64,000 nt of DNA, taken from NCBI GenBank assembly GCA_032881465.1, contig CP126168.1, forward strand, positions 3,411,501-3,475,500, read 5' to 3'. The notes under the pieces were generated by a model, which was not told where the DNA came from, searched no databases, and saw nothing but the letters and a program-made list of their open reading frames with translations. This document shows positions 1 through 64,000 of the stretch, in pieces. Source of the stretch: Parvibaculaceae bacterium PLY_AMNH_Bact1 (GTDB lineage Bacteria; Pseudomonadota; Alphaproteobacteria; Parvibaculales; Parvibaculaceae). The translations under genes and the position numbers were made by a program. Position 1 is the stretch's first letter; each line of letters begins with the position of its first letter.

Positions 1-433
1 TGTAGCCATAGAGGCTTGTCGCGCCGAACATGACCGATGTGATCAGGAAAGCCTGTGCAATCATGCCAGGGCCGTTCGGGATGTTCATGAACGCGTAGAT
101 CATGGGAGAGATCAACAGACCCCACATGCCCGCATAAGCCCAGTAACAAACATGGGCCAGCGTCGTTGACCCAGCGTTTGAGAAAATCAGCTTCGGCGCA
201 AACCAGCCAAGGCCCAGCACACCAGCAAACAGAACCCATTTCATAGGTCCAAGCGCAACCGCAGCCATCAACTCAGGGTTTGCCCCCATGAACAGGGTCA
301 CACCTGCTGTGAAGGCGACGCCAAGCGCCATGTAATTGTAGACGCGCAACATATATGTGCGCAGACCCTCGTCCAGGTCCGCAGCGCGGGTAGCAGTACC
401 GGCGCCCATACGTTGTTGGTCAAATTCAGCCAT
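1..433 (-). CDS. Bax inhibitor-1/YccA family membrane protein (3' end outside window)
   Basis: The first 144 codons of a gene whose C-terminus lies beyond the left edge. The protein starts MAEFDQQRMGAGTATRAADL and has a soluble head of about 30 residues. Several hydrophobic segments follow (MALGVAFTAGVTLFMG, KWVLFAGVLGLAWFAPKLIF, a third rich in aromatic residues). The head, the 'LRVYNYMALGVAFT' motif and the spacing of helices are typical of alphaproteobacterial BI-1 proteins, which are inner-membrane proteins with six or seven helices and a loosely defined role in ion homeostasis and stress. No signal peptide is seen. It is transcribed alone; its upstream neighbour ends 139 bases away. Confidence 0.85.
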   Translation of the reverse strand, partial: MAEFDQQRMGAGTATRAADLDEGLRTYMLRVYNYMALGVAFTAGVTLFMGANPELMAAVALGPMKWVLFAGVLGLGWFAPKLIFSNAGSTTLAHVCYWAYAGMWGLLISPMIYAFMNIPNGPGMIAQAFLITSVMFGATSLYGY

Positions 434-571
434 CGTTCCAATGATCCTTTTGATCGAAAACTCTGACAACGAATATGGGGAGTTTGAGCACCAATTTCAA
501 GCAGAACCGGTGTCCTAGAATGTGACCAAACCTTAACAAAAATAAGGGTTTAATCCCCAAATTTGCTCTGG

Positions 572-3142
572 TTACTGAGACCTTAAAACAGGAGCTGCTT
601 TGGCCGACAGTGCATTCCAGGTACCAAGCAAACCAAGGCCAACAGTGATAATGGCAGCGCCCGCAATGGTAACGCCCAGGGTCACCGGCAGGAATGCCCA
701 GGGTGCCTGCATGACCTGGGTGACGACCAGCCAGGCAGCGACCGAGCCGACTGCAGCGGCAACCGTCGCCGTCCCGACACCCAGAAGCGCATATTCCCAG
801 ATATAGGCTTTGAGAACTTTGCCGCGTGTTGCACCAAGCACTTTAAGCACCACAGCGTCATAAACCCGTCGCCTGTGACCTGCAGCCATGGCGCCTGCCA
901 GCACCATGATGCCGGACGCGAGCGTCACGATAGAGGTAGCCCGCACCGCCATGGCAAAGTCTTCCAGCAGCTTGTTCACCGCCTCCAACGCCTCTTTCAC
1001 CCGGACGATTGTTATGTTGGGGAAAGTCCTCGACACCTGTCGCTGCAGCTCGATTTCGCCTGCTTCGTCCATAGCAAGTGTCGCCAGGTGGGTGTGAGGT
1101 GCAGCTGCCAGCGCGGACGGCGAGAAGACGAAAATGAAGTTGATGCCCACATTCCCCCAGTCGATCTCGCGTGTATTGGCCACGGTTGCGGTCAGGTTCC
1201 GGCCCAGCACATTGACCGTAATTTCATCGCCAATGCCGATCCCGAACCCTTGCGACATTTCCTCAGTGATCGAGATCAGTGGAGGACCGGCATAGTCAGC
1301 AGCCCACCAGTCACCCTGCATAAGCTCAGAACCACCAGGCAAGTCTTGTGAATAGGTAATGCCGCGGTCACCCTGAAGCATCCAGGCTACATCCGGGGCC
1401 GCCACCACATCTTCTGCGGCCACGCCCTGTACCGACACGATCCGACCGCGAAGCATGGGCACCCGGTTGAGAGCTCGAACCCCCTCGGTGCTGGTCACAA
1501 TTTCTTCGAATTCTTCAACCTGATCGGGACCAATGTCGACGAAGAAGAAGGACGGCGCGCGCTCCGGCAATTCCCCATTGATCTGATCGGCAATATTTCC
1601 ATCGATGAGGGAGATAGTCACAAGCAGCGTGAGACCCAGCCCGAGCGACAGAACCACACTTGCGGTCGCCGATCCTGGTCGGTAGAGATTGGAGAGCGCC
1701 AGGCGCAGTTCCGGGTTTCGGAATCGTGGCGCGCGACGCGCGAGCGCCATGAGACCGAGCGCCGTAAGACGAAGCCCCACAAAACTCGCCACCGCGCCAA
1801 CGATGAACCAGGCAGCAAAGTCTGGCCGATCCGCAAGACCAATGGCGAGCCCCGCCAAAGCCACCAGGGCTAGAGCCATCACAACGATATAGGCCGGGCG
1901 CGGCCACACACGCGACGGTGCGACAATGTCGCGAAAGAGACCCGTTGCAGGAATTTCCCGTGCTCGCGCCAGCGGCCAGACGGCAAACGCGAGAGCAGCC
2001 AGAAGGCCATAGGCACCAGCCAGAATGAGTGGTGACATGTAGAGCGCAAACCGTGCCGGAATGGGCAACATATCTTCAATCGCCCATTGCACAAGGAACG
2101 GCGTCACACCACCGACCACCAATCCAATCGCAACACCGACAACAGCCAGCACCATCACCTGGATGAGATACACATTGAAAATAAAACCGCCCGGTGCCCC
2201 GATACATTTAAACGTCGCAATCACATCTCGTTTCGTATCGAGATAGGACGTGACGGCGTTCCCAACACCGACACCGCCCACAACAAGCGCCGTCAAACCG
2301 ACCAAGGTAAGAAACAAAGCCACGCGCTCAACAAAACGGCGCACACCAGGGGCACTATCCGAGCGATCCTGAATGCGCCAACCGACATTGGGGAACTGCT
2401 CATTGACCTCAGCGACCCAGGCGGCCACATCAGCGTTGAGCCTCTGATTTTCAGGCAATTTCGCCCGATAGTGATAATTGATGAGCGATCCTAAACGAAT
2501 GAGGCCTGTCGCCTCCATCGCCTCATCTGACAGGAAAAGCCGCGGCCCAAGAGCAAAGCCACCAGCGACACGGTCCGGCTCACGATCAATGACGGCCCTG
2601 ATCTCAACAGAGATGTCGCCCACATCAAGCATGTCACCCACTTCGGCGCTCAGACGGTCCAGGAGCGCCATCTCAACCGCTGTACCCCAGACACCGGACC
2701 GAGCTTCCAGCGCAGCCGCAAGATCCATCTCCGGCGTCAGTGTCACCCGGCCATATAGCGGATAAAGGTCGTCCACTCCTTTTAGCTCAACCAATGTTCG
2801 TTCATCGGTTTTCGGGGCGGCTGCCATAGCGCGCATCTCAGTCGACTTGGAAATCGTTGCGCTCTGGCTGATGAAGGCGAGCTCTTCTGCGCCTGCTTCC
2901 CGGTGCACCAGTCTGAAGTCGACGTCACCGCCGAGGATGGTTTGGCCTTCTTCCGAAAGGCCCTCTACCAGCGCAGACGATACAGATCCGACGGCGGCGA
3001 TCGCCGCCACGCCCAGCGTGAGGCAGGCAAGGAAAACTCGAAAACCCTTAAGACCACCACGCAGTTCACGGCGGGCAAAAGTGAGAGCGAGGGAGAGTGA
3101 TGGCTTTGAGGAAGATGGCGCCCTGCTCTCAGACCCATTCAT
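572..3142 (-). CDS. ABC transporter permease, FtsX/YbbP type (856 aa)
   Basis: Large permease with an N-terminal helix near residue 30, a long periplasmic region, three helices around residues 280-400, four near 420-480, a second periplasmic region and three C-terminal helices. This is the duplicated FtsX layout of YbbP, which pairs with an ATPase of the LolD/MacB class, probably for mechanotransmission or lipid/lipoprotein-related export rather than simple pumping. I place the start at the ATG at 3142 (MNGSESRAP), which overlaps the stop of the ATPase gene as ATGA, implying translational coupling; a longer upstream reading exists but runs inside the ATPase gene. With the ATPase and the divergent TesA-like esterase it reproduces the ybbP-ybbA-tesA neighbourhood of many proteobacteria. 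Confidence 0.9.
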   Translation of the reverse strand: MNGSESRAPSSSKPSLSLALTFARRELRGGLKGFRVFLACLTLGVAAIAAVGSVSSALVEGLSEEGQTILGGDVDFRLVHREAGAEELAFISQSATISKSTEMRAMAAAPKTDERTLVELKGVDDLYPLYGRVTLTPEMDLAAALEARSGVWGTAVEMALLDRLSAEVGDMLDVGDISVEIRAVIDREPDRVAGGFALGPRLFLSDEAMEATGLIRLGSLINYHYRAKLPENQRLNADVAAWVAEVNEQFPNVGWRIQDRSDSAPGVRRFVERVALFLTLVGLTALVVGGVGVGNAVTSYLDTKRDVIATFKCIGAPGGFIFNVYLIQVMVLAVVGVAIGLVVGGVTPFLVQWAIEDMLPIPARFALYMSPLILAGAYGLLAALAFAVWPLARAREIPATGLFRDIVAPSRVWPRPAYIVVMALALVALAGLAIGLADRPDFAAWFIVGAVASFVGLRLTALGLMALARRAPRFRNPELRLALSNLYRPGSATASVVLSLGLGLTLLVTISLIDGNIADQINGELPERAPSFFFVDIGPDQVEEFEEIVTSTEGVRALNRVPMLRGRIVSVQGVAAEDVVAAPDVAWMLQGDRGITYSQDLPGGSELMQGDWWAADYAGPPLISITEEMSQGFGIGIGDEITVNVLGRNLTATVANTREIDWGNVGINFIFVFSPSALAAAPHTHLATLAMDEAGEIELQRQVSRTFPNITIVRVKEALEAVNKLLEDFAMAVRATSIVTLASGIMVLAGAMAAGHRRRVYDAVVLKVLGATRGKVLKAYIWEYALLGVGTATVAAAVGSVAAWLVVTQVMQAPWAFLPVTLGVTIAGAAIITVGLGLLGTWNALSAKAAPVLRSQ

Positions 3143-3864
3143 TGAGCAGCTACCGGTTGCTTGGCCCGGCGGCCAGGTTCGATGGACTCGATCAACCCAT
3201 CTTTCAAACGCACCACACGATCGCATGCTTCTGCAAGTTCCGGGTCATGGGTAATGAGCACCAGCGTCGTGCCTCGTTTCTCATGCAGGTCGAACATGAG
3301 CTCAATAATCTGCTCGCCGGTCGTGCCGTCGAGATTACCTGTCGGCTCGTCGGCCAGAAGAATTTTGGGGTCGCCGGCAACGGCGCGCGCAAGCGCCACC
3401 CGCTGTTGTTCACCACCTGAAAGCTGGCCTGGATAATGAGTGAGACGGTGCGACAGCCCTACATGAGCCAGTTCTTCTTCAGCGCGCTGAAATGCATCCG
3501 CACGTCCCGCTAGCTCCATGGGCACTGCCACATTTTCCAGCGCCGTCATGGTCGGAACCAGATGGAAGGACTGAAAGACAATTCCCACATGATCGCGGCG
3601 GAAGAGCGCCAGCGCATCTTCATTCATGCCCGCAAAATTCTGACCGGCAACCGTCACGGTCCCGCTGGTTTGCTTTTCAAGCCCTGCCAACACCATCAGA
3701 AGCGTACTTTTGCCCGACCCGGAAGGCCCGACCAAACCCACCGCTTCACCTTTTTCTACAGTCAGCGACAGCCCTCGCAAAATGTTCACTTCGCCAGCAG
3801 CACTTGGCAGAGTTAGTTTAAGATCATCGAGGCGAATAATAGGGTCGTTTGGCGTATCTGACAT
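3139..3864 (-). CDS. ABC transporter ATP-binding protein, YbbA/LolD family (241 aa)
   Basis: Complete ATPase domain: Walker A GPSGSGKS, Q-loop 'VFQSFHLVPTMTALENV', signature LSGGEQQRVALARA, Walker B ILLADEPTGNLD and switch His in LITHDPEL. The 'PTMTALENV' and 'DEPTGNLD' wording is characteristic of the LolD/MacB/FtsE group that energises FtsX-type permeases. The chosen start (MSDTPNDP, ATG at 3864) follows a GC-rich stretch without a strong ribosome site; an in-frame extension upstream to 3957 has a basic, low-complexity sequence and is unlikely. Its last base pairs overlap the permease start. It is divergent from the esterase gene with about 110 bases between starts, which must hold both promoters. 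Confidence 0.92.
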   Translation of the reverse strand: MSDTPNDPIIRLDDLKLTLPSAAGEVNILRGLSLTVEKGEAVGLVGPSGSGKSTLLMVLAGLEKQTSGTVTVAGQNFAGMNEDALALFRRDHVGIVFQSFHLVPTMTALENVAVPMELAGRADAFQRAEEELAHVGLSHRLTHYPGQLSGGEQQRVALARAVAGDPKILLADEPTGNLDGTTGEQIIELMFDLHEKRGTTLVLITHDPELAEACDRVVRLKDGLIESIEPGRRAKQPVAAQ

Positions 3865-3977
3865 GGGGGGCGCGCAGGCGTCCTTCTTGATTTGCGCCCC
3901 TTGGCGGGGACGAGAGAGCAGGCGATCAAGCCGATATGGCCTTTTCTTGATGCCCATACAAGCCTATATGGACTTAT

Positions 3978-4673
3978 ATGAGACGCATACAGACTACGTT
4001 TGGCATTAAAACATGGATCATTGCGGCAGCGATTGGCCTCAGCAGCTGGTCGGTCCAGGCAGCCGAAGCCCCGATTTCCGGGGCGAACGAGGGCGAACCG
4101 TTTGAAATCGTCGCCTTGGGTGACAGTCTGTCGGCGGGCTACCTGCTACCGCCGGGTGCAGGTTTCCCCGAACAATTGGGTCGGGCGCTGAAAGCGAAAG
4201 GCCATCACGTCAACGTGATGAATGCGGGTGTTTCCGGCGATACGAGTACCGGCGGGCTCGCGCGGCTTGACTGGGCGGTCGGCCCTGAGACAGATGCGCT
4301 CATTCTGGAGCTGGGGTCGAACGATGCCCTCCGGGGGATTGAGCCAGAAGTGACCCGAACCAATCTTGACGCCATCATCCAGCAAATGTCTGAGCGTGGT
4401 GTGAAAGTCCTCATTGCAGGCATGCTTGCGCCCCCAAATATGGGCGACGACTATGCCGCGGACTTCAACACCATCTTCCCGGACCTTGCTGAGAAATATG
4501 ACGCCCCCCTCTATCCCTTCTTCCTGGATGGGGTGGCTGCGGAGCGACATCTCAATCTGCCTGACGGCATGCACCCCACCGAAGAAGGGGTCGCAGTCAT
4601 TGTTGAGCGTATTCTGCCGCTCGTAGAACAGTTAATCGTGAGCCCGAGCGAAGAAACCGCCGCCATCAACTGA
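3978..4673 (+). CDS. tesA: TesA-like periplasmic arylesterase/lysophospholipase (231 aa)
   Basis: SGNH-family hydrolase. An N-terminal signal peptide (basic MRRIQ, hydrophobic core, cleavage likely after SVQA at about residue 28) sends it to the periplasm. Block I GDSLSAGY carries the nucleophile Ser at about 50, block II has the Gly in NAGVSGDTS, block III is GSNDALRG with the oxyanion Asn, and block V DGMHPTEEG gives Asp and His. All four catalytic positions are present. The family hydrolyses short-chain esters, thioesters and lysophospholipids. It is divergent from the YbbA/YbbP exporter, the usual arrangement. It follows the divergent promoter region and has no visible terminator before the next gene 51 bases downstream. 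Confidence 0.9.
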   Translation: MRRIQTTFGIKTWIIAAAIGLSSWSVQAAEAPISGANEGEPFEIVALGDSLSAGYLLPPGAGFPEQLGRALKAKGHHVNVMNAGVSGDTSTGGLARLDWAVGPETDALILELGSNDALRGIEPEVTRTNLDAIIQQMSERGVKVLIAGMLAPPNMGDDYAADFNTIFPDLAEKYDAPLYPFFLDGVAAERHLNLPDGMHPTEEGVAVIVERILPLVEQLIVSPSEETAAIN

Positions 4674-4724
4674 CAAACCTTTTCAAGCCATCTATAAAAC
4701 CAGACCGACTTTTGGGGGGATCCA

Positions 4725-5774
4725 ATGAAGTATCGTGAACTTGGCCGCACAGGCCAGGAAGTAAGTGAGATTTGCCTGGGCACCATGACCTGGGGCGAAC
4801 AGAACACAGAAGCTGAAGGCCATGAGCAGATGGACTACGCCGTCTCCATGGGAATCAATTTTTTTGACACCGCCGAAATGTATGCCGTGCCGCCAAGGCC
4901 AGAGACACAAGGCTCCACGGAACGCATCATCGGCACCTGGTTTAAGAAAAACGGTAACCGGGACAAAGTCATTCTCGCAACAAAGGCTGCGGGCCGAGCA
5001 CCCTTCACCTGGATGCGTGAAGATGGGTCAGATACCGAGCACACAAAAGAACAATTGAACGAAGCAGTGAATGCGAGCCTGAAGCGCCTGCAGACAGATC
5101 ACATCGATCTTTACCAGCTGCATTGGCCTGATCGCCCCATTCCGTTGTTCGGTGGCAACCCAGGTGGGGGTTACAGCCATGTGGGCGATGAAATCAACAA
5201 AATCGGCGACATCCTGGAAGCGCTCGATGGAATTGTAAAAAGCGGCAAGGTGCGCTGGATTGGCCTCTCAAACGAAAGCGCCTGGGGCACCATGAAATTC
5301 TTGCACCATGCCGAAATGAGCGGCCTGCCCCGCGTGCAGTCTATTCAGAACGCCTACAACCTCTTGAACCGCGCATATGAAGTGGGCCTCTCAGAAGTCT
5401 CTCACCGCGAGCAAGTGGGCCTCCTTGCCTATTCACCCCTGGCGCAAGGCTACCTGACCGGCAAGTACCAGAAAGGCGCTCTGCCTGAAGGATCGCGCAA
5501 AGCGCTCTTCAATCGGCTGCAACGCTATGAAGGCGAAGGCGTGGAAGCCATCATCGACAAATATTTGGCCATAGCAAAAAAGTGGGGCATCGATCCCTCC
5601 CAACTTGCCAACCAGTTTGCAACGACCAGACCGTTCGTGACGTCAAACATCATTGGCGCCACCACCATGGAGCAGCTGAAACTCGCCGTAACATCTGTGG
5701 ATGTTGAATGGTCAGAAGAACTGGAAAAAGAAATTGATGCTGTGCATCACGCGTGCCCCAGCCCTTGCCCATAG
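4725..5774 (+). CDS. Tas-like aldo/keto reductase (349 aa)
   Basis: NADP(H)-dependent oxidoreductase of the AKR superfamily, probably cytosolic. The beginning MKYRELGRTGQEVSEICLG, the GTMTWGEQNTEAEGHEQ segment and AEMYAVPPRPETQGSTE closely follow the E. coli Tas family; catalytic Asp and Tyr lie in FFDTAEMY, the Lys in ATKAAG and the His in LYQLHWPD. The physiological substrate of Tas is uncertain. A ribosome site (gggggg) precedes the ATG by 6 bases. The protein reaches the usual family end (AVHHACPSPCP), so it is full length. Confidence 0.9.
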   Translation: MKYRELGRTGQEVSEICLGTMTWGEQNTEAEGHEQMDYAVSMGINFFDTAEMYAVPPRPETQGSTERIIGTWFKKNGNRDKVILATKAAGRAPFTWMREDGSDTEHTKEQLNEAVNASLKRLQTDHIDLYQLHWPDRPIPLFGGNPGGGYSHVGDEINKIGDILEALDGIVKSGKVRWIGLSNESAWGTMKFLHHAEMSGLPRVQSIQNAYNLLNRAYEVGLSEVSHREQVGLLAYSPLAQGYLTGKYQKGALPEGSRKALFNRLQRYEGEGVEAIIDKYLAIAKKWGIDPSQLANQFATTRPFVTSNIIGATTMEQLKLAVTSVDVEWSEELEKEIDAVHHACPSPCP

Positions 5775-5897
5775 GCAGTAGCAGGTTCATGAAAAGGGGC
5801 GGTCTATCACGAATGTGAATCTTTCATGGAAGGGATTGCGCTGATCAACAAATCAGCCCAATCTCTTTTGTGTAAGCAATGATCAGGAGGGCCCCAG

Positions 5898-6455
5898 ATG
5901 ATACGCCTTTTTACCGCCCTCGAGATCCCTGAAAGCGCAGCAGAACGCCTATGCACCCTTCAATCAGGTCTCAAAGGCGCCCGCTGGATCAGCCCGGAAA
6001 ACTTCCACATCACGCTGCGCTTTATCGGCGATGTGTCAGAAGACATGGCCTTCGACATTGATGAAGCGCTTTCGCAGATACATGGTGAGCCTTTCGAGCT
6101 GCAGCTTGATGGGCTCGGCTCCTTTGGCCATTCAAAACCCCATGCCCTTTGGGCAGGTGTCGCTGAAAGCGAACCCCTGCGCGCGCTGCAGGCGAAGCAG
6201 GAAACTGCCATGCAGAAGCTCGGGCTCAAACCCGAACCGCGCAAATACACACCACACGTCACAGTCGCCCGCCTCAACAAACGCTCAACAAACCCTTGCG
6301 ATGTGATGCACTACATTGAGCACCGAAATCTGTTCTCCACATTACCATTTCAGATCAACCGTTTCGTGCTCTTTTCCGCCCGCAGCTCCAAAGGCGGCGG
6401 ACCCTATGTGGCCGAACGCACATATGATCTGGAACAACAAGTCCACGCGGCATGA
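5898..6455 (+). CDS. thpR: RNA 2',3'-cyclic phosphodiesterase (185 aa)
   Basis: 2H phosphoesterase of the LigT/ThpR family, which opens 2',3'-cyclic phosphate ends of RNA and can ligate tRNA halves in vitro. Both catalytic H-x-T motifs are visible, HITLRF near residue 42 and HVTVAR near residue 121. The family opening MIRLFTALEIPE and the closing 'SSKGGGPYVAERTYDL' are intact. Start chosen at the ATG preceded by AGGAGGG at proper spacing. It stands 46 bases upstream of the lepB reading frame and may be cotranscribed with it. Confidence 0.92.
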   Translation: MIRLFTALEIPESAAERLCTLQSGLKGARWISPENFHITLRFIGDVSEDMAFDIDEALSQIHGEPFELQLDGLGSFGHSKPHALWAGVAESEPLRALQAKQETAMQKLGLKPEPRKYTPHVTVARLNKRSTNPCDVMHYIEHRNLFSTLPFQINRFVLFSARSSKGGGPYVAERTYDLEQQVHAA

Positions 6456-6515
6456 CCTTGCGAACGAGCGAGTGAACGCATACGTCTGACACCTAAGAAA
6501 TTGGGGAGACCGTTC

Positions 6516-7232
6516 GTGACCATCAAAGAACTCGTAAAAACACTGAGCTTCACGCTGCTCGCGGTCTTCATCATGCGCACAGCTGCCTTTGCGACCTACT
6601 ACATTCCCTCGGAAAGCATGGTCCCGACGCTGGAAGTCGGCGACCGCCTTATGGTCACAAAGTGGGACTATGGCTACTCCCGCCACTCACTACCCCTTGG
6701 GCTCGGCCATTATCTTCCCGAAAGCGACACCCGGCTCTTTGGCGCCGTGCCCGAACGCGGAGACATCATCGTCTTCGATCACCCACTTCAACCAGGCACG
6801 GATATGATCAAGCGTGTTGTCGGGCTTCCAGGCGAGATAATTGAGCTGCGCCGGGGCCGTTTGTTGATCAATGGCGTCACCGTGCCGCGCACAATGCAGG
6901 AAGATTACGCCTATGCAGATCAGCAGGGCCGAGAGATACGCGTGCGCATGTTTAACGAAGCTCTCCCCTCCAAAGACCATGTCATCATTGAGCGAAGTGA
7001 CAGAGCGAGCGCTGACAACACGCCCATCTATCGCGTGCCTGAGGGCCATCTGTTCATGATGGGGGACAATCGGGACAATTCATCCGACAGCCGCTTTCCA
7101 AGCCTCTCCTATGTACCGCTCGAAAACCTGATCGGGAAAGCACGCATCATCCACTTCTCGCTCCACACCTGCCCCGTGGCGGCACCGCATCTGACCTGCG
7201 CCCAAAGACGCTTTATGAGCCTTCTCAACTAA
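6516..7232 (+). CDS. lepB: Signal peptidase I (238 aa)
   Basis: Inner-membrane serine protease that removes signal peptides from Sec and Tat substrates. One N-terminal helix (TLSFTLLAVFIMRTAAFA) is followed by the S26 boxes: PSESMVPTL with nucleophile Ser34, the membrane-contact region GDIIVFDHP, the general base Lys99 in DMIKRVVGLPGE and the GDNRDNSSDSR box. I choose the GTG at 6516 because GGGGAG lies 7 bases upstream of it; the upstream TTG at 6501 overlaps that ribosome site. The stop codon shares four bases with that of the opposite-strand phosphatase gene. The C-terminus carries an unusual two-Cys tail (HTCPVAAPHLTC), which could form a periplasmic disulfide. Confidence 0.93.
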   Translation: MTIKELVKTLSFTLLAVFIMRTAAFATYYIPSESMVPTLEVGDRLMVTKWDYGYSRHSLPLGLGHYLPESDTRLFGAVPERGDIIVFDHPLQPGTDMIKRVVGLPGEIIELRRGRLLINGVTVPRTMQEDYAYADQQGREIRVRMFNEALPSKDHVIIERSDRASADNTPIYRVPEGHLFMMGDNRDNSSDSRFPSLSYVPLENLIGKARIIHFSLHTCPVAAPHLTCAQRRFMSLLN

Positions 7233-7687
7233 CCTTTCAGGTGAGCAATTAGCCCGTCGCTTGCTACTTCAATAAGATCAAGAACCTCTTCGAACCCATC
7301 ATCGCCGCCATAATAGGGATCAGGAACAGCGTTGAGGCCGGTTTCTGGCGCAAACGCCAGGAACAACCGAATGCGCTCATGCCGATCCCTTGGTGCGCGT
7401 GATTTAAGCGTGCTGAGATTGTCGTGATCCATGGCGAGCACCAGATCGAACCTCTCATAGTCATCTTCCACAACCTGCCGCGCCCTGATGGGTGTCAGGT
7501 CATAGCCACGAGCCAGCCCCGCCGCCTGCGCCCGCTCATCCGGCACGGCACCCAAATGCCACGCACCGGTTCCAGCGGAGTCAATCTCAACATCAAGACC
7601 CGCTATAGCAGCCCGCGCTCGAAACACTGCTTCCGCCGTCGGTGAGCGGCAGATGTTTCCGAGACAAACAAAAAGAACCGATGTCAT
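7229..7687 (-). CDS. Low-molecular-weight protein-tyrosine phosphatase (152 aa)
   Basis: Cytosolic phosphatase of the LMW-PTP family. The P-loop VCLGNICRSPTAE provides Cys8 and Arg14, and the general acid Asp is in the DPYYGGDDGFEEVLD loop near residue 120. The length is typical. No tyrosine kinase or exopolysaccharide gene is adjacent, so the substrate is unknown; arsenate reductase activity is less likely because the arsenate-type Cys pair is absent. It is separated by 3 bases from the upstream P450 gene on the same strand and is probably cotranscribed with it. Confidence 0.92.
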   Translation of the reverse strand: MTSVLFVCLGNICRSPTAEAVFRARAAIAGLDVEIDSAGTGAWHLGAVPDERAQAAGLARGYDLTPIRARQVVEDDYERFDLVLAMDHDNLSTLKSRAPRDRHERIRLFLAFAPETGLNAVPDPYYGGDDGFEEVLDLIEVASDGLIAHLKG

Positions 7688-7690
7688 GTC

Positions 7691-8938
7691 TCAAACCCTG
7701 ACCAATATTTCCTGATATCGATCAGGACGCCGCGGGTCTTTCACCGGCGTTTCGGTCACAAGCGACAGGCCTGGCATTTGATCCATCACAATATTGAACA
7801 TGATTTCTGTTTCAGATCGCGCAAGCGCAGATCCCAGACAGAAATGAATGCCATTGCCAAAGGAGAGATGCTTATTGTCCACCCGGTGAATATCGAATCT
7901 ATCAGGTTCTGGAAAACGCGCCGGGTCCCTGTTTGCAGCCCCGAGCGACACGCGCACACTATCGCCGGCTTTGATGGTCTTCCCTCGCATCTCCACATCC
8001 TGCGTCGCACGGCGGTTGGTCGATGTGGATTGATCGGGATGATGGAAGCGCAAAATTTCTTCCAGCGCACCATCCATAAGCGAGCGATCATCCCGCAAGG
8101 CGTCAAACTGGTCTGGGTTTGAGAGCAGAATGAAAAGCCCAGAAGAGATCATCCGCTCCGTTGTGGTTCCAGCGGCTGTAAAGATGGTCGCAATCGCCGC
8201 CATCATTTCAGGCGCGGTGAGCCGTTCCCCTTCTTCTTCCGCATCAATGAGGTGAGAAATGAGATCGTCTTCAGGGTGCGCGCGACGCGCTTCAACCAAG
8301 TCTTTTAGATACTGACCCTGCCACCTGGCCGCAGCCACGCCCCGCTCAAGAATGTCTTTGTTTTTAATCGGCATCATCAAGACACCCGCCTCTTCAAAGG
8401 AACGTCGGAACTGTTCCCGGTCTTCGGTCGGAATGCCGATAATTTCTGATGCCACAATGATCGGCAGGTGAAAGCCAAGGTCTTTCACCAGATCGAACGT
8501 GCCCTTGGCTTTAGCAACATCCACGAGTTCGCCTGCGACCGCCTCGATGCGTTCGCGCTTGTGGTCAGCCGCGCGCCGTGAAAACGCCTGGTTCACAAGA
8601 CCACGAAGCCGCGTATGCACAGGCGGGTCAGACAGATTGAAGGAATGGCGGAGCAGATTGCCGACCTTGCCCACATCCCCACCCTGCTTCTTAGCCTTCT
8701 CAGCATCCTTGGCCATGGGATTCGAGCAGCCCCAACTGGCGCCCGCACTCGAAAACCGCTCCGCGTCGCGCAACACCATCTGCACATCATCGTACCGGGT
8801 CAGAAACCAGAAACCGTGGGACGACTGATGAACCGGATCCTCTTCCCGCAAGCGATGCAGATAGGGTACCGGATCAGATTGAAACTCATAGGAATAGAGA
8901 TCCAATCCCTCGATCTGCGCTCTGCTCTCTTGCCCCAT
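7691..8938 (-). CDS. Cytochrome P450 (415 aa)
   Basis: Soluble class I bacterial P450 monooxygenase. Visible are the I-helix oxygen-binding TAAGTTTE, the ExxR of EEILRF, the haem-binding loop FGNGIHFCLGSALAR with proximal Cys367, and the K-helix region. There is no membrane anchor. The sequence pattern (DPVPYLHRLREEDPVH at the start, 'FNLSDPPVHTRLR' in the C-helix) is that of alphaproteobacterial CYP families acting on terpenoids, alkanes or steroids; the substrate cannot be read from sequence. No ferredoxin or ferredoxin reductase gene is adjacent. A GGGGGAGAG ribosome site precedes the ATG. Confidence 0.92.
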   Translation of the reverse strand: MGQESRAQIEGLDLYSYEFQSDPVPYLHRLREEDPVHQSSHGFWFLTRYDDVQMVLRDAERFSSAGASWGCSNPMAKDAEKAKKQGGDVGKVGNLLRHSFNLSDPPVHTRLRGLVNQAFSRRAADHKRERIEAVAGELVDVAKAKGTFDLVKDLGFHLPIIVASEIIGIPTEDREQFRRSFEEAGVLMMPIKNKDILERGVAAARWQGQYLKDLVEARRAHPEDDLISHLIDAEEEGERLTAPEMMAAIATIFTAAGTTTERMISSGLFILLSNPDQFDALRDDRSLMDGALEEILRFHHPDQSTSTNRRATQDVEMRGKTIKAGDSVRVSLGAANRDPARFPEPDRFDIHRVDNKHLSFGNGIHFCLGSALARSETEIMFNIVMDQMPGLSLVTETPVKDPRRPDRYQEILVRV

Positions 8939-9049
8939 TTCTCTCTCCCCCTATTTTTCTAGCCATCTTAATATGCTTTCGGACGAGTGCTCCCAGATTT
9001 CAGAGAAAAAGCACGCTATAAGAAATTTCAGGCAAAAAAAGGAAAGACG

Positions 9050-9364
9050 ATGACAGACACACGTCCTGCAAAACTCACCGGCACCGCTCGACAAAAAGCG
9101 CTGGCTGGCCTCAAGGGCTGGAAAAAAGTCCGTGGCAAGGAAGCCATTGAGAAAAGCTATGTCTTCACAGACTTTGCCGACGCCTTTGGCTGGATGTCCC
9201 GGGTGGCCATTGTCGCAGAGAAAATGGACCACCATCCCGAATGGTTCAACGTCTACAAAACTGTGAACGTGACCCTCAACACCCACGATGCGGGCGGCAT
9301 TACCGAGCTCGATATCAAATTGGCCAAAACCATGGACAAATTTGCGGGCAAGGCGGGCAGATAG
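9050..9364 (+). CDS. 4a-hydroxytetrahydrobiopterin dehydratase (104 aa)
   Basis: Pterin-4a-carbinolamine dehydratase (PCD/DCoH) that recycles oxidised tetrahydrobiopterin after aromatic amino acid hydroxylation. The active-site motif EKMDHHPEW with its tandem His, the WxxV start region ([11 protein letters not shown]) and the closing '[16 protein letters not shown]' are canonical. The start ATG at 9050 has GGAAAG upstream; the reading frame stays open to 8987 but this extension lies in the divergent promoter region facing the P450 gene. No phenylalanine hydroxylase gene is nearby. Confidence 0.92.
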
Positions 9365-9430
9365 ACATAAACCCTTTCGCAAGCCTCTTCGTTTACCTTA
9401 TGAGCCAGAGTATCGAAGGGGCTAAAGTTT

Positions 9431-9616
9431 ATGGACGCATCAAGCATTGCAACAGCGGCTGTCGCACAACAGGCAGCACAAACGCAGACAACGCTTCAAA
9501 ATGCCGCTCTGAAGCAGGCAGCCAAGGCCGACCAGGAACTGATTGCCGTGATCCAGGAAGTTGTTGCGAGCGCACCCCCACCCGGTACGGGTAATGCCGT
9601 AGACATTAGCGCCTAA
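9431..9616 (+). CDS. Small YjfB-like putative motility protein, copy 1 (61 aa)
   Basis: Short, Ala/Gln-rich, probably helical protein with a Pro-rich hinge (SAPPPGTGNAVDISA) at the end. This fits the small YjfB family, annotated as putative motility proteins on the basis of context in other bacteria; the assignment here is tentative. The start ATG follows AGGGGCTAAAG. The downstream copy shares the same layout: a helical body with repeated Ala, Gln and Lys, then PPPPGTG and Val-Asp. No flagellar gene is nearby in the window. Confidence 0.65.
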   Translation: MDASSIATAAVAQQAAQTQTTLQNAALKQAAKADQELIAVIQEVVASAPPPGTGNAVDISA

Positions 9617-9717
9617 GCCGCAATTTCATTCAAACTGTCCCTGCCTGAAGAGCTGTTTCGCAAGAGATGGCCCCTTAACCTGTTGGGAACATCCACAACA
9701 GTTTGAGAGCCTTGCCT

Positions 9718-9894
9718 ATGAGTTCTATCGCTGGTGCAACCCTGAACAAAGCCCAGACACAGCTTTCGGTTTCCTCAGTCGTCTTGAAAAAGACGTTCGA
9801 AGCGGATCAGAAATTTGCCGACACCATTGACGAAGCAGCGAACCGGCCTCCCCCGCCCCCCGGCACCGGGAAAATTGTCGACAAAAGCGTCTGA
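9718..9894 (+). CDS. Small YjfB-like putative motility protein, copy 2 (58 aa)
   Basis: Paralogue of the preceding gene: MSSIAGATLNKAQTQLSVSS, a helical middle, and the same C-terminal signature (RPPPPPGTGKIVDKSV). The start ATG at 9718 is preferred over an upstream TTG at 9703, because the ATG gives the family-like length; the ribosome site is weak. A strong terminator follows within 20 bases. The pair looks like an ancient tandem duplication that kept the terminal PPGTG motif while the body diverged. Confidence 0.6.
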   Translation: MSSIAGATLNKAQTQLSVSSVVLKKTFEADQKFADTIDEAANRPPPPPGTGKIVDKSV

Positions 9895-9911
9895 CGGTAA
9901 GCTCGCGCAAC

Positions 9912-9948
9912 AAAAAAGCCCCGGTGTTTCCACCGGGGCTTTTCCTTT
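9912..9948. terminator. Bidirectional intrinsic terminator
   Basis: A stem of AAAAGCCCCGG and CCGGGGCTTTT around an 8-base loop, with A-rich bases on the left and T-rich bases on the right. It can end the YjfB-like genes on the plus strand and the SDR gene, which stops at 9966, on the minus strand. Confidence 0.85.
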
Positions 9949-9965
9949 TTAGCAATCGAAGCCGA

Positions 9966-10748
9966 TCAGCGTGGGGCCATACGGATAGCGCCATCAAGAC
10001 GGACGTCTTCACCGTTCATGTAGCTGTTCGTGACCATAAGCTTCGCAAGCGCCGCGTACTCATCAGGATCACCAAGACGTGGTGGGTATGGTACCTGCAT
10101 GCCCAGAGCCTGCTTCACCTGCTCAGGAGCAGCTGCAAGCAGAGGCGTGTTGAAGATACCTGGCAGGATCGTGTTGACCCGAATGCCTTCACGGGAAAGG
10201 TCACGAGCGATTGGCAATGTCATGCCAACAACACCACCCTTAGACGCTGAATAAGCAGCCTGGCCAATCTGACCATCTTCTGCCGCAACAGAGGCAGTGT
10301 TTACAATCGCGCCACGCTCGCCGCCGTCCAGCGGGTCAAGTGACATCATGCCAGCAGCAGACTTAGCAATGCAGCGGAACGTACCCACCAGATTGATCTG
10401 GATGATGAGGTTGAACGCATCAAGCGGGAAGTGCTTGATCTCACCGGTTTCTTTGTTCCGGCTAGCTGTTTTGATCGCATTACCCGTACCTGCACAATTG
10501 ATCAGGATCCGCTCCTGGCCAACAGCAGCGCGGGCTTTTTCAAAGCCTGCATCGACAGTCGCTTCGTCGGTAACGTTCACATTGCAGAAAACGCCGCCAA
10601 GCTCTTTAGCAACCGCTTCGCCTTTTTCTTCGTTCATGTCGAAGATCGCGATTTTCACGCCGTCAGCCGCAAGAGCGCGGGCTGTGGCTTCACCAAGACC
10701 AGACGCACCACCGGTGACGACTGCACTAATTCCAGAATCGAGCTTCAT
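9966..10748 (-). CDS. SDR oxidoreductase, 3-hydroxyacyl-CoA dehydrogenase type (260 aa)
   Basis: Classical short-chain dehydrogenase. The NAD-binding TGGASGLGEATARAL, Asp in IFDMNEE (prefers NAD), NCAG, the catalytic Ser in NTASVAAEDGQ and YSASKGG (Tyr and Lys) are all present. The 'AEDGQIGQAAYSASKGGVVGMTLPIARDL' style segment, seen here in parts, and the 'GIFNTPLL' loop match the HSD17B10/FadB2 type that oxidises 3-hydroxyacyl-CoA in beta-oxidation. A GGGAGATAGCCC ribosome site precedes the ATG. It stands alone, divergent from the DUF1232 gene. Confidence 0.9.
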   Translation of the reverse strand: MKLDSGISAVVTGGASGLGEATARALAADGVKIAIFDMNEEKGEAVAKELGGVFCNVNVTDEATVDAGFEKARAAVGQERILINCAGTGNAIKTASRNKETGEIKHFPLDAFNLIIQINLVGTFRCIAKSAAGMMSLDPLDGGERGAIVNTASVAAEDGQIGQAAYSASKGGVVGMTLPIARDLSREGIRVNTILPGIFNTPLLAAAPEQVKQALGMQVPYPPRLGDPDEYAALAKLMVTNSYMNGEDVRLDGAIRMAPR

Positions 10749-10962
10749 GGGCTATCTCCCTGTTTCGCGCCACTTTGCCCCATTCGGGTGCTCTCCCGCC
10801 TCAATAGCGGTCATTTGGCGCCGATCATCAAATTCTGCGGCGGATGTAACAGGTTTTTAGCCCCAAAAGCGAGCCCTGAAGCGGAATTTGCCGTGCAAAA
10901 AAGCCCTGACGCAGGGTCGGCCTTGCCTTGCATCTGCCAAAATTTCTGCCCATCTTGGGTTC

Positions 10963-11373
10963 ATGACTGAACAACGCGCCCAAAGCACAACGGCTCCCGA
11001 TTTCGGCTCGAAGGATATTCAGCTTCCCGCCGTCATGGCCCGTAATGAAAAACGGGTCCGCTTCAGCTTCTGGAAGAAGATGCTGAAAGTGGGCGGCCGC
11101 ATCCCTTTTGCTGAAGAAGCAGCCAGCGCCTATTTCTGTGCAATCGATAGGCGCACCCCAACGCGGGTCCGCGCAACGCTCCTGGCAGCCCTTGCCTATT
11201 TCGTTCTGCCTACAGATGTGGTGCCCGATTTTATCGCCGCGGTGGGCTTTACCGATGACGCAACCGTCCTCTTAACAGCGCTCGGCATCGTTCAAACACA
11301 CATCAAGCCGCAGCACGCAGAGCAAGCGCGACGCGCCCTCGGTATTTCAGAGCCCAACACCAAAGACGGTTAA
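10963..11373 (+). CDS. DUF1232 (YkvA) family membrane protein (136 aa)
   Basis: Small protein with one or two hydrophobic segments in the DUF1232 core, marked by LAALAYFVLPTDVVPDFI followed by GFTDDATVLLTAL. The family is widespread and of unknown function; its core resembles a re-entrant helical hairpin. The start ATG at 10963 (MTEQRAQ) is taken instead of a longer in-frame opening because the upstream part has no family similarity. The last codon overlaps the stop of the convergent transporter gene by 4 bases. Confidence 0.85.
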   Translation: MTEQRAQSTTAPDFGSKDIQLPAVMARNEKRVRFSFWKKMLKVGGRIPFAEEAASAYFCAIDRRTPTRVRATLLAALAYFVLPTDVVPDFIAAVGFTDDATVLLTALGIVQTHIKPQHAEQARRALGISEPNTKDG

Positions 11374-12338
11374 GCGTCCGGTCCCATCCGCGCCTCTGGC
11401 TTTGGGGTATCTGCAGCCGCTCGCTCAACCCTACCCGCTTGCGCTTCACGTCGCACAATGTAGAGCGACGCACCGACAATGGTGAGCGCACCAATGACGG
11501 TATAAATGTCGGGAACATCGGCAAAGATGAAGAAGCCCGCCATAGCCGCAAAGATAAGCGACGTGTACTCGAACGGCGCCACAGCTGTTGTCTCTCCAAC
11601 CGCATAGCCACGAATAAAGCAATTATGGGCTGATGCCCCGATGACACCAACCAGGACAAGAAGAAAATACTCAAACGCCGTTGGCGGCACCCAATTGAGA
11701 ATGGCGGGCACAACAGCCACAAGCGTTCCAACAAAGCCCGTGTAAAACATGAGCGTTACCGGGCTGTCATAGCGCGAGACGATCTTCACCAGCACAGTTG
11801 CAAACGCCACCAGCGCCGCTCCCGCAAGTGCAACCAGCGCCGCAGGCTCGATGTCGCCCGTTGGGCGCAGCATAATGAGAACACCCAGGAACCCAACCGC
11901 CATCGCTGCAATGCGGCGGCCTCCAACCACTTCTTTCAAAAACAGAATGGCAAGCGGCACAAGAAAGAGCCCACGCGCGAAATTGAGCGACTGGGCGTCC
12001 GCGAGCGGCATGTTGGCGACTGCATAAAAGCCGCAGAACATGGCAAGTGTCCCTACAACACCCCGGAGTAATTGCAGCGGTAAAACTTTCGTCTTGATGC
12101 CACCTGCGCCAACACCTGCACGCAACAGAAGCGGCAGAATGGCAAGCAAACCAAAGAAGGCGCGGGCAAGCGAAACCTGAAACGGGTCTAACCTCTGTCC
12201 CAAATGTTTTGCAATTGTCTGCATCACAGTGAATAGCGCAGCAGACGCCAAGAGCCAGAGCGCACCCTGCACATTGGGTGCAAGTGCTAAAAAGCGGGCC
12301 TGAGTGGCCCGCGCTCTGTTGGGTGCATCTTCTGTCAC
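11370..12338 (-). CDS. EamA/DMT-superfamily transporter (322 aa)
   Basis: Ten hydrophobic helices in two EamA repeats, with short loops and a polar C-terminal tail. EamA proteins export or import small metabolites, often amino acids or S-adenosylmethionine; the substrate cannot be inferred. The motif 'SLARAFFGLLAILPLL' in repeat 1 and 'PFEYTSLIFAAMAGFFIFADVP' style in repeat 2 are typical. The start is GTG at 12338. It shares a four-base overlap with the convergent DUF1232 gene and no intrinsic terminator separates the two. Confidence 0.88.
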   Translation of the reverse strand: MTEDAPNRARATQARFLALAPNVQGALWLLASAALFTVMQTIAKHLGQRLDPFQVSLARAFFGLLAILPLLLRAGVGAGGIKTKVLPLQLLRGVVGTLAMFCGFYAVANMPLADAQSLNFARGLFLVPLAILFLKEVVGGRRIAAMAVGFLGVLIMLRPTGDIEPAALVALAGAALVAFATVLVKIVSRYDSPVTLMFYTGFVGTLVAVVPAILNWVPPTAFEYFLLVLVGVIGASAHNCFIRGYAVGETTAVAPFEYTSLIFAAMAGFFIFADVPDIYTVIGALTIVGASLYIVRREAQAGRVERAAADTPKPEARMGPDA

Positions 12339-12505
12339 GAAAAGACTTTCTCATATCCGCAAACCCAAATGGGCATCGCGAAGTACCCTGAATGTAGGGG
12401 TCTCATGGCCTTCGCGCAAATTGGTTCCCTGACAACATTGCCGATTAGTCTTGCGAGTGAGCCCGTCAGCGCCAACCTTCAGGTCAAACAACAAAGGAAT
12501 TTGTG

Positions 12506-12925
12506 ATGCAAGACTCCCTCAAAAATATGCTTCGAGACGGCATAGTTCTTTCGCCCTACGGCAAGCTTCTCGGCATGGAGCCTGTCACCCTCGAAGAAGA
12601 TCATGTCGTCGTCGCCATGCCGTTTAAAAACGACATCACCACTGTCGGAGACATGGTCCATGGCGGCGCCATCGCGTCACTGGTAGACGTCGCGGCAACA
12701 GGCGCATTCTGGGCGCTGAAGGAACCGCCCAAGAATCCCCGGGGCACAACCATTGGTTTCTCGATCAATTATCTAGATGCAGGCCGCGCCCAGACCCTCA
12801 CCGCTGATGCGCGGGTCATTCGTCGGGGCGGGTCTATCTGCGTCGGCTCAGTAGACGTGACTGATGAAGCGGGCACACCTGTCGCCCACGCCACCGTCAC
12901 GTACAAACTGTCCAAGGATCGCTAG
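12506..12925 (+). CDS. PaaI-family acyl-CoA thioesterase (139 aa)
   Basis: Single hotdog-fold domain. The 'HGGAIASLVDVAATGAFW' helix carries the Asp of PaaI-type thioesterases, and the strands 'TTIGFSINYLDAG' and 'VTDEAGTPVAHATVTYKL' complete the fold. The enzyme hydrolyses acyl- or aryl-CoA thioesters in the cytosol; the preferred acyl group is unknown. A GTG lies one codon before the ATG, but the ATG at 12506 is placed correctly behind AAAGGA. A palindromic repeat begins right at the stop codon. Confidence 0.9.
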   Translation: MQDSLKNMLRDGIVLSPYGKLLGMEPVTLEEDHVVVAMPFKNDITTVGDMVHGGAIASLVDVAATGAFWALKEPPKNPRGTTIGFSINYLDAGRAQTLTADARVIRRGGSICVGSVDVTDEAGTPVAHATVTYKLSKDR

Positions 12926-12981
12926 AGCATTTTCAGCCAAAAGTTGCAGACTTTTGCGGTTCGAAAATGCGGCAAAAAGAA
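12924..12981. repeat. Intergenic hairpin repeat, copy A
   Basis: GAGCATTTT and AAAATGCGG form the outer arms, with AAAGT and ACTTT forming an inner stem. It sits between the thioesterase stop and the stop of the convergent serine hydrolase gene. The sequence after it (AAAAGCCTAGCGCG) is nearly the same as after copy B. Such elements are frequent in alphaproteobacterial intergenic DNA and may act as terminators or RNA-processing sites. Confidence 0.8.
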
Positions 12982-12986
12982 AAAGC

Positions 12987-14228
12987 CTAGCGCGTCCAGC
13001 AGCCGCTCGCATTTGAGCGATAGCCGAGCGACTTATAGGCCGCATCGATCAGAGACTGCCCGCGATCATTGAGGAGAATGCCAACGCCCATCCGGTTCAT
13101 ATTGTAACCAAAGGACATGGCGTTCTCCGGATCAGCAAACCCGATTGAACCGCCCATCCCCACATGACCGAAGGCAGACTCAGACATAAGCGCAGAGGCG
13201 TCCGGTGTATTGGGCAAAGCGCGATTGTCCATACTCTTCATAAAGCCAAGCGCAAAACGCGAGGCGATAAGGAGGGTCGCATCTTCATGCGTCCCCATGG
13301 AAATACGGCCCATACGCGCCAGCGTATCCGGTCCCATCAGTTTCACACCGTTATGCTCGCCGCCATTGGCGAGCGGCGCATACATGCCTGCAAGCCCACG
13401 TCCATTGGTAATGCCATTCGCAGATCCGATCTCGGCCGCATGAGCTTCGCGCGAGTTAAAGTTGAACCCACCTCCATTCAACAGAAAGAGTGACGCAGGC
13501 GATGTTGGGTCCGTCATCACGGCCTGGGTAAATTTGCTGAGCGGCGCATCCGCATCCGGCAAGGTTGGGATCATATCTGCAATGCGCGGTTCAATGCTTT
13601 CTGGCGTCCCGATCCAGAAGTCGAGACCCAAAGGCCCCGCCACTTCGTCGGCAAAATATTGCCCCAAACGTTTGCCCGCAGCGCGGTGAACAAGCTCACC
13701 CACGGTCCAGGCAAAGGTGACGCCATGATACCCGTTGCGAGTGCCAGGTACCCAGAACGCTTCTTCGTTTTGCACCAAGTCGACCATATATTCATAGTCG
13801 TTGTAGCCGCCTTCTTTCACCTGGGGGCGCACATGGGGCACACCTGCAGAGTGATCAAGCATCATGGCAACAGTCGTCTCTTCTTTCCCGTTGCAGGCAT
13901 ATTCCGGCCAATAGTCTGCGACCTTTGCATTCAGGTTGAGCTTGCCCTGATCTACAAGCATGTTGGCACAAAGCGCTGTCGCGCCCTTGGTACAGGAGAA
14001 GACAATCGAGACTGTGTCTTCTTCCCAGTCGGCGCCGTCGCGTTTTTTCTTGCCCCCCCAAAGATCGACGACCTTTTCGCCTTCAATGGTGATCGCTACA
14101 TTGGCACCGACTTCATCCCGAGAGGTCAGGTTTTCGACAAAGGCCTCCACCACACCCGCGAATTTTTCATCACACACGCCTCTGACCGTGCCGCCAGGGG
14201 TGCTTTCGCTGATTGATGTGAGGCCCAT
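12987..14228 (-). CDS. Beta-lactamase-fold serine hydrolase/esterase (413 aa)
   Basis: Class C beta-lactamase-like protein of the EstB/carboxylesterase type. SxxK is seen as SCTKG (Ser78, Lys81). The 'MLDHSAGVPH' block and the Tyr in NGYHGVTFAWT, in the place of the usual YxN, follow, and 'HVGMGGSIGFADPE' replaces the KTG box. No signal peptide, so it probably acts in the cytosol, which argues for an esterase and against a beta-lactamase. It lies 36 bases downstream of the RidA gene on the same strand, likely in one operon with RidA and the SGNH-fold protein. Confidence 0.9.
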   Translation of the reverse strand: MGLTSISESTPGGTVRGVCDEKFAGVVEAFVENLTSRDEVGANVAITIEGEKVVDLWGGKKKRDGADWEEDTVSIVFSCTKGATALCANMLVDQGKLNLNAKVADYWPEYACNGKEETTVAMMLDHSAGVPHVRPQVKEGGYNDYEYMVDLVQNEEAFWVPGTRNGYHGVTFAWTVGELVHRAAGKRLGQYFADEVAGPLGLDFWIGTPESIEPRIADMIPTLPDADAPLSKFTQAVMTDPTSPASLFLLNGGGFNFNSREAHAAEIGSANGITNGRGLAGMYAPLANGGEHNGVKLMGPDTLARMGRISMGTHEDATLLIASRFALGFMKSMDNRALPNTPDASALMSESAFGHVGMGGSIGFADPENAMSFGYNMNRMGVGILLNDRGQSLIDAAYKSLGYRSNASGCWTR

Positions 14229-14264
14229 GTCGTTTCTCCCGTTCTATTTTCTAGTTCTTGTTCT

Positions 14265-14654
14265 TTAGATGTGTGCAATGACCTTAATCTCAACCACTGC
14301 ACCGGGGATCGCAAGCTCCGTCGTTCCCACCGCTGTCCATGCAGGATAGGGCTCTTTCACATAACGGTCTTTTACACCGATAAATTCCTGAATGTGCGAG
14401 CCTAGACCGATATGGAACGTCGTGATTTCAACAATATCGTCGAAAGTCGCCCCTGCTTCCTTAAGCACAAGCCCAACACTTTCAAATGCAAGCGTAAACT
14501 GCTCATCAAGGTTTTCAGGTGATTTGCCGTCGGGTCCGATGCCAATCTGACCGGACGCATAGACGCGATTGTCGATCACGGTGGCTGGGGCAAAGTGGAA
14601 CACATCATAGTTTGTTTTCATGGCCTCAGGGACAACGGTCTTAAAATTGCTCAT
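14265..14654 (-). CDS. RidA-family protein (129 aa)
   Basis: Member of the RidA/YjgF/UK114 superfamily, trimeric proteins that hydrolyse reactive enamine/imine intermediates. The 'VYASGQIGIGPDG' strand, 'VGLVLKEAGATFDDIVEITTFHIG' helix region and 'YPAWTAVGTTELAIPGAVVEIKVIA' end are typical. Arg of the archetypal active site (…RxxV) is not clearly present: the 'YPAWTAVG' loop has Trp-Thr where RidA proper has Ala-Arg, so this may belong to a Rid subfamily without deaminase activity. It overlaps the upstream SGNH-fold gene by 14 bases, and GGAGGAACCC precedes the ATG. Confidence 0.85.
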   Translation of the reverse strand: MSNFKTVVPEAMKTNYDVFHFAPATVIDNRVYASGQIGIGPDGKSPENLDEQFTLAFESVGLVLKEAGATFDDIVEITTFHIGLGSHIQEFIGVKDRYVKEPYPAWTAVGTTELAIPGAVVEIKVIAHI

Positions 14655-15384
14655 TGGGTTCCTCCAGCAGATTGGATTGGGGTGAATTAAAGCGTCGCAA
14701 CAGGAGCGGCTTCAAACGTGATGAGAGCAGGCTGTAACCTTCTGGCGAAAGTGACAGCCCGTCCCAGCGAAAGATCTCATCGCGCATCTCTTCATCTTCC
14801 GTGAACATGAGAGATGCGACATCAAGGTAGATCACATCATCGCGCGCCGCCGCAAACGCTTCGATAAGACCATTGGCCCTTTTGGCCCCGAACCATCTGG
14901 CCGCCCGCATGGGCGACGGCCGAATAGAAATAAAGATAACAGGGGCCGAAACTTCATGCGCACGGAGCGCAGAAAGAAACACCTTAAAACCCCCAAGCAG
15001 TTCCTCAGGAGTGCGACCTTGAACATCTGCCATATCTTCTGCGCCAGCGATGACCACGACGGCGCGCGGTTGATACGGTTTGATGATGCGTGCTGCAAAA
15101 TAGGTGAGATGATCCAGATAGGCCCCGCCAAAACCCCGGTTCAAAACCGGCAGCGGCGCCATGTCCTCTTCCAGCGTCTCCCAGAGGCGCACATCTCGCC
15201 CGCCCACAAAGACGATGCCGCCCTTCGGCGGCGGATTGGACACGTCCTGGCGCTCAAACTCTGAAATTTCGCCAGCCCAATAGTCTGGGCTACTGGATGC
15301 CAGCAACACATAAACCAGAAAGGCGAAAAGGAGCACGACAAAAACAGCAGCAGCAATACCGAGACGAATAAGTGTCTCCCGCAT
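14641..15384 (-). CDS. Membrane-anchored SGNH-fold protein lacking catalytic residues (247 aa)
   Basis: One N-terminal membrane helix (LGIAAAVFVVLLFAFLVYVLLA), then a periplasmic GDSL/SGNH-like domain. The fold is clear from 'GGIVFVGG…VRLWETL', 'VLNRGFGGAYL', 'YQPRAVVVIAG', 'ISIRPSPMRAARW' and 'DGLSLSPEGYSLL'. The enzymes of this subgroup carry the nucleophile Ser in the VFVGSSSIRLW loop, Asn in AGDND and His in DGLHL. Here these are Arg63 (GGRDVRLW), Glu116 (AGAED) and Ser211 (DGLSL), so none of the three is retained. The protein is otherwise uninterrupted, which suggests a binding or structural role. It overlaps the RidA gene downstream. Confidence 0.85.
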   Translation of the reverse strand: MRETLIRLGIAAAVFVVLLFAFLVYVLLASSSPDYWAGEISEFERQDVSNPPPKGGIVFVGGRDVRLWETLEEDMAPLPVLNRGFGGAYLDHLTYFAARIIKPYQPRAVVVIAGAEDMADVQGRTPEELLGGFKVFLSALRAHEVSAPVIFISIRPSPMRAARWFGAKRANGLIEAFAAARDDVIYLDVASLMFTEDEEMRDEIFRWDGLSLSPEGYSLLSSRLKPLLLRRFNSPQSNLLEEPNEQF

Positions 15385-15410
15385 TACCCCTGCCTCTCTG
15401 TCTTTGTGTT

Positions 15411-15463
15411 AGAGCATTTCGAGCCAAAAGTTGACGGACTTTTGGCTCGAAAATGCGACCAAA
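15411..15463. repeat. Intergenic hairpin repeat, copy B
   Basis: A nearly perfect inverted repeat: GAGCATTTCGAGCCAAAAGT then ACTTTTGGCTCGAAAATGC around a five- to six-base centre. It lies a few bases beyond the stop codon of the minus-strand quinone-reductase-like gene (15472) and ahead of the SGNH gene start. It is the best-preserved copy of the family in this window and would form a stem of about 20 base pairs in RNA. Confidence 0.85.
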
Positions 15464-15471
15464 TAAAAGCC

Positions 15472-16476
15472 CTAGCGCTGAACAGTGAGAACAACTTTGC
15501 CCTTCACTTTTCGGCCACCCATGTCGGTAAGGGCATCGGCTGCGTTCTCAAGCGGATAGGTTGCTGAGATATGCGGCTTCAGCTGCCCTTTCTTGAACAT
15601 ATCCATTAGTTCCGCGAGATTTTCCTGATGCTCTGCAGGTTCCCGGCCCGTATAGGCGCCCCAGAACACACCGACAATCTGACAGTTCTTAAGCAGCGCC
15701 AGATTAAGAGGGATCTTAGGGATCGGGCCAGCTGCAAATCCGATTACCAGAAAACGTCCTTCCCAGGCCGTAGCGCGAAGGGCTGGCTCTGAATAGGAAC
15801 CGCCAACCGGATCATAGACAACATCGGCACCCTGGCCGCCCGTCAGCTCTTTAATCTTGTCGGAGAACGCTTTTTGTTCGTCGCGGCTCATCTCTCCAGA
15901 TGGATAAAGAATGGTCTCATCTGCGCCATGGTCACGACAGACCTGAAGCTTATCTTCAGTAGAAGCTGCAGCAATAACGCGCGCACCCATCGCTTTGCCA
16001 AGCTCAACAGCGGCAAGACCGACACCGCCCGCAGCACCCATCACGAGCAAGCTCTCGCCTGGCTGGATATTCGCACGGCGACGCAGCGCAAAATGCGATG
16101 TGCCATAGGTCATCAGGAACGCTGATCCGGTATTGTAATCCATCTCATCGGGGATTGGGGTGCAGCGAGCTTCGTCGACAACGATCTCTTCAACAAATCC
16201 ACCCCAGCCACAAGATCCGATCACGCGGTCGCCTTCTTTGACGTTTTTGACGCCTGGGCCAACTTTGGCCACCCGGCCCGCAACTTCGCCACCAGGGGCG
16301 AACGGAAGCGGCGGCTTGAACTGGTACTTGTTCTCAATGATCAACACATCTGGAAAATTGACCGACGCAGCATGCACTTCAATAAGAACCTGCCCCTCGC
16401 CAGGTTCCGGACTGGGCACATCTTCGATAACCAGGCTCTCTGGTGGACCATATTCTTTGCAAAGGACGGCTTTCAT
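15472..16476 (-). CDS. NADPH:quinone oxidoreductase-like MDR protein (334 aa)
   Basis: Zinc-free medium-chain dehydrogenase/reductase. The N-terminal GroES-like domain opens MKAVLCKEYGPPESL and contains 'HAASVNFPDVLIIENKYQ'. The nucleotide-binding domain has the 'VMGAAGGVGLAAVELGKAMGARVIAAAS' region with AAGGVG. Zinc-ligand Cys residues are absent, as expected for the QOR type. It reduces quinones or enals with NADPH; the substrate is unknown. Start at the ATG at 16476. Downstream is hairpin repeat B. Confidence 0.9.
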   Translation of the reverse strand: MKAVLCKEYGPPESLVIEDVPSPEPGEGQVLIEVHAASVNFPDVLIIENKYQFKPPLPFAPGGEVAGRVAKVGPGVKNVKEGDRVIGSCGWGGFVEEIVVDEARCTPIPDEMDYNTGSAFLMTYGTSHFALRRRANIQPGESLLVMGAAGGVGLAAVELGKAMGARVIAAASTEDKLQVCRDHGADETILYPSGEMSRDEQKAFSDKIKELTGGQGADVVYDPVGGSYSEPALRATAWEGRFLVIGFAAGPIPKIPLNLALLKNCQIVGVFWGAYTGREPAEHQENLAELMDMFKKGQLKPHISATYPLENAADALTDMGGRKVKGKVVLTVQR

Positions 16477-16646
16477 GTGACCGCGGCTCCCTGTTCTTTT
16501 GATTGCGTTGCCGACATCTTACCCATCGCCCGCCAAAGTGCCACCGGGCAGATGATCCGTCCTAAAACAAGACAGAGCGTCTCGAAACGAGGAGCCATCC
16601 AGCGCTCTATAGACAAAAAATCCGCAGTTTTTTGCCAGTTTTTGGT

Positions 16647-16662
16647 TGGCACAGTGCTCGCA
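16647..16662 (+). promoter_or_regulatory. Possible sigma-54-type promoter
   Basis: TGGCAC followed by TCGCA places GG and GC exactly 10 bases apart, as in -24/-12 promoters, with one mismatch to the TTGC half. Start of transcription would be near 16673. Single-site pattern matches of this kind are often chance. Confidence 0.25.
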
Positions 16663-16672
16663 CTCTTAGGGG

Positions 16673-16818
16673 CAAGACAGGATCAGGCACATTTGAGCGT
16701 TCAGCACCCGCTCACACCTACCTGGGAATTGCGCAGGACCGACCGCTGATGATCCTCATAGCCGTTGGTTCTAAGCAGGGGATACGGAGGCTTTCAGCAA
16801 TGGAAGCCTCCGTTTTTG
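16673..16818 (+). ncRNA. Candidate structured small RNA ending in an intrinsic terminator
   Basis: The interval is non-coding and ends in a strong hairpin (ACGGAGGCTT, ten-base loop, AAGCCTCCGT) followed by a T-rich run. The terminator points along the plus strand but no plus-strand gene lies upstream; the nearest upstream gene reads away from it. Inside, GAGCG/CGCTC, CCTG/CAGG, GGATCA/TGATCC and ACCGAC/GTTGGT could pair and give a compact fold. I do not recognise it as 6S, SRP, tmRNA or RNase P RNA. The 5' end is taken from the possible -24/-12 box and is uncertain. Confidence 0.35.
16784..16818 (+). terminator. Orphan intrinsic terminator
   Basis: Ten-base-pair stem ACGGAGGCTT/AAGCCTCCGT with loop TCAGCAATGG, then TTTTTGTTT. 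No coding sequence precedes it on this strand, so it most likely ends a small RNA or a long leader. Confidence 0.75.
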
Positions 16819-16843
16819 TTTGGCACCCCACACCTTCTGAAAC

Positions 16844-17461
16844 TTGCACCGCCCCTCTTCATTGACTAAGCCATTGAGGCAATTGCAACAAAGACTAGGT
16901 GACCCTGTGCGTGGCTATTTCGGCATTGGAGCGGAAGAAATTTCAAAGCCCATGAACATGGGCAATATCATCCGGTCAGGACATGCTTTCGGGGCGAGCT
17001 TCGTCTTTACGGTGAATGCCTTTTACACGGTTAGAGCGGCTAAATCCGACACATCGAAAACACCAAACCACCTGCCCTATTACGAATGGGACAGCGTCGG
17101 CGACATGGCGTTCCCAAAAGGATGCCAGCTGGTCGGCATTGAACTGACCGACGACGCCATCGAGCTCCCAAGTTTTCGTCATCCGCTGAACGCAGCCTAT
17201 GTCCTGGGGCCTGAGCGCGGCAGCCTATCTGGCGAAATGGTGGCCGCTTGCGACCATGTAATCAAAATCCCAACTGCCTTTTGCCTCAATGTGCAAATCG
17301 CTGGCGCCATCGTGATGTACGACCGGGTCAAATCTCTGGGGAGTTTCGCGGATCGTGCATTGATGCCGGGCGCACCTCAGGAGGAAAAGAAACCCCACCA
17401 GCATGGGGGACGGTTTCTGCGCTCGACCAAACCACGCGACAATAAAAGCGAGAAGACATGA
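16844..17461 (+). CDS. SpoU/TrmH-family RNA methyltransferase (about 200 aa)
   Basis: SPOUT-class methylase using S-adenosylmethionine on tRNA or rRNA ribose. Motif 1 is NMGNIIRSGHAFGASFV with the conserved Asn and Arg, motif 2 is YVLGPERGSLSGE, motif 3 is KIPTAFCLNVQIAGAIVMYD; the usual SLNVS is CLNVQ here. A basic tail of about 30 residues follows. No ATG start fits: TTG codons at 16844, 16862 and 16874 are possible and none has a clear ribosome site, so the 5' end is uncertain. The stop overlaps the ATG of the MscS gene as ATGA, so the two are translationally coupled. Confidence 0.85.
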   Translation: MHRPSSLTKPLRQLQQRLGDPVRGYFGIGAEEISKPMNMGNIIRSGHAFGASFVFTVNAFYTVRAAKSDTSKTPNHLPYYEWDSVGDMAFPKGCQLVGIELTDDAIELPSFRHPLNAAYVLGPERGSLSGEMVAACDHVIKIPTAFCLNVQIAGAIVMYDRVKSLGSFADRALMPGAPQEEKKPHQHGGRFLRSTKPRDNKSEKT

Positions 17462-19863
17462 GCAACGTTGTGAAATCCCTGCTGGTCTTCGGCCTGTTGT
17501 TGTCAGCGATAGCGATCACAACGCCGAGCAGCGCAAACACCGCTGAACCAGCATGGAAATTCAACCGGGACTTCAATGCTTGGTCCCACTCGCTTGATGC
17601 CATCGAAACAGAACTCGCGAAGCCGGAACATGCCGCAGAAAAGGACGAAGGCTTTCGCGAAACCCTGACGCAAATCAGAGCGGATGCTGTGACAGCCCGC
17701 GACACAGCGGCAGAATTTGCGACAAACTCAGAAGACCTGTTGGCCGCCTTGGGTACCCGGCCCGCCGAAGGGGAGCCCGAAGAAGCCCGCGATGTGCAGC
17801 AAAAGCGGCGCCAATATGAAGCCCAGGTTGCTGACTTCAGAGGACGCGCAGCACAAGCCCAACTCATTATCCGCCGGGTCGATACATTGACAGTACGACT
17901 GTCCGGGATCGAGCAGGGCCTGGCTGTCGCCACACTCCTCACACGGACGCCAAGCCCTCTCGGATGGGGACATCTGCAAGCAATTCCAACCGCTGCGTCT
18001 GAGTATTTCACCCGTCTTGCCATGGCGCCACTTGATTGGTGGCGGGCACCGACGGTTGAAAATCAGACAACATTTCAACGCCTAACGCCTATCGGCGTCC
18101 TCATCATTATTCTGGCCATCGCGCTCTTTGGACGGCGTCTTCTTGTGGATTGGCTAGGCCGTGATGTGCGAATTCCAGAACCGAGCTACACCCGCAGGCT
18201 TTTGGGCGCGAGCACAGAAGCACTCGCCAATGGACTGCTCCCAGCCCTTTTTGCGGTTCTGCTCTGGTTGACCTTCAACTTCGCTTTCTCGCTCAATGAA
18301 GGTCCTTTCCTCAATCTCGTAAATGGGATTGTAACAGCCCTCCTCATTGCGATTGCGGCATTGTCACTGCCCCGCGCAGCTCTCTCCCCCTCCCTGCCTA
18401 GCTGGCGGGTCGTCCCGATCAAACCAAAATATGCGCAACACCTGACTCAGCGCATCGGTGCTCTGGGCATTCTCTTTGGCGCAGACGTATTTGTAAGCTT
18501 CACAAGCGATCCAACAGATGCGTCCTTCCTGGCGATCTACAGCGCCGTCACCGCGACCCTTGAAGCGATCCTGATCATAGATCTTCTGCGCCCTGCATTG
18601 TGGCGCGCCGACCCTGATTGGAGCGCGGGTCGTACGGACGAAGATCAAGCGTCATCCCAGGCAAAGCCATCTGACCGCCGCCGCACATTGGCCTGGCAGG
18701 GCCTTCGCATTGCAATCGGCCTCATCGCCCTTACCGGTGCTGTCGCTGCCTGGGTCGGCTATACCGCTCTATCTGTCTATCTAATTGGCAACCTGATCGG
18801 CAGCGCACTAACCGTCGGCGCTCTTTTTCTGGCGCGCGCCCTTTTTGCCGAATGGATCGGCATCCTTATGCAGCGCAAAGAAGCTGCAGACTGGCTCGCC
18901 TTGTCCAAAGACGGCACCAGCACGGTCGCCTTCTGGTTGATCAGCTTCATGCAGGTGGCTGTTTACGTCACAGGTGTTGCGCTTGTCGCCGCAGTGTGGG
19001 GCATACCGCTCAATGACATCTGGACGATCACCTACAATCTCCTGACCGGCATTACCGTGGGTGGCGTCACTATTTCCTTTGCCGACATTCTGGAAGCTCT
19101 GTTTGTATTCATCGCCACACTCATCATCTTCCGGTTAATCAAGAAGCTGCTCCGCGAAACGGTTTTGCCACAAACGCGACTGGACGCCGGCGCGCAATAT
19201 TCAATTGCCACAGTCTTTGGCTATGTCGGGATCATCACAGCGGTGCTTCTCACCGCCACCACTTTGGGTGTTGAATTTCAAAGCCTGCTGATAATCGCAG
19301 GCGCTTTGTCTGTCGGCATTGGCTTTGGCCTGCAGAACATCGCCAACAATTTCATCTCCGGCCTGATTCTACTGTTTGAAAGACCAATCAAGGTCGGCGA
19401 TCTGATCGAGATTGGCGATACGCTCGGCCACATCACTCACATCAATGTGAGACGGACGGAAGTCGAGACCTTCCAGCGTGCGGAAGTGATGATCCCGAAC
19501 TCGGAACTGGTGGCGACATCAGTGATCAATTGGACCCACTCAGATCGCAAAGCACGGATTGAGATCAATGTTGGCGTCGCCTATGGCTCAGACACTGAGC
19601 TTGTCCGCGAAACTCTGGTGAAAGCGGCTGAGAATGTGGACAAAATCGTCTCCTGGCCGAGCGCCGACGTATTGTTCCTGGATTTTGGCGACTCAAGCCT
19701 TAACTTCCAGCTGCGGTGTTTCACGAACGATGTATCCTCTCGAATTACAACCTCATCCAGCCTGCGCTTTGAAATTGATCGCCTGTTCAGAGAAGCCGGG
19801 ATCGAAATTCCCTTCCCACAACGTGTTGTTCATATGGCGCCGAAGAGCGACGGCGAGGAATAA
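17458..19863 (+). CDS. MscS-family mechanosensitive channel with DUF3772-type N-terminus (801 aa)
   Basis: Large inner-membrane channel. Signal-like N-terminus, a periplasmic helical region rich in coiled-coil character at residues 30-170 (DUF3772-like), about ten membrane helices between 200 and 600, then the MscS core. The pore helix region reads GFGLQNIANNFISGLILLFE with the family's 'RPIKVGDLIEIGD' beta-domain entry and 'EVMIPNSELVATSVINWTH'. It releases solutes during hypo-osmotic shock. Its gene is coupled to the upstream RNA methylase, an arrangement without obvious functional logic. Confidence 0.93.
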   Translation: MSNVVKSLLVFGLLLSAIAITTPSSANTAEPAWKFNRDFNAWSHSLDAIETELAKPEHAAEKDEGFRETLTQIRADAVTARDTAAEFATNSEDLLAALGTRPAEGEPEEARDVQQKRRQYEAQVADFRGRAAQAQLIIRRVDTLTVRLSGIEQGLAVATLLTRTPSPLGWGHLQAIPTAASEYFTRLAMAPLDWWRAPTVENQTTFQRLTPIGVLIIILAIALFGRRLLVDWLGRDVRIPEPSYTRRLLGASTEALANGLLPALFAVLLWLTFNFAFSLNEGPFLNLVNGIVTALLIAIAALSLPRAALSPSLPSWRVVPIKPKYAQHLTQRIGALGILFGADVFVSFTSDPTDASFLAIYSAVTATLEAILIIDLLRPALWRADPDWSAGRTDEDQASSQAKPSDRRRTLAWQGLRIAIGLIALTGAVAAWVGYTALSVYLIGNLIGSALTVGALFLARALFAEWIGILMQRKEAADWLALSKDGTSTVAFWLISFMQVAVYVTGVALVAAVWGIPLNDIWTITYNLLTGITVGGVTISFADILEALFVFIATLIIFRLIKKLLRETVLPQTRLDAGAQYSIATVFGYVGIITAVLLTATTLGVEFQSLLIIAGALSVGIGFGLQNIANNFISGLILLFERPIKVGDLIEIGDTLGHITHINVRRTEVETFQRAEVMIPNSELVATSVINWTHSDRKARIEINVGVAYGSDTELVRETLVKAAENVDKIVSWPSADVLFLDFGDSSLNFQLRCFTNDVSSRITTSSSLRFEIDRLFREAGIEIPFPQRVVHMAPKSDGEE

Positions 19864-19985
19864 ACTGACAAACTACCCTGCTTAAGCGGCTGGCAATGAG
19901 CCGCAGAGCCCGGTATGATTCTCCTCAAGCCTTATGGCTAGGGGGTCTCAAAAGCGTATTGCGCCTTACCAGATTCAACTAGGGG

Positions 19986-20017
19986 CAAAAAAACGCGCAA
20001 GCTTGGCGCGATTTTTA
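19986..20017 (+). terminator. Probable intrinsic terminator
   Basis: CGCGCAAGCTTGGCGCG followed by ATTTTTA, about 125 bases after the MscS stop and 45 before the IalB-like start; A-run on the left. Confidence 0.5.
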
Positions 20018-20061
20018 GCTCCGATTAGGCGCAACACGCTCTAGGCAAGACAGATGGAAAA

Positions 20062-20604
20062 ATGATGCGGTTCTCAAAGCTTACAAAACTATTCCTCGCC
20101 ACAGTGACAGCTGTCTGGTTTGGTGTTTCCGCCGCAGCGGCAGAGGAACCCAAACTTCTGGGCAAATATTCAGATTGGGCAGCCTACAGCTATGGATCCG
20201 GGTCCAGTCGAATCTGCTATGTCATGTCTGAGCCAAAAGAAATGCGGCCGCGCGGCGCCAACAGAGGCGATGTCTTCCTGATGATAACGCACCGCCCAGG
20301 CCAGAATGTGACCAATGAAGTGTCCATGCGGGCAGGCTATCCGTTTTCTGACCGCTCTCGGCCTTTCGCCCAGATCGGTTCTGACAAATTCCAAATGTTC
20401 AGCGGTGTTTCTGAGGGCGGCGAAAACCGCTATTGGGCATGGCTGAAGGACACAAGCGACGAAGACCGGATGGCGACCGCAATGCGCCGCGGCAGCTCCA
20501 TGACGGTCAAAGGCACGTCCCAGCGGGGAACGCTCACAACCGATCGCTATTCTTTGTCCGGCATTACGGCCGCTCTGAACAAAATCGACGATACCTGCAG
20601 GTAA
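20062..20604 (+). CDS. Invasion-associated locus B (IalB) family protein (180 aa)
   Basis: Exported protein with a signal peptide (MMRFSKLTKLFLATVTAVWFG region, cleavage likely after AAAA at about 27). The mature part shows the IalB pattern: SDWAAYSYGS…RICYVMSEPKE, then 'RGDVFLMITHRPGQNVTNEVSMRAGYPF' and a C-terminal 'GTLTTDRYSLSGITAALNKIDDTC'. Two Cys (CYV and DTC) may form a disulfide. IalB was named from Bartonella erythrocyte invasion but is common in free-living alphaproteobacteria, so a general envelope role is likelier here. It is followed by rlmN, as in many relatives. Confidence 0.9.
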   Translation: MMRFSKLTKLFLATVTAVWFGVSAAAAEEPKLLGKYSDWAAYSYGSGSSRICYVMSEPKEMRPRGANRGDVFLMITHRPGQNVTNEVSMRAGYPFSDRSRPFAQIGSDKFQMFSGVSEGGENRYWAWLKDTSDEDRMATAMRRGSSMTVKGTSQRGTLTTDRYSLSGITAALNKIDDTCR

Positions 20605-20753
20605 AACGGCTGAAATCTGGGATTCATGAAGCAGGTTAAGGCTGGGCATCACAGAGGATGGCGCCCTGGCCTCAGCCCGTGCTATGACGCGCCTCATCGA
20701 TATCCCTAAACGCCCCACCTCCACTATGTGTAGGGGCTTGCGAAGAGAGCCTG

Positions 20754-21929
20754 ATGGCAACCGTTCTCAACACCACGGACAGACAGCGACCTCATAGCCG
20801 ACGCCTAAAAGCTGCGATGGCCGACGGCCCAATGTCACTTGTTGGTCTGACCCGCGAGGAGCTGGGCGACGCCCTGCGTGAGGCTGGAGTTGCCGAGAAA
20901 CAGATCCGCATGCGTGTTGGCCAATTGTGGAATGCGCTCTATCACCACGGGCACCAGGACTTCGCCCACGTCACAACTCTTTCAAAAGACCTGCGGGCGA
21001 CTTTCGCCGAGCGCTTCACGCTGACGCGGCCGGAAATTGTCACCGAACAGATTTCAAACGATGGCACCCGCAAATGGTTGATCCGACTGCCCTCGACAGA
21101 CCCGCGCGCGCCCGCTCCCGAAGTAGAAGCCGTTTACATTCCCGAAGAGACCCGCGGCACACTGTGCATCTCCAGCCAGGTCGGCTGCACCCTTAACTGC
21201 ACCTTCTGCCATACGGGCACGCAAAAGCTTGTGCGCAACCTGACAGCTGGCGAGATTGTTGCCCAGGTACTGATTGCACGCGATGCTTTGGAAGAATGGC
21301 CGAGCCCCCAGGAGGGCCGCAAGATCACAAACGTCGTGCTCATGGGCATGGGCGAGCCGCTCTACAATTTCGATAATGTGAAGCAGGCAATGGAGATCGT
21401 CTCCGACGGCGAAGGCCTTTCCATCTCTAAGCGCCGCATCACCCTCTCAACGTCCGGCGTCGTGCCAGAGATTGAACGCGTCGGCAATGAGATGGGCGTC
21501 ATGCTCGCCATCTCCCTCCATGCGGTGAACAATCCCACCCGCGACGAGCTCGTGCCCATCAACAAAAAATATTCCCTGAACGAGCTGCTGAAAGCCTGTC
21601 GGGAATTTCCCGGTGTTTCTAATGCGCGGCGAATTACGTTTGAATATGTGATGCTGAAAGGCGTGAATGACAGCCTCGCAGACGCGAAGGAACTGGTGCG
21701 CCTGTTAAAAGGCATTCCTGCCAAGATCAACCTGATCCCTTTCAATGCCTGGCCCGGCGCTCCGTACGAGTGCTCTGACTGGGAACAGATTGAAAAATTT
21801 GCCGATATTGTGAACCGGGCGGGCTACGCAAGCCCCATCCGCACACCGCGTGGTCGCGACATCATGGCGGCCTGCGGGCAACTGAAATCCGCCAGCGAAA
21901 AAATCAAAGCGAGCCAGATCTCCGCTTAA
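20754..21929 (+). CDS. rlmN: 23S rRNA/tRNA adenine C2-methyltransferase RlmN (391 aa)
   Basis: Radical SAM enzyme that methylates A2503 of 23S rRNA and A37 of some tRNAs. The CxxxCxxC cluster is at Cys145, Cys149 and Cys152 (GCTLNCTFC), the SAM region is [15 protein letters not shown], and the methyl-carrying Cys is Cys374 in DIMAACGQL. The N-terminal accessory domain shows '[10 protein letters not shown]'. The N-terminus has about 25 extra residues compared with E. coli; an internal ATG at codon 20 or 27 may be used. It follows the IalB-like gene by 149 bases. Confidence 0.95.
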
Positions 21930-21995
21930 GGAGTCGCAGCCGGATAAGAACCTGGTCTAAGCTTCATCCCTCTTATCGCATGTAGGGAATGCTCA

Positions 21996-22871
21996 ATGTC
22001 CAACACTCAGTTCACCGTGAAAGAAATCTGGCGTTACCCTGTGAAGTCCATGCAGGGCGAACAATTAGCCGAAACGGTTCTAACAACTGGCGGTGTGCCA
22101 CTTGACCGTGGCTGGGCGGTGCGAGACGAAGCCACTCAAACCATTGTGGGCGCAAAGAAAATCGCTGAGCTGCTTAACTGCAGCGCTCGATATATTGATG
22201 GCACCAATGCAGGTGCCGTGCCCCACGTGGAAATCACGTTGGCCGACGGCAACACAGTCCGGTCCGATGATGAGCAGGTGCATGCAAAACTTTCTACATC
22301 GCTCGGCCAGGACGTGACCCTGTGGCCACTGCAGCCCGCAGACAACAAAGAGCATTACCGAACAAAGAATGCACCAGAGGACATGGAAACGGAGATGCGC
22401 GCCGTCTTTGCCCTTGAGCCTGGGGAGCCGTTGCCGGACTTCAGCTCTTTCCCACCAGATATCCTCGGTGAGCTGATGGAATTCGCGACACCCATCGGCA
22501 CCTATTTTGACGCCTTCCCCCTCGACATTCTGACAGAGGCGTCCCTGCGTCACCTGCAAACACTGACACCCGACTCCAATCTGGATATCCGTCGCTTCCG
22601 CCCGAACATTGTGGTTGGCGACAGCGGCAACACAGTCGGGCTGGAGGAAGCGTCCTGGGTCGGCCGCTCAGCCTCTATTGGCAATGCGAGGATTGACGCG
22701 GTGATGGAATGTCCCCGCTGCATCATGACGACCCGCGCACAAGGCAATCTGCCTCGCGACGCCTCCATCATGCGGGCCATGGTCGCCCACACCGCCCAAA
22801 ACCTCTCCATCTATTGCAACATCTCAAAGCCCGGTCGTGTCGCAAAGGGCGACACAATTACGCTAGGCTGA
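21996..22871 (+). CDS. MOSC domain protein, YcbX-like (291 aa)
   Basis: N-terminal MOSC beta-barrel (VKEIWRYPVKSMQGEQL, 'GVPLDRGWAVRDE') followed by a MOSC domain with the 'RFRPNIVV' start and CPRCIMTTRAQGNLP, whose Cys is the expected molybdenum cofactor-sulfide-related residue. Such proteins resemble YcbX and mARC, which reduce N-hydroxylated bases; the partner ferredoxin domain of YcbX is absent. A TAGGGAATG ribosome site sits before the ATG at 21996. It converges on the HCCA-isomerase-like gene with two bases between stops. Confidence 0.9.
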   Translation: MSNTQFTVKEIWRYPVKSMQGEQLAETVLTTGGVPLDRGWAVRDEATQTIVGAKKIAELLNCSARYIDGTNAGAVPHVEITLADGNTVRSDDEQVHAKLSTSLGQDVTLWPLQPADNKEHYRTKNAPEDMETEMRAVFALEPGEPLPDFSSFPPDILGELMEFATPIGTYFDAFPLDILTEASLRHLQTLTPDSNLDIRRFRPNIVVGDSGNTVGLEEASWVGRSASIGNARIDAVMECPRCIMTTRAQGNLPRDASIMRAMVAHTAQNLSIYCNISKPGRVAKGDTITLG

Positions 22872-22873
22872 GT

Positions 22874-23467
22874 TCAGCGGCGCACCGCCCACTCGATCGC
22901 GGTTTCCATACGATCATTGCCCCAGAAGAGCTCATCACCCACGGTGAAGCTCGGCGCGCCAAAAATTCCCATATTCCAGGCACGATCCGTTTGCACTTTC
23001 AGGCAGTCTTTGTTTTCCGGTGCATAGGCTATCTCTGTTACCGCGACGGGGTCCTGATCGAGCCTCTCCAACAGACCTGCAATGACAGCATCATCTGAGA
23101 TAATTTGCCCATCCACAAAATTGGCGCGATAAACCGCGCGCACAAAATCTGGCCCCCAGCCTGCCTCCATGCCGAGCAGCGCTACGCGAGCAGCTTTCAA
23201 TCCGTTTTGCGGAAAAAGCTCTGGCTTGTTGAACTCCAGACCATCTGCCTCACAAATGCGCGCCACGTCCCGCCACATATAGCGGCCTTTCTGCTCAAAC
23301 ACATTGAAGGGAGAATCGGTAAGCCCCTGTTTTCCGAAAACTGGCCCAAGCAAAAAGGGCCGCCAGATCACCTCAATTCCCGCCGCAGACGCCACTTTCT
23401 CCACCCGCATGGACGCGGGATAGGAGTAAGTGCTCGCAAACTCAAACCAAAATTCAACAGCACTCAT
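22874..23467 (-). CDS. 2-hydroxychromene-2-carboxylate isomerase family protein (197 aa)
   Basis: DsbA-like thioredoxin fold of the kappa-GST/HCCA isomerase family. 'FWFEFASTYSYPAS' gives the active-site Ser in place of Cys, and the late 'WNMGIFGAPSFTVGDELFWGNDRM' is diagnostic. The family uses glutathione in naphthalene catabolism; many chromosomal copies have unknown substrates, and no aromatic-degradation gene lies near. Start at the ATG at 23467. Confidence 0.9.
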   Translation of the reverse strand: MSAVEFWFEFASTYSYPASMRVEKVASAAGIEVIWRPFLLGPVFGKQGLTDSPFNVFEQKGRYMWRDVARICEADGLEFNKPELFPQNGLKAARVALLGMEAGWGPDFVRAVYRANFVDGQIISDDAVIAGLLERLDQDPVAVTEIAYAPENKDCLKVQTDRAWNMGIFGAPSFTVGDELFWGNDRMETAIEWAVRR

Positions 23468-23555
23468 GTGTTATTCACCTGTTTTCTTTCGCGCTCACGC
23501 AAACGCTTGTTTCTTATTGCCTGCCACTCTATCAAATGCGGTTCGTGAAGCTAGA

Positions 23556-23611
23556 TCGAGCATTTCCAGCTGAAGGGGTTCCAGTTCAGCGGTTCGGAAA
23601 TGCGACCAATG
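23556..23611. repeat. Intergenic hairpin repeat, copy C (diverged)
   Basis: GAGCATTTCC and GGAAATGCGACCAA make the outer arms, with CTGAA/TTCAG inside. The outer arms and the GCGACCAA end match copy B, while the central part has drifted. It lies between the divergent HCCA-isomerase and DUF3422 genes, in a gene-free space of about 195 bases. Confidence 0.7.
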
Positions 23612-23663
23612 AAAGGTTAGAGGGGTTTCTCAGATCAATCTGATGAACCACTCATAGACACCC

Positions 23664-24965
23664 ATGCCGCCTCTCCGCCAATTTGCCGAGCATCCACAGC
23701 GTCAAAAGCTGAATGATGAAGTCCACTCGCGTCCACCTGCCGACATTCCAGGCGCGCTCATCTGTTCACATCTGGCATTTGTGACCGGCGAAAATGGGCA
23801 TGCGGAAGAAAAAGTCTCGCTCAAATCTCTGGCGAGTCTGTTTGGCGCGGCCATCCCCGACAGTTTTGGCAACCACCTGACGCTGGACCTCGGGCCTTTT
23901 CAACTCACCTGGGAACGCCATACGGAGTTTTCCACCTATACATTCTTTGAGCATTTACAGAGTAGGGAGCATATCGGCAATCGGTTTGCCCATGCGCCGG
24001 TATCGCGTATTCCCGACAGATGGCGCGAACAGATCAAGGGAGAGCTGCTGGTCGCCATCAACCTGATAGTGACACCACAGCCCAAGGCATCAACATCAGA
24101 TTTGCTTAGCGACGCCTTTGGCGACAACACCCTTGTCGGGGGGTCTCTTGCCGGGGGCGGCGCAGCCGCCTGGACAGATCTGACCCTTGATGCACAAGGC
24201 TGTTCCCGTATCCTGGTTGCAAACGAAAGCCTAAAGCCTGGGCGCGCAGGGCGCCTTGTACAACGGCTTTTGGAAATTGAAACCTATCGCATGATGGCAC
24301 TGATGGCCTTTCCGCTCGCCCGTGCCATCGCACCAGAAATTTCGGAGATGGAACAGGAACTGGCGACGGTTGCCGGTGAAACAACCAGCATCACATCGCT
24401 GGCAGACGAACAGCACCAGCTCAGCCAGTTGACAGCTTTGGCCGCGCGCATTGAAACAATGACCGCCCGGACAGACTTTCGCTTCTCCGCATCGCGCGCC
24501 TATCATGCATTGGTTGAAGAACGCATCGCTGACTTGGACGAAACGAAACTTGCCGGCATTCAGCAACTCGCAACCTTCATGGATCGCCGCCTGAGTCCGG
24601 CCATGCGCACTTGTGCGTCTGTGGCAAGTCGCCTCGACAAACTTTCAGAGCACATATCCCGTGCATCGGGCTTGCTGCATACCCGTGTCGAGATCGCCGT
24701 GCAGGAGCAGAACCAGAACCTGCTCGCGTCCATGGAATCGCGCGTGCGCATGCAAACGCGTCTTCAGGAAACAGTAGAAGGCCTTTCTGCTGTTGCCATT
24801 TCCTATTACCTGCTGGGCATTGTGAACTACATGCTGAAGGCAGCGGCCAAAGTGGGCAGCCCCGTCGACCCAACGCTTGCCACAGGTATCGCTGCACCGT
24901 TTGTAATCGGTGCCGTCTATTACGGCGTGCGGCAGGTAAGAAAACGCCTTACCCGCGCCAAATGA
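23664..24965 (+). CDS. DUF3422 family membrane-anchored protein (433 aa)
   Basis: Recognised by the start 'HPQRQKLNDEVHSRPP' and by the two predicted C-terminal helices (VAISYYLLGIVNYMLKAA, GIAAPFVIGAVYYGV) that resemble a CorA-like membrane end. The middle is helical with coiled-coil potential at residues 210-330. The family is common in alpha- and betaproteobacteria and uncharacterised. The C-terminus overlaps the convergent MFS gene by 17 bases. Confidence 0.88.
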   Translation: MPPLRQFAEHPQRQKLNDEVHSRPPADIPGALICSHLAFVTGENGHAEEKVSLKSLASLFGAAIPDSFGNHLTLDLGPFQLTWERHTEFSTYTFFEHLQSREHIGNRFAHAPVSRIPDRWREQIKGELLVAINLIVTPQPKASTSDLLSDAFGDNTLVGGSLAGGGAAAWTDLTLDAQGCSRILVANESLKPGRAGRLVQRLLEIETYRMMALMAFPLARAIAPEISEMEQELATVAGETTSITSLADEQHQLSQLTALAARIETMTARTDFRFSASRAYHALVEERIADLDETKLAGIQQLATFMDRRLSPAMRTCASVASRLDKLSEHISRASGLLHTRVEIAVQEQNQNLLASMESRVRMQTRLQETVEGLSAVAISYYLLGIVNYMLKAAAKVGSPVDPTLATGIAAPFVIGAVYYGVRQVRKRLTRAK

Positions 24966-26139
24966 AGTAGGTGACCGCCGTCGCAGCCACCGCCAGGAGG
25001 GCGAGAGTTGCAAATGCACTGGTAAAGGCAAAGGCACCCATCAGAAACCCGACCAGTGGATAAAGCACCAACCAAGAACTGTGCGAGAGCGCATATTGCG
25101 CTGCAAAGAGTTCGGCTCTATGGGCACTGTCAGCAGCACGTGTAATGACACGGCCCACCGGCGTCATGGAAAGCGCCGTGCCAAATCCAAGCAATGCCCA
25201 AATAGAGACAAACCCTTCAAAGGCAGGCGTCGCGCCAGCGATCACTAAAGCAAGCGCAATGGTAAGTCCCCCGAGCAGCATGGCGTTGAGGTCGGTGAGC
25301 ATGTCGAGCAGTTTGGGAAGCACCAATGCCGCAAGAATAGACCCCGCACCAAAGCCCGCCATCGCATAGGCAACCTGAGCGTCTGCGAGCCCGAGCCCAT
25401 CTTTCACATAGAGAACCGTCGCTACGATCGCCGTGGCGCTTCCAGTCGCAATCGCAAAGTAGAGCGTGAAGACGCCGGTGAGTTCCCTGCTGGCGAAATA
25501 GAGACGCAGGCCGCGGGTGACTTTCTCAAACGGTCTGGGCTCCTCTGTGGCAGCGCCAGACTGAGGCTGCGGGATGCGGCCCAAGAACAACAGCAGCGCA
25601 GAGACAAGGAACGCGATCGCATTCAGCTCAAACAGCAGCTCAAACGCCGCAAAGCCCAAGAAGAATGCCGCCAACAAGGGACTGGCAATATTTTCCAGCT
25701 CAAACGCGATCCGATTGTAGGAAAGAGCTTTCGTGTACTGCCCTTCGTCGGTCAGAACATCGGGGATTGTCGCCTGAAAGATCGGGTTGAAAGCTCCCTC
25801 AGCCACCGCGATGATCGAAACAAGCGCATAGACCTGCCAGGAAGCATCAATCAACGGATAAAGCGCGATGAGCCCCGCACGAAAGAGGTCGATGGAGGCG
25901 AGCAGTGCTCTGCGGGAAAACCGGTTGGCATAGGCACCCGCGATGGGCGCCACAATCATCTTCACCACCATTTTAAGGCCAAGCGCCGTCCCCAGCACAA
26001 GACCAGCCCGAGCCGGGTCCAGCTCATAAACCAAAAGTGCAAGCGCAACCGTCGTGAGCCCCATACCAATGAGTGCGAGAGACTGAGCAGCGAAAAGCCG
26101 CCGAAAAGTGGGATTTCTTAAGGGTGAAGAGCCGGACAT
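24949..26139 (-). CDS. MFS transporter, EntS-like group (396 aa)
   Basis: Twelve hydrophobic helices. The opening 'NPTFRRLFAAQSLALIGMGLTTVALALLVYE' pattern and 'NRFSRRALLASIDLFRAG' (A-motif-like loop) place it in the MFS_3/EntS-like group, which exports siderophores and drugs. No siderophore genes are adjacent. The mature end RG runs into the convergent DUF3422 gene. Divergent from argG with a 154-base intergenic region. Confidence 0.88.
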   Translation of the reverse strand: MSGSSPLRNPTFRRLFAAQSLALIGMGLTTVALALLVYELDPARAGLVLGTALGLKMVVKMIVAPIAGAYANRFSRRALLASIDLFRAGLIALYPLIDASWQVYALVSIIAVAEGAFNPIFQATIPDVLTDEGQYTKALSYNRIAFELENIASPLLAAFFLGFAAFELLFELNAIAFLVSALLLFLGRIPQPQSGAATEEPRPFEKVTRGLRLYFASRELTGVFTLYFAIATGSATAIVATVLYVKDGLGLADAQVAYAMAGFGAGSILAALVLPKLLDMLTDLNAMLLGGLTIALALVIAGATPAFEGFVSIWALLGFGTALSMTPVGRVITRAADSAHRAELFAAQYALSHSSWLVLYPLVGFLMGAFAFTSAFATLALLAVAATAVTYFIWRG

Positions 26140-26215
26140 TCCCCTTAGATACCTGATCAGGCACCAAGAACCCAGAAAGACCCGAAAAACTCACCATCTG
26201 CGGCGGTCACAGCGC

Positions 26216-26243
26216 TTGCGAGGGTTCTTGAATTGCCTATAGT
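26216..26243 (+). promoter_or_regulatory. Probable sigma-70 promoter of argG
   Basis: TTGCGA and TATAGT separated by 16 bases, 50 bases ahead of the argG start codon. Both boxes differ from consensus by two or fewer positions. Confidence 0.5.
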
Positions 26244-26293
26244 GCGCGAAAATCACCACCCTTAAAGGCTGGAACCCAAAAGCGGGATTTATC

Positions 26294-27508
26294 ATGAGCG
26301 ACATCAATAAAGTCGTGCTTGCCTATTCAGGCGGACTCGACACCTCGATCATTCTGAAATGGCTGCAAGAAACCTACGACTGCGAAGTCGTAACCTTCAC
26401 AGCAGACCTTGGACAAGGCGAAGAGCTGGAGCCTGCCCGTAAAAAAGCTGAAATGCTTGGGATCAAGGAAATCTACATTGAAGATGTCCGTGAAGAGTTC
26501 GTCCGGGACTATGTCTTCCCTATGTTCCGGGCCAATGCGCTTTACGAGGGTGTCTACCTGCTTGGCACCTCCATTGCCCGGCCGCTCATCGCCAAGCGTC
26601 AAATCGAGATTGCTGCCGAAACAGGCGCCGACGCCGTCTGTCATGGCTCAACAGGTAAGGGCAACGACCAGGTCCGTTTTGAGCTTGGCTACTACGCCCT
26701 GAACCCTGAAATCAGGGTTATTTCGCCCTGGCGGGAGTGGGATCTCGATTCCCGGACGAAGTTGATCGACTATGCCGAGAAGCATCAGATTCCGATCGCA
26801 AAAGACAAACGCGGCGAAGCACCTTTCTCAGTGGATGCAAACCTTCTACACATTTCCGCTGAAGGCAAAGTGCTGGAAGATCCTGCTGAGGAGGCACCGG
26901 AATATATTTACAGCCGCTCCGTCGCGCCTGAAGACGCGCCCGACAAACCGACCTATATCGAAATCGGTTTCGAAAAAGGCGACGCCGTCTCCATCAACGG
27001 TGTGGCCATGAGCCCGGCGACACTCCTCACCAAGCTCAATGAGTATGGTGGGGCCAACGGCATTGGTCGCCTTGATCTTGTTGAAAACCGGTTTGTCGGC
27101 ATGAAGTCCCGCGGTGTTTACGAAACACCCGGCGGCACCATTCTGCTCTCAGCCCATAGAGGCATTGAATCGCTCACCCTCGACCGGGGTGCGGCACATC
27201 TGAAAGACGAGCTGATGCCCCGCTACGCAGAGCTCCTCTATAATGGCTTTTGGTGGAGCCCAGAACGCGAGATGCTGCAGGCGTTGATCGACAACAGCCA
27301 GGAATGCGTCACCGGCTCTGTCCGCATGAAACTCTACAAAGGATCGGCAACCGTTGTCGGCCGGTCTTCCCCCTATTCCTTGTACTCAGAAGAACATGTC
27401 ACGTTTGAAGAGGACACGGTCTACGACCAGCGCGATGCGCAAGGCTTTATTAAGCTGAACGCACTACGCCTGCGTCTCCTCCAAGCCCGTAACAACCGGA
27501 TCAAATAA
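26294..27508 (+). CDS. argG: Argininosuccinate synthase (404 aa)
   Basis: Ligates citrulline and aspartate with ATP in arginine synthesis. The PP-loop [15 protein letters not shown], the '[12 protein letters not shown]' helix, [15 protein letters not shown] and '[14 protein letters not shown]' are all canonical, and the length matches. It overlaps the pyrophosphatase start by one base (TAATG). The coupling is sensible, because the synthase releases pyrophosphate that the next enzyme removes. Confidence 0.97.
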
Positions 27509-28035
27509 TGCGTATCGACGAAATCCCCATAGGCGCCAATCCCCCATACGACCTCAACGTCATCATTGAGGTTCCTCATGGTGGCCATCCAGTAAAGTAT
27601 GAACTCGACAAGGCGTCCGGCACGCTCTTCGTTGATCGCTTCATGCATACAGCCATGAACTATCCCTGTAATTATGGTTTCGTGCCGCACACACTGTCAG
27701 ATGATGGAGACCCGGTTGACGTACTCGTCGTAAGTCGCATTCCTGTTGTGCCCGGCGCCGTCATTCGCTCACGCCCCATCGGCGTTCTTCTTATGGAAGA
27801 TGAAGCCGGCCAGGATGAAAAAATCCTCGCTGTGCCCGTCGACGCCTTGAACCCTTACTACAAGGAAGTCTCGTCCTATCGGGACATGCCAAAAATTCTG
27901 CTCGACCGCATCGCCCACTTCTTTGACCACTACAAGGATCTCGAAGAAGGCAAATGGGTAAAAGTCGACCGCTGGGGTTCTGCAGAGGAAGCCGTCGACC
28001 TCATTCGCAAAGGCATTGAAGCCGCAAAGAAGTAA
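27508..28035 (+). CDS. ppa: Inorganic pyrophosphatase (175 aa)
   Basis: Family I soluble pyrophosphatase. Metal-binding residues appear in '[24 protein letters not shown]' as the characteristic DGDPxDVLV signature and later in '[14 protein letters not shown]' and '[16 protein letters not shown]'. Hydrolyses the pyrophosphate made by argG and by nucleic acid synthesis. It begins on the last base of argG, so it is translationally coupled. A strong terminator follows. Confidence 0.96.
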
Positions 28036-28054
28036 GCGCGCCTTCATGACAAGT

Positions 28055-28087
28055 AGAAGCCGGCCCTTCGTGGCCGGCTTTTTTGTA
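28055..28087 (+). terminator. Intrinsic terminator of argG-ppa
   Basis: Stem AAGCCGGCC/GGCCGGCTT around CTTCGT, followed by TTTTTT, 20 bases after the ppa stop. Confidence 0.9.
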
Positions 28088-28090
28088 TCT

Positions 28091-28480
28091 CTATCGGTTC
28101 CGAAAAAATGGAAGGCGTAGGGTCTGGCGTAGATTCAGAGATGCAGCTTTTGGAGAAGAAGAAAGACCGTAGACAACAGAACCCGCTCCGCTCGGCGCTG
28201 TGTATGTCCGAAACACGCGGTCGAACAAGGACAGCAGATTGCCGCCACATCTACCAACGGATCTGTGTGATGCACAAATTGCAAAGTCCAAAGCAAAGAT
28301 GACAAGAAATACACTCCGCCAAACAGATGGCACCGGAAGCATGGCCCAGTTGCCAATAGACGCATAAGCCAGAAATACCATCAGACCAGCATTCAACAAG
28401 AAATTGAACCCGATGGTCAGACCCATCAAGGTCAGATTTACGCGGACCCGACGGCTAAAAACTAGCTTGATTTACCTCAA
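28091..28480 (-). pseudogene. Sterol desaturase/fatty acid hydroxylase family remnant
   Basis: Both ends of the family can be read but not the middle. The left part gives SRRVRVNLTLMGLTIGFN and two helices ending in 'VIFALDFA', as ahead of the first His cluster. The right part gives GNLLSLFDRVFRTYTAPSGA, the 'WDRLFGTY' block near the family's end, followed by the plausible tail LNLRQTLRLPFFRNR. In between, in another frame, 'FVHHTDPLVDVAA' is left from the histidine motifs. So most of the catalytic centre is deleted and the frame shifted. No start codon with ribosome site precedes the reading frame. A 112-aa frame runs through it but is unlikely to be functional. Confidence 0.55.
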
Positions 28481-28519
28481 GCCACCGATCCATTTTCAGG
28501 AAGTAAAGGGGACCAATTC

Positions 28520-29191
28520 TTAACCGTCAGCTGACAGTGCCAATACGCGGCTTATTTCCGTGAGCGACCGACCACTCTCATCACGCCAAACATTGAAGGC
28601 ATCCTGAGTTGCCTTGAGCGCTTTCTTAGAGGTTGGCGCCTTGTCGACCACACCAGCCTGCTTCAAAGCCGCCACGACTGAGGACGACATGACCCAGCTA
28701 TCAACACCAGAAAACCGCAGGAAATATTGACCCGCACCACCGGAGAGAAAACTACCCCGCTTCTTTAAAACATCGAGAAGATCGACAAAATTTTCAGGCT
28801 TGGAGTTTGCGAAAAACGCTCCGGCACTGCCATGTTCCTGCGCCAATTCCGTTACCAGCTGCGCGTTTGTAATCGTCGCTTTGATCTTCGCCCCGTTGCG
28901 CACTATCCGCTTGTCCGATACAAGCCGTTCCAAATCTTCATCCGCGTAGAAAGCAACCCGTGGCGGAATAAAGCCCTCAAACGCCTCTTCAAATCCCGGC
29001 CACTTAGTGTCAATCACCTTCCAGGAAAAACCCGCCTGGAAAACAGACCGTGTCATGCCCGCAAGCCAGCGGTCGTCAGGTATCTTTTTAAGTGCGGCTT
29101 TTGATTTTGGCTTGGACAGTTGCGCGGCAACTTCATCCTCGCCGCCATGGCGTTTGCAGGCCCGTTTGTAAATCGTGTCAAATGACTGCAT
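28520..29191 (-). CDS. DNA-3-methyladenine glycosylase I-like protein (223 aa)
   Basis: Helix-hairpin-helix type repair protein related to Tag. Seen are 'RWLAGMTRSVFQAGFSWKVI', the 'IPPRVAFYADEDLERLVSDKRIVRNGAKIKA' region with the family motif RNGAKI, and the 'FVDLLDVLKKRGS' helix. It excises alkylated adenine; this divergent subgroup lacks the standard WAxxDPxxxxYHDxEWG opening, so specificity is uncertain. Start chosen at the ATG at 29191 behind GGAGGAG; an upstream start would overlap the hydrolase gene by 4 bases. Confidence 0.8.
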   Translation of the reverse strand: MQSFDTIYKRACKRHGGEDEVAAQLSKPKSKAALKKIPDDRWLAGMTRSVFQAGFSWKVIDTKWPGFEEAFEGFIPPRVAFYADEDLERLVSDKRIVRNGAKIKATITNAQLVTELAQEHGSAGAFFANSKPENFVDLLDVLKKRGSFLSGGAGQYFLRFSGVDSWVMSSSVVAALKQAGVVDKAPTSKKALKATQDAFNVWRDESGRSLTEISRVLALSADG

Positions 29192-29217
29192 CCCACACTC
29201 CTCCAATTCGGCATCAC

Positions 29218-30711
29218 TCAAGGCAGTGACCAGCCTGGCTCTTCTCCCATGACGTGGCCTGCAATTTCCTGCACCAAAGGCCCCGTCGTCGACGAGTTGG
29301 TAAGCACGACAATGCCCCCACGCCGCTCCACATCAATCACCATAAGAGATTGAAATCCGGGGTTTGAGCCCCATTGCCAGCCTGTCAGCCCGTTCCGGCC
29401 ATCGCGCGTTCCAAATCCCAGACCCCAGCCAACTCCAGAGCCGATCGGAACATTCTGCGCCAACACGCGGTCTCGCAACTCGGACCCGATGACATCGCCT
29501 CGAAGCACCCCCTCAACAAAAAGTCCCAGATCATGGGCACTCGCGCGAAGAGACGAAGCGGGGTTGATCGCGTCCCCTGCCGTCGCTGGCACAGGGGTGT
29601 TTCGCTCCATGAAAAGAAGACTTAAGGCAAAGACAAGTCCAACGGCAACAGCAACAGCGACCGGATTAGTCTGCTGTCCTCCACGCGACAGGGTGCCATC
29701 AGCAGGCCCCAAGAGGCCGAGAAAGGCAAAGGCGGTGATCAATAGCAGCACCCCCAGGAGAAAAAGGGATAGATAGACAAGCACATTGCCGAGAATGAAG
29801 AGCAGGCCCCATCCTCCCAGAAGCAGCCAAATAATTCCAAGCGTTCCCACGCTCGAAACGAAGACTGCCGGGGCAAAATCCACGGGCTCCAGCTTCAACC
29901 GATTGAGACCAAACCGTACAATCAGAAATGTGAGCAGAGCGGACAAAGCGGAGAAAAGAAAAAGCGGAACAAAGAACGCAAGCAATGCCTGATAGAAGGG
30001 AACGAAACCGCGAGCAACAGTTGGCACCAAAGGTTCCGCAAGCCCATAACCCGATGATGCCATACCAAGCGGCCCTAACACACGGGCGCGCATAACGCTT
30101 TCAAACGGCTTCTCATCTAACTGAGCCATAACATGACCCATATACATAAAACCTACACCGGAATAGGAGAAGCCCTCTCCGGGTGTCGCCCAACTTTCAT
30201 CACTGCAACACCGAATGAAATTGGTGAGCCCGGATGTATGGGTAAGTACGTGGCGAAGGGTAATGAGCTCATGGTCGTCACCATCACCAAGCCAAGGCTC
30301 GGCGAGTTTGGCACCCAAAGGCGCATCGAGATCGAGTAAGCCCTCCCGGACCATGGACAGCGCGCCAACAGCGGCAACCGGCTTTCCAAGGGAGGCTGCT
30401 TCAAACAATGTGTTAGCTGTGACGGGTTCGGACCCAACAATGTCTGCGGCCCCATAGCCCTGCTCAAACACAATTTGCCCGTCAGCAATCACGGCAATAG
30501 AGAGGGCACGCACATCCTCTTCTGCCATGCGTCTGGGAAGATAGAGGGACAACGCCCGCGCCATTTCAGCACGTGGCCAGGTCAACATCCCGCCATCTTG
30601 CGTGCCAGGAAGAGCAGAGTGCGCAGGAGTACCCCAAGCAACAAAAAGAAGGACAACCGCGAGAAGCAATTTTAGTTGGTGCACGGACACCTCCACTTCG
30701 TGCTTGATCAT
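29218..30711 (-). CDS. Serine hydrolase (class C beta-lactamase fold) with inserted membrane helices (497 aa)
   Basis: Signal-like N-terminal helix (residues 11-33), then a catalytic domain with SLGK (Ser107, Lys110) and 'FSYSGVGFMYMG' (Tyr183). Residues about 236-368 break the domain with several hydrophobic helices and a short soluble link. The domain then resumes at 'NPASSLRASAHDLGLFVEGVL' and ends with 'GLTGWQWGSNPGFQSLMVIDVERRGGIVVLTN', which replaces the KTG triad. So the two halves of one periplasmic domain are joined through the membrane. It could be a peptidoglycan or ester hydrolase. The gene ends 4 bases from the alternative glycosylase start, suggesting cotranscription. Confidence 0.85.
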   Translation of the reverse strand: MIKHEVEVSVHQLKLLLAVVLLFVAWGTPAHSALPGTQDGGMLTWPRAEMARALSLYLPRRMAEEDVRALSIAVIADGQIVFEQGYGAADIVGSEPVTANTLFEAASLGKPVAAVGALSMVREGLLDLDAPLGAKLAEPWLGDGDDHELITLRHVLTHTSGLTNFIRCCSDESWATPGEGFSYSGVGFMYMGHVMAQLDEKPFESVMRARVLGPLGMASSGYGLAEPLVPTVARGFVPFYQALLAFFVPLFLFSALSALLTFLIVRFGLNRLKLEPVDFAPAVFVSSVGTLGIIWLLLGGWGLLFILGNVLVYLSLFLLGVLLLITAFAFLGLLGPADGTLSRGGQQTNPVAVAVAVGLVFALSLLFMERNTPVPATAGDAINPASSLRASAHDLGLFVEGVLRGDVIGSELRDRVLAQNVPIGSGVGWGLGFGTRDGRNGLTGWQWGSNPGFQSLMVIDVERRGGIVVLTNSSTTGPLVQEIAGHVMGEEPGWSLP

Positions 30712-30723
30712 AAGGCTTTCACC

Positions 30724-31719
30724 CTAGTCCAAGGGCATGCGAGGTATCTGGAAATTCAGGCGAAGCGCATCAATACGCGCGATAATCTCAGGCTCAAGCG
30801 GGCCTTTGTTGGCGCCATCGACCAGATCTTTGAGTTCTTGGCGGTTCTTCACACCAAGGATAACCGTATCAACACCCGGCATCGCCAACGCATATCGATG
30901 GGCCAAGACGGCCGGATCTTCGCCCAACTCAGCAGCCAAAGCCCGATAGGGTGCGGCTTTATCGTAGTCTGCATGCTCTTCTGATGCCGCCTCTCGGTCC
31001 AGCGCCCCAGTTAGAGCGCCCGCCTGGACAGCACGAATACCCAAAACGCCGACACCGTTGTTTGCTGCTGTGCGCGCAATATTGCGTGGTTCTGGGGGCT
31101 CTTCATACCGCTTCATACTGCCGGCGCTGTCCATGAAATTGGTCACCACCTGCACCGCCGCAGGGCGCTGATCTGCGCGAAGAGCGTCCATAATCGTCTT
31201 CGGCAATCCCGTGCCCGTAAGGCCCCAATCTGCGATGAGGCCTTTCTCTTTCAGCTTCTCAAAAGCCGGAATGAGAGTGTTTTCATAGAGCGACCATTTG
31301 GTCGCGAAAAGATGCTGCACATCAGCGTTTTGGGCATAGGCATAGTCGTCGGGACAAATGTTTGAATGCAGGAAGAAAAGATCGACCCGCTCAACCTTCA
31401 TCGTCTTCAAAGACCGAACAACCGACTTCTCAAGTTTCTCATAAACTTCGTCAGCCGGTGGTGAGCCGACCTGGCATTTTGTTGTGAACCGGGCTCCCTC
31501 CGGAGGGGAGCCATCAAAGGCCTCCCCAAAAACCATCTCGGCCTCACCCCGCCCATACATGGGGGCTGCATCAAACAGATTGATTCCCGCATCCGCCGCC
31601 GCGCGCACGGTTGCAACGGCCTCCTCCCGAGAGGTTTCCCCCCAGATCTGCCCAAGACCACCGCCGCCGAGAGTGAGGAGACTAACAGGCCAAAGAGAAC
31701 CAAGAGTGCGGGTTTCCAT
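30724..31719 (-). CDS. Aldo/keto reductase family oxidoreductase (331 aa)
   Basis: AKR-type TIM barrel: 'LGGGGLGQIWGE' at the N-terminus, 'LFDAAPMYGRGEAE' with Asp and Tyr, Lys in TTKCQV and 'RVDLFFLHSNI' containing the active-site His. A later 'VDTVILGVKNRQEL' NADP-binding segment is typical. Substrate unknown. The ATG at 31719 follows AAAGGAATCTC, so this start is preferred to the upstream in-frame one. It starts 10 bases beyond the folD stop and could form an operon with it. Confidence 0.88.
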   Translation of the reverse strand: METRTLGSLWPVSLLTLGGGGLGQIWGETSREEAVATVRAAADAGINLFDAAPMYGRGEAEMVFGEAFDGSPPEGARFTTKCQVGSPPADEVYEKLEKSVVRSLKTMKVERVDLFFLHSNICPDDYAYAQNADVQHLFATKWSLYENTLIPAFEKLKEKGLIADWGLTGTGLPKTIMDALRADQRPAAVQVVTNFMDSAGSMKRYEEPPEPRNIARTAANNGVGVLGIRAVQAGALTGALDREAASEEHADYDKAAPYRALAAELGEDPAVLAHRYALAMPGVDTVILGVKNRQELKDLVDGANKGPLEPEIIARIDALRLNFQIPRMPLD

Positions 31720-31729
31720 GAGATTCCTT

Positions 31730-32632
31730 TTAAAGGTCTGCAGGTGGTGCAATTCCGTTTTGCATGCAGGCAGCCACGACTGTGTTGCGGATAAGACAGG
31801 CGACCGTCATGAGACCAACACCGCCCGGCACCGGTGTAATCGCGGATGCACGGGATAACGCGGACTGATAGTCCACATCGCCGACGAGGCGCGTCTTACC
31901 CTCACCCTTGTCCGGCGCTGGGACCCGATTGATCCCCACATCAATCACCACGGCCCCTTCTTTGATCCAACTGCCGTCAACCATCTTGGGCCGCCCCACA
32001 GCCGCCACCAGAACATCGGCTTGGCCAACAATCTCGGGTAGGTTCTGCGTCCGTGAATGAGCAATCGTAACCGTACAGTTCTCGTTTAGAAGGAGCTGCG
32101 CCACCGGTTTGCCAACCAGGTTGGATCTACCGAGAACCACCGCATGTTTACCCGAGAGGCCACCTTCCACACTCGCTTTGGCCATGATGAGACATCCAAG
32201 CGGTGTACAGGAAACCAGGCCAGGAAGACCGGACGACAAACGCCCCGCGTTCAGCGGGTGGAGCCCATCCACATCTTTCGCAGGATCAATCGTGTCAATC
32301 ACTGTCTGCTGGGAAATCTGCTCAGGTACGGGGAATTGAACCAGCACGCCATGGACATCTTCGTCTGCATTAAGCGCGCGGACGCGGTCGAGCACTTCTT
32401 CTTGCGTTGCATCAGCCGGCAACCGGTACTCAATGGAGTTCATGCCTGCTTCCCGTGTCGCAATGCCCTTGTTGCGAACATAGACTTCCGACGCCGGGTC
32501 ATCCCCAACCAGAACCACCGCGAGCCCTGGCGTAATGCCGTGCTCTTTCTGCAGCCAGGCCACGTGGCCTGCCACCTTCTCCCGCAATTGCGAGGAGAAA
32601 ACCTTACCTTCTATCCGTGTCGCCTCAGTCAT
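31730..32632 (-). CDS. folD: Methylenetetrahydrofolate dehydrogenase/cyclohydrolase (300 aa)
   Basis: Bifunctional one-carbon enzyme interconverting methylene-, methenyl- and formyl-tetrahydrofolate. Visible are '[23 protein letters not shown]' with active-site Tyr and Lys, 'VQFPVPEQ', '[17 protein letters not shown]', 'TPLGCLIM' and the NADP loop '[18 protein letters not shown]'; it ends with '[20 protein letters not shown]'. The ATG at 32632 is preferred to the TTG two codons earlier. A gap of 111 bases upstream, without a coding frame, separates it from yggT. Confidence 0.96.
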
Positions 32633-32743
32633 CGTCAACAGGTATCCATGCCTATGTCACTATTCAAGCTCACAGAACTGCGTCTCGCTCTGCGCCCTAC
32701 GCTCCCGTCGGACATCGGAACCGACCTAAAGAAATCAAGTTGT

Positions 32744-33052
32744 TCAGAGACCTGCCCGAACCGAGCCAAACAGCTCAATGATCAGGTTCTGAAGGAAAAT
32801 CAGGCCAAGAATGAGCACCACCGGCGAGATATCCACGCCCCCTAAGTCTGGCATAATCCGCCGGATCGGCCGAAGGGCTGGTTCTGTAAGTCGGTAGAGA
32901 ATATCGACCACTGTATAAACAAAGCGATTTTGCGGATTTATGACATTGAAAGCGACCAACCAGCTGAAGATGGCACTGGCGACGACAACGTAAATATAGA
33001 GATTGATGACCTGGTAAATCAGGATGAGTAGTGATTGCATAAGATCCGCCAC
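32744..33052 (-). CDS. YggT family membrane protein (102 aa)
   Basis: Two to four hydrophobic segments with the family pattern: 'INLYIYVVVASAIFSWLVAFNVINPQN', then 'RLTEPALRPIRRIMPDLGGVDISPVVLILGLIFLQNLI'. YggT proteins are linked with cell division or osmotic stress in various bacteria. In many alphaproteobacteria yggT precedes DUF167 and folD; here the DUF167 gene is missing and only about 110 bases separate the two. Confidence 0.92.
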   Translation of the reverse strand: MADLMQSLLILIYQVINLYIYVVVASAIFSWLVAFNVINPQNRFVYTVVDILYRLTEPALRPIRRIMPDLGGVDISPVVLILGLIFLQNLIIELFGSVRAGL

Positions 33053-33222
33053 AAGTTTCGTTGCCTACACCAATATATCCGCATGTGTTTAGCACGGATT
33101 TTTAGTCGCGACACCCTGTACCAACGCCTACGGCAGCCCTAAATCACACAAAATATCAGTATTTGACGTCGCGACGTTTGCCAACGAAGGTGGAGCCAAA
33201 CGAACCAAACAGGAGAGAAGTC

Positions 33223-34353
33223 ATGTCCAATGGACTACAAATGCTGTCGAAGATCAGCAAGACAGGAGAGCTGGAACTCTACCTCACTGAAGTTGATGTC
33301 CCCACGCCTGCCAAAGACCAAGTGGTCATCCGTATGGAAGCTGCCCCGATCAACCCGTCAGACATGGGACCCATGTTTGGACCGGCAGCGATCACCGACG
33401 GCAAGGAAACCAAGGTCGACGGCAAGCCAGCCTTTGCGGCTCCCGTGCCAGAAAAACGCCTCGGCATGGTTCGCTCGCGGTTAGATATGGCCGTGCCAGT
33501 GGGCAATGAAGGAGCAGGAACAGTTATCGCCGCTGGCGACGATGCTGCGGCCCAGGCATTGATGGGGAAAGTGGTCTCCACAACGTCAGGCGCCTCTTAT
33601 GCGCAATATGTCTGCATGCCGGCAGCCGCTTGTCTCGTCCACAATGAGGGAACAACGGCCAAAGAAGCAGCCTCCAGCTTCGTCAACCCGCTGACCGCGC
33701 TTGGCATGGTTGAGACCATGAAGCTTGAGGGCCACAAGGCGCTTGTGCACACAGCCGCCGCCTCAAATCTTGGTCAGATGTTGAACAAGATTTGTCTGGC
33801 TGATGGCGTCGAGCTCGTGAACATCGTGCGCAAGCAGGAACAGGCCGACCTTTTGAAATCGCTGGGCGCAAAATATGTCTGTGACTCATCCAAAGACAGC
33901 TTCTTCAATGACCTGACGGATGCGCTCGAAGCAACTGGTGCGACGATAGCATTTGATGCAACAGGCGGCGGGAAACTGGCCGACACGATTCTCACTTGCA
34001 TGGAGCGGGCCGCAAGTCGCGACGCAAGCGGCCTCAACACCTACGGGTCATCGACTATGAAACAGGTCTACCTCTATGGCGGTCTGGATCTTTCCCCAAC
34101 GGTCCTGAACCGTGGCTATGGCATGTCCTGGAGCGTTGGCGGCTGGTTGCTCCCACTCTTCCTTGGCCGCGTGGGTCCGGCGAAAGCAGCTGAGCTTCAA
34201 AAACGTGTCGCTGACGAAATCAAGACAACCTTTGCAAGTGCCTATACCGGCGAGCTGTCACTGGAAGAAGCATTGTCTTCTGGCGCAGTACAGGACTATG
34301 TCGCAAAAAGAACCGGCGAGAAGTACATCATCCTGCCCAACAAAGGGCACTAG
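33223..34353 (+). CDS. Zinc-free alcohol dehydrogenase/crotonyl-CoA reductase-like MDR protein (376 aa)
   Basis: Medium-chain dehydrogenase/reductase. GroES-like N-terminal domain with 'MEAAPINPSDMGPMFGPA', a 'VGNEGAGTVIAAG' loop, and a nucleotide-binding domain with 'VHTAAASNLGQMLNKIC' in place of the GxGxxG of typical members. Other notable stretches are 'TAKEAASSFVNPLTALGMVETM' and the C-terminal 'KRTGEKYIILP'. The family member most similar in style reduces quinones or enoyl compounds; activity unknown. Start at 33223 behind AGGAGAGAAG; an in-frame upstream extension looks non-coding. Confidence 0.85.
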   Translation: MSNGLQMLSKISKTGELELYLTEVDVPTPAKDQVVIRMEAAPINPSDMGPMFGPAAITDGKETKVDGKPAFAAPVPEKRLGMVRSRLDMAVPVGNEGAGTVIAAGDDAAAQALMGKVVSTTSGASYAQYVCMPAAACLVHNEGTTAKEAASSFVNPLTALGMVETMKLEGHKALVHTAAASNLGQMLNKICLADGVELVNIVRKQEQADLLKSLGAKYVCDSSKDSFFNDLTDALEATGATIAFDATGGGKLADTILTCMERAASRDASGLNTYGSSTMKQVYLYGGLDLSPTVLNRGYGMSWSVGGWLLPLFLGRVGPAKAAELQKRVADEIKTTFASAYTGELSLEEALSSGAVQDYVAKRTGEKYIILPNKGH

Positions 34354-34378
34354 AGCATTTTACGAACTTCCCGTTGGC
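34352..34378. repeat. Partial intergenic repeat, copy D
   Basis: TAGAGCATTTTA begins exactly at the stop of the reductase gene, as copy A does at the thioesterase stop, but the second arm is absent. Confidence 0.35.
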
Positions 34379-34385
34379 ATGTGCC

Positions 34386-34886
34386 CTAGGTCGTGCCGAC
34401 GGGAGCGTCAACGCCTAAACGCACAGTGAAATCAAGAAGTGCATTGGCACGCGCGGCCTCATCCTGCTCCTTCATATTAAGTGCAATTGCATCCTTGATG
34501 GCATGGGGCCAAAGGCGCCGAACTTCGTCTACTGCAGCCTGCACCGGTGAGTGCCCTTCGCAAGTAAAGAAGAGAGCCGTCTCACGACCAAGCAATTGCG
34601 CTTTCGCAAAAAAGCTGCGAACCGGCAATGCGGGATAGCTGGTCCAGATCGGCGCCCCAACAAGCACCAGATCGTACGCAGCACAATCGAGCGCAGGCAC
34701 ATCAATGGGTGGCAGCTTTCCGCGCACACTATCAAACCCGGCCCGCAAATATCCGAACGGTCCTGAGTGAAACCGAGGGCTGGTGATCTCAGCAATGTCC
34801 GCATCTAAGGTCCGTACCAATTCTTCAGCGATGCTGCGGGTCGCACCTGTACGAGAATAGTAGATCACAAGAGTTTTCATGAGCAT
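34386..34886 (-). CDS. Flavodoxin-like protein (166 aa)
   Basis: FMN-binding flavodoxin fold. The phosphate loop YYSRTGATRSIAEEL and 'YDLVLVGAPIWTSYPALPVRSFF' flank the isoalloxazine site. The length and 'SPRFHSGPFGYLRAG' insertion resemble proteins related to YhiN/WrbA-like oxidoreductases. Electron partners are unknown. The alternative second ATG at 34880 (MKTLVIYY) would be equally acceptable. It overlaps the DUF2189 gene by one base and probably follows it in an operon. Confidence 0.88.
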   Translation of the reverse strand: MLMKTLVIYYSRTGATRSIAEELVRTLDADIAEITSPRFHSGPFGYLRAGFDSVRGKLPPIDVPALDCAAYDLVLVGAPIWTSYPALPVRSFFAKAQLLGRETALFFTCEGHSPVQAAVDEVRRLWPHAIKDAIALNMKEQDEAARANALLDFTVRLGVDAPVGTT

Positions 34887-35677
34887 CAGCTCTCAGGGTC
34901 AACAGCCCGGCGATAGAGATGCCAGGTTGTATGCCCTAGAACCGGCAAAACGACTAAAAGTCCCAGGAAAAAGGGAACGCAGGCGATCAAGACAGTCAGC
35001 GTGACGATTACACCCCAAATCAACATCACCCGGGGGCTGACAACAACACCTCTGACGCTGGTGATCATAGCCGTCACAATATCGAGACTGCGGTCCATCA
35101 GCAGTGGCATCGAAAAGACTGTGATGGAAAAGAGGATCAGGGCCAGAGCTGCCCCAACTAAATGGCCAACGCCCAAGAAGATCCATCCCTCCTGCGTTGT
35201 CAGTATGACAGTCAGGAACTCCTGAAGACCAGCAAACGAGATAAGCCCGAGACAAAGCGCAATCAATAAACGGATCTGATACATCCAAATCCAAAAAACA
35301 AAGAGCATGACGAACGCCATCCAGCCAAGCTCTCTGCGTCTCTGTGCCCACATGGCGGAAAACACTGACGCCAGGCTTGGCGTTTCATCGCGTTCCAGCA
35401 TACGGCTCACCTCATAGATGCCAGCCGCTGCAAACGGGCCAATCAATGGAAACCCAATGGCAAATGGATAGGCCAACCAAGGGGCGTCTGAGGCAAACAA
35501 GCTCAGCACGATGACAAGACCAATCGCCGCAAAAACAGCGCCTAGCGCAATGCCAATGAGCGGCGCGCGGGCAAAGTCCGAGAGACCAAGCAGTAAACAC
35601 TCCCGAATATCCTGCGCCGTAAGGGCATTGACCCCCGGCAGACCAGCGGTTGACTTTTCAGTTGGTGCCTCACTCAT
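34886..35677 (-). CDS. DUF2189 integral membrane protein (263 aa)
   Basis: Six or so helices and the typical DUF2189 elements: 'LGLSDFARAPLIGIALGAVFAAIGLV', 'YPFAIGFPLIGPFAAAGIYEVSRMLE' and a long C-terminal 'VDPES' tail. Function unknown; the family is widespread in Alphaproteobacteria and often sits near cytochrome oxidase genes. The ATG at 35677 with GGGGAGGTGGAT is preferred to the GTG two codons earlier. A 312-base gap upstream holds no gene. Confidence 0.9.
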   Translation of the reverse strand: MSEAPTEKSTAGLPGVNALTAQDIRECLLLGLSDFARAPLIGIALGAVFAAIGLVIVLSLFASDAPWLAYPFAIGFPLIGPFAAAGIYEVSRMLERDETPSLASVFSAMWAQRRRELGWMAFVMLFVFWIWMYQIRLLIALCLGLISFAGLQEFLTVILTTQEGWIFLGVGHLVGAALALILFSITVFSMPLLMDRSLDIVTAMITSVRGVVVSPRVMLIWGVIVTLTVLIACVPFFLGLLVVLPVLGHTTWHLYRRAVDPES

Positions 35678-35989
35678 ATCCACCTCCCCAGTTGATTGAG
35701 TGCCGGGCCATCGCCGTCAAACCTTATGGCTTGCAGGCGAACGACCACACGCGATTGTAAGCATCGCAGCAGAGGCTGACAAAGCGCATTGTCGGAGATC
35801 AATTTGAGAAAGAAACTCGCTCGGCCGGGCTTTGAAGTCTTTACCCAGCACCGCTTAGGTCACCGCTCCAACTGTCTGAGCTGGGTGCCCTAAAGGGAAG
35901 GTATTGGGGCTGCAATTACGCAACCGCCCCAACATTTTTGTGGGACTGTGGACTGATGGCGAACCACCAGCCCGGAGCTATCAGCTCGA
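35678..35989. other. Gene-free interval between DUF2189 and an exported protein
   Basis: No coding frame fits. A hairpin (TTGGGGC/GCCCCAA at about 35908-35938) is present but has no T-run next to it on either strand, so it is a weak terminator candidate. Nothing else is recognised. Confidence 0.5.
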
Positions 35990-36325
35990 CTACTCGATCG
36001 ACACAACGGTAGCTGTACCAGCGGTGCCGGTGTTTGTTGTGTAGGGGCCAGTCTGACCAACAGTTGGGTCAGCAGAAGGGCCTTCGAAAGTCGCGCAGAG
36101 TTCTGCACCATCCGGGCCTGCGCCACAGATCGTATTTGACGCTTCATCAAACGTGTATGGAGCAGCATCGCCGGTTGCCAGGTTTGTCGATGTGTTTGCT
36201 TCCGTATCAAAAGCAAACGACACGGCTTCGCCATCAGCAGGTTCAAACTTGATCGTGATCACGTTTGCAAATGCGCTTGTCGCAAAGAGAAGAGCAGCGC
36301 TAAGCGCTACAATAAATTTGGGCAT
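35990..36325 (-). CDS. Small exported protein of unknown function (111 aa)
   Basis: Signal peptide MPKFIVALSAALLFATSAFA then a Thr/Ala/Gly-rich acidic mature part of about 90 residues, with two Cys (NTICGAG, ELCATF) that may pair. I recognise no domain. A GGGAGG ribosome site precedes the ATG at 36325, which supports it as a real gene. The low Lys/Arg content and repetitive Thr/Gly tail point to a secreted or surface protein. Confidence 0.6.
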   Translation of the reverse strand: MPKFIVALSAALLFATSAFANVITIKFEPADGEAVSFAFDTEANTSTNLATGDAAPYTFDEASNTICGAGPDGAELCATFEGPSADPTVGQTGPYTTNTGTAGTATVVSIE

Positions 36326-36668
36326 TAATTTGCCTCCCAGTTCTTGTCAATTTAGTGACCGCACGCAAATGTTGCGGTCGCTACGTAGACCACTTTTATA
36401 CCGAGTTCATTCGTATAAAGACAGTCACCGCATTGCCTTACTGAGCGGATTTTTTTCCTCTCGTTCAGGCGCAGTTCATGTTGCAATGCGGGATCAACGA
36501 ACCAGCGAGCCCGCATCAGATCCAGAAGCCCCGCCAATAATTGCCGCAACGCAAAAGCGGCCAAAGCGCGAGCAGGTCAGTATCACCCTGATTCCATTGC
36601 GCTGAATGTGGCGAAACAGGCGTGAAATACCTATCTTGGGTCCAACAAACCAACGGGGAGTTCAACAG
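36326..36668. other. Gene-free interval before the GST gene
   Basis: Divergent regulatory region between the exported protein and the GST gene. An apparent frame (36153-36605) crosses the exported protein on the other strand and lacks a ribosome site, so I do not call it. The last bases contain CAACGGGGAG, the ribosome site of the next gene. Confidence 0.5.
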
Positions 36669-37439
36669 ATGATTGATGTATATTTCTGGCCAACACCAAA
36701 TGGCCGCAAGATCACCATCATGCTCGAAGAGTGTGAAATGCCCTACACCATCGTGCCGGTGGATATTGGCGGCGGAGATCAGTTCAAACCGGACTTCCTG
36801 CGCATCTGCCCAAATAACCGCATGCCTGCGATTACCGATAAAGAGCCGTTGGGTGGAGGTGAGCCCATCGCCATTTTTGAGTCAGGTGCCATCATGGAAT
36901 ATCTGGCAGAGAAGTCTGGGAAGTTCCTGCCTAAAGACCCCACAGGAAAATACGCGGTTCTGCAATGGGTCCACTGGCAGATGGCAAACCTGGGCCCGAT
37001 GATGGGCAACGCCAACCATTTCAAAAACTACGCCAAAAATATTGTCGACGACGAAGGCAAACTTGAATACGGACAGAGACGGTTCATCGGTGAAGTCGAC
37101 CGGCTGGCAGGTGTCATGGACACACAACTCTCCATCCATCCCTACCTCGCGGGAAAAGACTATTCCATTGCAGACATGATTACGTGGCCCTGGGCCATGT
37201 TCCTCAATCGTCTTGCAGCGCCGGAAGGCAGTGATGGAGGCTGGGATGCCTATCCAAACGTCAAACGATGGGTGGACGACGTTGGCTCGCGTGATGCCGT
37301 CAAACGCGGTCAAGCCGCAGGTGGGGATCTTGGCAAACAGGAACTGACAAAAGAACAGGAAGAGGCACGACGCAAACTCCTGTTCAATCAAACCAACGAA
37401 TCTGTTCGCAAAGCACGTGAGGCCGCCCTTAAAGGATAG
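36669..37439 (+). CDS. Glutathione S-transferase, YfcG-like (256 aa)
   Basis: Thioredoxin-like N-terminal domain 'MIDVYFWPTPNGRKITIMLEEC' with the Thr-Pro-Asn-Gly turn of Nu-class GSTs (YfcG, YghU), 'NNRMPAITDKEP' with the cis-Pro, then an all-helical C-terminal domain ('HWQMANLGPMMGNANHF', 'KDYSIADMITWPW'). YfcG has disulfide reductase activity with glutathione. The ATG at 36669 follows GGGGAG; upstream frame is not needed. A terminator follows. Confidence 0.93.
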   Translation: MIDVYFWPTPNGRKITIMLEECEMPYTIVPVDIGGGDQFKPDFLRICPNNRMPAITDKEPLGGGEPIAIFESGAIMEYLAEKSGKFLPKDPTGKYAVLQWVHWQMANLGPMMGNANHFKNYAKNIVDDEGKLEYGQRRFIGEVDRLAGVMDTQLSIHPYLAGKDYSIADMITWPWAMFLNRLAAPEGSDGGWDAYPNVKRWVDDVGSRDAVKRGQAAGGDLGKQELTKEQEEARRKLLFNQTNESVRKAREAALKG

Positions 37440-37462
37440 CCTCCCAAATGGCCGGCAGAGAG

Positions 37463-37496
37463 AAACGCCGTGGCCTATGCCGCGGCGTTTTTTTAG
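37463..37496 (+). terminator. Intrinsic terminator of the GST gene
   Basis: AAACGCCG … CGGCGTTT stem with six or seven further pairs possible and a run of seven T. Confidence 0.85.
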
Positions 37497-37716
37497 AGCC
37501 CGCCAAATTTCCTGCCGCAAGGCGCCGATTGAAGGGCTAGAACCACCCCATAAATACATCCGCGTACATACGGTTTTTCATGAAAAAACAATAGGTTAGA
37601 ACGACCAACATGCTCATTCTGTAAAATAGATTGTTCATTTAACCATTTTTTCAAACGACACATAGACCATAAGGCCTGCACTCAAAGCCAAGAGAACCAT
37701 GCGGGAAGGCATACTG

Positions 37717-38898
37717 ATGTCAGACCAAGAAAACGCTGCTGACGACACCGGGGCAAAAGGAAGCACGGGCACCCGCGCTCATCAGCCACAGAAGTTTCCG
37801 GGACAGACCCTATCCATTGTTTTTGATCAGCAGATCGACAGCGGATCACCAAGCATAGAACGCGCCATCGCATCTGAACTGGCGTCATGGGATTTGGTGC
37901 TACCAGTCGGACGAGACAGCTTCTTGGTCCTCTTCGACGCAGATGATGTTGATACAGCGGCGAAAAAAACAAAAATAGTGATACAGAAAATGGAGGCGGC
38001 AGACATCGGGCGGTTTGAGTCCCAGCTCGTCGACATTCGTCCGCAGGATGGCAAGCTGACGCGAACTGTCGTGGCCAAGAATACCGCTCCCGCACATGAT
38101 CAATCGGCTGGAATGGAAATTGAGTCCAGTGCGCAGAAATCCGTTGCCGTGGACGAGAGTACAGACTTCGAAATTGGCTACGCGCCCATGTGGAACATCC
38201 GCAACGAGGTGCTTATGGGGTACGCCGTTCTCCCTGTGATACGTGATACTCAGGAAGGTGACCTGTATGGCCGGAACGTGTTGGGTGCATCGGCTCATGC
38301 CGAGCAGCTCTATGCGCTTGATACTCAGATGCTCAGGACTCAAATAGACACAGCGGAAGCTCTGTTGCCAAAGAATTTTACGGCTCTATTGGTATCGCAA
38401 ATTCATTTCGACACATTGTCTTCTTCGACAAGCCGCAAAACCATTCTGGAGATTTCCAAAAAGATCCCTCCCTATATGAAGGGAAACTTGATGGCGTCGA
38501 TCGTCGACATACCCGCAAGCACCCCATCGTCAACTCTGGCACAGAGGATATCGGGCTTGTCGGAATATTTCCGGGCTGTCTCAATCACCATACCTAACTC
38601 GGACTTTCCGATAGCGCCCTGCGCTGCCATGGGGGCCACATCTGTGTCTTACCGAATTTCTCCTGACCTCTCCAACGCTGCCATAGTGGCAGAAGCCAGG
38701 AAAATCATCAGCGCTGCCAAGTCAGCAAAGCTTCTGACTGTTTTTGAGGAGGTCAGCGACCTCAATCTTGCGGTCGCGCTCAAGAAGCTTGGCGGCGTCT
38801 TCATTACAGGGACCTGCCTTGGTGGCATAGACCAGGCTCCAGGAAACATGAAGCAGCTCACGGTCAAAGATTTGCAAGGTCGCTCAGAGGCTGCTTAG
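37717..38898 (+). CDS. Degenerate EAL-like (c-di-GMP-related) domain protein (393 aa)
   Basis: Two domains can be sketched. Residues about 35-100 ('DLVLPVGRDSFLVLFDADD') have the strand-helix rhythm of a nucleotide-cyclase-like domain without a GGDEF motif. Residues about 150-390 have the EAL arrangement: 'FEIGYAPMWNIRNEVLMGY' resembles the YQPIVD…GYEAL start, but the E-x-L itself reads YAVLP; later 'LLTVFEEVSDLNLAVALKKLGGVFITGTCLGG' resembles the A-E-G-V and QG region with its catalytic residues changed. A phosphodiesterase is therefore unlikely; binding of c-di-GMP or of a protein is possible. No signal peptide. Start at 37717 behind GGGAAGG. Stop overlaps the sugar dehydrogenase gene by 4 bases. 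Confidence 0.6.
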   Translation: MSDQENAADDTGAKGSTGTRAHQPQKFPGQTLSIVFDQQIDSGSPSIERAIASELASWDLVLPVGRDSFLVLFDADDVDTAAKKTKIVIQKMEAADIGRFESQLVDIRPQDGKLTRTVVAKNTAPAHDQSAGMEIESSAQKSVAVDESTDFEIGYAPMWNIRNEVLMGYAVLPVIRDTQEGDLYGRNVLGASAHAEQLYALDTQMLRTQIDTAEALLPKNFTALLVSQIHFDTLSSSTSRKTILEISKKIPPYMKGNLMASIVDIPASTPSSTLAQRISGLSEYFRAVSITIPNSDFPIAPCAAMGATSVSYRISPDLSNAAIVAEARKIISAAKSAKLLTVFEEVSDLNLAVALKKLGGVFITGTCLGGIDQAPGNMKQLTVKDLQGRSEAA

Positions 38899-40205
38899 TC
38901 ACCGGCCCACCGGACTTGCCAGATTGTCCCGCCTTCATCATCTGCAATAAGCAAATGACCTTCCTGCGTTAGGGCCACACCCGCTGGGCGCCCCCAGACA
39001 CGGGCAGGCGTATCCCCTTCGGTCCAAAATCCGGCGACAAACGTTTCATAGGATCCAACGGGTTCGCCGTTTTCAAAATGCACTCTGACCACTTTGTATC
39101 CTGTTGGTTCAGAAGCATTCCAAGACCCGTGAAACGCCACGAATGCATCACCGTGATAGGCATCTGGAAACTGGTCGCCATCATAGAAAACAAGGTCCAG
39201 CGCGGCAGAATGCGCCGCCAAAAGAACATCTGGCTCCAGGGTTGCCGCGACTAGGTCTGGTCGAATATCACCAAATTTGGGGTCTGCTTTGGGCCCAAGA
39301 TAGGCATAAGGCCAGCCGTAAAATCCGCCCTGCGTTACCTCCGTCAGAAAATCCGGAACAAGTCCGTCACCCAGTCCGTCGCGCTCATTCACGACAGTAA
39401 AGAGGCGATCCGATCCGGGATAAAAAGCAAGGCCGATCGGATTCCTAAGCCCCGACGCGTACATTGTTTGAGCACCATTCTCCAAGTCAAACTGCTGAAT
39501 GGTCGCCCGAGGTTTCGGCTCCTCGTTCACATTGCTTTCGCTCCCCACCGATACGAAAAAGCTTTTCCCGTCAGGCGAGAATTTCAGCATGCGAGTCCAG
39601 TGCCCGCCGGCATCACCAAGCGCACCTGCCCGTGTGATGGGACGTTTCCCTTCTGCGACCTCACGTCCCTCAACGGTACCAAGCCACCAAACAGCCCGTT
39701 CATCTGCAACGTAGAGATCACCTTCATGGATAGCGATGCCGGAAGGTAGACGAAAGTCACGGGCAAAGACTGTCTTCGTGTCGACCAAGCCGTCATCGTC
39801 AAGATCAACCAGACGCGTCACCTGTCCCACATTCGCTTCAGTGAGAAATACGACACCCCCAGGAGCCACCACCATTCCTCGCGGATGTTGCAGCCCATCA
39901 GCAAAGAGTGAAACCTCAAACCCCTCAGGTACACGCAATTGAGCCCCTGCGGGGCGATCAATAATAACCGGACGATTGCCAACTGACTGCGTCGCATAAG
40001 GAGCAGGCAGGTCATCCACACGAATATGGTACTGCGTACCGATCGCCTCATCCGCACCAATCGATGCAGTAGGCCGCTCCTCTATCGCCAGAGAAGGGCA
40101 CAGGAGCAGAGCGGTTAGCCCTGCAACAACACTAAAGCTCTTAACTCCGAAAAGAATTGCTCTTCCATGTCGATCAAACTGCAATTGCATCACAGACAGA
40201 ACCAC
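38895..40205 (-). CDS. Exported PQQ-dependent sugar dehydrogenase-like protein (about 430 aa)
   Basis: Signal peptide after a basic stretch (VKSFSVVAGLTALLLCPSLA), then a six-bladed beta-propeller of the soluble aldose/sorbosone dehydrogenase group: 'PEGFEVSLFADGLQHPRGMVVAPGG', 'LPSGIAIHEGDLYVAD', 'GGHWTRMLKFSPDGKSFFVSVGS', 'MYASGLRNPIGLAFYP' and 'GFYGWPYAYLGP'. PQQ synthesis genes are not in the window, so cofactor and substrate are inferred from the family. The first ATG (40205) gives a longer N-terminus; the ATG at 40190 is equally possible. Confidence 0.88.
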   Translation of the reverse strand: MVLSVMQLQFDRHGRAILFGVKSFSVVAGLTALLLCPSLAIEERPTASIGADEAIGTQYHIRVDDLPAPYATQSVGNRPVIIDRPAGAQLRVPEGFEVSLFADGLQHPRGMVVAPGGVVFLTEANVGQVTRLVDLDDDGLVDTKTVFARDFRLPSGIAIHEGDLYVADERAVWWLGTVEGREVAEGKRPITRAGALGDAGGHWTRMLKFSPDGKSFFVSVGSESNVNEEPKPRATIQQFDLENGAQTMYASGLRNPIGLAFYPGSDRLFTVVNERDGLGDGLVPDFLTEVTQGGFYGWPYAYLGPKADPKFGDIRPDLVAATLEPDVLLAAHSAALDLVFYDGDQFPDAYHGDAFVAFHGSWNASEPTGYKVVRVHFENGEPVGSYETFVAGFWTEGDTPARVWGRPAGVALTQEGHLLIADDEGGTIWQVRWAGD

Positions 40206-40341
40206 TCCCTTTCTTCAAAAACCACGACAGGCCGTAGCTTGCACACAGATGCTAAAGCGACGCAACACCTGCCATGCCTCGACATATTCACGCAGGAAAA
40301 ACGAAGGTCGTCAGTCTCAACTTGGCTCTAAGTCGTGTGGG

Positions 40342-41151
40342 CTATTCGCCCGTAAAGTGCGGTGTACGTTTTTCCAAGAACGCCGCAATTGCTTCGGTCT
40401 GGTCTTTGGAGGTTGCAGCCAGGGCAAACTGGTCGCGATCCATATAGGTCGTAGCCTGATTGAGTGCCTTTGCAGCCATATCAATAGACTGTTTTGACAT
40501 CCGAACAGCAACGGGCGGCAGTGCACCAAAACGTGTGGCGAGATCAATAGCCTCATCCCGCGCCGAGCCGGGCTCAACCATTTTTTCGATGAGGCCCCAG
40601 TCAAGCGCATCAGGAGCCGGAAGACTTTCACCCAGGATGGTGAAGAGCTTGGCCTTGGCAGGACCCATGAGGTTGACCAATCGGGGATTGGAGTGCCAGC
40701 TCATATTCATGCCCAGAGGAATTTCTGGTAGTCGGAAGGTGGCTGACGAACTTGCGACACGAATATCACACGCAGCCACGAGGGCTGACCCACCGCCAAT
40801 GCAGAAACCTTCAACAGCGGCAATAGTGACCTGCTCAAGACGTTCCCACGCCGCACACATGTTTGGACCGGTCTTGAGTGCGTGTCGACGATGGAGCAGA
40901 CCGGTCGGGCGCTCGGCAAGCGCGGGATCTTTAAGGTCAGCACCCGCAGAAAATGACTTGGCAGTGCCGGTAAGAACAATCGCAGAGATCTCCAGATCAT
41001 CCTCAAAACTGTCTGCCACTGCTGTCAGCTCCTTCATCGCAGCGACAGAAAGCGCGTTAAGGCCATCGCCCCGATCAAATGTAACCACAGCGACACGCCC
41101 CTCACGGGCGATAGAGGTGAAATCACCAAACGGTTCTGCTTTGTCCAACAT
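40342..41151 (-). CDS. Enoyl-CoA hydratase/isomerase family protein (269 aa)
   Basis: Crotonase fold: 'AVVTFDRGDGLNALSVAAMKEL', the oxyanion-hole 'KSFSAGADLKDPAL' and 'VEGFCIGGGSALVAACDIRVAS'. The second catalytic Glu (PEIPLGMNM) is present, but the first Glu of GGGxEL is replaced by Ala (GGGSALV). The protein may thus isomerise or hydrolyse CoA esters instead of hydrating enoyl-CoA. It lies alone between the sugar dehydrogenase start and the Ycf48-like gene. Confidence 0.88.
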   Translation of the reverse strand: MLDKAEPFGDFTSIAREGRVAVVTFDRGDGLNALSVAAMKELTAVADSFEDDLEISAIVLTGTAKSFSAGADLKDPALAERPTGLLHRRHALKTGPNMCAAWERLEQVTIAAVEGFCIGGGSALVAACDIRVASSSATFRLPEIPLGMNMSWHSNPRLVNLMGPAKAKLFTILGESLPAPDALDWGLIEKMVEPGSARDEAIDLATRFGALPPVAVRMSKQSIDMAAKALNQATTYMDRDQFALAATSKDQTEAIAAFLEKRTPHFTGE

Positions 41152-41216
41152 TTTCCAACCCTTGAATTTTTCTTGTTTGAAAGTGTTTACCCGAAAGCGT
41201 TAGGCCAACGCACGAA

Positions 41217-41249
41217 AAAGGGCCCCGGAAAAGTCCGGAGCCCCTATTC
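41217..41249 (-). terminator. Intrinsic terminator of the Ycf48-like gene
   Basis: GGGGCTCCGGA, a short loop, TCCGGGGCCC, then TTTTT in minus-strand sense, 20 bases after the stop at 41271. Confidence 0.85.
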
Positions 41250-41270
41250 GAAAGACACTCAGTGCAGCAT

Positions 41271-42335
41271 TTAGCTGCTGCTGCCACCAGCAGCCAGAGC
41301 TCCTTCAGCAGTGTTTGACATGATCTTCACACCAGACTCACCGAAGATAGCGATCTGATCTCCTGAAGCGCCGATAACCGCATTATAGCCCTCACGGTCA
41401 GCACGGCTGATGGTGGTGAAGGATTTGCCCAGGTCGTCAGAGTAAGCAACGGCTCCGTTCAAACCTGCAAGCACCACAGTACCGTTCGCAAGCTCAACAC
41501 TGCCGCCAAAAGACTTGGTCACGCCAGTCTCAACCTTGGTCCAAGTGACACCGTTGTCCTCAGTCCGGAACACATTTCCGCGCATACCGTAAATGAGAAC
41601 AGATCCATCACTCATGCCCATGCCGCCCCAGAAAGATCCTTCATAGGGCGTCTGCAGGCGTTCAAAGGTCGCGCCCTCGTCACCAGATCGATAAACGGTA
41701 CCAAATTCTGCAGCGACCCAGAGTGATCCATCCTTCGCACGGAAAGAGTCGTTCAGATGAAAATCATCTTCACCACCTTCAACAATTGGGCGCTGTGCCC
41801 AGGACGCTCCGCCATCTTTCGTTTCCAGGACATATCCGAACGCACCCATCGCCAATCCATAGGACGGCGAATTGAAAATCACGTTCATCAGCGGTGTCTC
41901 GGCATCAAAATCTTCGTAGATCTGAGCCCAGTTCTCACCGCCATCCTCTGTTTTCAGAATGACTGCGTCATGACCAACCGCGTAGCCAACCTCTTTCGAG
42001 GGGAAATAGACCGACGTCAGTGTCACCTGCGTAGCCACACAAGCAGCTTGGGTCCATGTAGCACCATCATCATCTGAATAGACGACGTGCCCAAATTCAC
42101 CCACAGCCACCATACGACCATTCGCCTTGGCAACATCGAGAAGCAATTTCTTGGCAGCAAGGTCTGACGGTGTCGCCTTGCTCTCCGCAGCTTCACAGGC
42201 CGCAGCACCGCCCTCAGCTTGTGCTACCCCCACTGTCCCAACAACCATTGAAAGGCCCAACAGCGTTGCTGACGCGGACCGAAGTGCCCGCGGCCCAATT
42301 TGGCGCACGGTTGAAGTGATCTTATTTACGTTCAT
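41271..42335 (-). CDS. Exported Ycf48/BNR-like beta-propeller (354 aa)
   Basis: Signal peptide (SATLLGLSMVVGTVGVAQA) followed by repeats with the S/T-x-D-x-G-x-T/S-W signature: SDDDGATWTQ, TEDGGENWAQ, TKDGGASWAQ, SGDEGATFER, TEDNGVTWTK, SDDLGKSFTT. Six or seven such blades make a propeller of the Ycf48/sialidase type. In pseudomonads and others this family sits with DUF1329, DUF1302 and an MMPL/RND transporter; the first two follow here in the same orientation. It probably acts as a periplasmic assembly or binding factor. It has its own terminator. Confidence 0.9.
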   Translation of the reverse strand: MNVNKITSTVRQIGPRALRSASATLLGLSMVVGTVGVAQAEGGAAACEAAESKATPSDLAAKKLLLDVAKANGRMVAVGEFGHVVYSDDDGATWTQAACVATQVTLTSVYFPSKEVGYAVGHDAVILKTEDGGENWAQIYEDFDAETPLMNVIFNSPSYGLAMGAFGYVLETKDGGASWAQRPIVEGGEDDFHLNDSFRAKDGSLWVAAEFGTVYRSGDEGATFERLQTPYEGSFWGGMGMSDGSVLIYGMRGNVFRTEDNGVTWTKVETGVTKSFGGSVELANGTVVLAGLNGAVAYSDDLGKSFTTISRADREGYNAVIGASGDQIAIFGESGVKIMSNTAEGALAAGGSSS

Positions 42336-42461
42336 GACCTGTTACTCGCGTTTCCCCGCTAGAAGCCGGTTTTTCGGACTTTCGGGACTTGTGTCCCTTG
42401 TTATGTCAGACCATACCCGTTTTGATCCGGGATAGGACCCTCTATGCCCGAAAATCGGCAA

Positions 42462-42497
42462 AAAATATGGGCTGGCTCCACGAAGGAGCCAGCCCGA
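42462..42497 (-). terminator. Intrinsic terminator of DUF1329 copy A
   Basis: GGGCTGGCTCC and GGAGCCAGCCC around TTCGT, followed by ATATTTTTT in minus-strand sense. Confidence 0.85.
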
Positions 42498-42514
42498 GCA
42501 TTCTATATGCTATC

Positions 42515-43870
42515 TCAGCGAACGCCAAGCTGGCGGATTGAGGAGGGCGTATATCGGTTAACGTTGAGTTCATCGGCGAAATAGTTCACCGGGGGTTCCT
42601 CATTCTGCATCGCCAGGGCCAAATAGCGGCCAGCTTGGAGGTCGTAAACGATCTCAGCGGCGGATCCACACAGAGGCACATTGTAGCGCTGGAGCGAATG
42701 CAACTCCTGATAACGCCAGAGCTCGCCGCGACCATCATACATTTCAGATCCGGCAATCTGCCAATTGTCTTCATTCAGCATTTTGACCCGCCGAGCATAC
42801 ACATGCCGCGTATCCGGGCGGAGGCTGGCCTGAATCTGCCAGACCCGCTGCAGCTCATAGCGGACTTTGTCCTGGTTCAGATGGAGCGGGTTAATGAACT
42901 CCGCGTAGGGCGATGCTTCTGCATCGTACGCGTTGTAGGCGATAAATTTCTCCGCCTTGCCCAATACAGCCCAGTCATAACGATCTGGAGCCCCATTATA
43001 TCCGTCAAAGGAGTCCGAGGTGCTCAAACCATCCGAGTTGGTACCCGGATTGTCGTACGCAATATTGGGCGCACGGCGAACCCGTCGCGTCCCAGGACTG
43101 TACTGCCACGCTTTTCGGGGATCGAGTGCGCGATTAAGCGTTTCATGCACCAGAATCACGCTGCCAGCTGCACGCGCCGGAGCCACCGTGTTGGCAATGT
43201 AGTAGATTGAAATATTGTCCAGCTCTTCGGCAGATCCTTTGGCGGGGTCCGACCATTGTAGGATCGCTTCGTCCTGCACCGTCTGTAGCGTGTACTCCCC
43301 AGAGCGCGTTACCGCAGCGGCCGTAAACTGACGCGTCGCCTTAAATGACCTAAACCGCAATGTATGATTCCAAATGATCTCGATCGCATTGTTCGGGATC
43401 GGGAATGGAAACCCCATAATTGCCTGGCTCACACCTGTGCCGGACTCTGCCAATTCGCCAACCTCAGCATTTCGCCGAGTTGCCTGATAAACAGAGTCAG
43501 GATAGGCGCAAGACCGACGCGATTGGTACACGTTCATCTTATAGGATGGATAGGATGACAGAAGAGCCTTATAGCCATCAGATAGCTGATCTGCATATTG
43601 GCCCATGTTAGCCGGTGTAATCGTAAACTTGATCCCATCGCCGGCAAACGGGTTCTGAAGCTTGTCCCCCGGCGTGTAAGTTACATTGCTTGGCACTGTT
43701 GGCAGACCACCTGTCCAGGCGGGGATTTCTCCGCTGCCAGCTTTCTCTGCACCTACTGGTGTCAAGTCGGCCCCCAGCCTATTCACCTGGGAAGCCGGCA
43801 CACTCGCAAATGCGCTCGTCGCCAATACACTGGCGGCAACAAGCGTCACTATTCCTGTTGTCTTATTCAT
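42515..43870 (-). CDS. DUF1329 family exported protein, paralogue A (451 aa)
   Basis: Signal peptide (MNKTTGIVTLVAASVLATSAFA), then the DUF1329 pattern: 'RLGADLTPVGAEKAGSG', 'IPAWTGGLP', 'YPSYKMNVYQSRRSCAYPD', 'GFPFPIPNNAIEIIWNHTLR' and the almost invariant PGTRRVRRAPNIAYDN with 'GLSTSDSFDGYNGAPDRYDW'. DUF1329 is related to the LolA/LolB carrier fold, suggesting binding of a lipid-like molecule in the periplasm. The start at 43870 is backed by GGAGGGAACC. It and copies B and C are separated by more than 200 bases and have separate terminators, so each is probably a single-gene transcript. Confidence 0.92.
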   Translation of the reverse strand: MNKTTGIVTLVAASVLATSAFASVPASQVNRLGADLTPVGAEKAGSGEIPAWTGGLPTVPSNVTYTPGDKLQNPFAGDGIKFTITPANMGQYADQLSDGYKALLSSYPSYKMNVYQSRRSCAYPDSVYQATRRNAEVGELAESGTGVSQAIMGFPFPIPNNAIEIIWNHTLRFRSFKATRQFTAAAVTRSGEYTLQTVQDEAILQWSDPAKGSAEELDNISIYYIANTVAPARAAGSVILVHETLNRALDPRKAWQYSPGTRRVRRAPNIAYDNPGTNSDGLSTSDSFDGYNGAPDRYDWAVLGKAEKFIAYNAYDAEASPYAEFINPLHLNQDKVRYELQRVWQIQASLRPDTRHVYARRVKMLNEDNWQIAGSEMYDGRGELWRYQELHSLQRYNVPLCGSAAEIVYDLQAGRYLALAMQNEEPPVNYFADELNVNRYTPSSIRQLGVR

Positions 43871-44100
43871 GGTTCCCTCCACGAGGTTTCAGTCTCGTTA
43901 TTGCAGGTTCGCACGGAGCCATTCAGAACCAAAAGACACGTCACTCTTTCTGAAAAGCACACGCCTACCCAATGAGAAAAGGATAACCATTGGAAAGCTC
44001 ATTCGCGATTCAAAGCTCCGCATACAAACAGTTGTGTCAGTAGAAAAACGGCGGAACCCGGGGAGAAATTCGCGTCCAAATTATTAATGTTTGGTAACGT

Positions 44101-44138
44101 CAAAAAAAAGCGGCCAGTTCCAAAGGAACTGGCCGCCT
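44101..44138 (-). terminator. Intrinsic terminator of DUF1329 copy B
   Basis: Twelve-base-pair stem GCGGCCAGTTCC/GGAACTGGCCGC with a TTT loop and eight T on the minus strand. Confidence 0.92.
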
Positions 44139-44163
44139 AACGTACGAGAGTACGGTTTGGTGA

Positions 44164-45522
44164 TTAACGAACGCCGAGCTGGCGGATCGATGCAGGAGTA
44201 AAGTGACCTGCGTCAAGCTCATCAGCCGTATAGTTCGTTGGAGGCTCTTCGTTTTCCATGGTCAGTGCCAGGTAACGCCCAGCCTGCAAGTCATAGACAA
44301 TTTCAGCTGCCTTGTTGCAGAGCGGCACATGATAGCGCTGAACACCGTGCTCTTCCTGCACGCGCCACAGTTCACCACGACCGTCATAGTTTTCAGCAGC
44401 CGCAAGCGTCCAGCTGTCTTCGTTCATATGCATCACGCGACGCGCATACACATGCCGATTGCCGGGCTTGAGGTTCGCTTCGATTGTCCAAACACGACGC
44501 AGCTCATAGCGAAGCTGATCCTGGTTGAGGTGAAGCGGGTTGATAAACTCAGTGTACGGAACATTGAAGGAATCGTAGGAATTCTCTGCAATGAATTTCG
44601 CAGTCTTACCAACAACAGTCCAGTCATAGCGGTCCGGAGCACCATTGTAGCCATCGAATGAATCCGATGTGCTCAAACCATCAGAGTTTGTACCGGGATT
44701 GTCATACGAGATGTTTGGCGCACGACGTACACGACGTGTACCTGGGCTGTACTGCCAAGCTTTCCGAGGATCGATTGAACGGTCCAAGGTCTCATGCACC
44801 AGGATCACCGAACCAGCAGAACGCGCTGGAGCAACCGTATTTGCGATGAAGTAGATCGAGATATTGTCCAGATCTTCAGCTGCTTGCTTGCTTGGGTCAG
44901 ACCAACGCAGGATCACATCCTGCTGAGAGATCACATTCGTGTAGTCACCTGACCGCGTAACGGCAGCATTCGCTGTTTGACGCGTAATCTTAAAGTCGCG
45001 ATAGCGCAGCGTATGGTTCCAGATGATTTCAAGTGCATTGTTAGGGATCGGGAATGGAAAACCATTAATGGCTTTACCGACACCATTACCACCACCAACA
45101 AGCTCACCAACTTCTGCATTGTTCCGTGTCGCTGCGTAAACAGCATCTGGATATGCACAAGTACGACGGCCTTGATACACGTTCATTTTGTATGATGGGT
45201 AGGTCGACAGAAGCAGCTTGTAGCCTTCCGTCAACTGGTCTGCATACTGACCCATGTTGGCGCCAGTAACGCTGAATTTCACCGAGTCACCCGAGAATGG
45301 GTTCGGAAGATGTTCTCCTGCCTGAACGCTCACGCCAGCTGGAATACTCGACAAGCCCCCGGACCATGCCGGAATGTCGCCACTTCCTGCTTTTTCCGAC
45401 CCCATAGGTGTCAGATCTTGCCCAAGCCGAGCAGCCTGGGATGCTGGAACCGCAGCCATGGCGCTGGTCGCAAAGACGCCAGCGGTCAGGCACGACGCCA
45501 ACCCTAGTGTTAGGTTTTTCAT
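44164..45522 (-). CDS. DUF1329 family exported protein, paralogue B (452 aa)
   Basis: Start fixed at 45522 by GGAGGGAACTA before ATG (MKNLTLGLASCLTAGVFATSAMA signal peptide); the in-frame extension to 45657 is not coding-like. The body closely follows copies A and C: 'GSDKAGSGDIPAWSGGL'-type opening, 'PSYKMNVYQGRRTCAYPD', and the core PGTRRVRRAPNISYDN. It is distinguished by 'QTANAAVTRSGDY' where A and C have 'QFTAAAVTRSG'. The closeness of the three copies in sequence and ribosome-site design implies local duplication with strong constraint, perhaps for different ligands. Confidence 0.92.
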   Translation of the reverse strand: MKNLTLGLASCLTAGVFATSAMAAVPASQAARLGQDLTPMGSEKAGSGDIPAWSGGLSSIPAGVSVQAGEHLPNPFSGDSVKFSVTGANMGQYADQLTEGYKLLLSTYPSYKMNVYQGRRTCAYPDAVYAATRNNAEVGELVGGGNGVGKAINGFPFPIPNNALEIIWNHTLRYRDFKITRQTANAAVTRSGDYTNVISQQDVILRWSDPSKQAAEDLDNISIYFIANTVAPARSAGSVILVHETLDRSIDPRKAWQYSPGTRRVRRAPNISYDNPGTNSDGLSTSDSFDGYNGAPDRYDWTVVGKTAKFIAENSYDSFNVPYTEFINPLHLNQDQLRYELRRVWTIEANLKPGNRHVYARRVMHMNEDSWTLAAAENYDGRGELWRVQEEHGVQRYHVPLCNKAAEIVYDLQAGRYLALTMENEEPPTNYTADELDAGHFTPASIRQLGVR

Positions 45523-45736
45523 TAGTTCCCTCCTCAAAATGCCCCCGCATTTTCTTATGACAACAACCGATCCAGTTTGGGGAATGAACCCGCAAGGTGG
45601 GGCTTCGGTCTGAGCCAACGCTGAAAAGGTATCATAGTCCGCACGCGAATAGACCATACGGTACGTTCATGTTTGCGCCTCAAATCCGCAGAAATCCTCG
45701 GATTCCAGATAGAGATTCATTAATTCTTCGTAACAA

Positions 45737-45770
45737 AATACCCCAGGGCAGAAAATGCCCTGGGGTTGGT
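45737..45770 (-). terminator. Intrinsic terminator of DUF1329 copy C
   Basis: ACCCCAGGGCA/TGCCCTGGGGT with a TTTTC loop and ATTTTG after it in minus-strand sense. Confidence 0.8.
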
Positions 45771-45807
45771 CTTGTGTTCAGATTCGAATATCCAAATGGG
45801 ATCGCGG

Positions 45808-47163
45808 TTAGCGTGTACCCATCTGACGAATAGAGGCCGGTGTGTAGCGGTCCTCATTCAGCTCATCCGCAAAATAGTTGATCTGCGGCTCTTCGTTCGT
45901 CATTGCCAAAGCAAGGTACCGTCCAGCTTGGAGGTCATAGACAATCTCAGCGGAGGTTCCACAAAGTGGGATCTGATAGCGCTGCAATTGCTGCAGTTCC
46001 TGCACCCGCCACAATTCACCACGTGCGTCATACATATCCGACGATGAGATCGCCCAGTTGTCCTCATTGATCGTCTTAACACGACGGCCATAGACATGGC
46101 GGTTGCCAGCCTTCAGCGTCGCTTCAATCCGCCACGTACGAGCAAGCTCATAGCGAACGGCATCCTGATTGACATGCAATGGCGCAATGAAGCTGTCGTA
46201 AGGCGTTGCTTCTGCGTCATAATTGTTAGACGCAATCGCCTTTACTTCCTTGCCCAATACAGACCAATCGTAACGGTCAGGCGCACCATTATACCCATCG
46301 AAGGAGTCAGAGGTGCTCAAGCCGTCTGAGTTGGTACCTGGATTGTCATAAGCAATGTTTGGCGCACGACGAACCCGACGCGTACCTGGGCTGTAGGACC
46401 AAGCTTTACGCGGATCGATTGATCGGTCCAAAGTCTCATGCACCAAAATCACACTACCCGCAGACCGCGCCGGAGCGACTGTGTTTGCGATGTAATAGAG
46501 GGAGATATTGTTCAATTCCTCAGCAGAGGCCTTGCTTGGGTCAGACCACCGCAGAATAGCCTCATCCTGCACTGTCTGAAGCGTGTAGTCACCCGAGCGG
46601 GTTACAGCGGCAGCCGTAAACTGTCGAGTGAGCTTGAAGGAGCGGAACCGAAGCGTGTGATTCCAGATGATTTCAAGCGCACTGTTTGGGATTGCAAATG
46701 GGAAACCCATGATTGCCTTGCCAACACCATTGCCGCCGCCGACAAGGATACCAGTGCTCGCATTCGCGCGGGTCGCTGCATAGACATTGTCAGGAAACGC
46801 ACAAGAACGACGCGTTGGATATACGTCCATCTTGTAGGAAGGGTAGGTGCTCAAAAGTTCACGATACCCATCTGTCAGATATTGATCATACTGAGCCATA
46901 TTCGCCCCAGTGATCGTGAATTTGACACTATCACTTGCGAAGGGGTTCGGTAGTTTTTCACCTGGTGTGTAGGACACGCTGCTTGGCACAGCTGGAAGTC
47001 CACCCGTCCACGCCGGAATATCACCGCTACCGGCTTTCTCAGCGCCCACAGGCGTTAGGTCTGCGCCCAGACGGCTTACTTGCGCATCTGGTACTTTTGC
47101 CATTGCACCTGTCGCAATCGCGCTGGCTGCAAAAAGCGTGACCATGGCGGTCGTCTTTTTCAT
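45808..47163 (-). CDS. DUF1329 family exported protein, paralogue C (451 aa)
   Basis: Signal peptide (MKKTTAMVTLFAASAIATGAMA). Opening 'RLGADLTPVGAEKAGSGD' then 'IPAWTGGLPAVPSSVSYTPG', 'PSYKMDVYPTRRSCAFPD' and the core 'PGTRRVRRAPNIAYDN'. It is closer to copy A than to B in the middle ('QFTAAAVTRSGDYTLQTV'). An AAGAGGGAC ribosome site lies before the ATG. It is the copy nearest to the DUF1302 gene; 167 bases with a terminator separate the two. Confidence 0.92.
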   Translation of the reverse strand: MKKTTAMVTLFAASAIATGAMAKVPDAQVSRLGADLTPVGAEKAGSGDIPAWTGGLPAVPSSVSYTPGEKLPNPFASDSVKFTITGANMAQYDQYLTDGYRELLSTYPSYKMDVYPTRRSCAFPDNVYAATRANASTGILVGGGNGVGKAIMGFPFAIPNSALEIIWNHTLRFRSFKLTRQFTAAAVTRSGDYTLQTVQDEAILRWSDPSKASAEELNNISLYYIANTVAPARSAGSVILVHETLDRSIDPRKAWSYSPGTRRVRRAPNIAYDNPGTNSDGLSTSDSFDGYNGAPDRYDWSVLGKEVKAIASNNYDAEATPYDSFIAPLHVNQDAVRYELARTWRIEATLKAGNRHVYGRRVKTINEDNWAISSSDMYDARGELWRVQELQQLQRYQIPLCGTSAEIVYDLQAGRYLALAMTNEEPQINYFADELNEDRYTPASIRQMGTR

Positions 47164-47254
47164 AAAAAGTCCCTCTTTGGTTACTCAAGGCATCGCTCTT
47201 TCGGCGCTTACCTTTGCTGACATACTTGTAGAATGTCATGCGACGTGACGCAAA

Positions 47255-47289
47255 GAAAAGGGCCCGGCAATTGCCTGCCAGGCCCTTAA
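47255..47289 (-). terminator. Intrinsic terminator of the DUF1302 gene
   Basis: AAGGGCCTGGCAGGCAATTGCCGGGCCCTTTTC in parts: stem GGGCC/GGCCC extended by an inner GGC/GCC pairing, T-rich end, 40 bases after the stop. Confidence 0.75.
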
Positions 47290-47330
47290 ATTTTCGTAAT
47301 GTCCTGAGCGCAAGCGCTCAGCCTAAACCC

Positions 47331-49880
47331 TTAGAACGAGTAGCTCACGTTGAAAGAAACAAAGTCTTTGTCTCCATCATTCGAGAACTTCTCATTGCCG
47401 AAGAAGTTGGTGTATGAGATGCCACCACGCCACGAGTTCTGATACGTGCCGTTCAGAGCAAGGCTCACGCGCTTGCGACCTTCACGATAGTTGGACAGCG
47501 GAGCTGGGGCATTACCCTTCACATCATGCTGCCAAACAATCTGCGGTGACAGAGAGATTGGTGTTCCAAAGGCATTGTTGTACTGCAGTGAACCAAGCAG
47601 AACATAGCCATAGGAGAACTCAGTTGGACGACAGCCAGCTGTGAGCTGCCCGTTGGTCGCATTCGTTCCGTCAAGGTCGAGGAACGCGCCAAGCGGCAGG
47701 TCTGTACCCTGTGCCACACAAACATTCGCCCATTGCTGACGGCTAAAGTCACCATTGTCAGGTGCATCTGGAACGTACATCGCACCCAGTTCCGTTACCA
47801 GAACACCCAGATCTGCACCCAGGAGACCGATCAGTGGATTGGAGTTCGTGTAGGTTGCTGTTGTCCCGATCTGAGCCGTTACAACTTCTTCCCGAACAAA
47901 CCCTCTGAACTCACGCGTCGTACCGTCCGGTGTGTTGCCACATGTAGCAGCCGCACGTCCAAAGGTCTGTGCTCCGTCAAGCGCAGGTACCGTCGTGGCA
48001 CCTGCCACTGTTGGTGTGCTGAACAGATCCGGTGTCAGGATTGAGTCCAGAATACATGTCGCCCCAAGAGACGCCAGCGTGATCTGGTCAGTGTCCAACT
48101 GCAATGGCTGGTTAGGACGGAAGGAAACTTCACCCTGTACACCCCAGTCACCAAGCGTGGTGTTGAAGCTCATACCATACAGTTTGATGTCTTCTGGATA
48201 TTCCAGAACCAACCCAATACCTGGGCGGTTGACCGGGCCTGCTACGACGATTTCCGTGCCATCTGGAATGGTCCCCGCGCCGACAGCCACAGCCTGTGCG
48301 CCGAGGGCAAGACAGGACACGATGATGCCTTCCAATGCACTATTGTCATTGACCGTAATACCGGCACCACCCAAGAGTGCAGCGATACCAGATGCCTTAC
48401 CGTCACCAACGACGCCTTCAGCAGCGGCGAGAATGCCAAATGTGTCCGGAACAATACGATTGTTCAGGAAGTTCAGCTTGTCCCGAGCAGCCTGTGTGCT
48501 CGTATCCAAACCACCCGCACAACCAAGCAGTGCCCGACCGCGTGCGCTAGCAGAGGCGTTTTCGCCAGCAAGCAGATAGGACTTGAAGGCAGTGTTGTTC
48601 ACATCACCCGTCACACGCTGAGACGCGAATGGCAGACGGCTGTGGTAGTTCATGAAGTAGAAGCCAAATTCTGTCGAATTGAGCTCTTCTGAATACCAGC
48701 GTGCTGCGACACCGTACTGACCGCTGTCTGAAGGATCCTGGTGACCAAGATGACCAATGTCAGCAAAGCCGGTTCCTGGCGTGCCATTCCCGGAGTTGGC
48801 GATGCGGTAAGCCTCACCCCCTACGGATGCTGGAACGGTGTTAGTGTAATCGACCAGCGAGTTCGTACCGCCCGCACCTGGACAGACCAGGTTCAGGAAG
48901 GTTGTTCCTGTTGAATAGGCTGCATCAAATGCTGCTGAGATGGTGGTTGGCGATGAACAGTTACGTCCGGTAAAGCCACCAGGACGATTGCCGCTGGTCA
49001 CAAACGCACCACCATTTGCAATACCACCCTGGAGAAGAGCGTCTGACGTCGCGAATGGCGTGCCAGGACGGTCAAACTCATAGGCGGACCATTCGAGCTG
49101 ATAGAAAGCTTCCAGGGAGATGTCGTAAGGCAGACCAATGGACCCATAAAGTGCCCAGACCGGCAGCAGACCTTCTTTGATCTCCACACCAGGACGGCGG
49201 AACGCCCCAACATCAATCGGTGCGATCGTGTTGATACCATTGAGAATGAAGGTCCCTTCACCCCAGTTGATCACCTGCTTACCAACGCGCAGGTTCAAGG
49301 GAAGGCCACCGACCTCATAGTCAGCTGAGACATAGAAGTCCAACAGGTCAATGTCGCGAGCAGCGTCTGTCTTGCCGCCTTCGTTCAACGCAAACCGTTC
49401 ATAAGAACCGTCATCGTCGAGCACTGCGTCATAGAAAGAGCTGACCCGGGCAAAGAACTTGTAGTTCTCATAGTTGGCTTGGATGTCGTTGGTCATTTTG
49501 ATGACACCCGACGTCAAATCGCCTTGGTCAAAGTTCAACCGACCGTCATCACCGTTGATGGAGCCAGCGAACTTGTCTGCGCCAACTTCAGTGTCCAGTG
49601 TAACAGTCTGAGTGGGCGCACCAAGCGAAGCGACAGACGCAAGGCCAGTGATTGTCGTCACGTCGCCGGTATCTTCAACCGGGCCACCATTTGCTGTGGA
49701 AACAAACTTGTTGTTTCTTTCAGCCACTCTCATGGACACACCAGCTGTCACTGTCGTGTCAAAAAATACTTGAACACCGCCGAAATTATACTCCAGCGCG
49801 TTCGCAGTAGTCGATGCAGCTATAAGGCCAACGCCAACGGCGCTACCCAATAGTGCAGAGCGCACTCTGCTAGTTATCAT
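47331..49880 (-). CDS. DUF1302 family outer-membrane beta-barrel protein (849 aa)
   Basis: Signal peptide (ALLGSAVGVGLIAASTTANA), then alternating strands with Gly/aromatic-rich edges and the end VSFNVSYSF, whose terminal Phe is typical of outer-membrane barrels. Family motifs: 'GGVQVFFDTTVTAGVSMRV', 'LLDFYVSADYEVGGLPLNLRVGKQVINWGEGTFILNGINTI' and 'SPQIVWQHDVKG'. Loops are long, with Cys pairs, and the protein is larger than many members. It likely forms a pore or docking site for a hydrophobic compound delivered by DUF1329 carriers; that is inference from context in other genomes. Confidence 0.92.
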   Translation of the reverse strand: MITSRVRSALLGSAVGVGLIAASTTANALEYNFGGVQVFFDTTVTAGVSMRVAERNNKFVSTANGGPVEDTGDVTTITGLASVASLGAPTQTVTLDTEVGADKFAGSINGDDGRLNFDQGDLTSGVIKMTNDIQANYENYKFFARVSSFYDAVLDDDGSYERFALNEGGKTDAARDIDLLDFYVSADYEVGGLPLNLRVGKQVINWGEGTFILNGINTIAPIDVGAFRRPGVEIKEGLLPVWALYGSIGLPYDISLEAFYQLEWSAYEFDRPGTPFATSDALLQGGIANGGAFVTSGNRPGGFTGRNCSSPTTISAAFDAAYSTGTTFLNLVCPGAGGTNSLVDYTNTVPASVGGEAYRIANSGNGTPGTGFADIGHLGHQDPSDSGQYGVAARWYSEELNSTEFGFYFMNYHSRLPFASQRVTGDVNNTAFKSYLLAGENASASARGRALLGCAGGLDTSTQAARDKLNFLNNRIVPDTFGILAAAEGVVGDGKASGIAALLGGAGITVNDNSALEGIIVSCLALGAQAVAVGAGTIPDGTEIVVAGPVNRPGIGLVLEYPEDIKLYGMSFNTTLGDWGVQGEVSFRPNQPLQLDTDQITLASLGATCILDSILTPDLFSTPTVAGATTVPALDGAQTFGRAAATCGNTPDGTTREFRGFVREEVVTAQIGTTATYTNSNPLIGLLGADLGVLVTELGAMYVPDAPDNGDFSRQQWANVCVAQGTDLPLGAFLDLDGTNATNGQLTAGCRPTEFSYGYVLLGSLQYNNAFGTPISLSPQIVWQHDVKGNAPAPLSNYREGRKRVSLALNGTYQNSWRGGISYTNFFGNEKFSNDGDKDFVSFNVSYSF

Positions 49881-50447
49881 GGAACGATCCTCCTCGATCC
49901 TCGATGCGTTTACACATTGCAGCTGGATCGGGAGGCGGTGTTTGTCCCCTCATAGGCAAACTAGTCCCCCCTGGCCAGTCAGCATCCCTCCCCTACATCC
50001 CGCAGCGAAAGGCCAAGTGAGTCAAGGCATTTGGATAAAATTGTCGCAAGCTAAGTAACGGTTGAGTGACGGGTATGGCAATTTTGCCACGCAATTGAGC
50101 AACAAAGGGTCTTTTGAGAAGGACTAGCATCTTGCCGATGTCAATTTGACGCCATCGCAAGGGCCGACAGAATCACCGTTAACATATTGTTAACATGAGG
50201 TGATTTCTATGGACCCAGAACAGGCTTTATCATCATAGAATGTCTGGACCGGCCTCAAAATCCACGAAAATGAGGTCAAAACTACTGCTGAAATCGGCGG
50301 CGAAACTCGGCCACCTCAGGAGCAAGATAATCCACCAGAACAGCTCCACAACCCGACAGCAGACGGCACCAAATGGCTGCCGATCACGGCATCCCACAAC
50401 ACTCGCAAAGAAGGTTAATCCGGACCCGTAATGATCAATGCGTCCGA
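49881..50447. other. Long upstream region of the DUF1302 gene
   Basis: Gene-free interval of 567 bases. It probably carries the DUF1302 promoter. A palindrome GTTAAC-ATATT-GTTAAC occurs at 50178-50194 (listed separately). A plus-strand frame at 50240-50431 has unlikely composition and no ribosome site and is not called. Confidence 0.5.
50178..50194. promoter_or_regulatory. Palindrome upstream of the DUF1302 gene
   Basis: Two GTTAAC half-sites around ATATT; the element also reads as a direct repeat of GTTAACAT. It may be an operator, though it is roughly 300 bases from the start codon. Confidence 0.35.
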
Positions 50448-51125
50448 TCAGGCGGCCTTGGATAACTTCTTAAGGGCCATAATTGCCTCTGCAGGCTCCG
50501 CCCGGGTCCGGTAATCACGCGCAACAGAAGCGAACGCGATCACACCATCCAGCCCAACGACATACGTAGCAGGAATGGGCAAGCGCCACCCTGCCTCACC
50601 GTGCGCTTCCGGCAAGTTGTTACCGAACGTCTCATAAAGGCCGGCAAGCGCCGGTGGCAATGTGAAGACAATGCCCAAAGCCTCAGCGAGGCGGTTTTGT
50701 GGGTCTGTCAGCACAGGATAGGTCACTGCATTCTTCTCAGCAGTACTCATGGCCCGATCCGGTGTTTCCGGCGAAATCGCGACCAGTTCCGCCCCAAGAG
50801 ACCGAACAGTCTCCAATTGGTCCTGATAGGCTTTGAGTTCCAAATTGCAGTAGGGACACCAGCCCCCCCGGTAGAAATTGATCAGCACCGGCCCGTTTGC
50901 AAGCAGCGATGAAAGCACAAAGTCGGTGCCATCAGAGGCCTGAAGAACAACTTCAGGAAAACGATCACCAACCGACAGCGCGTTGTCTCCAATGCCCTGG
51001 GCGTCCAGTTCCTCCGCCGCCTTACGCATCACCGAGAGCGCGTCCTCCGGGATCCGCTTGACAGATCCCGCGCTCATTGCCGCAAGTTGTTCAGTCAGTG
51101 AAATGAGTATCTCCCCGTCCGCCAT
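50448..51125 (-). CDS. Peroxiredoxin/thioredoxin-like protein (225 aa)
   Basis: AhpC/TSA superfamily with an N-terminal helical extension. The active site is 'LINFYRGGWCPYCNLELKAYQ' (Cys90 and Cys93), followed by 'LGAELVAISPETPD' and 'PATYVVGLDGVIAFASVARDY'. The CxxC and the lack of a resolving Cys make it a PRX-like2 or thioredoxin-like reductase rather than a classical peroxiredoxin. I take the ATG at 51125 (MADGEIL); a GTG at 51173 in frame gives 16 more residues. It follows the nucleoside hydrolase gene on the same strand. Confidence 0.88.
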   Translation of the reverse strand: MADGEILISLTEQLAAMSAGSVKRIPEDALSVMRKAAEELDAQGIGDNALSVGDRFPEVVLQASDGTDFVLSSLLANGPVLINFYRGGWCPYCNLELKAYQDQLETVRSLGAELVAISPETPDRAMSTAEKNAVTYPVLTDPQNRLAEALGIVFTLPPALAGLYETFGNNLPEAHGEAGWRLPIPATYVVGLDGVIAFASVARDYRTRAEPAEAIMALKKLSKAA

Positions 51126-51197
51126 TTTGATGTCTGTTGGACCCTTTCTAGGAGGACCCAGAGCAAACACCAATCACAAAACAGTGACGGCTGGCCC

Positions 51198-52211
51198 TCA
51201 AGCATCATCGCCTATTGTCAGCAATCTCTGCACAAGTTGGTCAGCAAGCCCCTCGTCCACATGATCGCAATACCGCACATCACCCAGCACACCACCACGG
51301 GTGCCTGCAAGTCCGCCAACCATAAGTGCCTGCGGTCCCGGCAGTGGACCATAAGCACGCCGGTCAGACCCGATGCGAATCCCAGTCCGCCGACAATCAA
51401 AGGCATCCGGGTGACCGAGATAGGCAGCTGCCACGAGGTCAAATGGATAGAACCCATCAATACCGACCATTTCCCTCCAGAAGGACAGCCACTCCTTTGA
51501 TCGCGAAGCGAGCTCCCCGACGACACCGCCCTTCTGAGCCAATGCCCGCACATCTCCCACCGTAAGCGTTACCTGGCGCGCCGCTTCATACGGCACAAGT
51601 GTTACAGGCAAGGGTGACGCCATCACTGCTCTTGCTGCATCCGGGTCTTGCACGAAATTGAAATCTGTGAAGATTGGCCCATGGCCAAAGAAAGCAGCCG
51701 TGACAGATCCTTCCGATGGGTGAAAGAGATGACCTTCACGTTTACCCATCACGGCAATAAGTCCGTCAACCCTTCTCGCGAGTGTTGGACGAGCAGCGAA
51801 TACGGCACGGAGGTTCGTTAAAGGACCAAGAGCAAGAATGGTGAGCGGCCCATCTTCTAAGGCTTGGACCAGCGCGTCTCCTGCAGGCGTTTGCGAAAGG
51901 TCTCCTGCCTCCGCCGCGCCGCGATAGACCGGCACAGCGTCCCGGACAATCTCGCGCGCAATCCTGTCGGTCTCTACCAACGGCGCATTCCCATAAACCG
52001 TCGAAACACCGACAATCTCAATCTCAGAGCAGGACATCAGGTAGACCAACGCAAAACAATCATCAGGGTCTACACGTCCAGGCACGCCACAGGCAGCATC
52101 GACATCAACCCATATCCGCTTAAGAGCCTTCTGCTGCGATGTTTGGGAGAGGACAGGTTGAATGGCCATTCCCAAAAGCACCGGCATGATAAGAAATCGC
52201 AAACCTCGCAT
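51198..52211 (-). CDS. Exported inosine-uridine-type nucleoside hydrolase (337 aa)
   Basis: A signal peptide (FLIMPVLLGMAIQPVLSQ) precedes a nucleoside hydrolase domain. The calcium-binding motif here is 'WVDVDAACG…DPDDCFALVYLM', in place of DTDPGxDDA. Further blocks are 'STVYGNAPL', 'LALGPLTNLRAVF' and 'DFNFVQDPDAARAV' with the Asn, and the late His region 'PFDLVAAAYLGHP' has Asp in the ligand position. It would split nucleosides into base and ribose in the periplasm; the altered motif leaves the exact substrate open. Confidence 0.85.
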   Translation of the reverse strand: MRGLRFLIMPVLLGMAIQPVLSQTSQQKALKRIWVDVDAACGVPGRVDPDDCFALVYLMSCSEIEIVGVSTVYGNAPLVETDRIAREIVRDAVPVYRGAAEAGDLSQTPAGDALVQALEDGPLTILALGPLTNLRAVFAARPTLARRVDGLIAVMGKREGHLFHPSEGSVTAAFFGHGPIFTDFNFVQDPDAARAVMASPLPVTLVPYEAARQVTLTVGDVRALAQKGGVVGELASRSKEWLSFWREMVGIDGFYPFDLVAAAYLGHPDAFDCRRTGIRIGSDRRAYGPLPGPQALMVGGLAGTRGGVLGDVRYCDHVDEGLADQLVQRLLTIGDDA

Positions 52212-52362
52212 TTACTACAGCTCTCCCACACCTTCGCTCTGCCCGACAACAAGTAGACGTCGGGATTGTAACCGCAATATTTCAGTGGAAGGCGGAGCCA
52301 ACCGGACCCTTTGACCCGAACAACCAAGTTGCGCAAAACACACCACCATTGTAGCAGGGGGC

Positions 52363-53628
52363 ATGTTCGCGCCACTCCTGTCCTATCTGCGTTTCATATG
52401 TGGTCACAAATCCCTGCTGACCTTTGGTCTGCTCATGACCTTCGGATCGAGTTTCGGTCAGTCCTTCTTTGTCGGCCTCTATCAGATGCCGCTGCGGGAG
52501 ATGTTTGACCTGTCTGCGTCCGCCTTTGGCGGCGCCTTTTCATTCGTCACGCTCTTGAGCGCAGCCGCACTGCCCTGGACAGGCCGGGTGATCGACCAAG
52601 TACGGCTTCGAACCTTTTCGACAAGTGTCATACTTATCTTAAGCTGCGCCGCACTCGCGATTGCGTTCGTCCCTTCGTTTTGGATGTTTGTTGTCGCTCT
52701 CTTCTTCCTGCGCCACTTCGGGCAAGGGCTCATGTCTCACACCTCATCCACGGCCATGGGTCGGTACTTTTCCGTCAATCGCGGTAAAGCCGTCACCATT
52801 TCTGCAGCAGGTTATAGTTTTGGCGAAGCCATCTTTCCTGCCATCGCTGTGGCCCTGATCGCACTCGTCGGCTGGCGTGAGAGCTGGGTGATCTATGCCG
52901 CCGTCCTCTTGCTGGTTCTACTGCCGCTCACCTATGGGTTGGTGCGCGCGGACCCAACACCAGAGGTTGTGACCAATACAGACAATGACACTGGCCCCGT
53001 GGACCGCACCGCGAAGCGTGACTGGACCCGTGCAGAAGTCATGCGTGATCCCCGCTTTTACATTCTGATACCTGCCATGATGGCCCCTGCGTTTATCCTC
53101 ACGGGCTTCTTTGTGCATCAGGGCTATCTCGCCCAGTCGAAAGGCTGGCCGATTGAGCTTGTCGCAGCAGGCTTCTCTGTCTTTGCAATTGTAAAACTTG
53201 TGGCGTCACTTCTGGCGGGCCCTTTTGCTGATCGCTTCGGCTTCCGCCCGCTCATCGCGCTCTACATGGTGCCGCTTGCTTTTTCCATGATTGCTCTGGG
53301 CACAGTGGACGCGACCTACGGCATCTTTCTCTACTTCACACTCGCAGGCATTTCGACCGGCGGTGCCATGGCGGTCGGCGGCCTGCTTTGGCCCGAGCTC
53401 TATGGCACCAAACATCTCGGCGCGATCCGCTCACTGAGCGTATCGCTCATGGTTTTCGCAACGGCACTTGCGCCAGTGACCTTTGGCTGGCTGATAGATG
53501 CCGGTCTTGGCGCCAACATGATTGCCCATATTTCACTGGGCTATAGCGTGGTGGCTGTCACACTCGTCATTTTCTTCCTGATGCGAGAAAAATCTCAGAA
53601 CCAGACAACCGACCGACCAGGCTCTTGA
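52363..53628 (+). CDS. Major facilitator superfamily transporter (421 aa)
   Basis: Twelve helices in two halves; 'GRVIDQVRLRTFSTSVILIL' and 'GPFADRFGFRPLIAL' are the A-motif-like loops. The group resembles oxalate/formate- and monocarboxylate-type MFS proteins, so an organic acid is a reasonable guess. It is divergent from the exported nucleoside hydrolase, which suggests but does not show a shared role in uptake of its products. Confidence 0.85.
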   Translation: MFAPLLSYLRFICGHKSLLTFGLLMTFGSSFGQSFFVGLYQMPLREMFDLSASAFGGAFSFVTLLSAAALPWTGRVIDQVRLRTFSTSVILILSCAALAIAFVPSFWMFVVALFFLRHFGQGLMSHTSSTAMGRYFSVNRGKAVTISAAGYSFGEAIFPAIAVALIALVGWRESWVIYAAVLLLVLLPLTYGLVRADPTPEVVTNTDNDTGPVDRTAKRDWTRAEVMRDPRFYILIPAMMAPAFILTGFFVHQGYLAQSKGWPIELVAAGFSVFAIVKLVASLLAGPFADRFGFRPLIALYMVPLAFSMIALGTVDATYGIFLYFTLAGISTGGAMAVGGLLWPELYGTKHLGAIRSLSVSLMVFATALAPVTFGWLIDAGLGANMIAHISLGYSVVAVTLVIFFLMREKSQNQTTDRPGS

Positions 53629-53659
53629 TATAGGCACGCGCCGCGCTAAGTCGGTCTGC

Positions 53660-53875
53660 ATGGCCATAGAAAAAGAGACAACAGAGACAAACCCCGACAT
53701 CGCCCAAACTGCCCGAACATTGGTCGTCCAGTATGGCGAGGATGCCGCAGTGATTGCCACACTCCGGGCCGCAGAGCTTGCAGCGACCGGCAATCTGGAT
53801 GGCCTCTTCTTTTGGGATTCCGTCATCGAGCTGATCGAGGACATGGCAGAAGGCAAGGTCCCCCAGGACGCTTAA
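53660..53875 (+). CDS. Small alphaproteobacterial protein (71 aa)
   Basis: Acidic, soluble, helical protein: MAIEKETTETNPDIAQTART, then VVQYGEDAAVIATLRAAELAATGNLDGLFFWDSVIELIEDMAEGK. No known domain recognised; similar short genes are common in this class. The start codon is placed just after the MFS stop at 53628. Confidence 0.6.
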   Translation: MAIEKETTETNPDIAQTARTLVVQYGEDAAVIATLRAAELAATGNLDGLFFWDSVIELIEDMAEGKVPQDA

Positions 53876-54003
53876 GCGTCGAAAGGTCCTCCAGCAAAAC
53901 TAACTATCCAACAAATAGGACCAAGCGGTGCCAGCGAGAGATTGCGAGTCCCCAAATCCATGCCCATATGGAAGGGCAACTGCTCTATGCCGGGAAGGGT
54001 CTC

Positions 54004-54432
54004 ATGAAAATTGAACATACAATTCAGATAAGCGCACCCGCTGAAACTGTTTGGGATGTGACCGCCGACATTAACAATTGGCCGGATTGGACACCGACCG
54101 TGGAGAAAGCGGCACGCCAGGACGACGGACCCTTTCGCCTCGGCAGCCATGCACGCATGCAACAGCCGGGTATGCCGGAAGCCATCTGGACGGTCATTGA
54201 AATGGAAGAAGGGCGAAGCTTCGCTTGGGAAACGCACATGCGCGGGATCCACTTCACAGCAACCCACCACACTGTGCCAACAGACACCGGCTGCGCCAAC
54301 ACGCTTGGCCTGGAGCTGAAAAGCGTGCTTGCCTTCCTGCTTTGGCCCATCGCCAAACGCCAGGCCCTCAAAACCTTGGAAACAGAAAACAAGGGCCTGA
54401 AAGAATTCTGCGAGGCAAAGACCTCAAGCTAG
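54004..54432 (+). CDS. SRPBCC family (START-like/polyketide cyclase) protein (142 aa)
   Basis: Helix-grip fold: 'IQISAPAETVWDVTADINNWPDWTPTVEKA' at the start, a middle beta-sheet and a long C-terminal helix ('IAKRQALKTLETENKGLKEFCEAK'). The family binds hydrophobic ligands; some members are cyclases or hydrolases. The start ATG at 54004 follows GGGAAGGG; the larger in-frame region upstream overlaps the small gene and is discarded. It converges on the cytochrome gene. Confidence 0.88.
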   Translation: MKIEHTIQISAPAETVWDVTADINNWPDWTPTVEKAARQDDGPFRLGSHARMQQPGMPEAIWTVIEMEEGRSFAWETHMRGIHFTATHHTVPTDTGCANTLGLELKSVLAFLLWPIAKRQALKTLETENKGLKEFCEAKTSS

Positions 54433-54442
54433 TGCAGCCAAC

Positions 54443-54841
54443 CTACTCCGCACACTCAGGCGTCAGAGCAGCATCGGCGAGGAACGCAAGCAGCGCCTTT
54501 CGCTCATCTGCATCCTTGACGCCCGCATAGCCCATGAAAGTACCAGGAACCGTACCGCGCGGGTCCTCAATGAAAGAGAGAAGCCTCTCTTCATCCCATG
54601 CAAACCCGCTCTCAAGCATTGCACCGGAATAGCGGAAGCCGGGCACAGTCCCCGCAGCTCTACCCACCACACCACAAAGACGCGGGCCCGTCCGATTACG
54701 GGTGAGCGAGTGGCACGCCTGACAACGGCTGAAAACATCCCAGCCCTCAGCAATAAGCTCTGTCGGCACGGCCGCCATTGCGGGCATTCCGCCGGCAACA
54801 AGCAGCCCTGCCAAGCCCACACTCAACAAAAACCTCTTCAT
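54443..54841 (-). CDS. Periplasmic cytochrome c, class I (132 aa)
   Basis: Signal peptide (SVGLAGLLVAGGMPAMA) then a class I fold with the haem motif CQACH (Cys40, Cys43, His44), 'GPRLCGVVGRAAG' and the axial Met in PGTFMGYAG, around residue 103. An extra Cys pair (LCG … TPEC) may form a disulfide. It overlaps the upstream ferritin-like gene by one base (TAATG) and could pass electrons to or from that protein. Confidence 0.92.
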   Translation of the reverse strand: MKRFLLSVGLAGLLVAGGMPAMAAVPTELIAEGWDVFSRCQACHSLTRNRTGPRLCGVVGRAAGTVPGFRYSGAMLESGFAWDEERLLSFIEDPRGTVPGTFMGYAGVKDADERKALLAFLADAALTPECAE

Positions 54842-55422
54842 TATTCGACAAAGGCCACGGGAACAGGGTCTTCACCAAGGGCACCGCGAAGCACAGCCCA
54901 ATGCATGGCTTCATCGCCCAAAATGGACGCAGCAACTTTCGCAAGACCGCGATCATCAAGAATAGGCACCGCGCCCAGATAAGCACTCACAGCCCCTTTC
55001 TCAAGCCCGGCAGCAAGACGCAGTACAGCCGCTTCATCCGTCAACTTGTCCAATGGAAAGCCATAGTCAGTGAGAGGTTCATCCGGCGTGCCGCCAAGCT
55101 GCTGCACCGTGGCGATGAGTGCATCCACATGTTCTCTGTGATGATCGCGAAAACTGATGCCAAGTTTTAAGGCGTCGGCAGACAGCAACCCGCTTGCCGC
55201 ACCCAGTTCATAGGCTGCAATCGCCTCATACTCCGTGGAGACAGCAGCGTTTAAAATGGTGACGTCATTTTCACTGGCTTGCGCTTCGCCAATCAATGTA
55301 CGCCCGCCAGCTCCGGCCATCATTGCCAAAGCAGCACCCGATAACATCATCGTGCTGCCCTTGGTAAGAAAGCTCCGCCGCCCCTCTATCATTGTGATTG
55401 CTGAATTGTTCTTCTCAGACAT
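54841..55422 (-). CDS. Tat-exported ferritin-like domain protein (193 aa)
   Basis: The N-terminal EGRRSFLTKGSTMMLSGAALAMM with twin Arg (15, 16) is a Tat-type signal; cleavage likely follows GEAQA. The mature part is a four-helix ferritin-like domain: 'TEYEAIAAYELG', 'FRDHHREHVDALIATV', and 'LGDEAMHWAVLRGAL' supply Glu and His that can bind a di-iron site. A redox or iron-handling function in the periplasm is likely. It lies between the sigma-factor gene and the cytochrome gene. Confidence 0.85.
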   Translation of the reverse strand: MSEKNNSAITMIEGRRSFLTKGSTMMLSGAALAMMAGAGGRTLIGEAQASENDVTILNAAVSTEYEAIAAYELGAASGLLSADALKLGISFRDHHREHVDALIATVQQLGGTPDEPLTDYGFPLDKLTDEAAVLRLAAGLEKGAVSAYLGAVPILDDRGLAKVAASILGDEAMHWAVLRGALGEDPVPVAFVE

Positions 55423-55518
55423 TGCCGTCTCCCGGTCAGGTGGTCATGCGGCCGATGTGGCCCTACCCCCTTAACCCGAGAACACCGCAAATGGATGCAT
55501 CAATAGAACGAGGATCAT

Positions 55519-55824
55519 CTAAAGAAACTGGAAAACAATCAGTACAGAGATAATTAATGCAACCAACAAACCATGCCACCGCTCAAAACGCGCGCGGGGG
55601 GAAGCCCTCGTTTCGCGAGATATCCCCTCCCAAACAGCATCACGGGGTCGCACCGGCGCCAGCAGGGTAAGGAGTGCGGCAAAATCATCTGCCCATCTGT
55701 CGGCGGCAGCACAATATTTGGCATCCGCGTCTCGCCGCCGCTGGAAGGCGGGGGTGGCAGTCGGCGGCAACACGCCCAACTCATGCTCCGCAGCCAAAAG
55801 GTCGTGAACCGCTTCGCCACGCAT
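55519..55824 (-). CDS. Possible internally initiated short anti-sigma protein (101 aa)
   Basis: In frame inside the sigma-factor gene: ATG with GGAGGAG ahead of it at ribosome-site spacing. The product would start MRGEAVHDLLAAEHELGVL and hold the RskA-like domain plus the terminal helix. In related bacteria the anti-sigma factor is a separate gene right after its sigma factor, so this could be a relic of the unfused form or a real second product. Confidence 0.4.
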   Translation of the reverse strand: MRGEAVHDLLAAEHELGVLPPTATPAFQRRRDADAKYCAAADRWADDFAALLTLLAPVRPRDAVWEGISRETRASPRARFERWHGLLVALIISVLIVFQFL

Positions 55825-56427
55825 CCCATCTCCTCCGCCAAGACACCGCCCCATCTGGTGCAGACCCCGCCGCACCCAGCTCTTTGCGGTGCCAAGCGGC
55901 ACATCCAATCGACCGGCAAGCTCCTGATGGGTGAGCCCTTCGAAATAGACCAGCAGAAGCGCGCGCTTCTTGTCCCCGTCAACGCCCGACAGGCACGCGC
56001 GAACCCGACGCACCCGCTCAGCCGACAGGACTTTGTCAAATCCCGACACCGCATGCGCGTCGGGGGCATCTGCCATGTCGTAGCCATCATCGACAATAGC
56101 GGCCTGTCTATATGTTTTTACCGCAAGAGTGCGCGCCCGATTGCGTACCACTGTGGTGATCCAGGCAAGTGCCGAGCCGCGCGCAGGGTCAAACTGTGAG
56201 GCTGACTTCCAGATCCGGATATAGCCCTCCTGCAGAGCTTCTTCGGCAAGGTCTGCTCGCCCCGTTGTGCGCAGACACAGCGCGTAGAGCCTCGGACTTG
56301 TCAGCTCATAGAGCTCAGAAAACGCCCGACTGTCAGACCGCACGACACCAAACAACAAATCGCGCAGCGGATCCTTCACCGGTACGCCTGGCGAGGCCTC
56401 CAGTTTAATCTGAGCGCTCGACACCAT
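55519..56427 (-). CDS. ECF sigma factor fused to a short RskA-like anti-sigma with membrane helix (302 aa)
   Basis: Residues 20-90 form sigma region 2 ('FSELYELTSPRLYALCLRT', 'EEALQEGYIRIWKSASQFD'). Residues about 140-195 form region 4 with 'LLLVYFEGLTHQELAGRL' and 'PLGTAKSWVRRGLHQM'. The frame then continues without a stop into 'VHDLLAAEHELGVL' and 'ADRWADDFAALLTLLAPVRP', the N-terminal sigma-binding signature of ChrR/RskA anti-sigma factors. It ends in a single helix (WHGLLVALIISVLIVFQFL) with no periplasmic domain. Met202 (ATG at 55824) is preceded by GGAGGAG with 5-base spacing, so a separate anti-sigma protein could also be made. Start of the whole protein at 56427 behind AGGAGGT. Confidence 0.8.
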   Translation of the reverse strand: MVSSAQIKLEASPGVPVKDPLRDLLFGVVRSDSRAFSELYELTSPRLYALCLRTTGRADLAEEALQEGYIRIWKSASQFDPARGSALAWITTVVRNRARTLAVKTYRQAAIVDDGYDMADAPDAHAVSGFDKVLSAERVRRVRACLSGVDGDKKRALLLVYFEGLTHQELAGRLDVPLGTAKSWVRRGLHQMGRCLGGGDGMRGEAVHDLLAAEHELGVLPPTATPAFQRRRDADAKYCAAADRWADDFAALLTLLAPVRPRDAVWEGISRETRASPRARFERWHGLLVALIISVLIVFQFL

Positions 56428-56560
56428 GAGTAGACCTCCTATTGGAGCCGCAACCAGAAACGACACGACCCCTTACCCCGCAAATATGGGAGCGGATGCA
56501 TAAAACCGAGATCACCTTGGTGTGAAAGCACACCAAAAGGGTGCCCCACCAGCGTTCTCA

Positions 56561-56588
56561 TTGACTTACGCGTCAGAACGCCTATATG
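56561..56588 (+). promoter_or_regulatory. Promoter of cold-shock gene 1
   Basis: TTGACT and TATATG separated by 16 bases, followed by a leader of about 140 bases. Confidence 0.65.
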
Positions 56589-56600
56589 TGGGCTTACTGA

Positions 56601-56734
56601 TTACATTCGATGTGCGCTACGTGACCGACCGGCTTGCCGATCAGCTTATTTATCCCCTGAAAATGTGACCAATTGCGACCCACACGAGCACGAGGCCCGT
56701 GTGGACTTAATCACTTATGTCAGAGGAAAAATCC
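56601..56734 (+). promoter_or_regulatory. Conserved 5' leader of cold-shock gene 1
   Basis: Shares with the leader of gene 2 the blocks TACATTCGATG, GCGCTA, AGCTTAT, TATCCCCTGA and AATGTGA in the same order and spacing. Such long conserved leaders of csp genes fold in temperature-dependent ways. Confidence 0.65.
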
Positions 56735-56944
56735 ATGACAACCGGAACAGTTAAATTCTTCAACGCCTCCAAAGGCTTCGGCTTCATTGAGCCAGAAGAC
56801 GGCGGCAAAGATGCATTCGTGCACATTTCTGCAGTTGAACGCGCAGGTCTCTCCACGCTGAACGAAGGCCAGAAGGTCTCTTACGAGCTTGAGCCAGGCC
56901 GCGACGGCAAGTCTTCTGCTGAGAACATCTCAGTCGTCGACTAA
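56735..56944 (+). CDS. Cold-shock protein, copy 1 (69 aa)
   Basis: Single cold-shock domain binding RNA and single-stranded DNA: '[21 protein letters not shown]' (RNP1 motif KGFGFI), '[14 protein letters not shown]' (RNP2 motif VHI). The start ATG at 56735 follows GAGGAAAA; an earlier ATG at 56717 gives six more residues. It differs from copy 2 at only a handful of residues. Confidence 0.95.
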
Positions 56945-56978
56945 CAGTCAATGCATTCAGTCGGCAACGATTGGTGAA

Positions 56979-57018
56979 GAAGCCGCCTCCAGCCTTTGTT
57001 GGGGGCGGTTTTTTTGTG
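56979..57018 (+). terminator. Intrinsic terminator of cold-shock gene 1
   Basis: CCGCCTCCAGC / TTGGGGGCGG stem with seven T. Confidence 0.85.
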
Positions 57019-57057
57019 CACACACACAAAGAGGGTGAAACAGAAATTCCTCTTTGA

Positions 57058-57087
57058 TTGACTTGTGGCTCAAAATCGGCGTAAATC
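57058..57087 (+). promoter_or_regulatory. Promoter of cold-shock gene 2
   Basis: TTGACT with a less perfect -10 (TAAATC) after 18 bases; the same TTGACTT box begins the promoter of gene 1. Confidence 0.5.
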
Positions 57088-57100
57088 TTTGAATACGTTC

Positions 57101-57237
57101 TACATTCGATGCGCGCTAAATGAATTTCCGGTTCGCCGGCGAGCTTATCTATCCCCTGACAATGTGATCGTTGAAGACCCGTTCTCTCGCGCGGTGCGTG
57201 GGGACGGACCCAATATCCTGTTAGAGGAAATATCGAT
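57101..57237 (+). promoter_or_regulatory. Conserved 5' leader of cold-shock gene 2
   Basis: Carries the same block order as the leader of gene 1 (TACATTCGATG … GCGCTA … AGCTTATCTATCCCCTGA … AATGTGA), so sequence was retained beyond what the coding sequence requires. Confidence 0.65.
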
Positions 57238-57447
57238 ATGCCTACAGGCACAGTTAAATTTTTCAACGCAACCAAAGGCTACGGCTTCATTGAGCCAGAA
57301 GACGGCAGCAAAGATGCATTCGTGCACATTTCTGCTGTTGAGCGTGCGGGCCTCTCCACGCTGAACGAAGGCCAGAAGGTTTCTTTCGAGCTGGAAACCG
57401 GCCGCAATGGCAAAGAGTCTGCTGAGAACCTCTCGGTTGTTGAATAA
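57238..57447 (+). CDS. Cold-shock protein, copy 2 (69 aa)
   Basis: Second tandem cold-shock domain: '[21 protein letters not shown]' and the identical '[20 protein letters not shown]'. Only a few substitutions separate it from copy 1. RNA chaperone role known for the family. Own promoter, leader and terminator, so it is expressed independently of copy 1. Confidence 0.95.
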
Positions 57448-57468
57448 GCTCTAGTCACACAGAGTTTT

Positions 57469-57506
57469 GAGCCGCCCTTGGGTGATCCTGAGGGCGGCTT
57501 TTTTGT
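57469..57506. terminator. Intrinsic terminator of cold-shock gene 2
   Basis: GAGCCGCCCTTGGG and the later CCTGAGGGCGGCTTTTTT form a stem; T-run on the plus strand. Confidence 0.85.
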
Positions 57507-57526
57507 GCGCCAATGCACGAACGCCC

Positions 57527-57907
57527 TCAACTTTCCAGGTTGAGCCCAAGTTCTTTTTGTTTCTTTTTGGAAAGCCCTAGCGACACGATCCGATGGGACT
57601 CTTTGATATAGGCCTTGAGGTCTTTGTCGGAGAGGCCGGGCTTCTCATAGTTCTGGATCCAGCTCATGCCCCGCGAGGCAAGATAGGGCGCGGGACGTAA
57701 GCCCGGTTCTTCTTTCAACATTTCAAAGGCTATCTTTGAAACCTTGAACGTCACGGCTGCCCTGGGTTTTCCTGACTTGGCGTCATCCCAGCCGCCAATG
57801 GCAAACACTTTACCGCCCACTTTCCACACATGAGAGCCGCCCCACTGCACTACGTGAGTGGTCGCAGGTAGGCTTTTGCAGAACTTGTTATATTGCTCAT
57901 AAGTCAT
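57527..57907 (-). CDS. MmcQ/YjbR family protein (126 aa)
   Basis: Small DNA-binding-like fold of the DUF419 family: 'YNKFCKSLPATTHVVQWGGSHVWKVGGKVFAIGGW' split in blocks, then 'FKVSKIAFEMLKEEPGLRPAPYLASRGMSWIQNYE' and a Lys-rich end. The family is of uncertain function. It follows the fatty acid synthase gene on the same strand by 9 bases, so both may be transcribed together. Confidence 0.9.
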   Translation of the reverse strand: MTYEQYNKFCKSLPATTHVVQWGGSHVWKVGGKVFAIGGWDDAKSGKPRAAVTFKVSKIAFEMLKEEPGLRPAPYLASRGMSWIQNYEKPGLSDKDLKAYIKESHRIVSLGLSKKKQKELGLNLES

Positions 57908-57916
57908 GAAAGAGCC

Positions 57917-59164
57917 TCAGACGTCTGCACGATCCCGCGCGATCATCGCGCGCTCCGCATCCACGATAAAGTTCCGGTTAAGCGGCACTGCATCGCGCTC
58001 GGGCGAGAGCAAAAGCTGGAACACCATGTTGGAGCCATGCAGAAAGCCAAGCTCCGCAGCGCCCAGATAAAACTCCCACATGCGGCAGAAACGTTCGTCA
58101 TAAAGCTCGGCCGCTTTCGCACGGTTTGCCGTAAAGCGCGTCCGCCAGTCCCGAAGCGTGTAGTAATAGTGGAGCCGCAACACTTCCATATCATCAACCC
58201 AGAGGCCCTGCCGCTCCAGCGCTTCAAACGTCTCTGACAGAGCAGGCACATAGCCACCGGGGAAAATATACTTCCGGAAGAACGGCCCCGTCGTGCCGGG
58301 CTGGGTGCTGCGCCCAATCGAATGGATAAAGGCATAGCCGTCGGGTTTCAGGAGATCCCGCACCGTGCCGAAATAATCATCAAAGTGCCCGATGCCCACA
58401 TGCTCCATCATACCGACGGACACCACCCGGTCGAACTGCCCTTCATATTCCCGGTAGTCCGCCTGCACAAAATCAACAAGATCACTGACACCGGCTTCTT
58501 CAGCCTTCTGCTTGGCAATGGCGATCTGCTCTGGTGAGACATTGAGCGAGGTGACATGTGCGCCCTCTTTTGCCATGCGAATGGCAAAGGCGCCCCAACC
58601 GCCGCCAATTTCGAGCACAGTCATGCCGGGCTTGAGGCCGAGCTTCGCTGTGGCGCGGGTAAGCTTGGCGGCTTGTGCATCTTCTAAAGACGTTTCCGGC
58701 GTCTCGTAAAAGGCGCAGGTATAGTTCAGCTCCTCATCCAGGAAGAGCTGATACATCTCCGTTGACAGGTCGTAGTGGGAACGTGCTTGGCTTTTCGCCT
58801 TGTCCACGTCATTCGCCTGCTGGCGACGGCGCATGGAGCGCCAGAACCGGCGAAGCCCGCCCTGCACCTTGTGGCTCGCCAGCGGCCCGCGATTGATGGA
58901 AAAGAGGAAGAGGAGATCGTAACAGCCGGACCCGTTCTCAAACGTGAGACCCCCATCCATATAGGCCTCAGCTGCGATCAATTCCGGATTGAGGAAGAGC
59001 TTCCATTTAAGCGCCTTGTCATGCAGGCGCATGGTCACATGCACGGCTTCCTCACCCGCGCCGGCGGTACCAAATTCGTGGCAAGAGCCGTCCACGTCAT
59101 AAACGGTCAGCCGCCCCTTCTGAACAAACGTGTTCAGCAGATTATTTAGTGGCCACAGACTCAT
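57917..59164 (-). CDS. cfa: Cyclopropane-fatty-acyl-phospholipid synthase (415 aa)
   Basis: Methylates the double bonds of phospholipid acyl chains with S-adenosylmethionine, an adaptation to stress. The SAM loop VLEIGGGWGAFAIRMA, 'VTSLNVSPEQIAIAKQKAEEAG', 'SVGMMEHVGIGHFDDYF' and 'KYIFPGGYVPALSE' match the family; the C-terminal helix 'RFCRMWEFYLGAAELGFLHGSNMVFQL' is typical. Membrane-associated cytosolic enzyme. Length is slightly longer than E. coli Cfa. Confidence 0.95.
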   Translation of the reverse strand: MSLWPLNNLLNTFVQKGRLTVYDVDGSCHEFGTAGAGEEAVHVTMRLHDKALKWKLFLNPELIAAEAYMDGGLTFENGSGCYDLLFLFSINRGPLASHKVQGGLRRFWRSMRRRQQANDVDKAKSQARSHYDLSTEMYQLFLDEELNYTCAFYETPETSLEDAQAAKLTRATAKLGLKPGMTVLEIGGGWGAFAIRMAKEGAHVTSLNVSPEQIAIAKQKAEEAGVSDLVDFVQADYREYEGQFDRVVSVGMMEHVGIGHFDDYFGTVRDLLKPDGYAFIHSIGRSTQPGTTGPFFRKYIFPGGYVPALSETFEALERQGLWVDDMEVLRLHYYYTLRDWRTRFTANRAKAAELYDERFCRMWEFYLGAAELGFLHGSNMVFQLLLSPERDAVPLNRNFIVDAERAMIARDRADV

Positions 59165-59499
59165 AACGCTCCCCTCGCTTTTGACTGCTTGGCAAGAGCA
59201 TAGAACATTCAGCCAGCCGACAAGACATCAATTTTGGGAGACCGGCGGCGCATCCAAGCTGAAGCCGTCACCCCCTACACTCCGCCGTCACCCCCGGGCT
59301 TGTCCCGGGGGTCCAGGGTAAGGGACGATGGCTTCACACCAGACAGAAACTCAGAAAGAGACCGTGGCCTCTCTACCTGCCGCCCTGGTTCGAGACGCGG
59401 TCTGCGACCGCTCCTCACCATGAGGCATATATAGAGACCTCACCTTGAGGAGCATTGCGCAGCAATGCGTTTCGAAGGGTCGGATAAACCACGACACCG
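59165..59499. other. Gene-free interval with a GC palindrome
   Basis: No gene seen. At 59286-59317 is a palindromic stretch (CACCCCCGGGCTTGTCCCGG then GGGTCCAG). Such CCCGGG-type intergenic sequences are common in alphaproteobacteria; only one copy is present in this window. Confidence 0.5.
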
Positions 59500-59733
59500 T
59501 CACAAGCGCCCACCAAACACCCGGCGGAAGCGCGCCACCTGCTCCCCCTCGTCATTTGCCGGACGTCCCGTCGGCGGCGCGGTGATCCGCGCCAAAGCCA
59601 GCCAATAGCGCAACACCAGTGCCACCACACCGAGCCAGAAGACAGACCACGTCACCAACCACACAGCCTTCACCCAATCCGCCGTGGATCGAACCGTGTC
59701 CAACAGATCCGCCCAGAAATTATAGTCCTCCAT
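59500..59733 (-). CDS. Small single-helix membrane protein (77 aa)
   Basis: MEDYNFWADLLDTVRSTADW then one membrane helix (VTWSVFWLGVVALVLRYWLALA), then a polar C-terminal tail. No family recognised. The start at 59733 follows AGGAGCTTGTC. It lies divergent from the XRE regulator with the operator-like repeats between them, so it is probably under its control. Confidence 0.6.
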   Translation of the reverse strand: MEDYNFWADLLDTVRSTADWVKAVWLVTWSVFWLGVVALVLRYWLALARITAPPTGRPANDEGEQVARFRRVFGGRL

Positions 59734-59764
59734 GACAAGCTCCTGTTTCAGCCTGAAAGCATAA

Positions 59765-59797
59765 TATCCCAAAATGGGATAATCCGAAAACAGGATT
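59765..59797. promoter_or_regulatory. Two adjacent inverted repeats between divergent genes
   Basis: TATCCCAAAATGGGATA at 59765-59781 and AATCCGAAAACAGGATT at 59781-59797. The first resembles a HipB-type operator (TATCC…GGATA). They lie just upstream of both the small membrane protein and the XRE regulator. Confidence 0.6.
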
Positions 59798-59830
59798 ATT
59801 CCAGTGCTTCAAGATTCTTTGGAGCAGGCG

Positions 59831-60070
59831 GTGAAGAGTTTTCACACTCAGGAATATGCGGACCTTATTCAGGGGCTGATTGAGGCGCGCAAAAACGCTG
59901 GCCTCACGCAGCAGGAAGTTGCCGACGCGCTCGGAAAACCGCAATCCTATGTCGCGAAAATAGAGGGTTGTGAGCGACGTTTAGACATCGCCGAGTTTGT
60001 GGAATATGTGCGCTATCTGGGGAGTGATCCGGCGGACTTATTGCGGGAGATGCTTAAGGATGCCAATTGA
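59831..60070 (+). CDS. XRE-family helix-turn-helix regulator (79 aa)
   Basis: Compact HTH domain: 'LIQGLIEARKNAGLTQQEVADALGKPQSYVAKIEGCERRLDIAEFVEYVRYLG' in blocks. The GTG at 59831 has GGAG 7 bases before it and gives the normal short XRE start (MKSFHTQEY); an alternative GTG at 59804 adds 9 residues. It likely binds the inverted repeats upstream and represses itself and the divergent small gene, as HipB or other antitoxin-like regulators do. Confidence 0.85.
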   Translation: MKSFHTQEYADLIQGLIEARKNAGLTQQEVADALGKPQSYVAKIEGCERRLDIAEFVEYVRYLGSDPADLLREMLKDAN

Positions 60071-60146
60071 TAACTCCGCCAGTAAGACGCACTCGACAAG
60101 ATCATTGGATTCAAATTGGATAAAGCGATGGCAACGTCTTTAAGGT

Positions 60147-60929
60147 TTAGTCATCTTCGCCATCTCTCCTCTCAATTGCCTTCCGCGCGCCTTCAGGCAG
60201 CAAATCGTAAACCTCATCAACATGTTTAGGCTCTGAGATCATCTTTTCACCGATCAGATTTAACAGCCTGAACAAGCTCTCTGCCGTCGCACGGTCATCA
60301 CGGAGATCTATCTGGCCAGGATGGACTGCACTGTTCCCAATAACTCTTACCGCATCAAGTGCTTTCTGGACACGTACATCAAGACCATCTGCAACCAGCG
60401 CTTTGATATCAGCGTTAATATTATTTCCGGGCTGGCCCAGATGTTTGCATAGCTTCTGGATCGCAAGCCGGATTAGCGCTGCTGCCCCTCTTGGAGAAAT
60501 ATCCAGAATCGAGCCAGCTTCTTCGTAGTCAAGAGCAATGTCGCTCGGCAGATCGGGGTTCGCAGGTGGAGCTTCGCCGCACTGTGGGTAGAACATTTTA
60601 TCGCAAATCCAGATCGCGGCTTCGTCGCAGTTGAAGCAACGACTGAACCAGACGTTACCTACGTCAATATCGCGATATTTACGTTCTCGATCAAAAAAGG
60701 GGCGACCTGTAACTTTTCGTTCCGCCCACTTCATTAGTTGGACACGCTCATCCTCGTCTTCAATATGATCAAGATTAATTTTGTCGAATTTCTCTGCGTC
60801 GATAACGAGCGGAAGCTCTTCCTTTTTCATCAGATCAGCATGAGCCGTGTACCAAAACTGCTTTGCCAGCGCTCCGCAATACGGGCAGTTAAAAGCAGTT
60901 TTGGTGACAGAAGGTGAAACATATCTCAT
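60147..60929 (-). CDS. DUF4145 domain protein (260 aa)
   Basis: Two Cys pairs (CPYCG near the start and CFNCDE in the middle) look like zinc ligands. The C-terminal region has the DUF4145 helical signature: 'GAAALIRLAIQKLCKHLG' and 'ALDAVRVIGNSAVHPGQIDLRDDRATAESLFRLLNLI'. DUF4145 proteins are often in or near defence-type or restriction-type islands; function unknown. I use the ATG at 60929 instead of the TTG at 60941. Its neighbour on the other strand is the HNH endonuclease gene. Confidence 0.85.
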   Translation of the reverse strand: MRYVSPSVTKTAFNCPYCGALAKQFWYTAHADLMKKEELPLVIDAEKFDKINLDHIEDEDERVQLMKWAERKVTGRPFFDRERKYRDIDVGNVWFSRCFNCDEAAIWICDKMFYPQCGEAPPANPDLPSDIALDYEEAGSILDISPRGAAALIRLAIQKLCKHLGQPGNNINADIKALVADGLDVRVQKALDAVRVIGNSAVHPGQIDLRDDRATAESLFRLLNLIGEKMISEPKHVDEVYDLLPEGARKAIERRDGEDD

Positions 60930-61067
60930 GGTCAGCAACAACCTTCACAATCAGCACTTCTGGACCATTCGTCGCCAGCGCGGACACATCGCCTAGAAGC
61001 TAGTCCAATTATATCATAGAATCCCGTGTTTTCTTATGATAGAAACATTGTAAAACATCCCAAAATC

Positions 61068-61084
61068 ACTCAAATGATTTGAGT
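61068..61084. promoter_or_regulatory. Perfect palindrome just before the HNH gene
   Basis: ACTCAAAT-G-ATTTGAGT: two 8-base arms around one base, 9 bases ahead of the ATG at 61094. A binding protein here would block translation or transcription initiation; the regulator is not identified. Confidence 0.5.
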
Positions 61085-61093
61085 ACTGATGAA

Positions 61094-61837
61094 ATGCCGA
61101 CCATTACCCAGGTTGAAATAGAAAGGTCATATTCACTCGCAAAAGATGTGCGCGCCGGACTCACCACTCTTCCTGATGCGCGAGACTTACTCGTAGAAGA
61201 CTATGGGATGAACGTAAGCTCTGCTTATGGCTATGTCAGGTCAATCAACACACTTTTCCACGGTGGATTGATAACGCGGACGCTCAACACATCAATGGTC
61301 GCGCATCTACTGAACAATGTTTCTGATGACCTTGGGTTTGAAATTGCTGCAAACGTAATCCAAGGGCTTTGGCTCCATGTTGAATATTACGAAAAGAAGA
61401 GCGGCGCACATCACAAGAGCCTGAGGGCGCTATTGTCGAGTTTATCCTACGACCAACAGAAAGAGGCCACTAGTTCCGTCTTTGCATTCAATGAGAAAGT
61501 ATCTGAGTCTTCTGAACTCGATTCAGCGTCTAGAATGGCAAAAATTGAGCGGTCCAGAAAAAGGCCAAAACAAATTATAATACAATCCGTCGGCTTTGCG
61601 AGGTGTCCACATATAGTTGCAGAACGATTGGAGAGAGCAGGCGGTATATGCGACCACTGCGAAGAGGCTGCTCCGTTCAAAAAACAAAAAGATAACGAGC
61701 CGTTTCTTGAGGTGCATCACGTTTTACCGCTTGCTGCAGGCGGCGAGGATGTCCTGGAAAACACAATAGCACTATGCCCCAACTGCCACCGTGAATCTCA
61801 CCTAGGTGTGGAGTGGAAAAAATTCCGAAAATTATGA
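61094..61837 (+). CDS. HNH endonuclease (247 aa)
   Basis: C-terminal HNH nuclease: zinc Cys in 'GICDHCEEAAPF' and 'ALCPNCHRESH', catalytic His in 'FLEVHHVLPLAAGGEDVLENTIAL'. The N-terminal 150 residues are helical and do not match a known recognition domain by eye ('VRAGLTTLPDARDLLVEDYGMNVSSAYGYV'). The gene and its surroundings have an AT-richer composition than the rest of the window. Possible roles are defence or mobile element nicking. The ATG at 61094 is preferred to a TTG at 61079 within the palindrome. Confidence 0.85.
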   Translation: MPTITQVEIERSYSLAKDVRAGLTTLPDARDLLVEDYGMNVSSAYGYVRSINTLFHGGLITRTLNTSMVAHLLNNVSDDLGFEIAANVIQGLWLHVEYYEKKSGAHHKSLRALLSSLSYDQQKEATSSVFAFNEKVSESSELDSASRMAKIERSRKRPKQIIIQSVGFARCPHIVAERLERAGGICDHCEEAAPFKKQKDNEPFLEVHHVLPLAAGGEDVLENTIALCPNCHRESHLGVEWKKFRKL

Positions 61838-61864
61838 CGCGCCCCCGCCTCAAAAACCACCACC

Positions 61865-62461
61865 CTAAACCCGCACCTCATCCCCACGCCCAGACCGCAC
61901 CTTCCAAACCCGATACGCTTCCAGCGCCGCCAATGGAACGAAGTGCGCAAGCGCGCCGCCAAACGTATTGTGGATGGTGATCCAGTGGAGAGCCGTCATA
62001 ACAGCCGCGAGATAGACGAGCCGCTGCATGGTCTGCCAGCCGGGGCCCATCGCCCGGACTGAGACCGCGTTTGAGGTGAGCGCCAGCGGCACAAAGATCA
62101 GAAACGCGATCCAGCCCGTCCAAATGCCAAGCTTCACCACATCCGCCATCACCGCATCAAGCGTGCCGAGATCAATCACATAATAAAGCGTATGCAGCGC
62201 CGCATAGCCGAACGCCGCGACGCCCAAATAGCGCCGCCGAGCCATCAACCAGCGAATAGGACGCGCACTCGGAAACATCATGCGCAAGGGCGTCAACATC
62301 ATCGCGATGATCATGAAGCGCGCCGCAAATTCTCCCGTCGGATGAAGCAGGCGTTCAAGGTCGCGCCCACTCAACGCACCATTGATCATGGCCACAGACG
62401 GCAGGGCGATCAACGCCCAGAAGAAGTATGGAGAATTGAGGAAGGACTTTAGCGAATTCAT
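61865..62461 (-). CDS. msrQ: MsrQ-like haem-binding membrane protein (198 aa)
   Basis: Ferric-reductase-like transmembrane protein: six helices with His in 'YLGVAAFGYAALHTLYYVID' and 'VMTALHWITIHNT', possible haem ligands. The family partner MsrP, which repairs methionine sulfoxide in the periplasm, is not in the window, so the electron acceptor may be elsewhere. Start at the ATG at 62461. Confidence 0.85.
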   Translation of the reverse strand: MNSLKSFLNSPYFFWALIALPSVAMINGALSGRDLERLLHPTGEFAARFMIIAMMLTPLRMMFPSARPIRWLMARRRYLGVAAFGYAALHTLYYVIDLGTLDAVMADVVKLGIWTGWIAFLIFVPLALTSNAVSVRAMGPGWQTMQRLVYLAAVMTALHWITIHNTFGGALAHFVPLAALEAYRVWKVRSGRGDEVRV

Positions 62462-62597
62462 ATTCAAACACCTCGTCTACATGCCGACCTGCACAGCCCC
62501 GAGCAAGAGGCCGCGGAGCAACCTCACCCGACAAGGCATAGCTTCGCCGCCGCCTTACATCCAGAAAAAGAGTGTTACAAATTGTAATCGGAGAGCG

Positions 62598-63167
62598 TTA
62601 GTCGGCCTGAAGAACACCGCAGGCAACCCGCGCGCCCGCACCGCCAATCGGTTGCGTCACGTGGTCATCCGCATTTTCATGAATAATGAAAGTAGACCCG
62701 TCTTCATCCAGCAGATTATTCGGCCCCTCGGTGAGCGACACAAGAGAGGTAAAGGCCTCCATCTCACCCACGCCATCTGCGCCGACAAAGAGGTTCGGCA
62801 GATCGCCGGGCTCCGGACCTTCCGGGTTCAGGAGACCATGCCCGCCGGGAACAAGCCCTACATGGCCTTTCGCCGTCTTAAAGCCTTCATGGGGGTCACA
62901 CACGCCGTGGGCGTGGAGATGCAGCCCATGCTTGCCGGGCGCAAGCCCCGAAACTTTCAGGTGAATAAGCACGCCGGTCGGTCCCTGGGTAAGCGTCGCC
63001 TGCCCCACATCATGCCCAGCCGTATTGATGAGCGTCGCCGCCGCCGTTGCAGGCACCGCTCGTTCCTCGACTTCTTCAGCCGCCCCGTCCGCCGCCATGG
63101 CCAACTGGGCCCCACCCCCGACAAGGCTGAGGGAGAGTAGAACAGTGGAGAACGGAAATTTGGGCAT
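62598..63167 (-). CDS. sodC: Exported Cu/Zn superoxide dismutase (189 aa)
   Basis: Signal peptide (MPKFPFSTVLLSLSLVGGGA, cleavage after about AMA). Copper ligands His83 and His85 in GLHLHAHGVC and a late His in 'TFIIHENADDH'. The bridging and zinc sites show His102 (AKGHVG), His110 (GGHG) and Asp122 in GDLPNL, but the usual His two residues before that Asp pair's Gly is Glu119. Cys90 and Cys near the end can form the disulfide. Start at the ATG at 63167; the longer open frame runs through the tRNA gene and is not real. Confidence 0.9.
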   Translation of the reverse strand: MPKFPFSTVLLSLSLVGGGAQLAMAADGAAEEVEERAVPATAAATLINTAGHDVGQATLTQGPTGVLIHLKVSGLAPGKHGLHLHAHGVCDPHEGFKTAKGHVGLVPGGHGLLNPEGPEPGDLPNLFVGADGVGEMEAFTSLVSLTEGPNNLLDEDGSTFIIHENADDHVTQPIGGAGARVACGVLQAD

Positions 63168-63424
63168 GGAAGACTCGCCTATGAAGGAGGTGACGTAAGA
63201 CTGACGAGTGAGACTAAGCACCTGTGACAGCCCGCGCAATGAGCTCGGCCTCACAAAACCGTGGCTGCGCCTCTCAGGCGTCATGATGAAAATGAGAGAG
63301 AAGGTGGTGCGCCTTGAGAGAGAAACTTCGAACACCGCGCACCAAGGCACCCAAGTGGGTGCCCGGGCGAGAGCCCGCCCGGTTGGAGGCGTTGAGCAAT
63401 GCGAAACTGCCGCGAAACAAAAAA

Positions 63425-63500
63425 TGGTGCCGCTTGGGTGATTTGAACACCCGACCCCATCATTACGAATGATGTGCTCTACCAACTGAGCTAAAGCGGC
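63425..63500 (-). tRNA. tRNA-Thr (anticodon CGT)
   Basis: Full cloverleaf in minus-strand sense: acceptor stem GCCGCTT/AAGCGGC with encoded CCA, D-arm GCTCAGTTGGTAGAGC, anticodon stem CATCA/TGATG with loop TTCGTAA, T-arm GGGTGTTCAAATCACCC. The anticodon CGT reads ACG codons. Confidence 0.95.
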
Positions 63501-63538
63501 CCATGGTCCCAACAGCGAAATCGCCTCAGGACAACCAA

Positions 63539-63594
63539 GCGTTTTCAGGATAAGTGCCAAGTCAGACTTGGGGGTTATCCGTCCGAAAACGCGT
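63539..63594. repeat. Intergenic hairpin repeat, variant E
   Basis: GCGTTTTC and GAAAACGC as outer arms, GGATAA/TTATCC in the middle and CCAAGTC/GACTTGG at the tip, so most of the 55 bases pair. It lies between tRNA-Thr and the hydrolase gene. Its layout matches the other hairpin repeats in this window, with AT-to-CG changes in the arms. Confidence 0.75.
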
Positions 63595-63673
63595 CAAAAC
63601 AAGTCGGCAATTCCTTAAACCGATCCGCCGCTTATGTCTAGCGCCCAAAGCCTGACAAATATTGAACGGGGGG

Positions 63674-64000
63674 CTAGCCCCCGCAATTGAAGGGCTCGGG
63701 GATCACCGCCCCTTCCGCAATCGGCGCAACCTCGCCGCACAAGACCATTGGCGGCATCATCACCTGAGGCACCGCTGTCACCTCGGCCATAAAGGCGCGA
63801 ACCTCGGCAGCGCTTTCCTCCGGCACTTCTTCCATGGCGATGTGACCCACATTTTCGTAAATCACGAGCTTCGCCTGAGGCAGCGCCTCTTTCATCTTAT
63901 GCGCACTCGAAACGGGAATGAGCGGGTCATTTTCGCCCCAGATTATAAGCGCCGGCAATTCAATTGACGGAACACTCTCTGCAAGCGCTGCATCCGCAAC
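63674..64000 (-). CDS. Alpha/beta hydrolase (5' end outside window)
   Basis: Last 108 codons of an alpha/beta-fold hydrolase. The strand 'LPALIIWGENDPLIPVSSA' with the catalytic Asp in ENDPLIP and the later 'VIYENVGHIAMEEVPEESA' with the catalytic His are clear. The C-terminal end (PEPFNCGG) has a Cys. The nucleophile lies upstream, outside the window. Divergent or convergent neighbours are unknown. Confidence 0.85.
   Translation of the reverse strand, partial: VADAALAESVPSIELPALIIWGENDPLIPVSSAHKMKEALPQAKLVIYENVGHIAMEEVPEESAAEVRAFMAEVTAVPQVMMPPMVLCGEVAPIAEGAVIPEPFNCGG

Follow-up and report, generated by a model that had tools for sequence, protein, structure and literature searches.

The locus studied here raises the question of whether an ECF sigma factor joined in frame to its own anti-sigma domain, with no periplasmic sensor behind it, is a real single protein, and by what means such a protein would be switched. 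The window, a 64,000-nucleotide stretch of the genome of Parvibaculaceae bacterium PLY_AMNH_Bact1, carries on its minus strand one 302-codon frame, with the ATG at 56427 and the stop ending at 55519. The following parts were assigned to this frame:

55519..56427, minus strand: fused gene, 302 aa, SigK-type ECF sigma, RskA-type anti-sigma domain (ASD), and C-terminal membrane helix
55834..56427, minus strand: sigma part, residues about 1-198, assigned from Pfam and the SigK chain 4nqw_A
55822..55824, minus strand: internal ATG (Met202) with a ribosome-site-like GGAGGAG five bases upstream
55603..55821, minus strand: RskA-type ASD, residues about 203-275, assigned from the profile match to separate ASDs
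55522..55572, minus strand: C-terminal hydrophobic helix, residues 286-302, without a periplasmic tail, assigned from hydropathy

The original prediction had read the frame as a sigma factor running without a stop into an RskA-like anti-sigma part. When homologues were sought in other genomes, the frame was found to be stop-free across the sigma/ASD junction in 20 genomes of two orders (19 analyzed in full, and G838 with locus L177), so that the in-frame fusion stands. The same-frame homologues came from the genus and family of the window and also from Reyranella-type genomes, and the distance from match start to stop was 280-304 codons in the fused loci versus 151-207 in the other rows of the comparison. 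That a stop between the sigma part and the ASD was lost through a sequencing or assembly error, which the original prediction named as what would overturn it, is excluded with near certainty because these 20 genomes share the open frame, with G000, G002, G101, and G422 listed as single contigs.

The distribution of the fusion was patchy, with only 4 of 7 listed genomes of the window's own genus carrying it. It occurred in 5 of 40 genomes of the window's order, in 15 of 76 genomes of the order of G101, in 3 of 385 genomes of a class sample, 38 of which held some homologue at 1e-30, and in 2 genomes of a phylum sample of 398, both among the genomes already counted. The phylum sample was searched by profile with five candidates scored per genome, and among these only the matches in G000 and G101 were stop-free to the profile end, other long matches having a stop. 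Rows of this sample such as G493:C1:902967-903818 hold sigma and anti-sigma in the same frame, separated by a stop, and possibly picture the step before fusion. Genomes G427, G433, and G445 carry the fusion together with a second SigK-like sigma ending in a stop, and cross-talk is therefore possible there.

In a tree of 64 sigma parts, built with the ASD left out, the 19 fused rows formed one clade (support 94/91, 92% of bootstrap trees), and the rows nearest to it, L048 and L051, both have separate genes. A single origin of the fusion is likely, and is graded as likely and not as proved because of long branches, for which the tree gave a warning with L004 and L005 among the rows flagged.

The junction itself was proposed to hold a second start, from which a free membrane-bound anti-sigma would be made in addition to the fused protein. 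The ATG at 55824 and the good ribosome site before it are present in the window, and the strong GGAGGAG at five bases speaks for a dual product. The nearest relative, L002 (80% identical), has CTG at this place and no ribosome site, and among the 20 fusion loci the strong junction site was confined to the window; in L177 a different codon has a weaker candidate, and in L002, L076, and L077 nothing more than a chance-like GAGG stands ahead of a Met within sigma region 4. The second start is not supported as a general mechanism; lacking conservation across the fusion loci, it can be no more than a feature of this strain, and a dual product is very improbable.

Sigma-70 regions 2 and 4, the pair expected of an ECF sigma factor, were both matched by Pfam in 19 of 19 fused members, and in the window protein Sigma70_r2 covered residues 39-100 (1.2e-15) and Sigma70_r4_2 residues 141-189 (4.2e-10). 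The nearest solved chain by sequence was 4nqw_A, the SigK of M. tuberculosis (E 1.8e-25), which ranked first in fold searches as well, and the top NCBIfam model was SigK, under its cut-off (128 of 226 bits). The sigma part is closest to SigK (ECF18/ECF19), as judged from the SigK chain and the NCBIfam SigK model.

In the second half, Pfam recognized no anti-sigma family in any of the 19 fused members scanned. A profile of fused ASDs only detected the ASD beside 43 of 45 separate sigma genes (best E 1.1e-21), the two separate sigma loci without a match being L070 and L041, and the profile-profile comparison of fused and separate ASDs by hhalign gave a probability of 99.3 with E 1.1e-19. By these profile matches the second half is assigned to the RskA-type ASDs. 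The original prediction had described a "ChrR/RskA" signature, of which the RskA half holds; the HxxxCxxC zinc motif was seen in none of the aligned ASDs read by eye, so the label was narrowed to RskA. A sequence search with the ASD and helix returned no solved relative, only one chance match (E 0.22), and the RskA of 4nqw was absent from the matches, an absence that indicates no more than low similarity. An AlphaFold2 model from a 23-row alignment (mean pLDDT 78.5, pTM 0.50) did not resolve the placement of the ASD on the sigma part, and the fold searches run with it gave matches almost only in the sigma part.

The single membrane helix and the missing periplasmic sensor of the original prediction were confirmed for most of the family, 16 of the 19 members measured having a clear helix. 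The final 17 residues of the window protein have a Kyte-Doolittle mean of 2.81 and no residue beyond the hydrophobic window, and the 16 fused members with a clear helix have 0-6 residues beyond it, whereas separate partners with a clear helix mostly extend 115-145 residues further (some separate rows were read in the wrong frame, and some separate partners have no helix). The RskA_C domain was found by the Pfam scan in 0 of 19 fusions and in all 3 separate partners scanned whole, one of them L051 from the branch neighboring the fusions. The periplasmic sensor domain is, on this evidence, lost in the fusions. No clear helix was found in L005 and L080 and only a weak one in L084, nor did other frames supply a clear helix there, and membrane anchoring is therefore not essential in every member. 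These three may be soluble forms or, for L005, whose genome contains ambiguous bases, the product of a poor assembly.

The Nei-Gojobori dN/dS for the pair L001/L002 was 0.090 in the sigma part, 0.026 in the ASD, and 0.387 in the tail, and the ASD ratio was below the sigma ratio in all six pairs having both ratios, the seventh pair being saturated. The ASD is under strong purifying selection and is the most constrained part of the fused protein, and the frame beyond the junction appears to be translated. The tail sequence drifts yet stays hydrophobic in 16 of the 19 fused genomes.

For the two-gene system of M. tuberculosis, a deletion of RskA residues 122-232 reportedly leaves the membrane helix in place. 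According to an excerpt of PMC7509140, deleting residues 122-232 or 87-232 gave no activated state and the cytoplasmic part of RskA alone inhibits SigK, so the resting fusion should be off. The absence of the sensor part would also suit a sigma that is tethered to the membrane, constantly active, and regulated through its own transcription, in which the ASD is non-inhibitory or acts only as an activator. Both the RskA results and the constraint on the ASD, the strongest in the protein, speak against this explanation, which we regard as distinctly improbable.

A proteolytic switch, in which the fusion would be an already trimmed substrate of the site-2 protease RseP, which would cut the membrane helix and free the sigma-ASD part, a cytoplasmic protease would then remove the ASD, and the cysteines would be structural, is the main alternative and is nonetheless rather unlikely. 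The few residues retained past the helix fit such a cut, truncated IutY with short periplasmic parts was active via RseP without Prc (excerpt of PMC5411451), and an RseP homologue is encoded in the own genome. RseP is, however, near universal (14 of 14 control genomes were positive), no periplasmic part is left to regulate the cleavage, a clear helix is missing from 2 of 19 members, and the cysteine of the ASD described below is left unexplained.

A switch based on cysteines is the reading preferred here, and it involves three residues of the window protein:

55993..55995, minus strand: Cys145, first of the SigK pair, matching the "TECL" cysteine of 4nqw_A in the alignment, found in all 20 fusions
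55843..55845, minus strand: Cys195, second of the SigK pair, present in 19 of 20 fusions (Arg in L005)
55711..55713, minus strand: Cys239, fusion-specific, in the ASD, found in all 20 fusions and in none of 43 separate ASDs

The counterpart of the SigK Cys133/Cys183 pair was complete in 19 of 20 fusions. Cys239, counted as 19 of 19 in the ASD alignment plus L177, may have been gained once and then inherited, since the fused rows form one clade. Activation of SigK requires its cysteine pair, and a truncated RskA accompanies only 0.3% of SigK proteins having that pair (both from an excerpt of PMC7509140); measured against the latter figure, a cysteine pair together with a truncated RskA-type part is an unusual combination. 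Conserved cysteines need not be sensors, and the lack of one of the pair in L005 counts against the cysteine reading.

The genes likely to be controlled by the fused protein lie beside it, where the original prediction had pointed to a Tat ferritin-like protein and a cytochrome c as a link to redox or iron stress. These genes and the promoter-like motifs are located as follows:

54841..55422, minus strand: Tat-type ferritin-like protein (Pfam Ferritin_2), likely target
54443..54841, minus strand: small secreted cytochrome c (c-550-like), likely target, overlapping the ferritin stop by one base
56474..56499, minus strand: promoter-like motif GCATCC-N15-GGGTA, upstream of the fused gene
55473..55498, minus strand: promoter-like motif GCATCC-N15-GGGTT, upstream of the ferritin-like gene

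Both genes adjoin the fusion in 19 of 20 loci (18 of 19 for the window with L100-L117, plus L177), and the motif they share with the sigma gene strengthens the link. The exception, L110 (G461), has neither gene within the 12.8 kb read and keeps the motif before the sigma gene. Two gene orders occur: in the window's family (5 of 5) the ferritin and cytochrome genes follow the sigma gene on the same strand, and in the remaining 14 loci having them the operon diverges from the sigma gene. In cropped flanks (3640-3712 and 2357-4049 bases), the ferritin gene lay near 18 of 19 fused versus 6 of 45 separate sigma genes, and the cytochrome gene near 18 of 19 versus 3 of 45; sister two-gene loci L119 and L178 also have the ferritin gene. 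Upstream of the fused gene, on the opposite strand, lie two adjacent and very similar cold-shock protein genes (56717-56944 and 57238-57447, plus strand), both of which occur also in L100 and L101.

In textbook ferritins, the second helix carries ExxH. In the alignment read by eye, the twin arginine of the ferritin-like proteins is retained, together with a Glu / HxxH / Glu / ExxH pattern that suggests a two-metal site (L103 has ambiguous residues). The window's protein (54841-55422) has, in the aligned rows, HxxH at the place of the classical ExxH.

In the window and 18 loci (563,524 strand-bases), there were 35 matches to the strict motif GCATCC-N15/16-GGGTW, versus 0.75 in total expected from a first-order Markov model (mean of 20 runs). 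Thirty-four of the 35 sites stood at the genes in question, before 18 of 19 sigma genes and 16 of 18 ferritin genes, with 1 elsewhere. One-change variants precede the ferritin gene in L103 and L117, no motif precedes the sigma gene of L103, and L177 has, by eye, GCATCC-N15-AGGTW before both genes. A looser form ([AG]GGTW) was found upstream of 18 of 19 fused sigma genes, compared to 3 of the 45 separate ones. In Reyranella-type genomes, the separate SigK-like genes L071, L087, and L089 have GCATCC-N15/16-RGGTW upstream. The own genome held 13 matches, 2 local and 11 more, versus 3 for the reversed-pattern control; the one nonlocal match examined, at window position 17687, is antisense within an 801-codon ORF. 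A large regulon was considered and not adopted, and the 11 additional matches count against the preferred reading.

Taken as a mechanism, the preferred cysteine-based reading describes a one-protein, self-inhibited SigK-type ECF sigma that switches on itself and the ferritin-cytochrome operon, and we give it about an even chance. The sigma would be fused to its own RskA-type ASD, with the C-terminal helix anchoring the chain in the inner membrane. At rest, the ASD is expected to keep the sigma part off RNA polymerase in cis. With RskA's periplasmic sensor domain missing, the signal would most likely be read at the cytoplasmic face, through the region 4 pair Cys145/Cys195 and through Cys239. 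A redox change would loosen the ASD, and the freed sigma part would transcribe its own gene and the ferritin-cytochrome c operon, the likely target and itself redox-related, from the putative GCATCC-N15/16-GGGTW promoters. This cysteine reading and the protease reading could be combined.

Fusions of sigma and anti-sigma are already known, namely, IutY, ECF48/52/53, and some ECF36, and the excerpted 2022 review describes such hybrids as rare, with IutY the only one whose proteolytic activation is characterized (PMC8999054). IutY of Pseudomonas putida (ECF243) likewise carries an ECF sigma, a membrane helix, and an anti-sigma on a single polypeptide (excerpts of PMC5411451 and PMC8999054). Its large anti-sigma domain is periplasmic, follows the helix, and is tied to a siderophore receptor; it has no counterpart in the window protein, where nothing extends past the hydrophobic window and the ASD is of the RskA type on the sigma side of the helix. 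The actinobacterial ECF48, ECF52, and ECF53 also have a C-terminal anti-sigma-like part and membrane helices fused (PMC8999054, in excerpt), yet theirs is a zinc-finger-type domain with extensions of up to 400 residues, compared to an RskA-type ASD with no zinc motif and a bare helix here.

With the SigK/RskA pairs (ECF18/ECF19) of M. tuberculosis and Y. enterocolitica, the fused protein shares the SigK-closest sigma, the RskA-type ASD, and the cysteine pair. In contrast to them, the separate anti-sigma gene beside the sigma gene is replaced by one frame in 20 genomes, so that one protein stands for two, RskA_C is lost, and an extra invariant cysteine is present in the ASD. The likely target is a ferritin-like/cytochrome c operon, compared to mpt83/mpt70 in the SigK systems (excerpt of PMC7509140). 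The periplasmic part of RskA was naturally lost also in Nocardia, where, in the same excerpt, SigK and a remnant of RskA (residues 1-81) are two genes and SigK has no cysteines; in the fusions, the cysteines were kept and one was added.

Among the top-ranked papers of the literature searches, neither a SigK/RskA fusion nor such a ferritin-cytochrome module was found in titles and the starts of abstracts; the ECF re-classification may list such a fusion. The new elements here are the link of the locus to the ferritin-cytochrome genes, the common motif, the cysteine pattern of the ASD, and the non-conserved internal start. The family is compact, at about 300 residues, and has its likely target promoter close by, two-gene relatives to compare it with, and a fusion-only cysteine. 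It makes testable a point left open in the excerpted part of PMC7509140, SigK reading a signal through its own cysteines after loss of the RskA sensor, and it offers a way into the regulation of a periplasmic ferritin-like/cytochrome c pair that has received little attention. For the family as a whole we tentatively suggest, at somewhat under even odds, a tail-anchored sigma acting as its own redox sensor at the inner face of the membrane, which would have arisen by fusing the RskA ASD, dropping the sensor, and gaining one cysteine, and which would control one periplasmic ferritin-cytochrome operon. If this is true, a pathway running from an outside signal through a membrane anti-sigma to a sigma would have become a single redox-reading protein.
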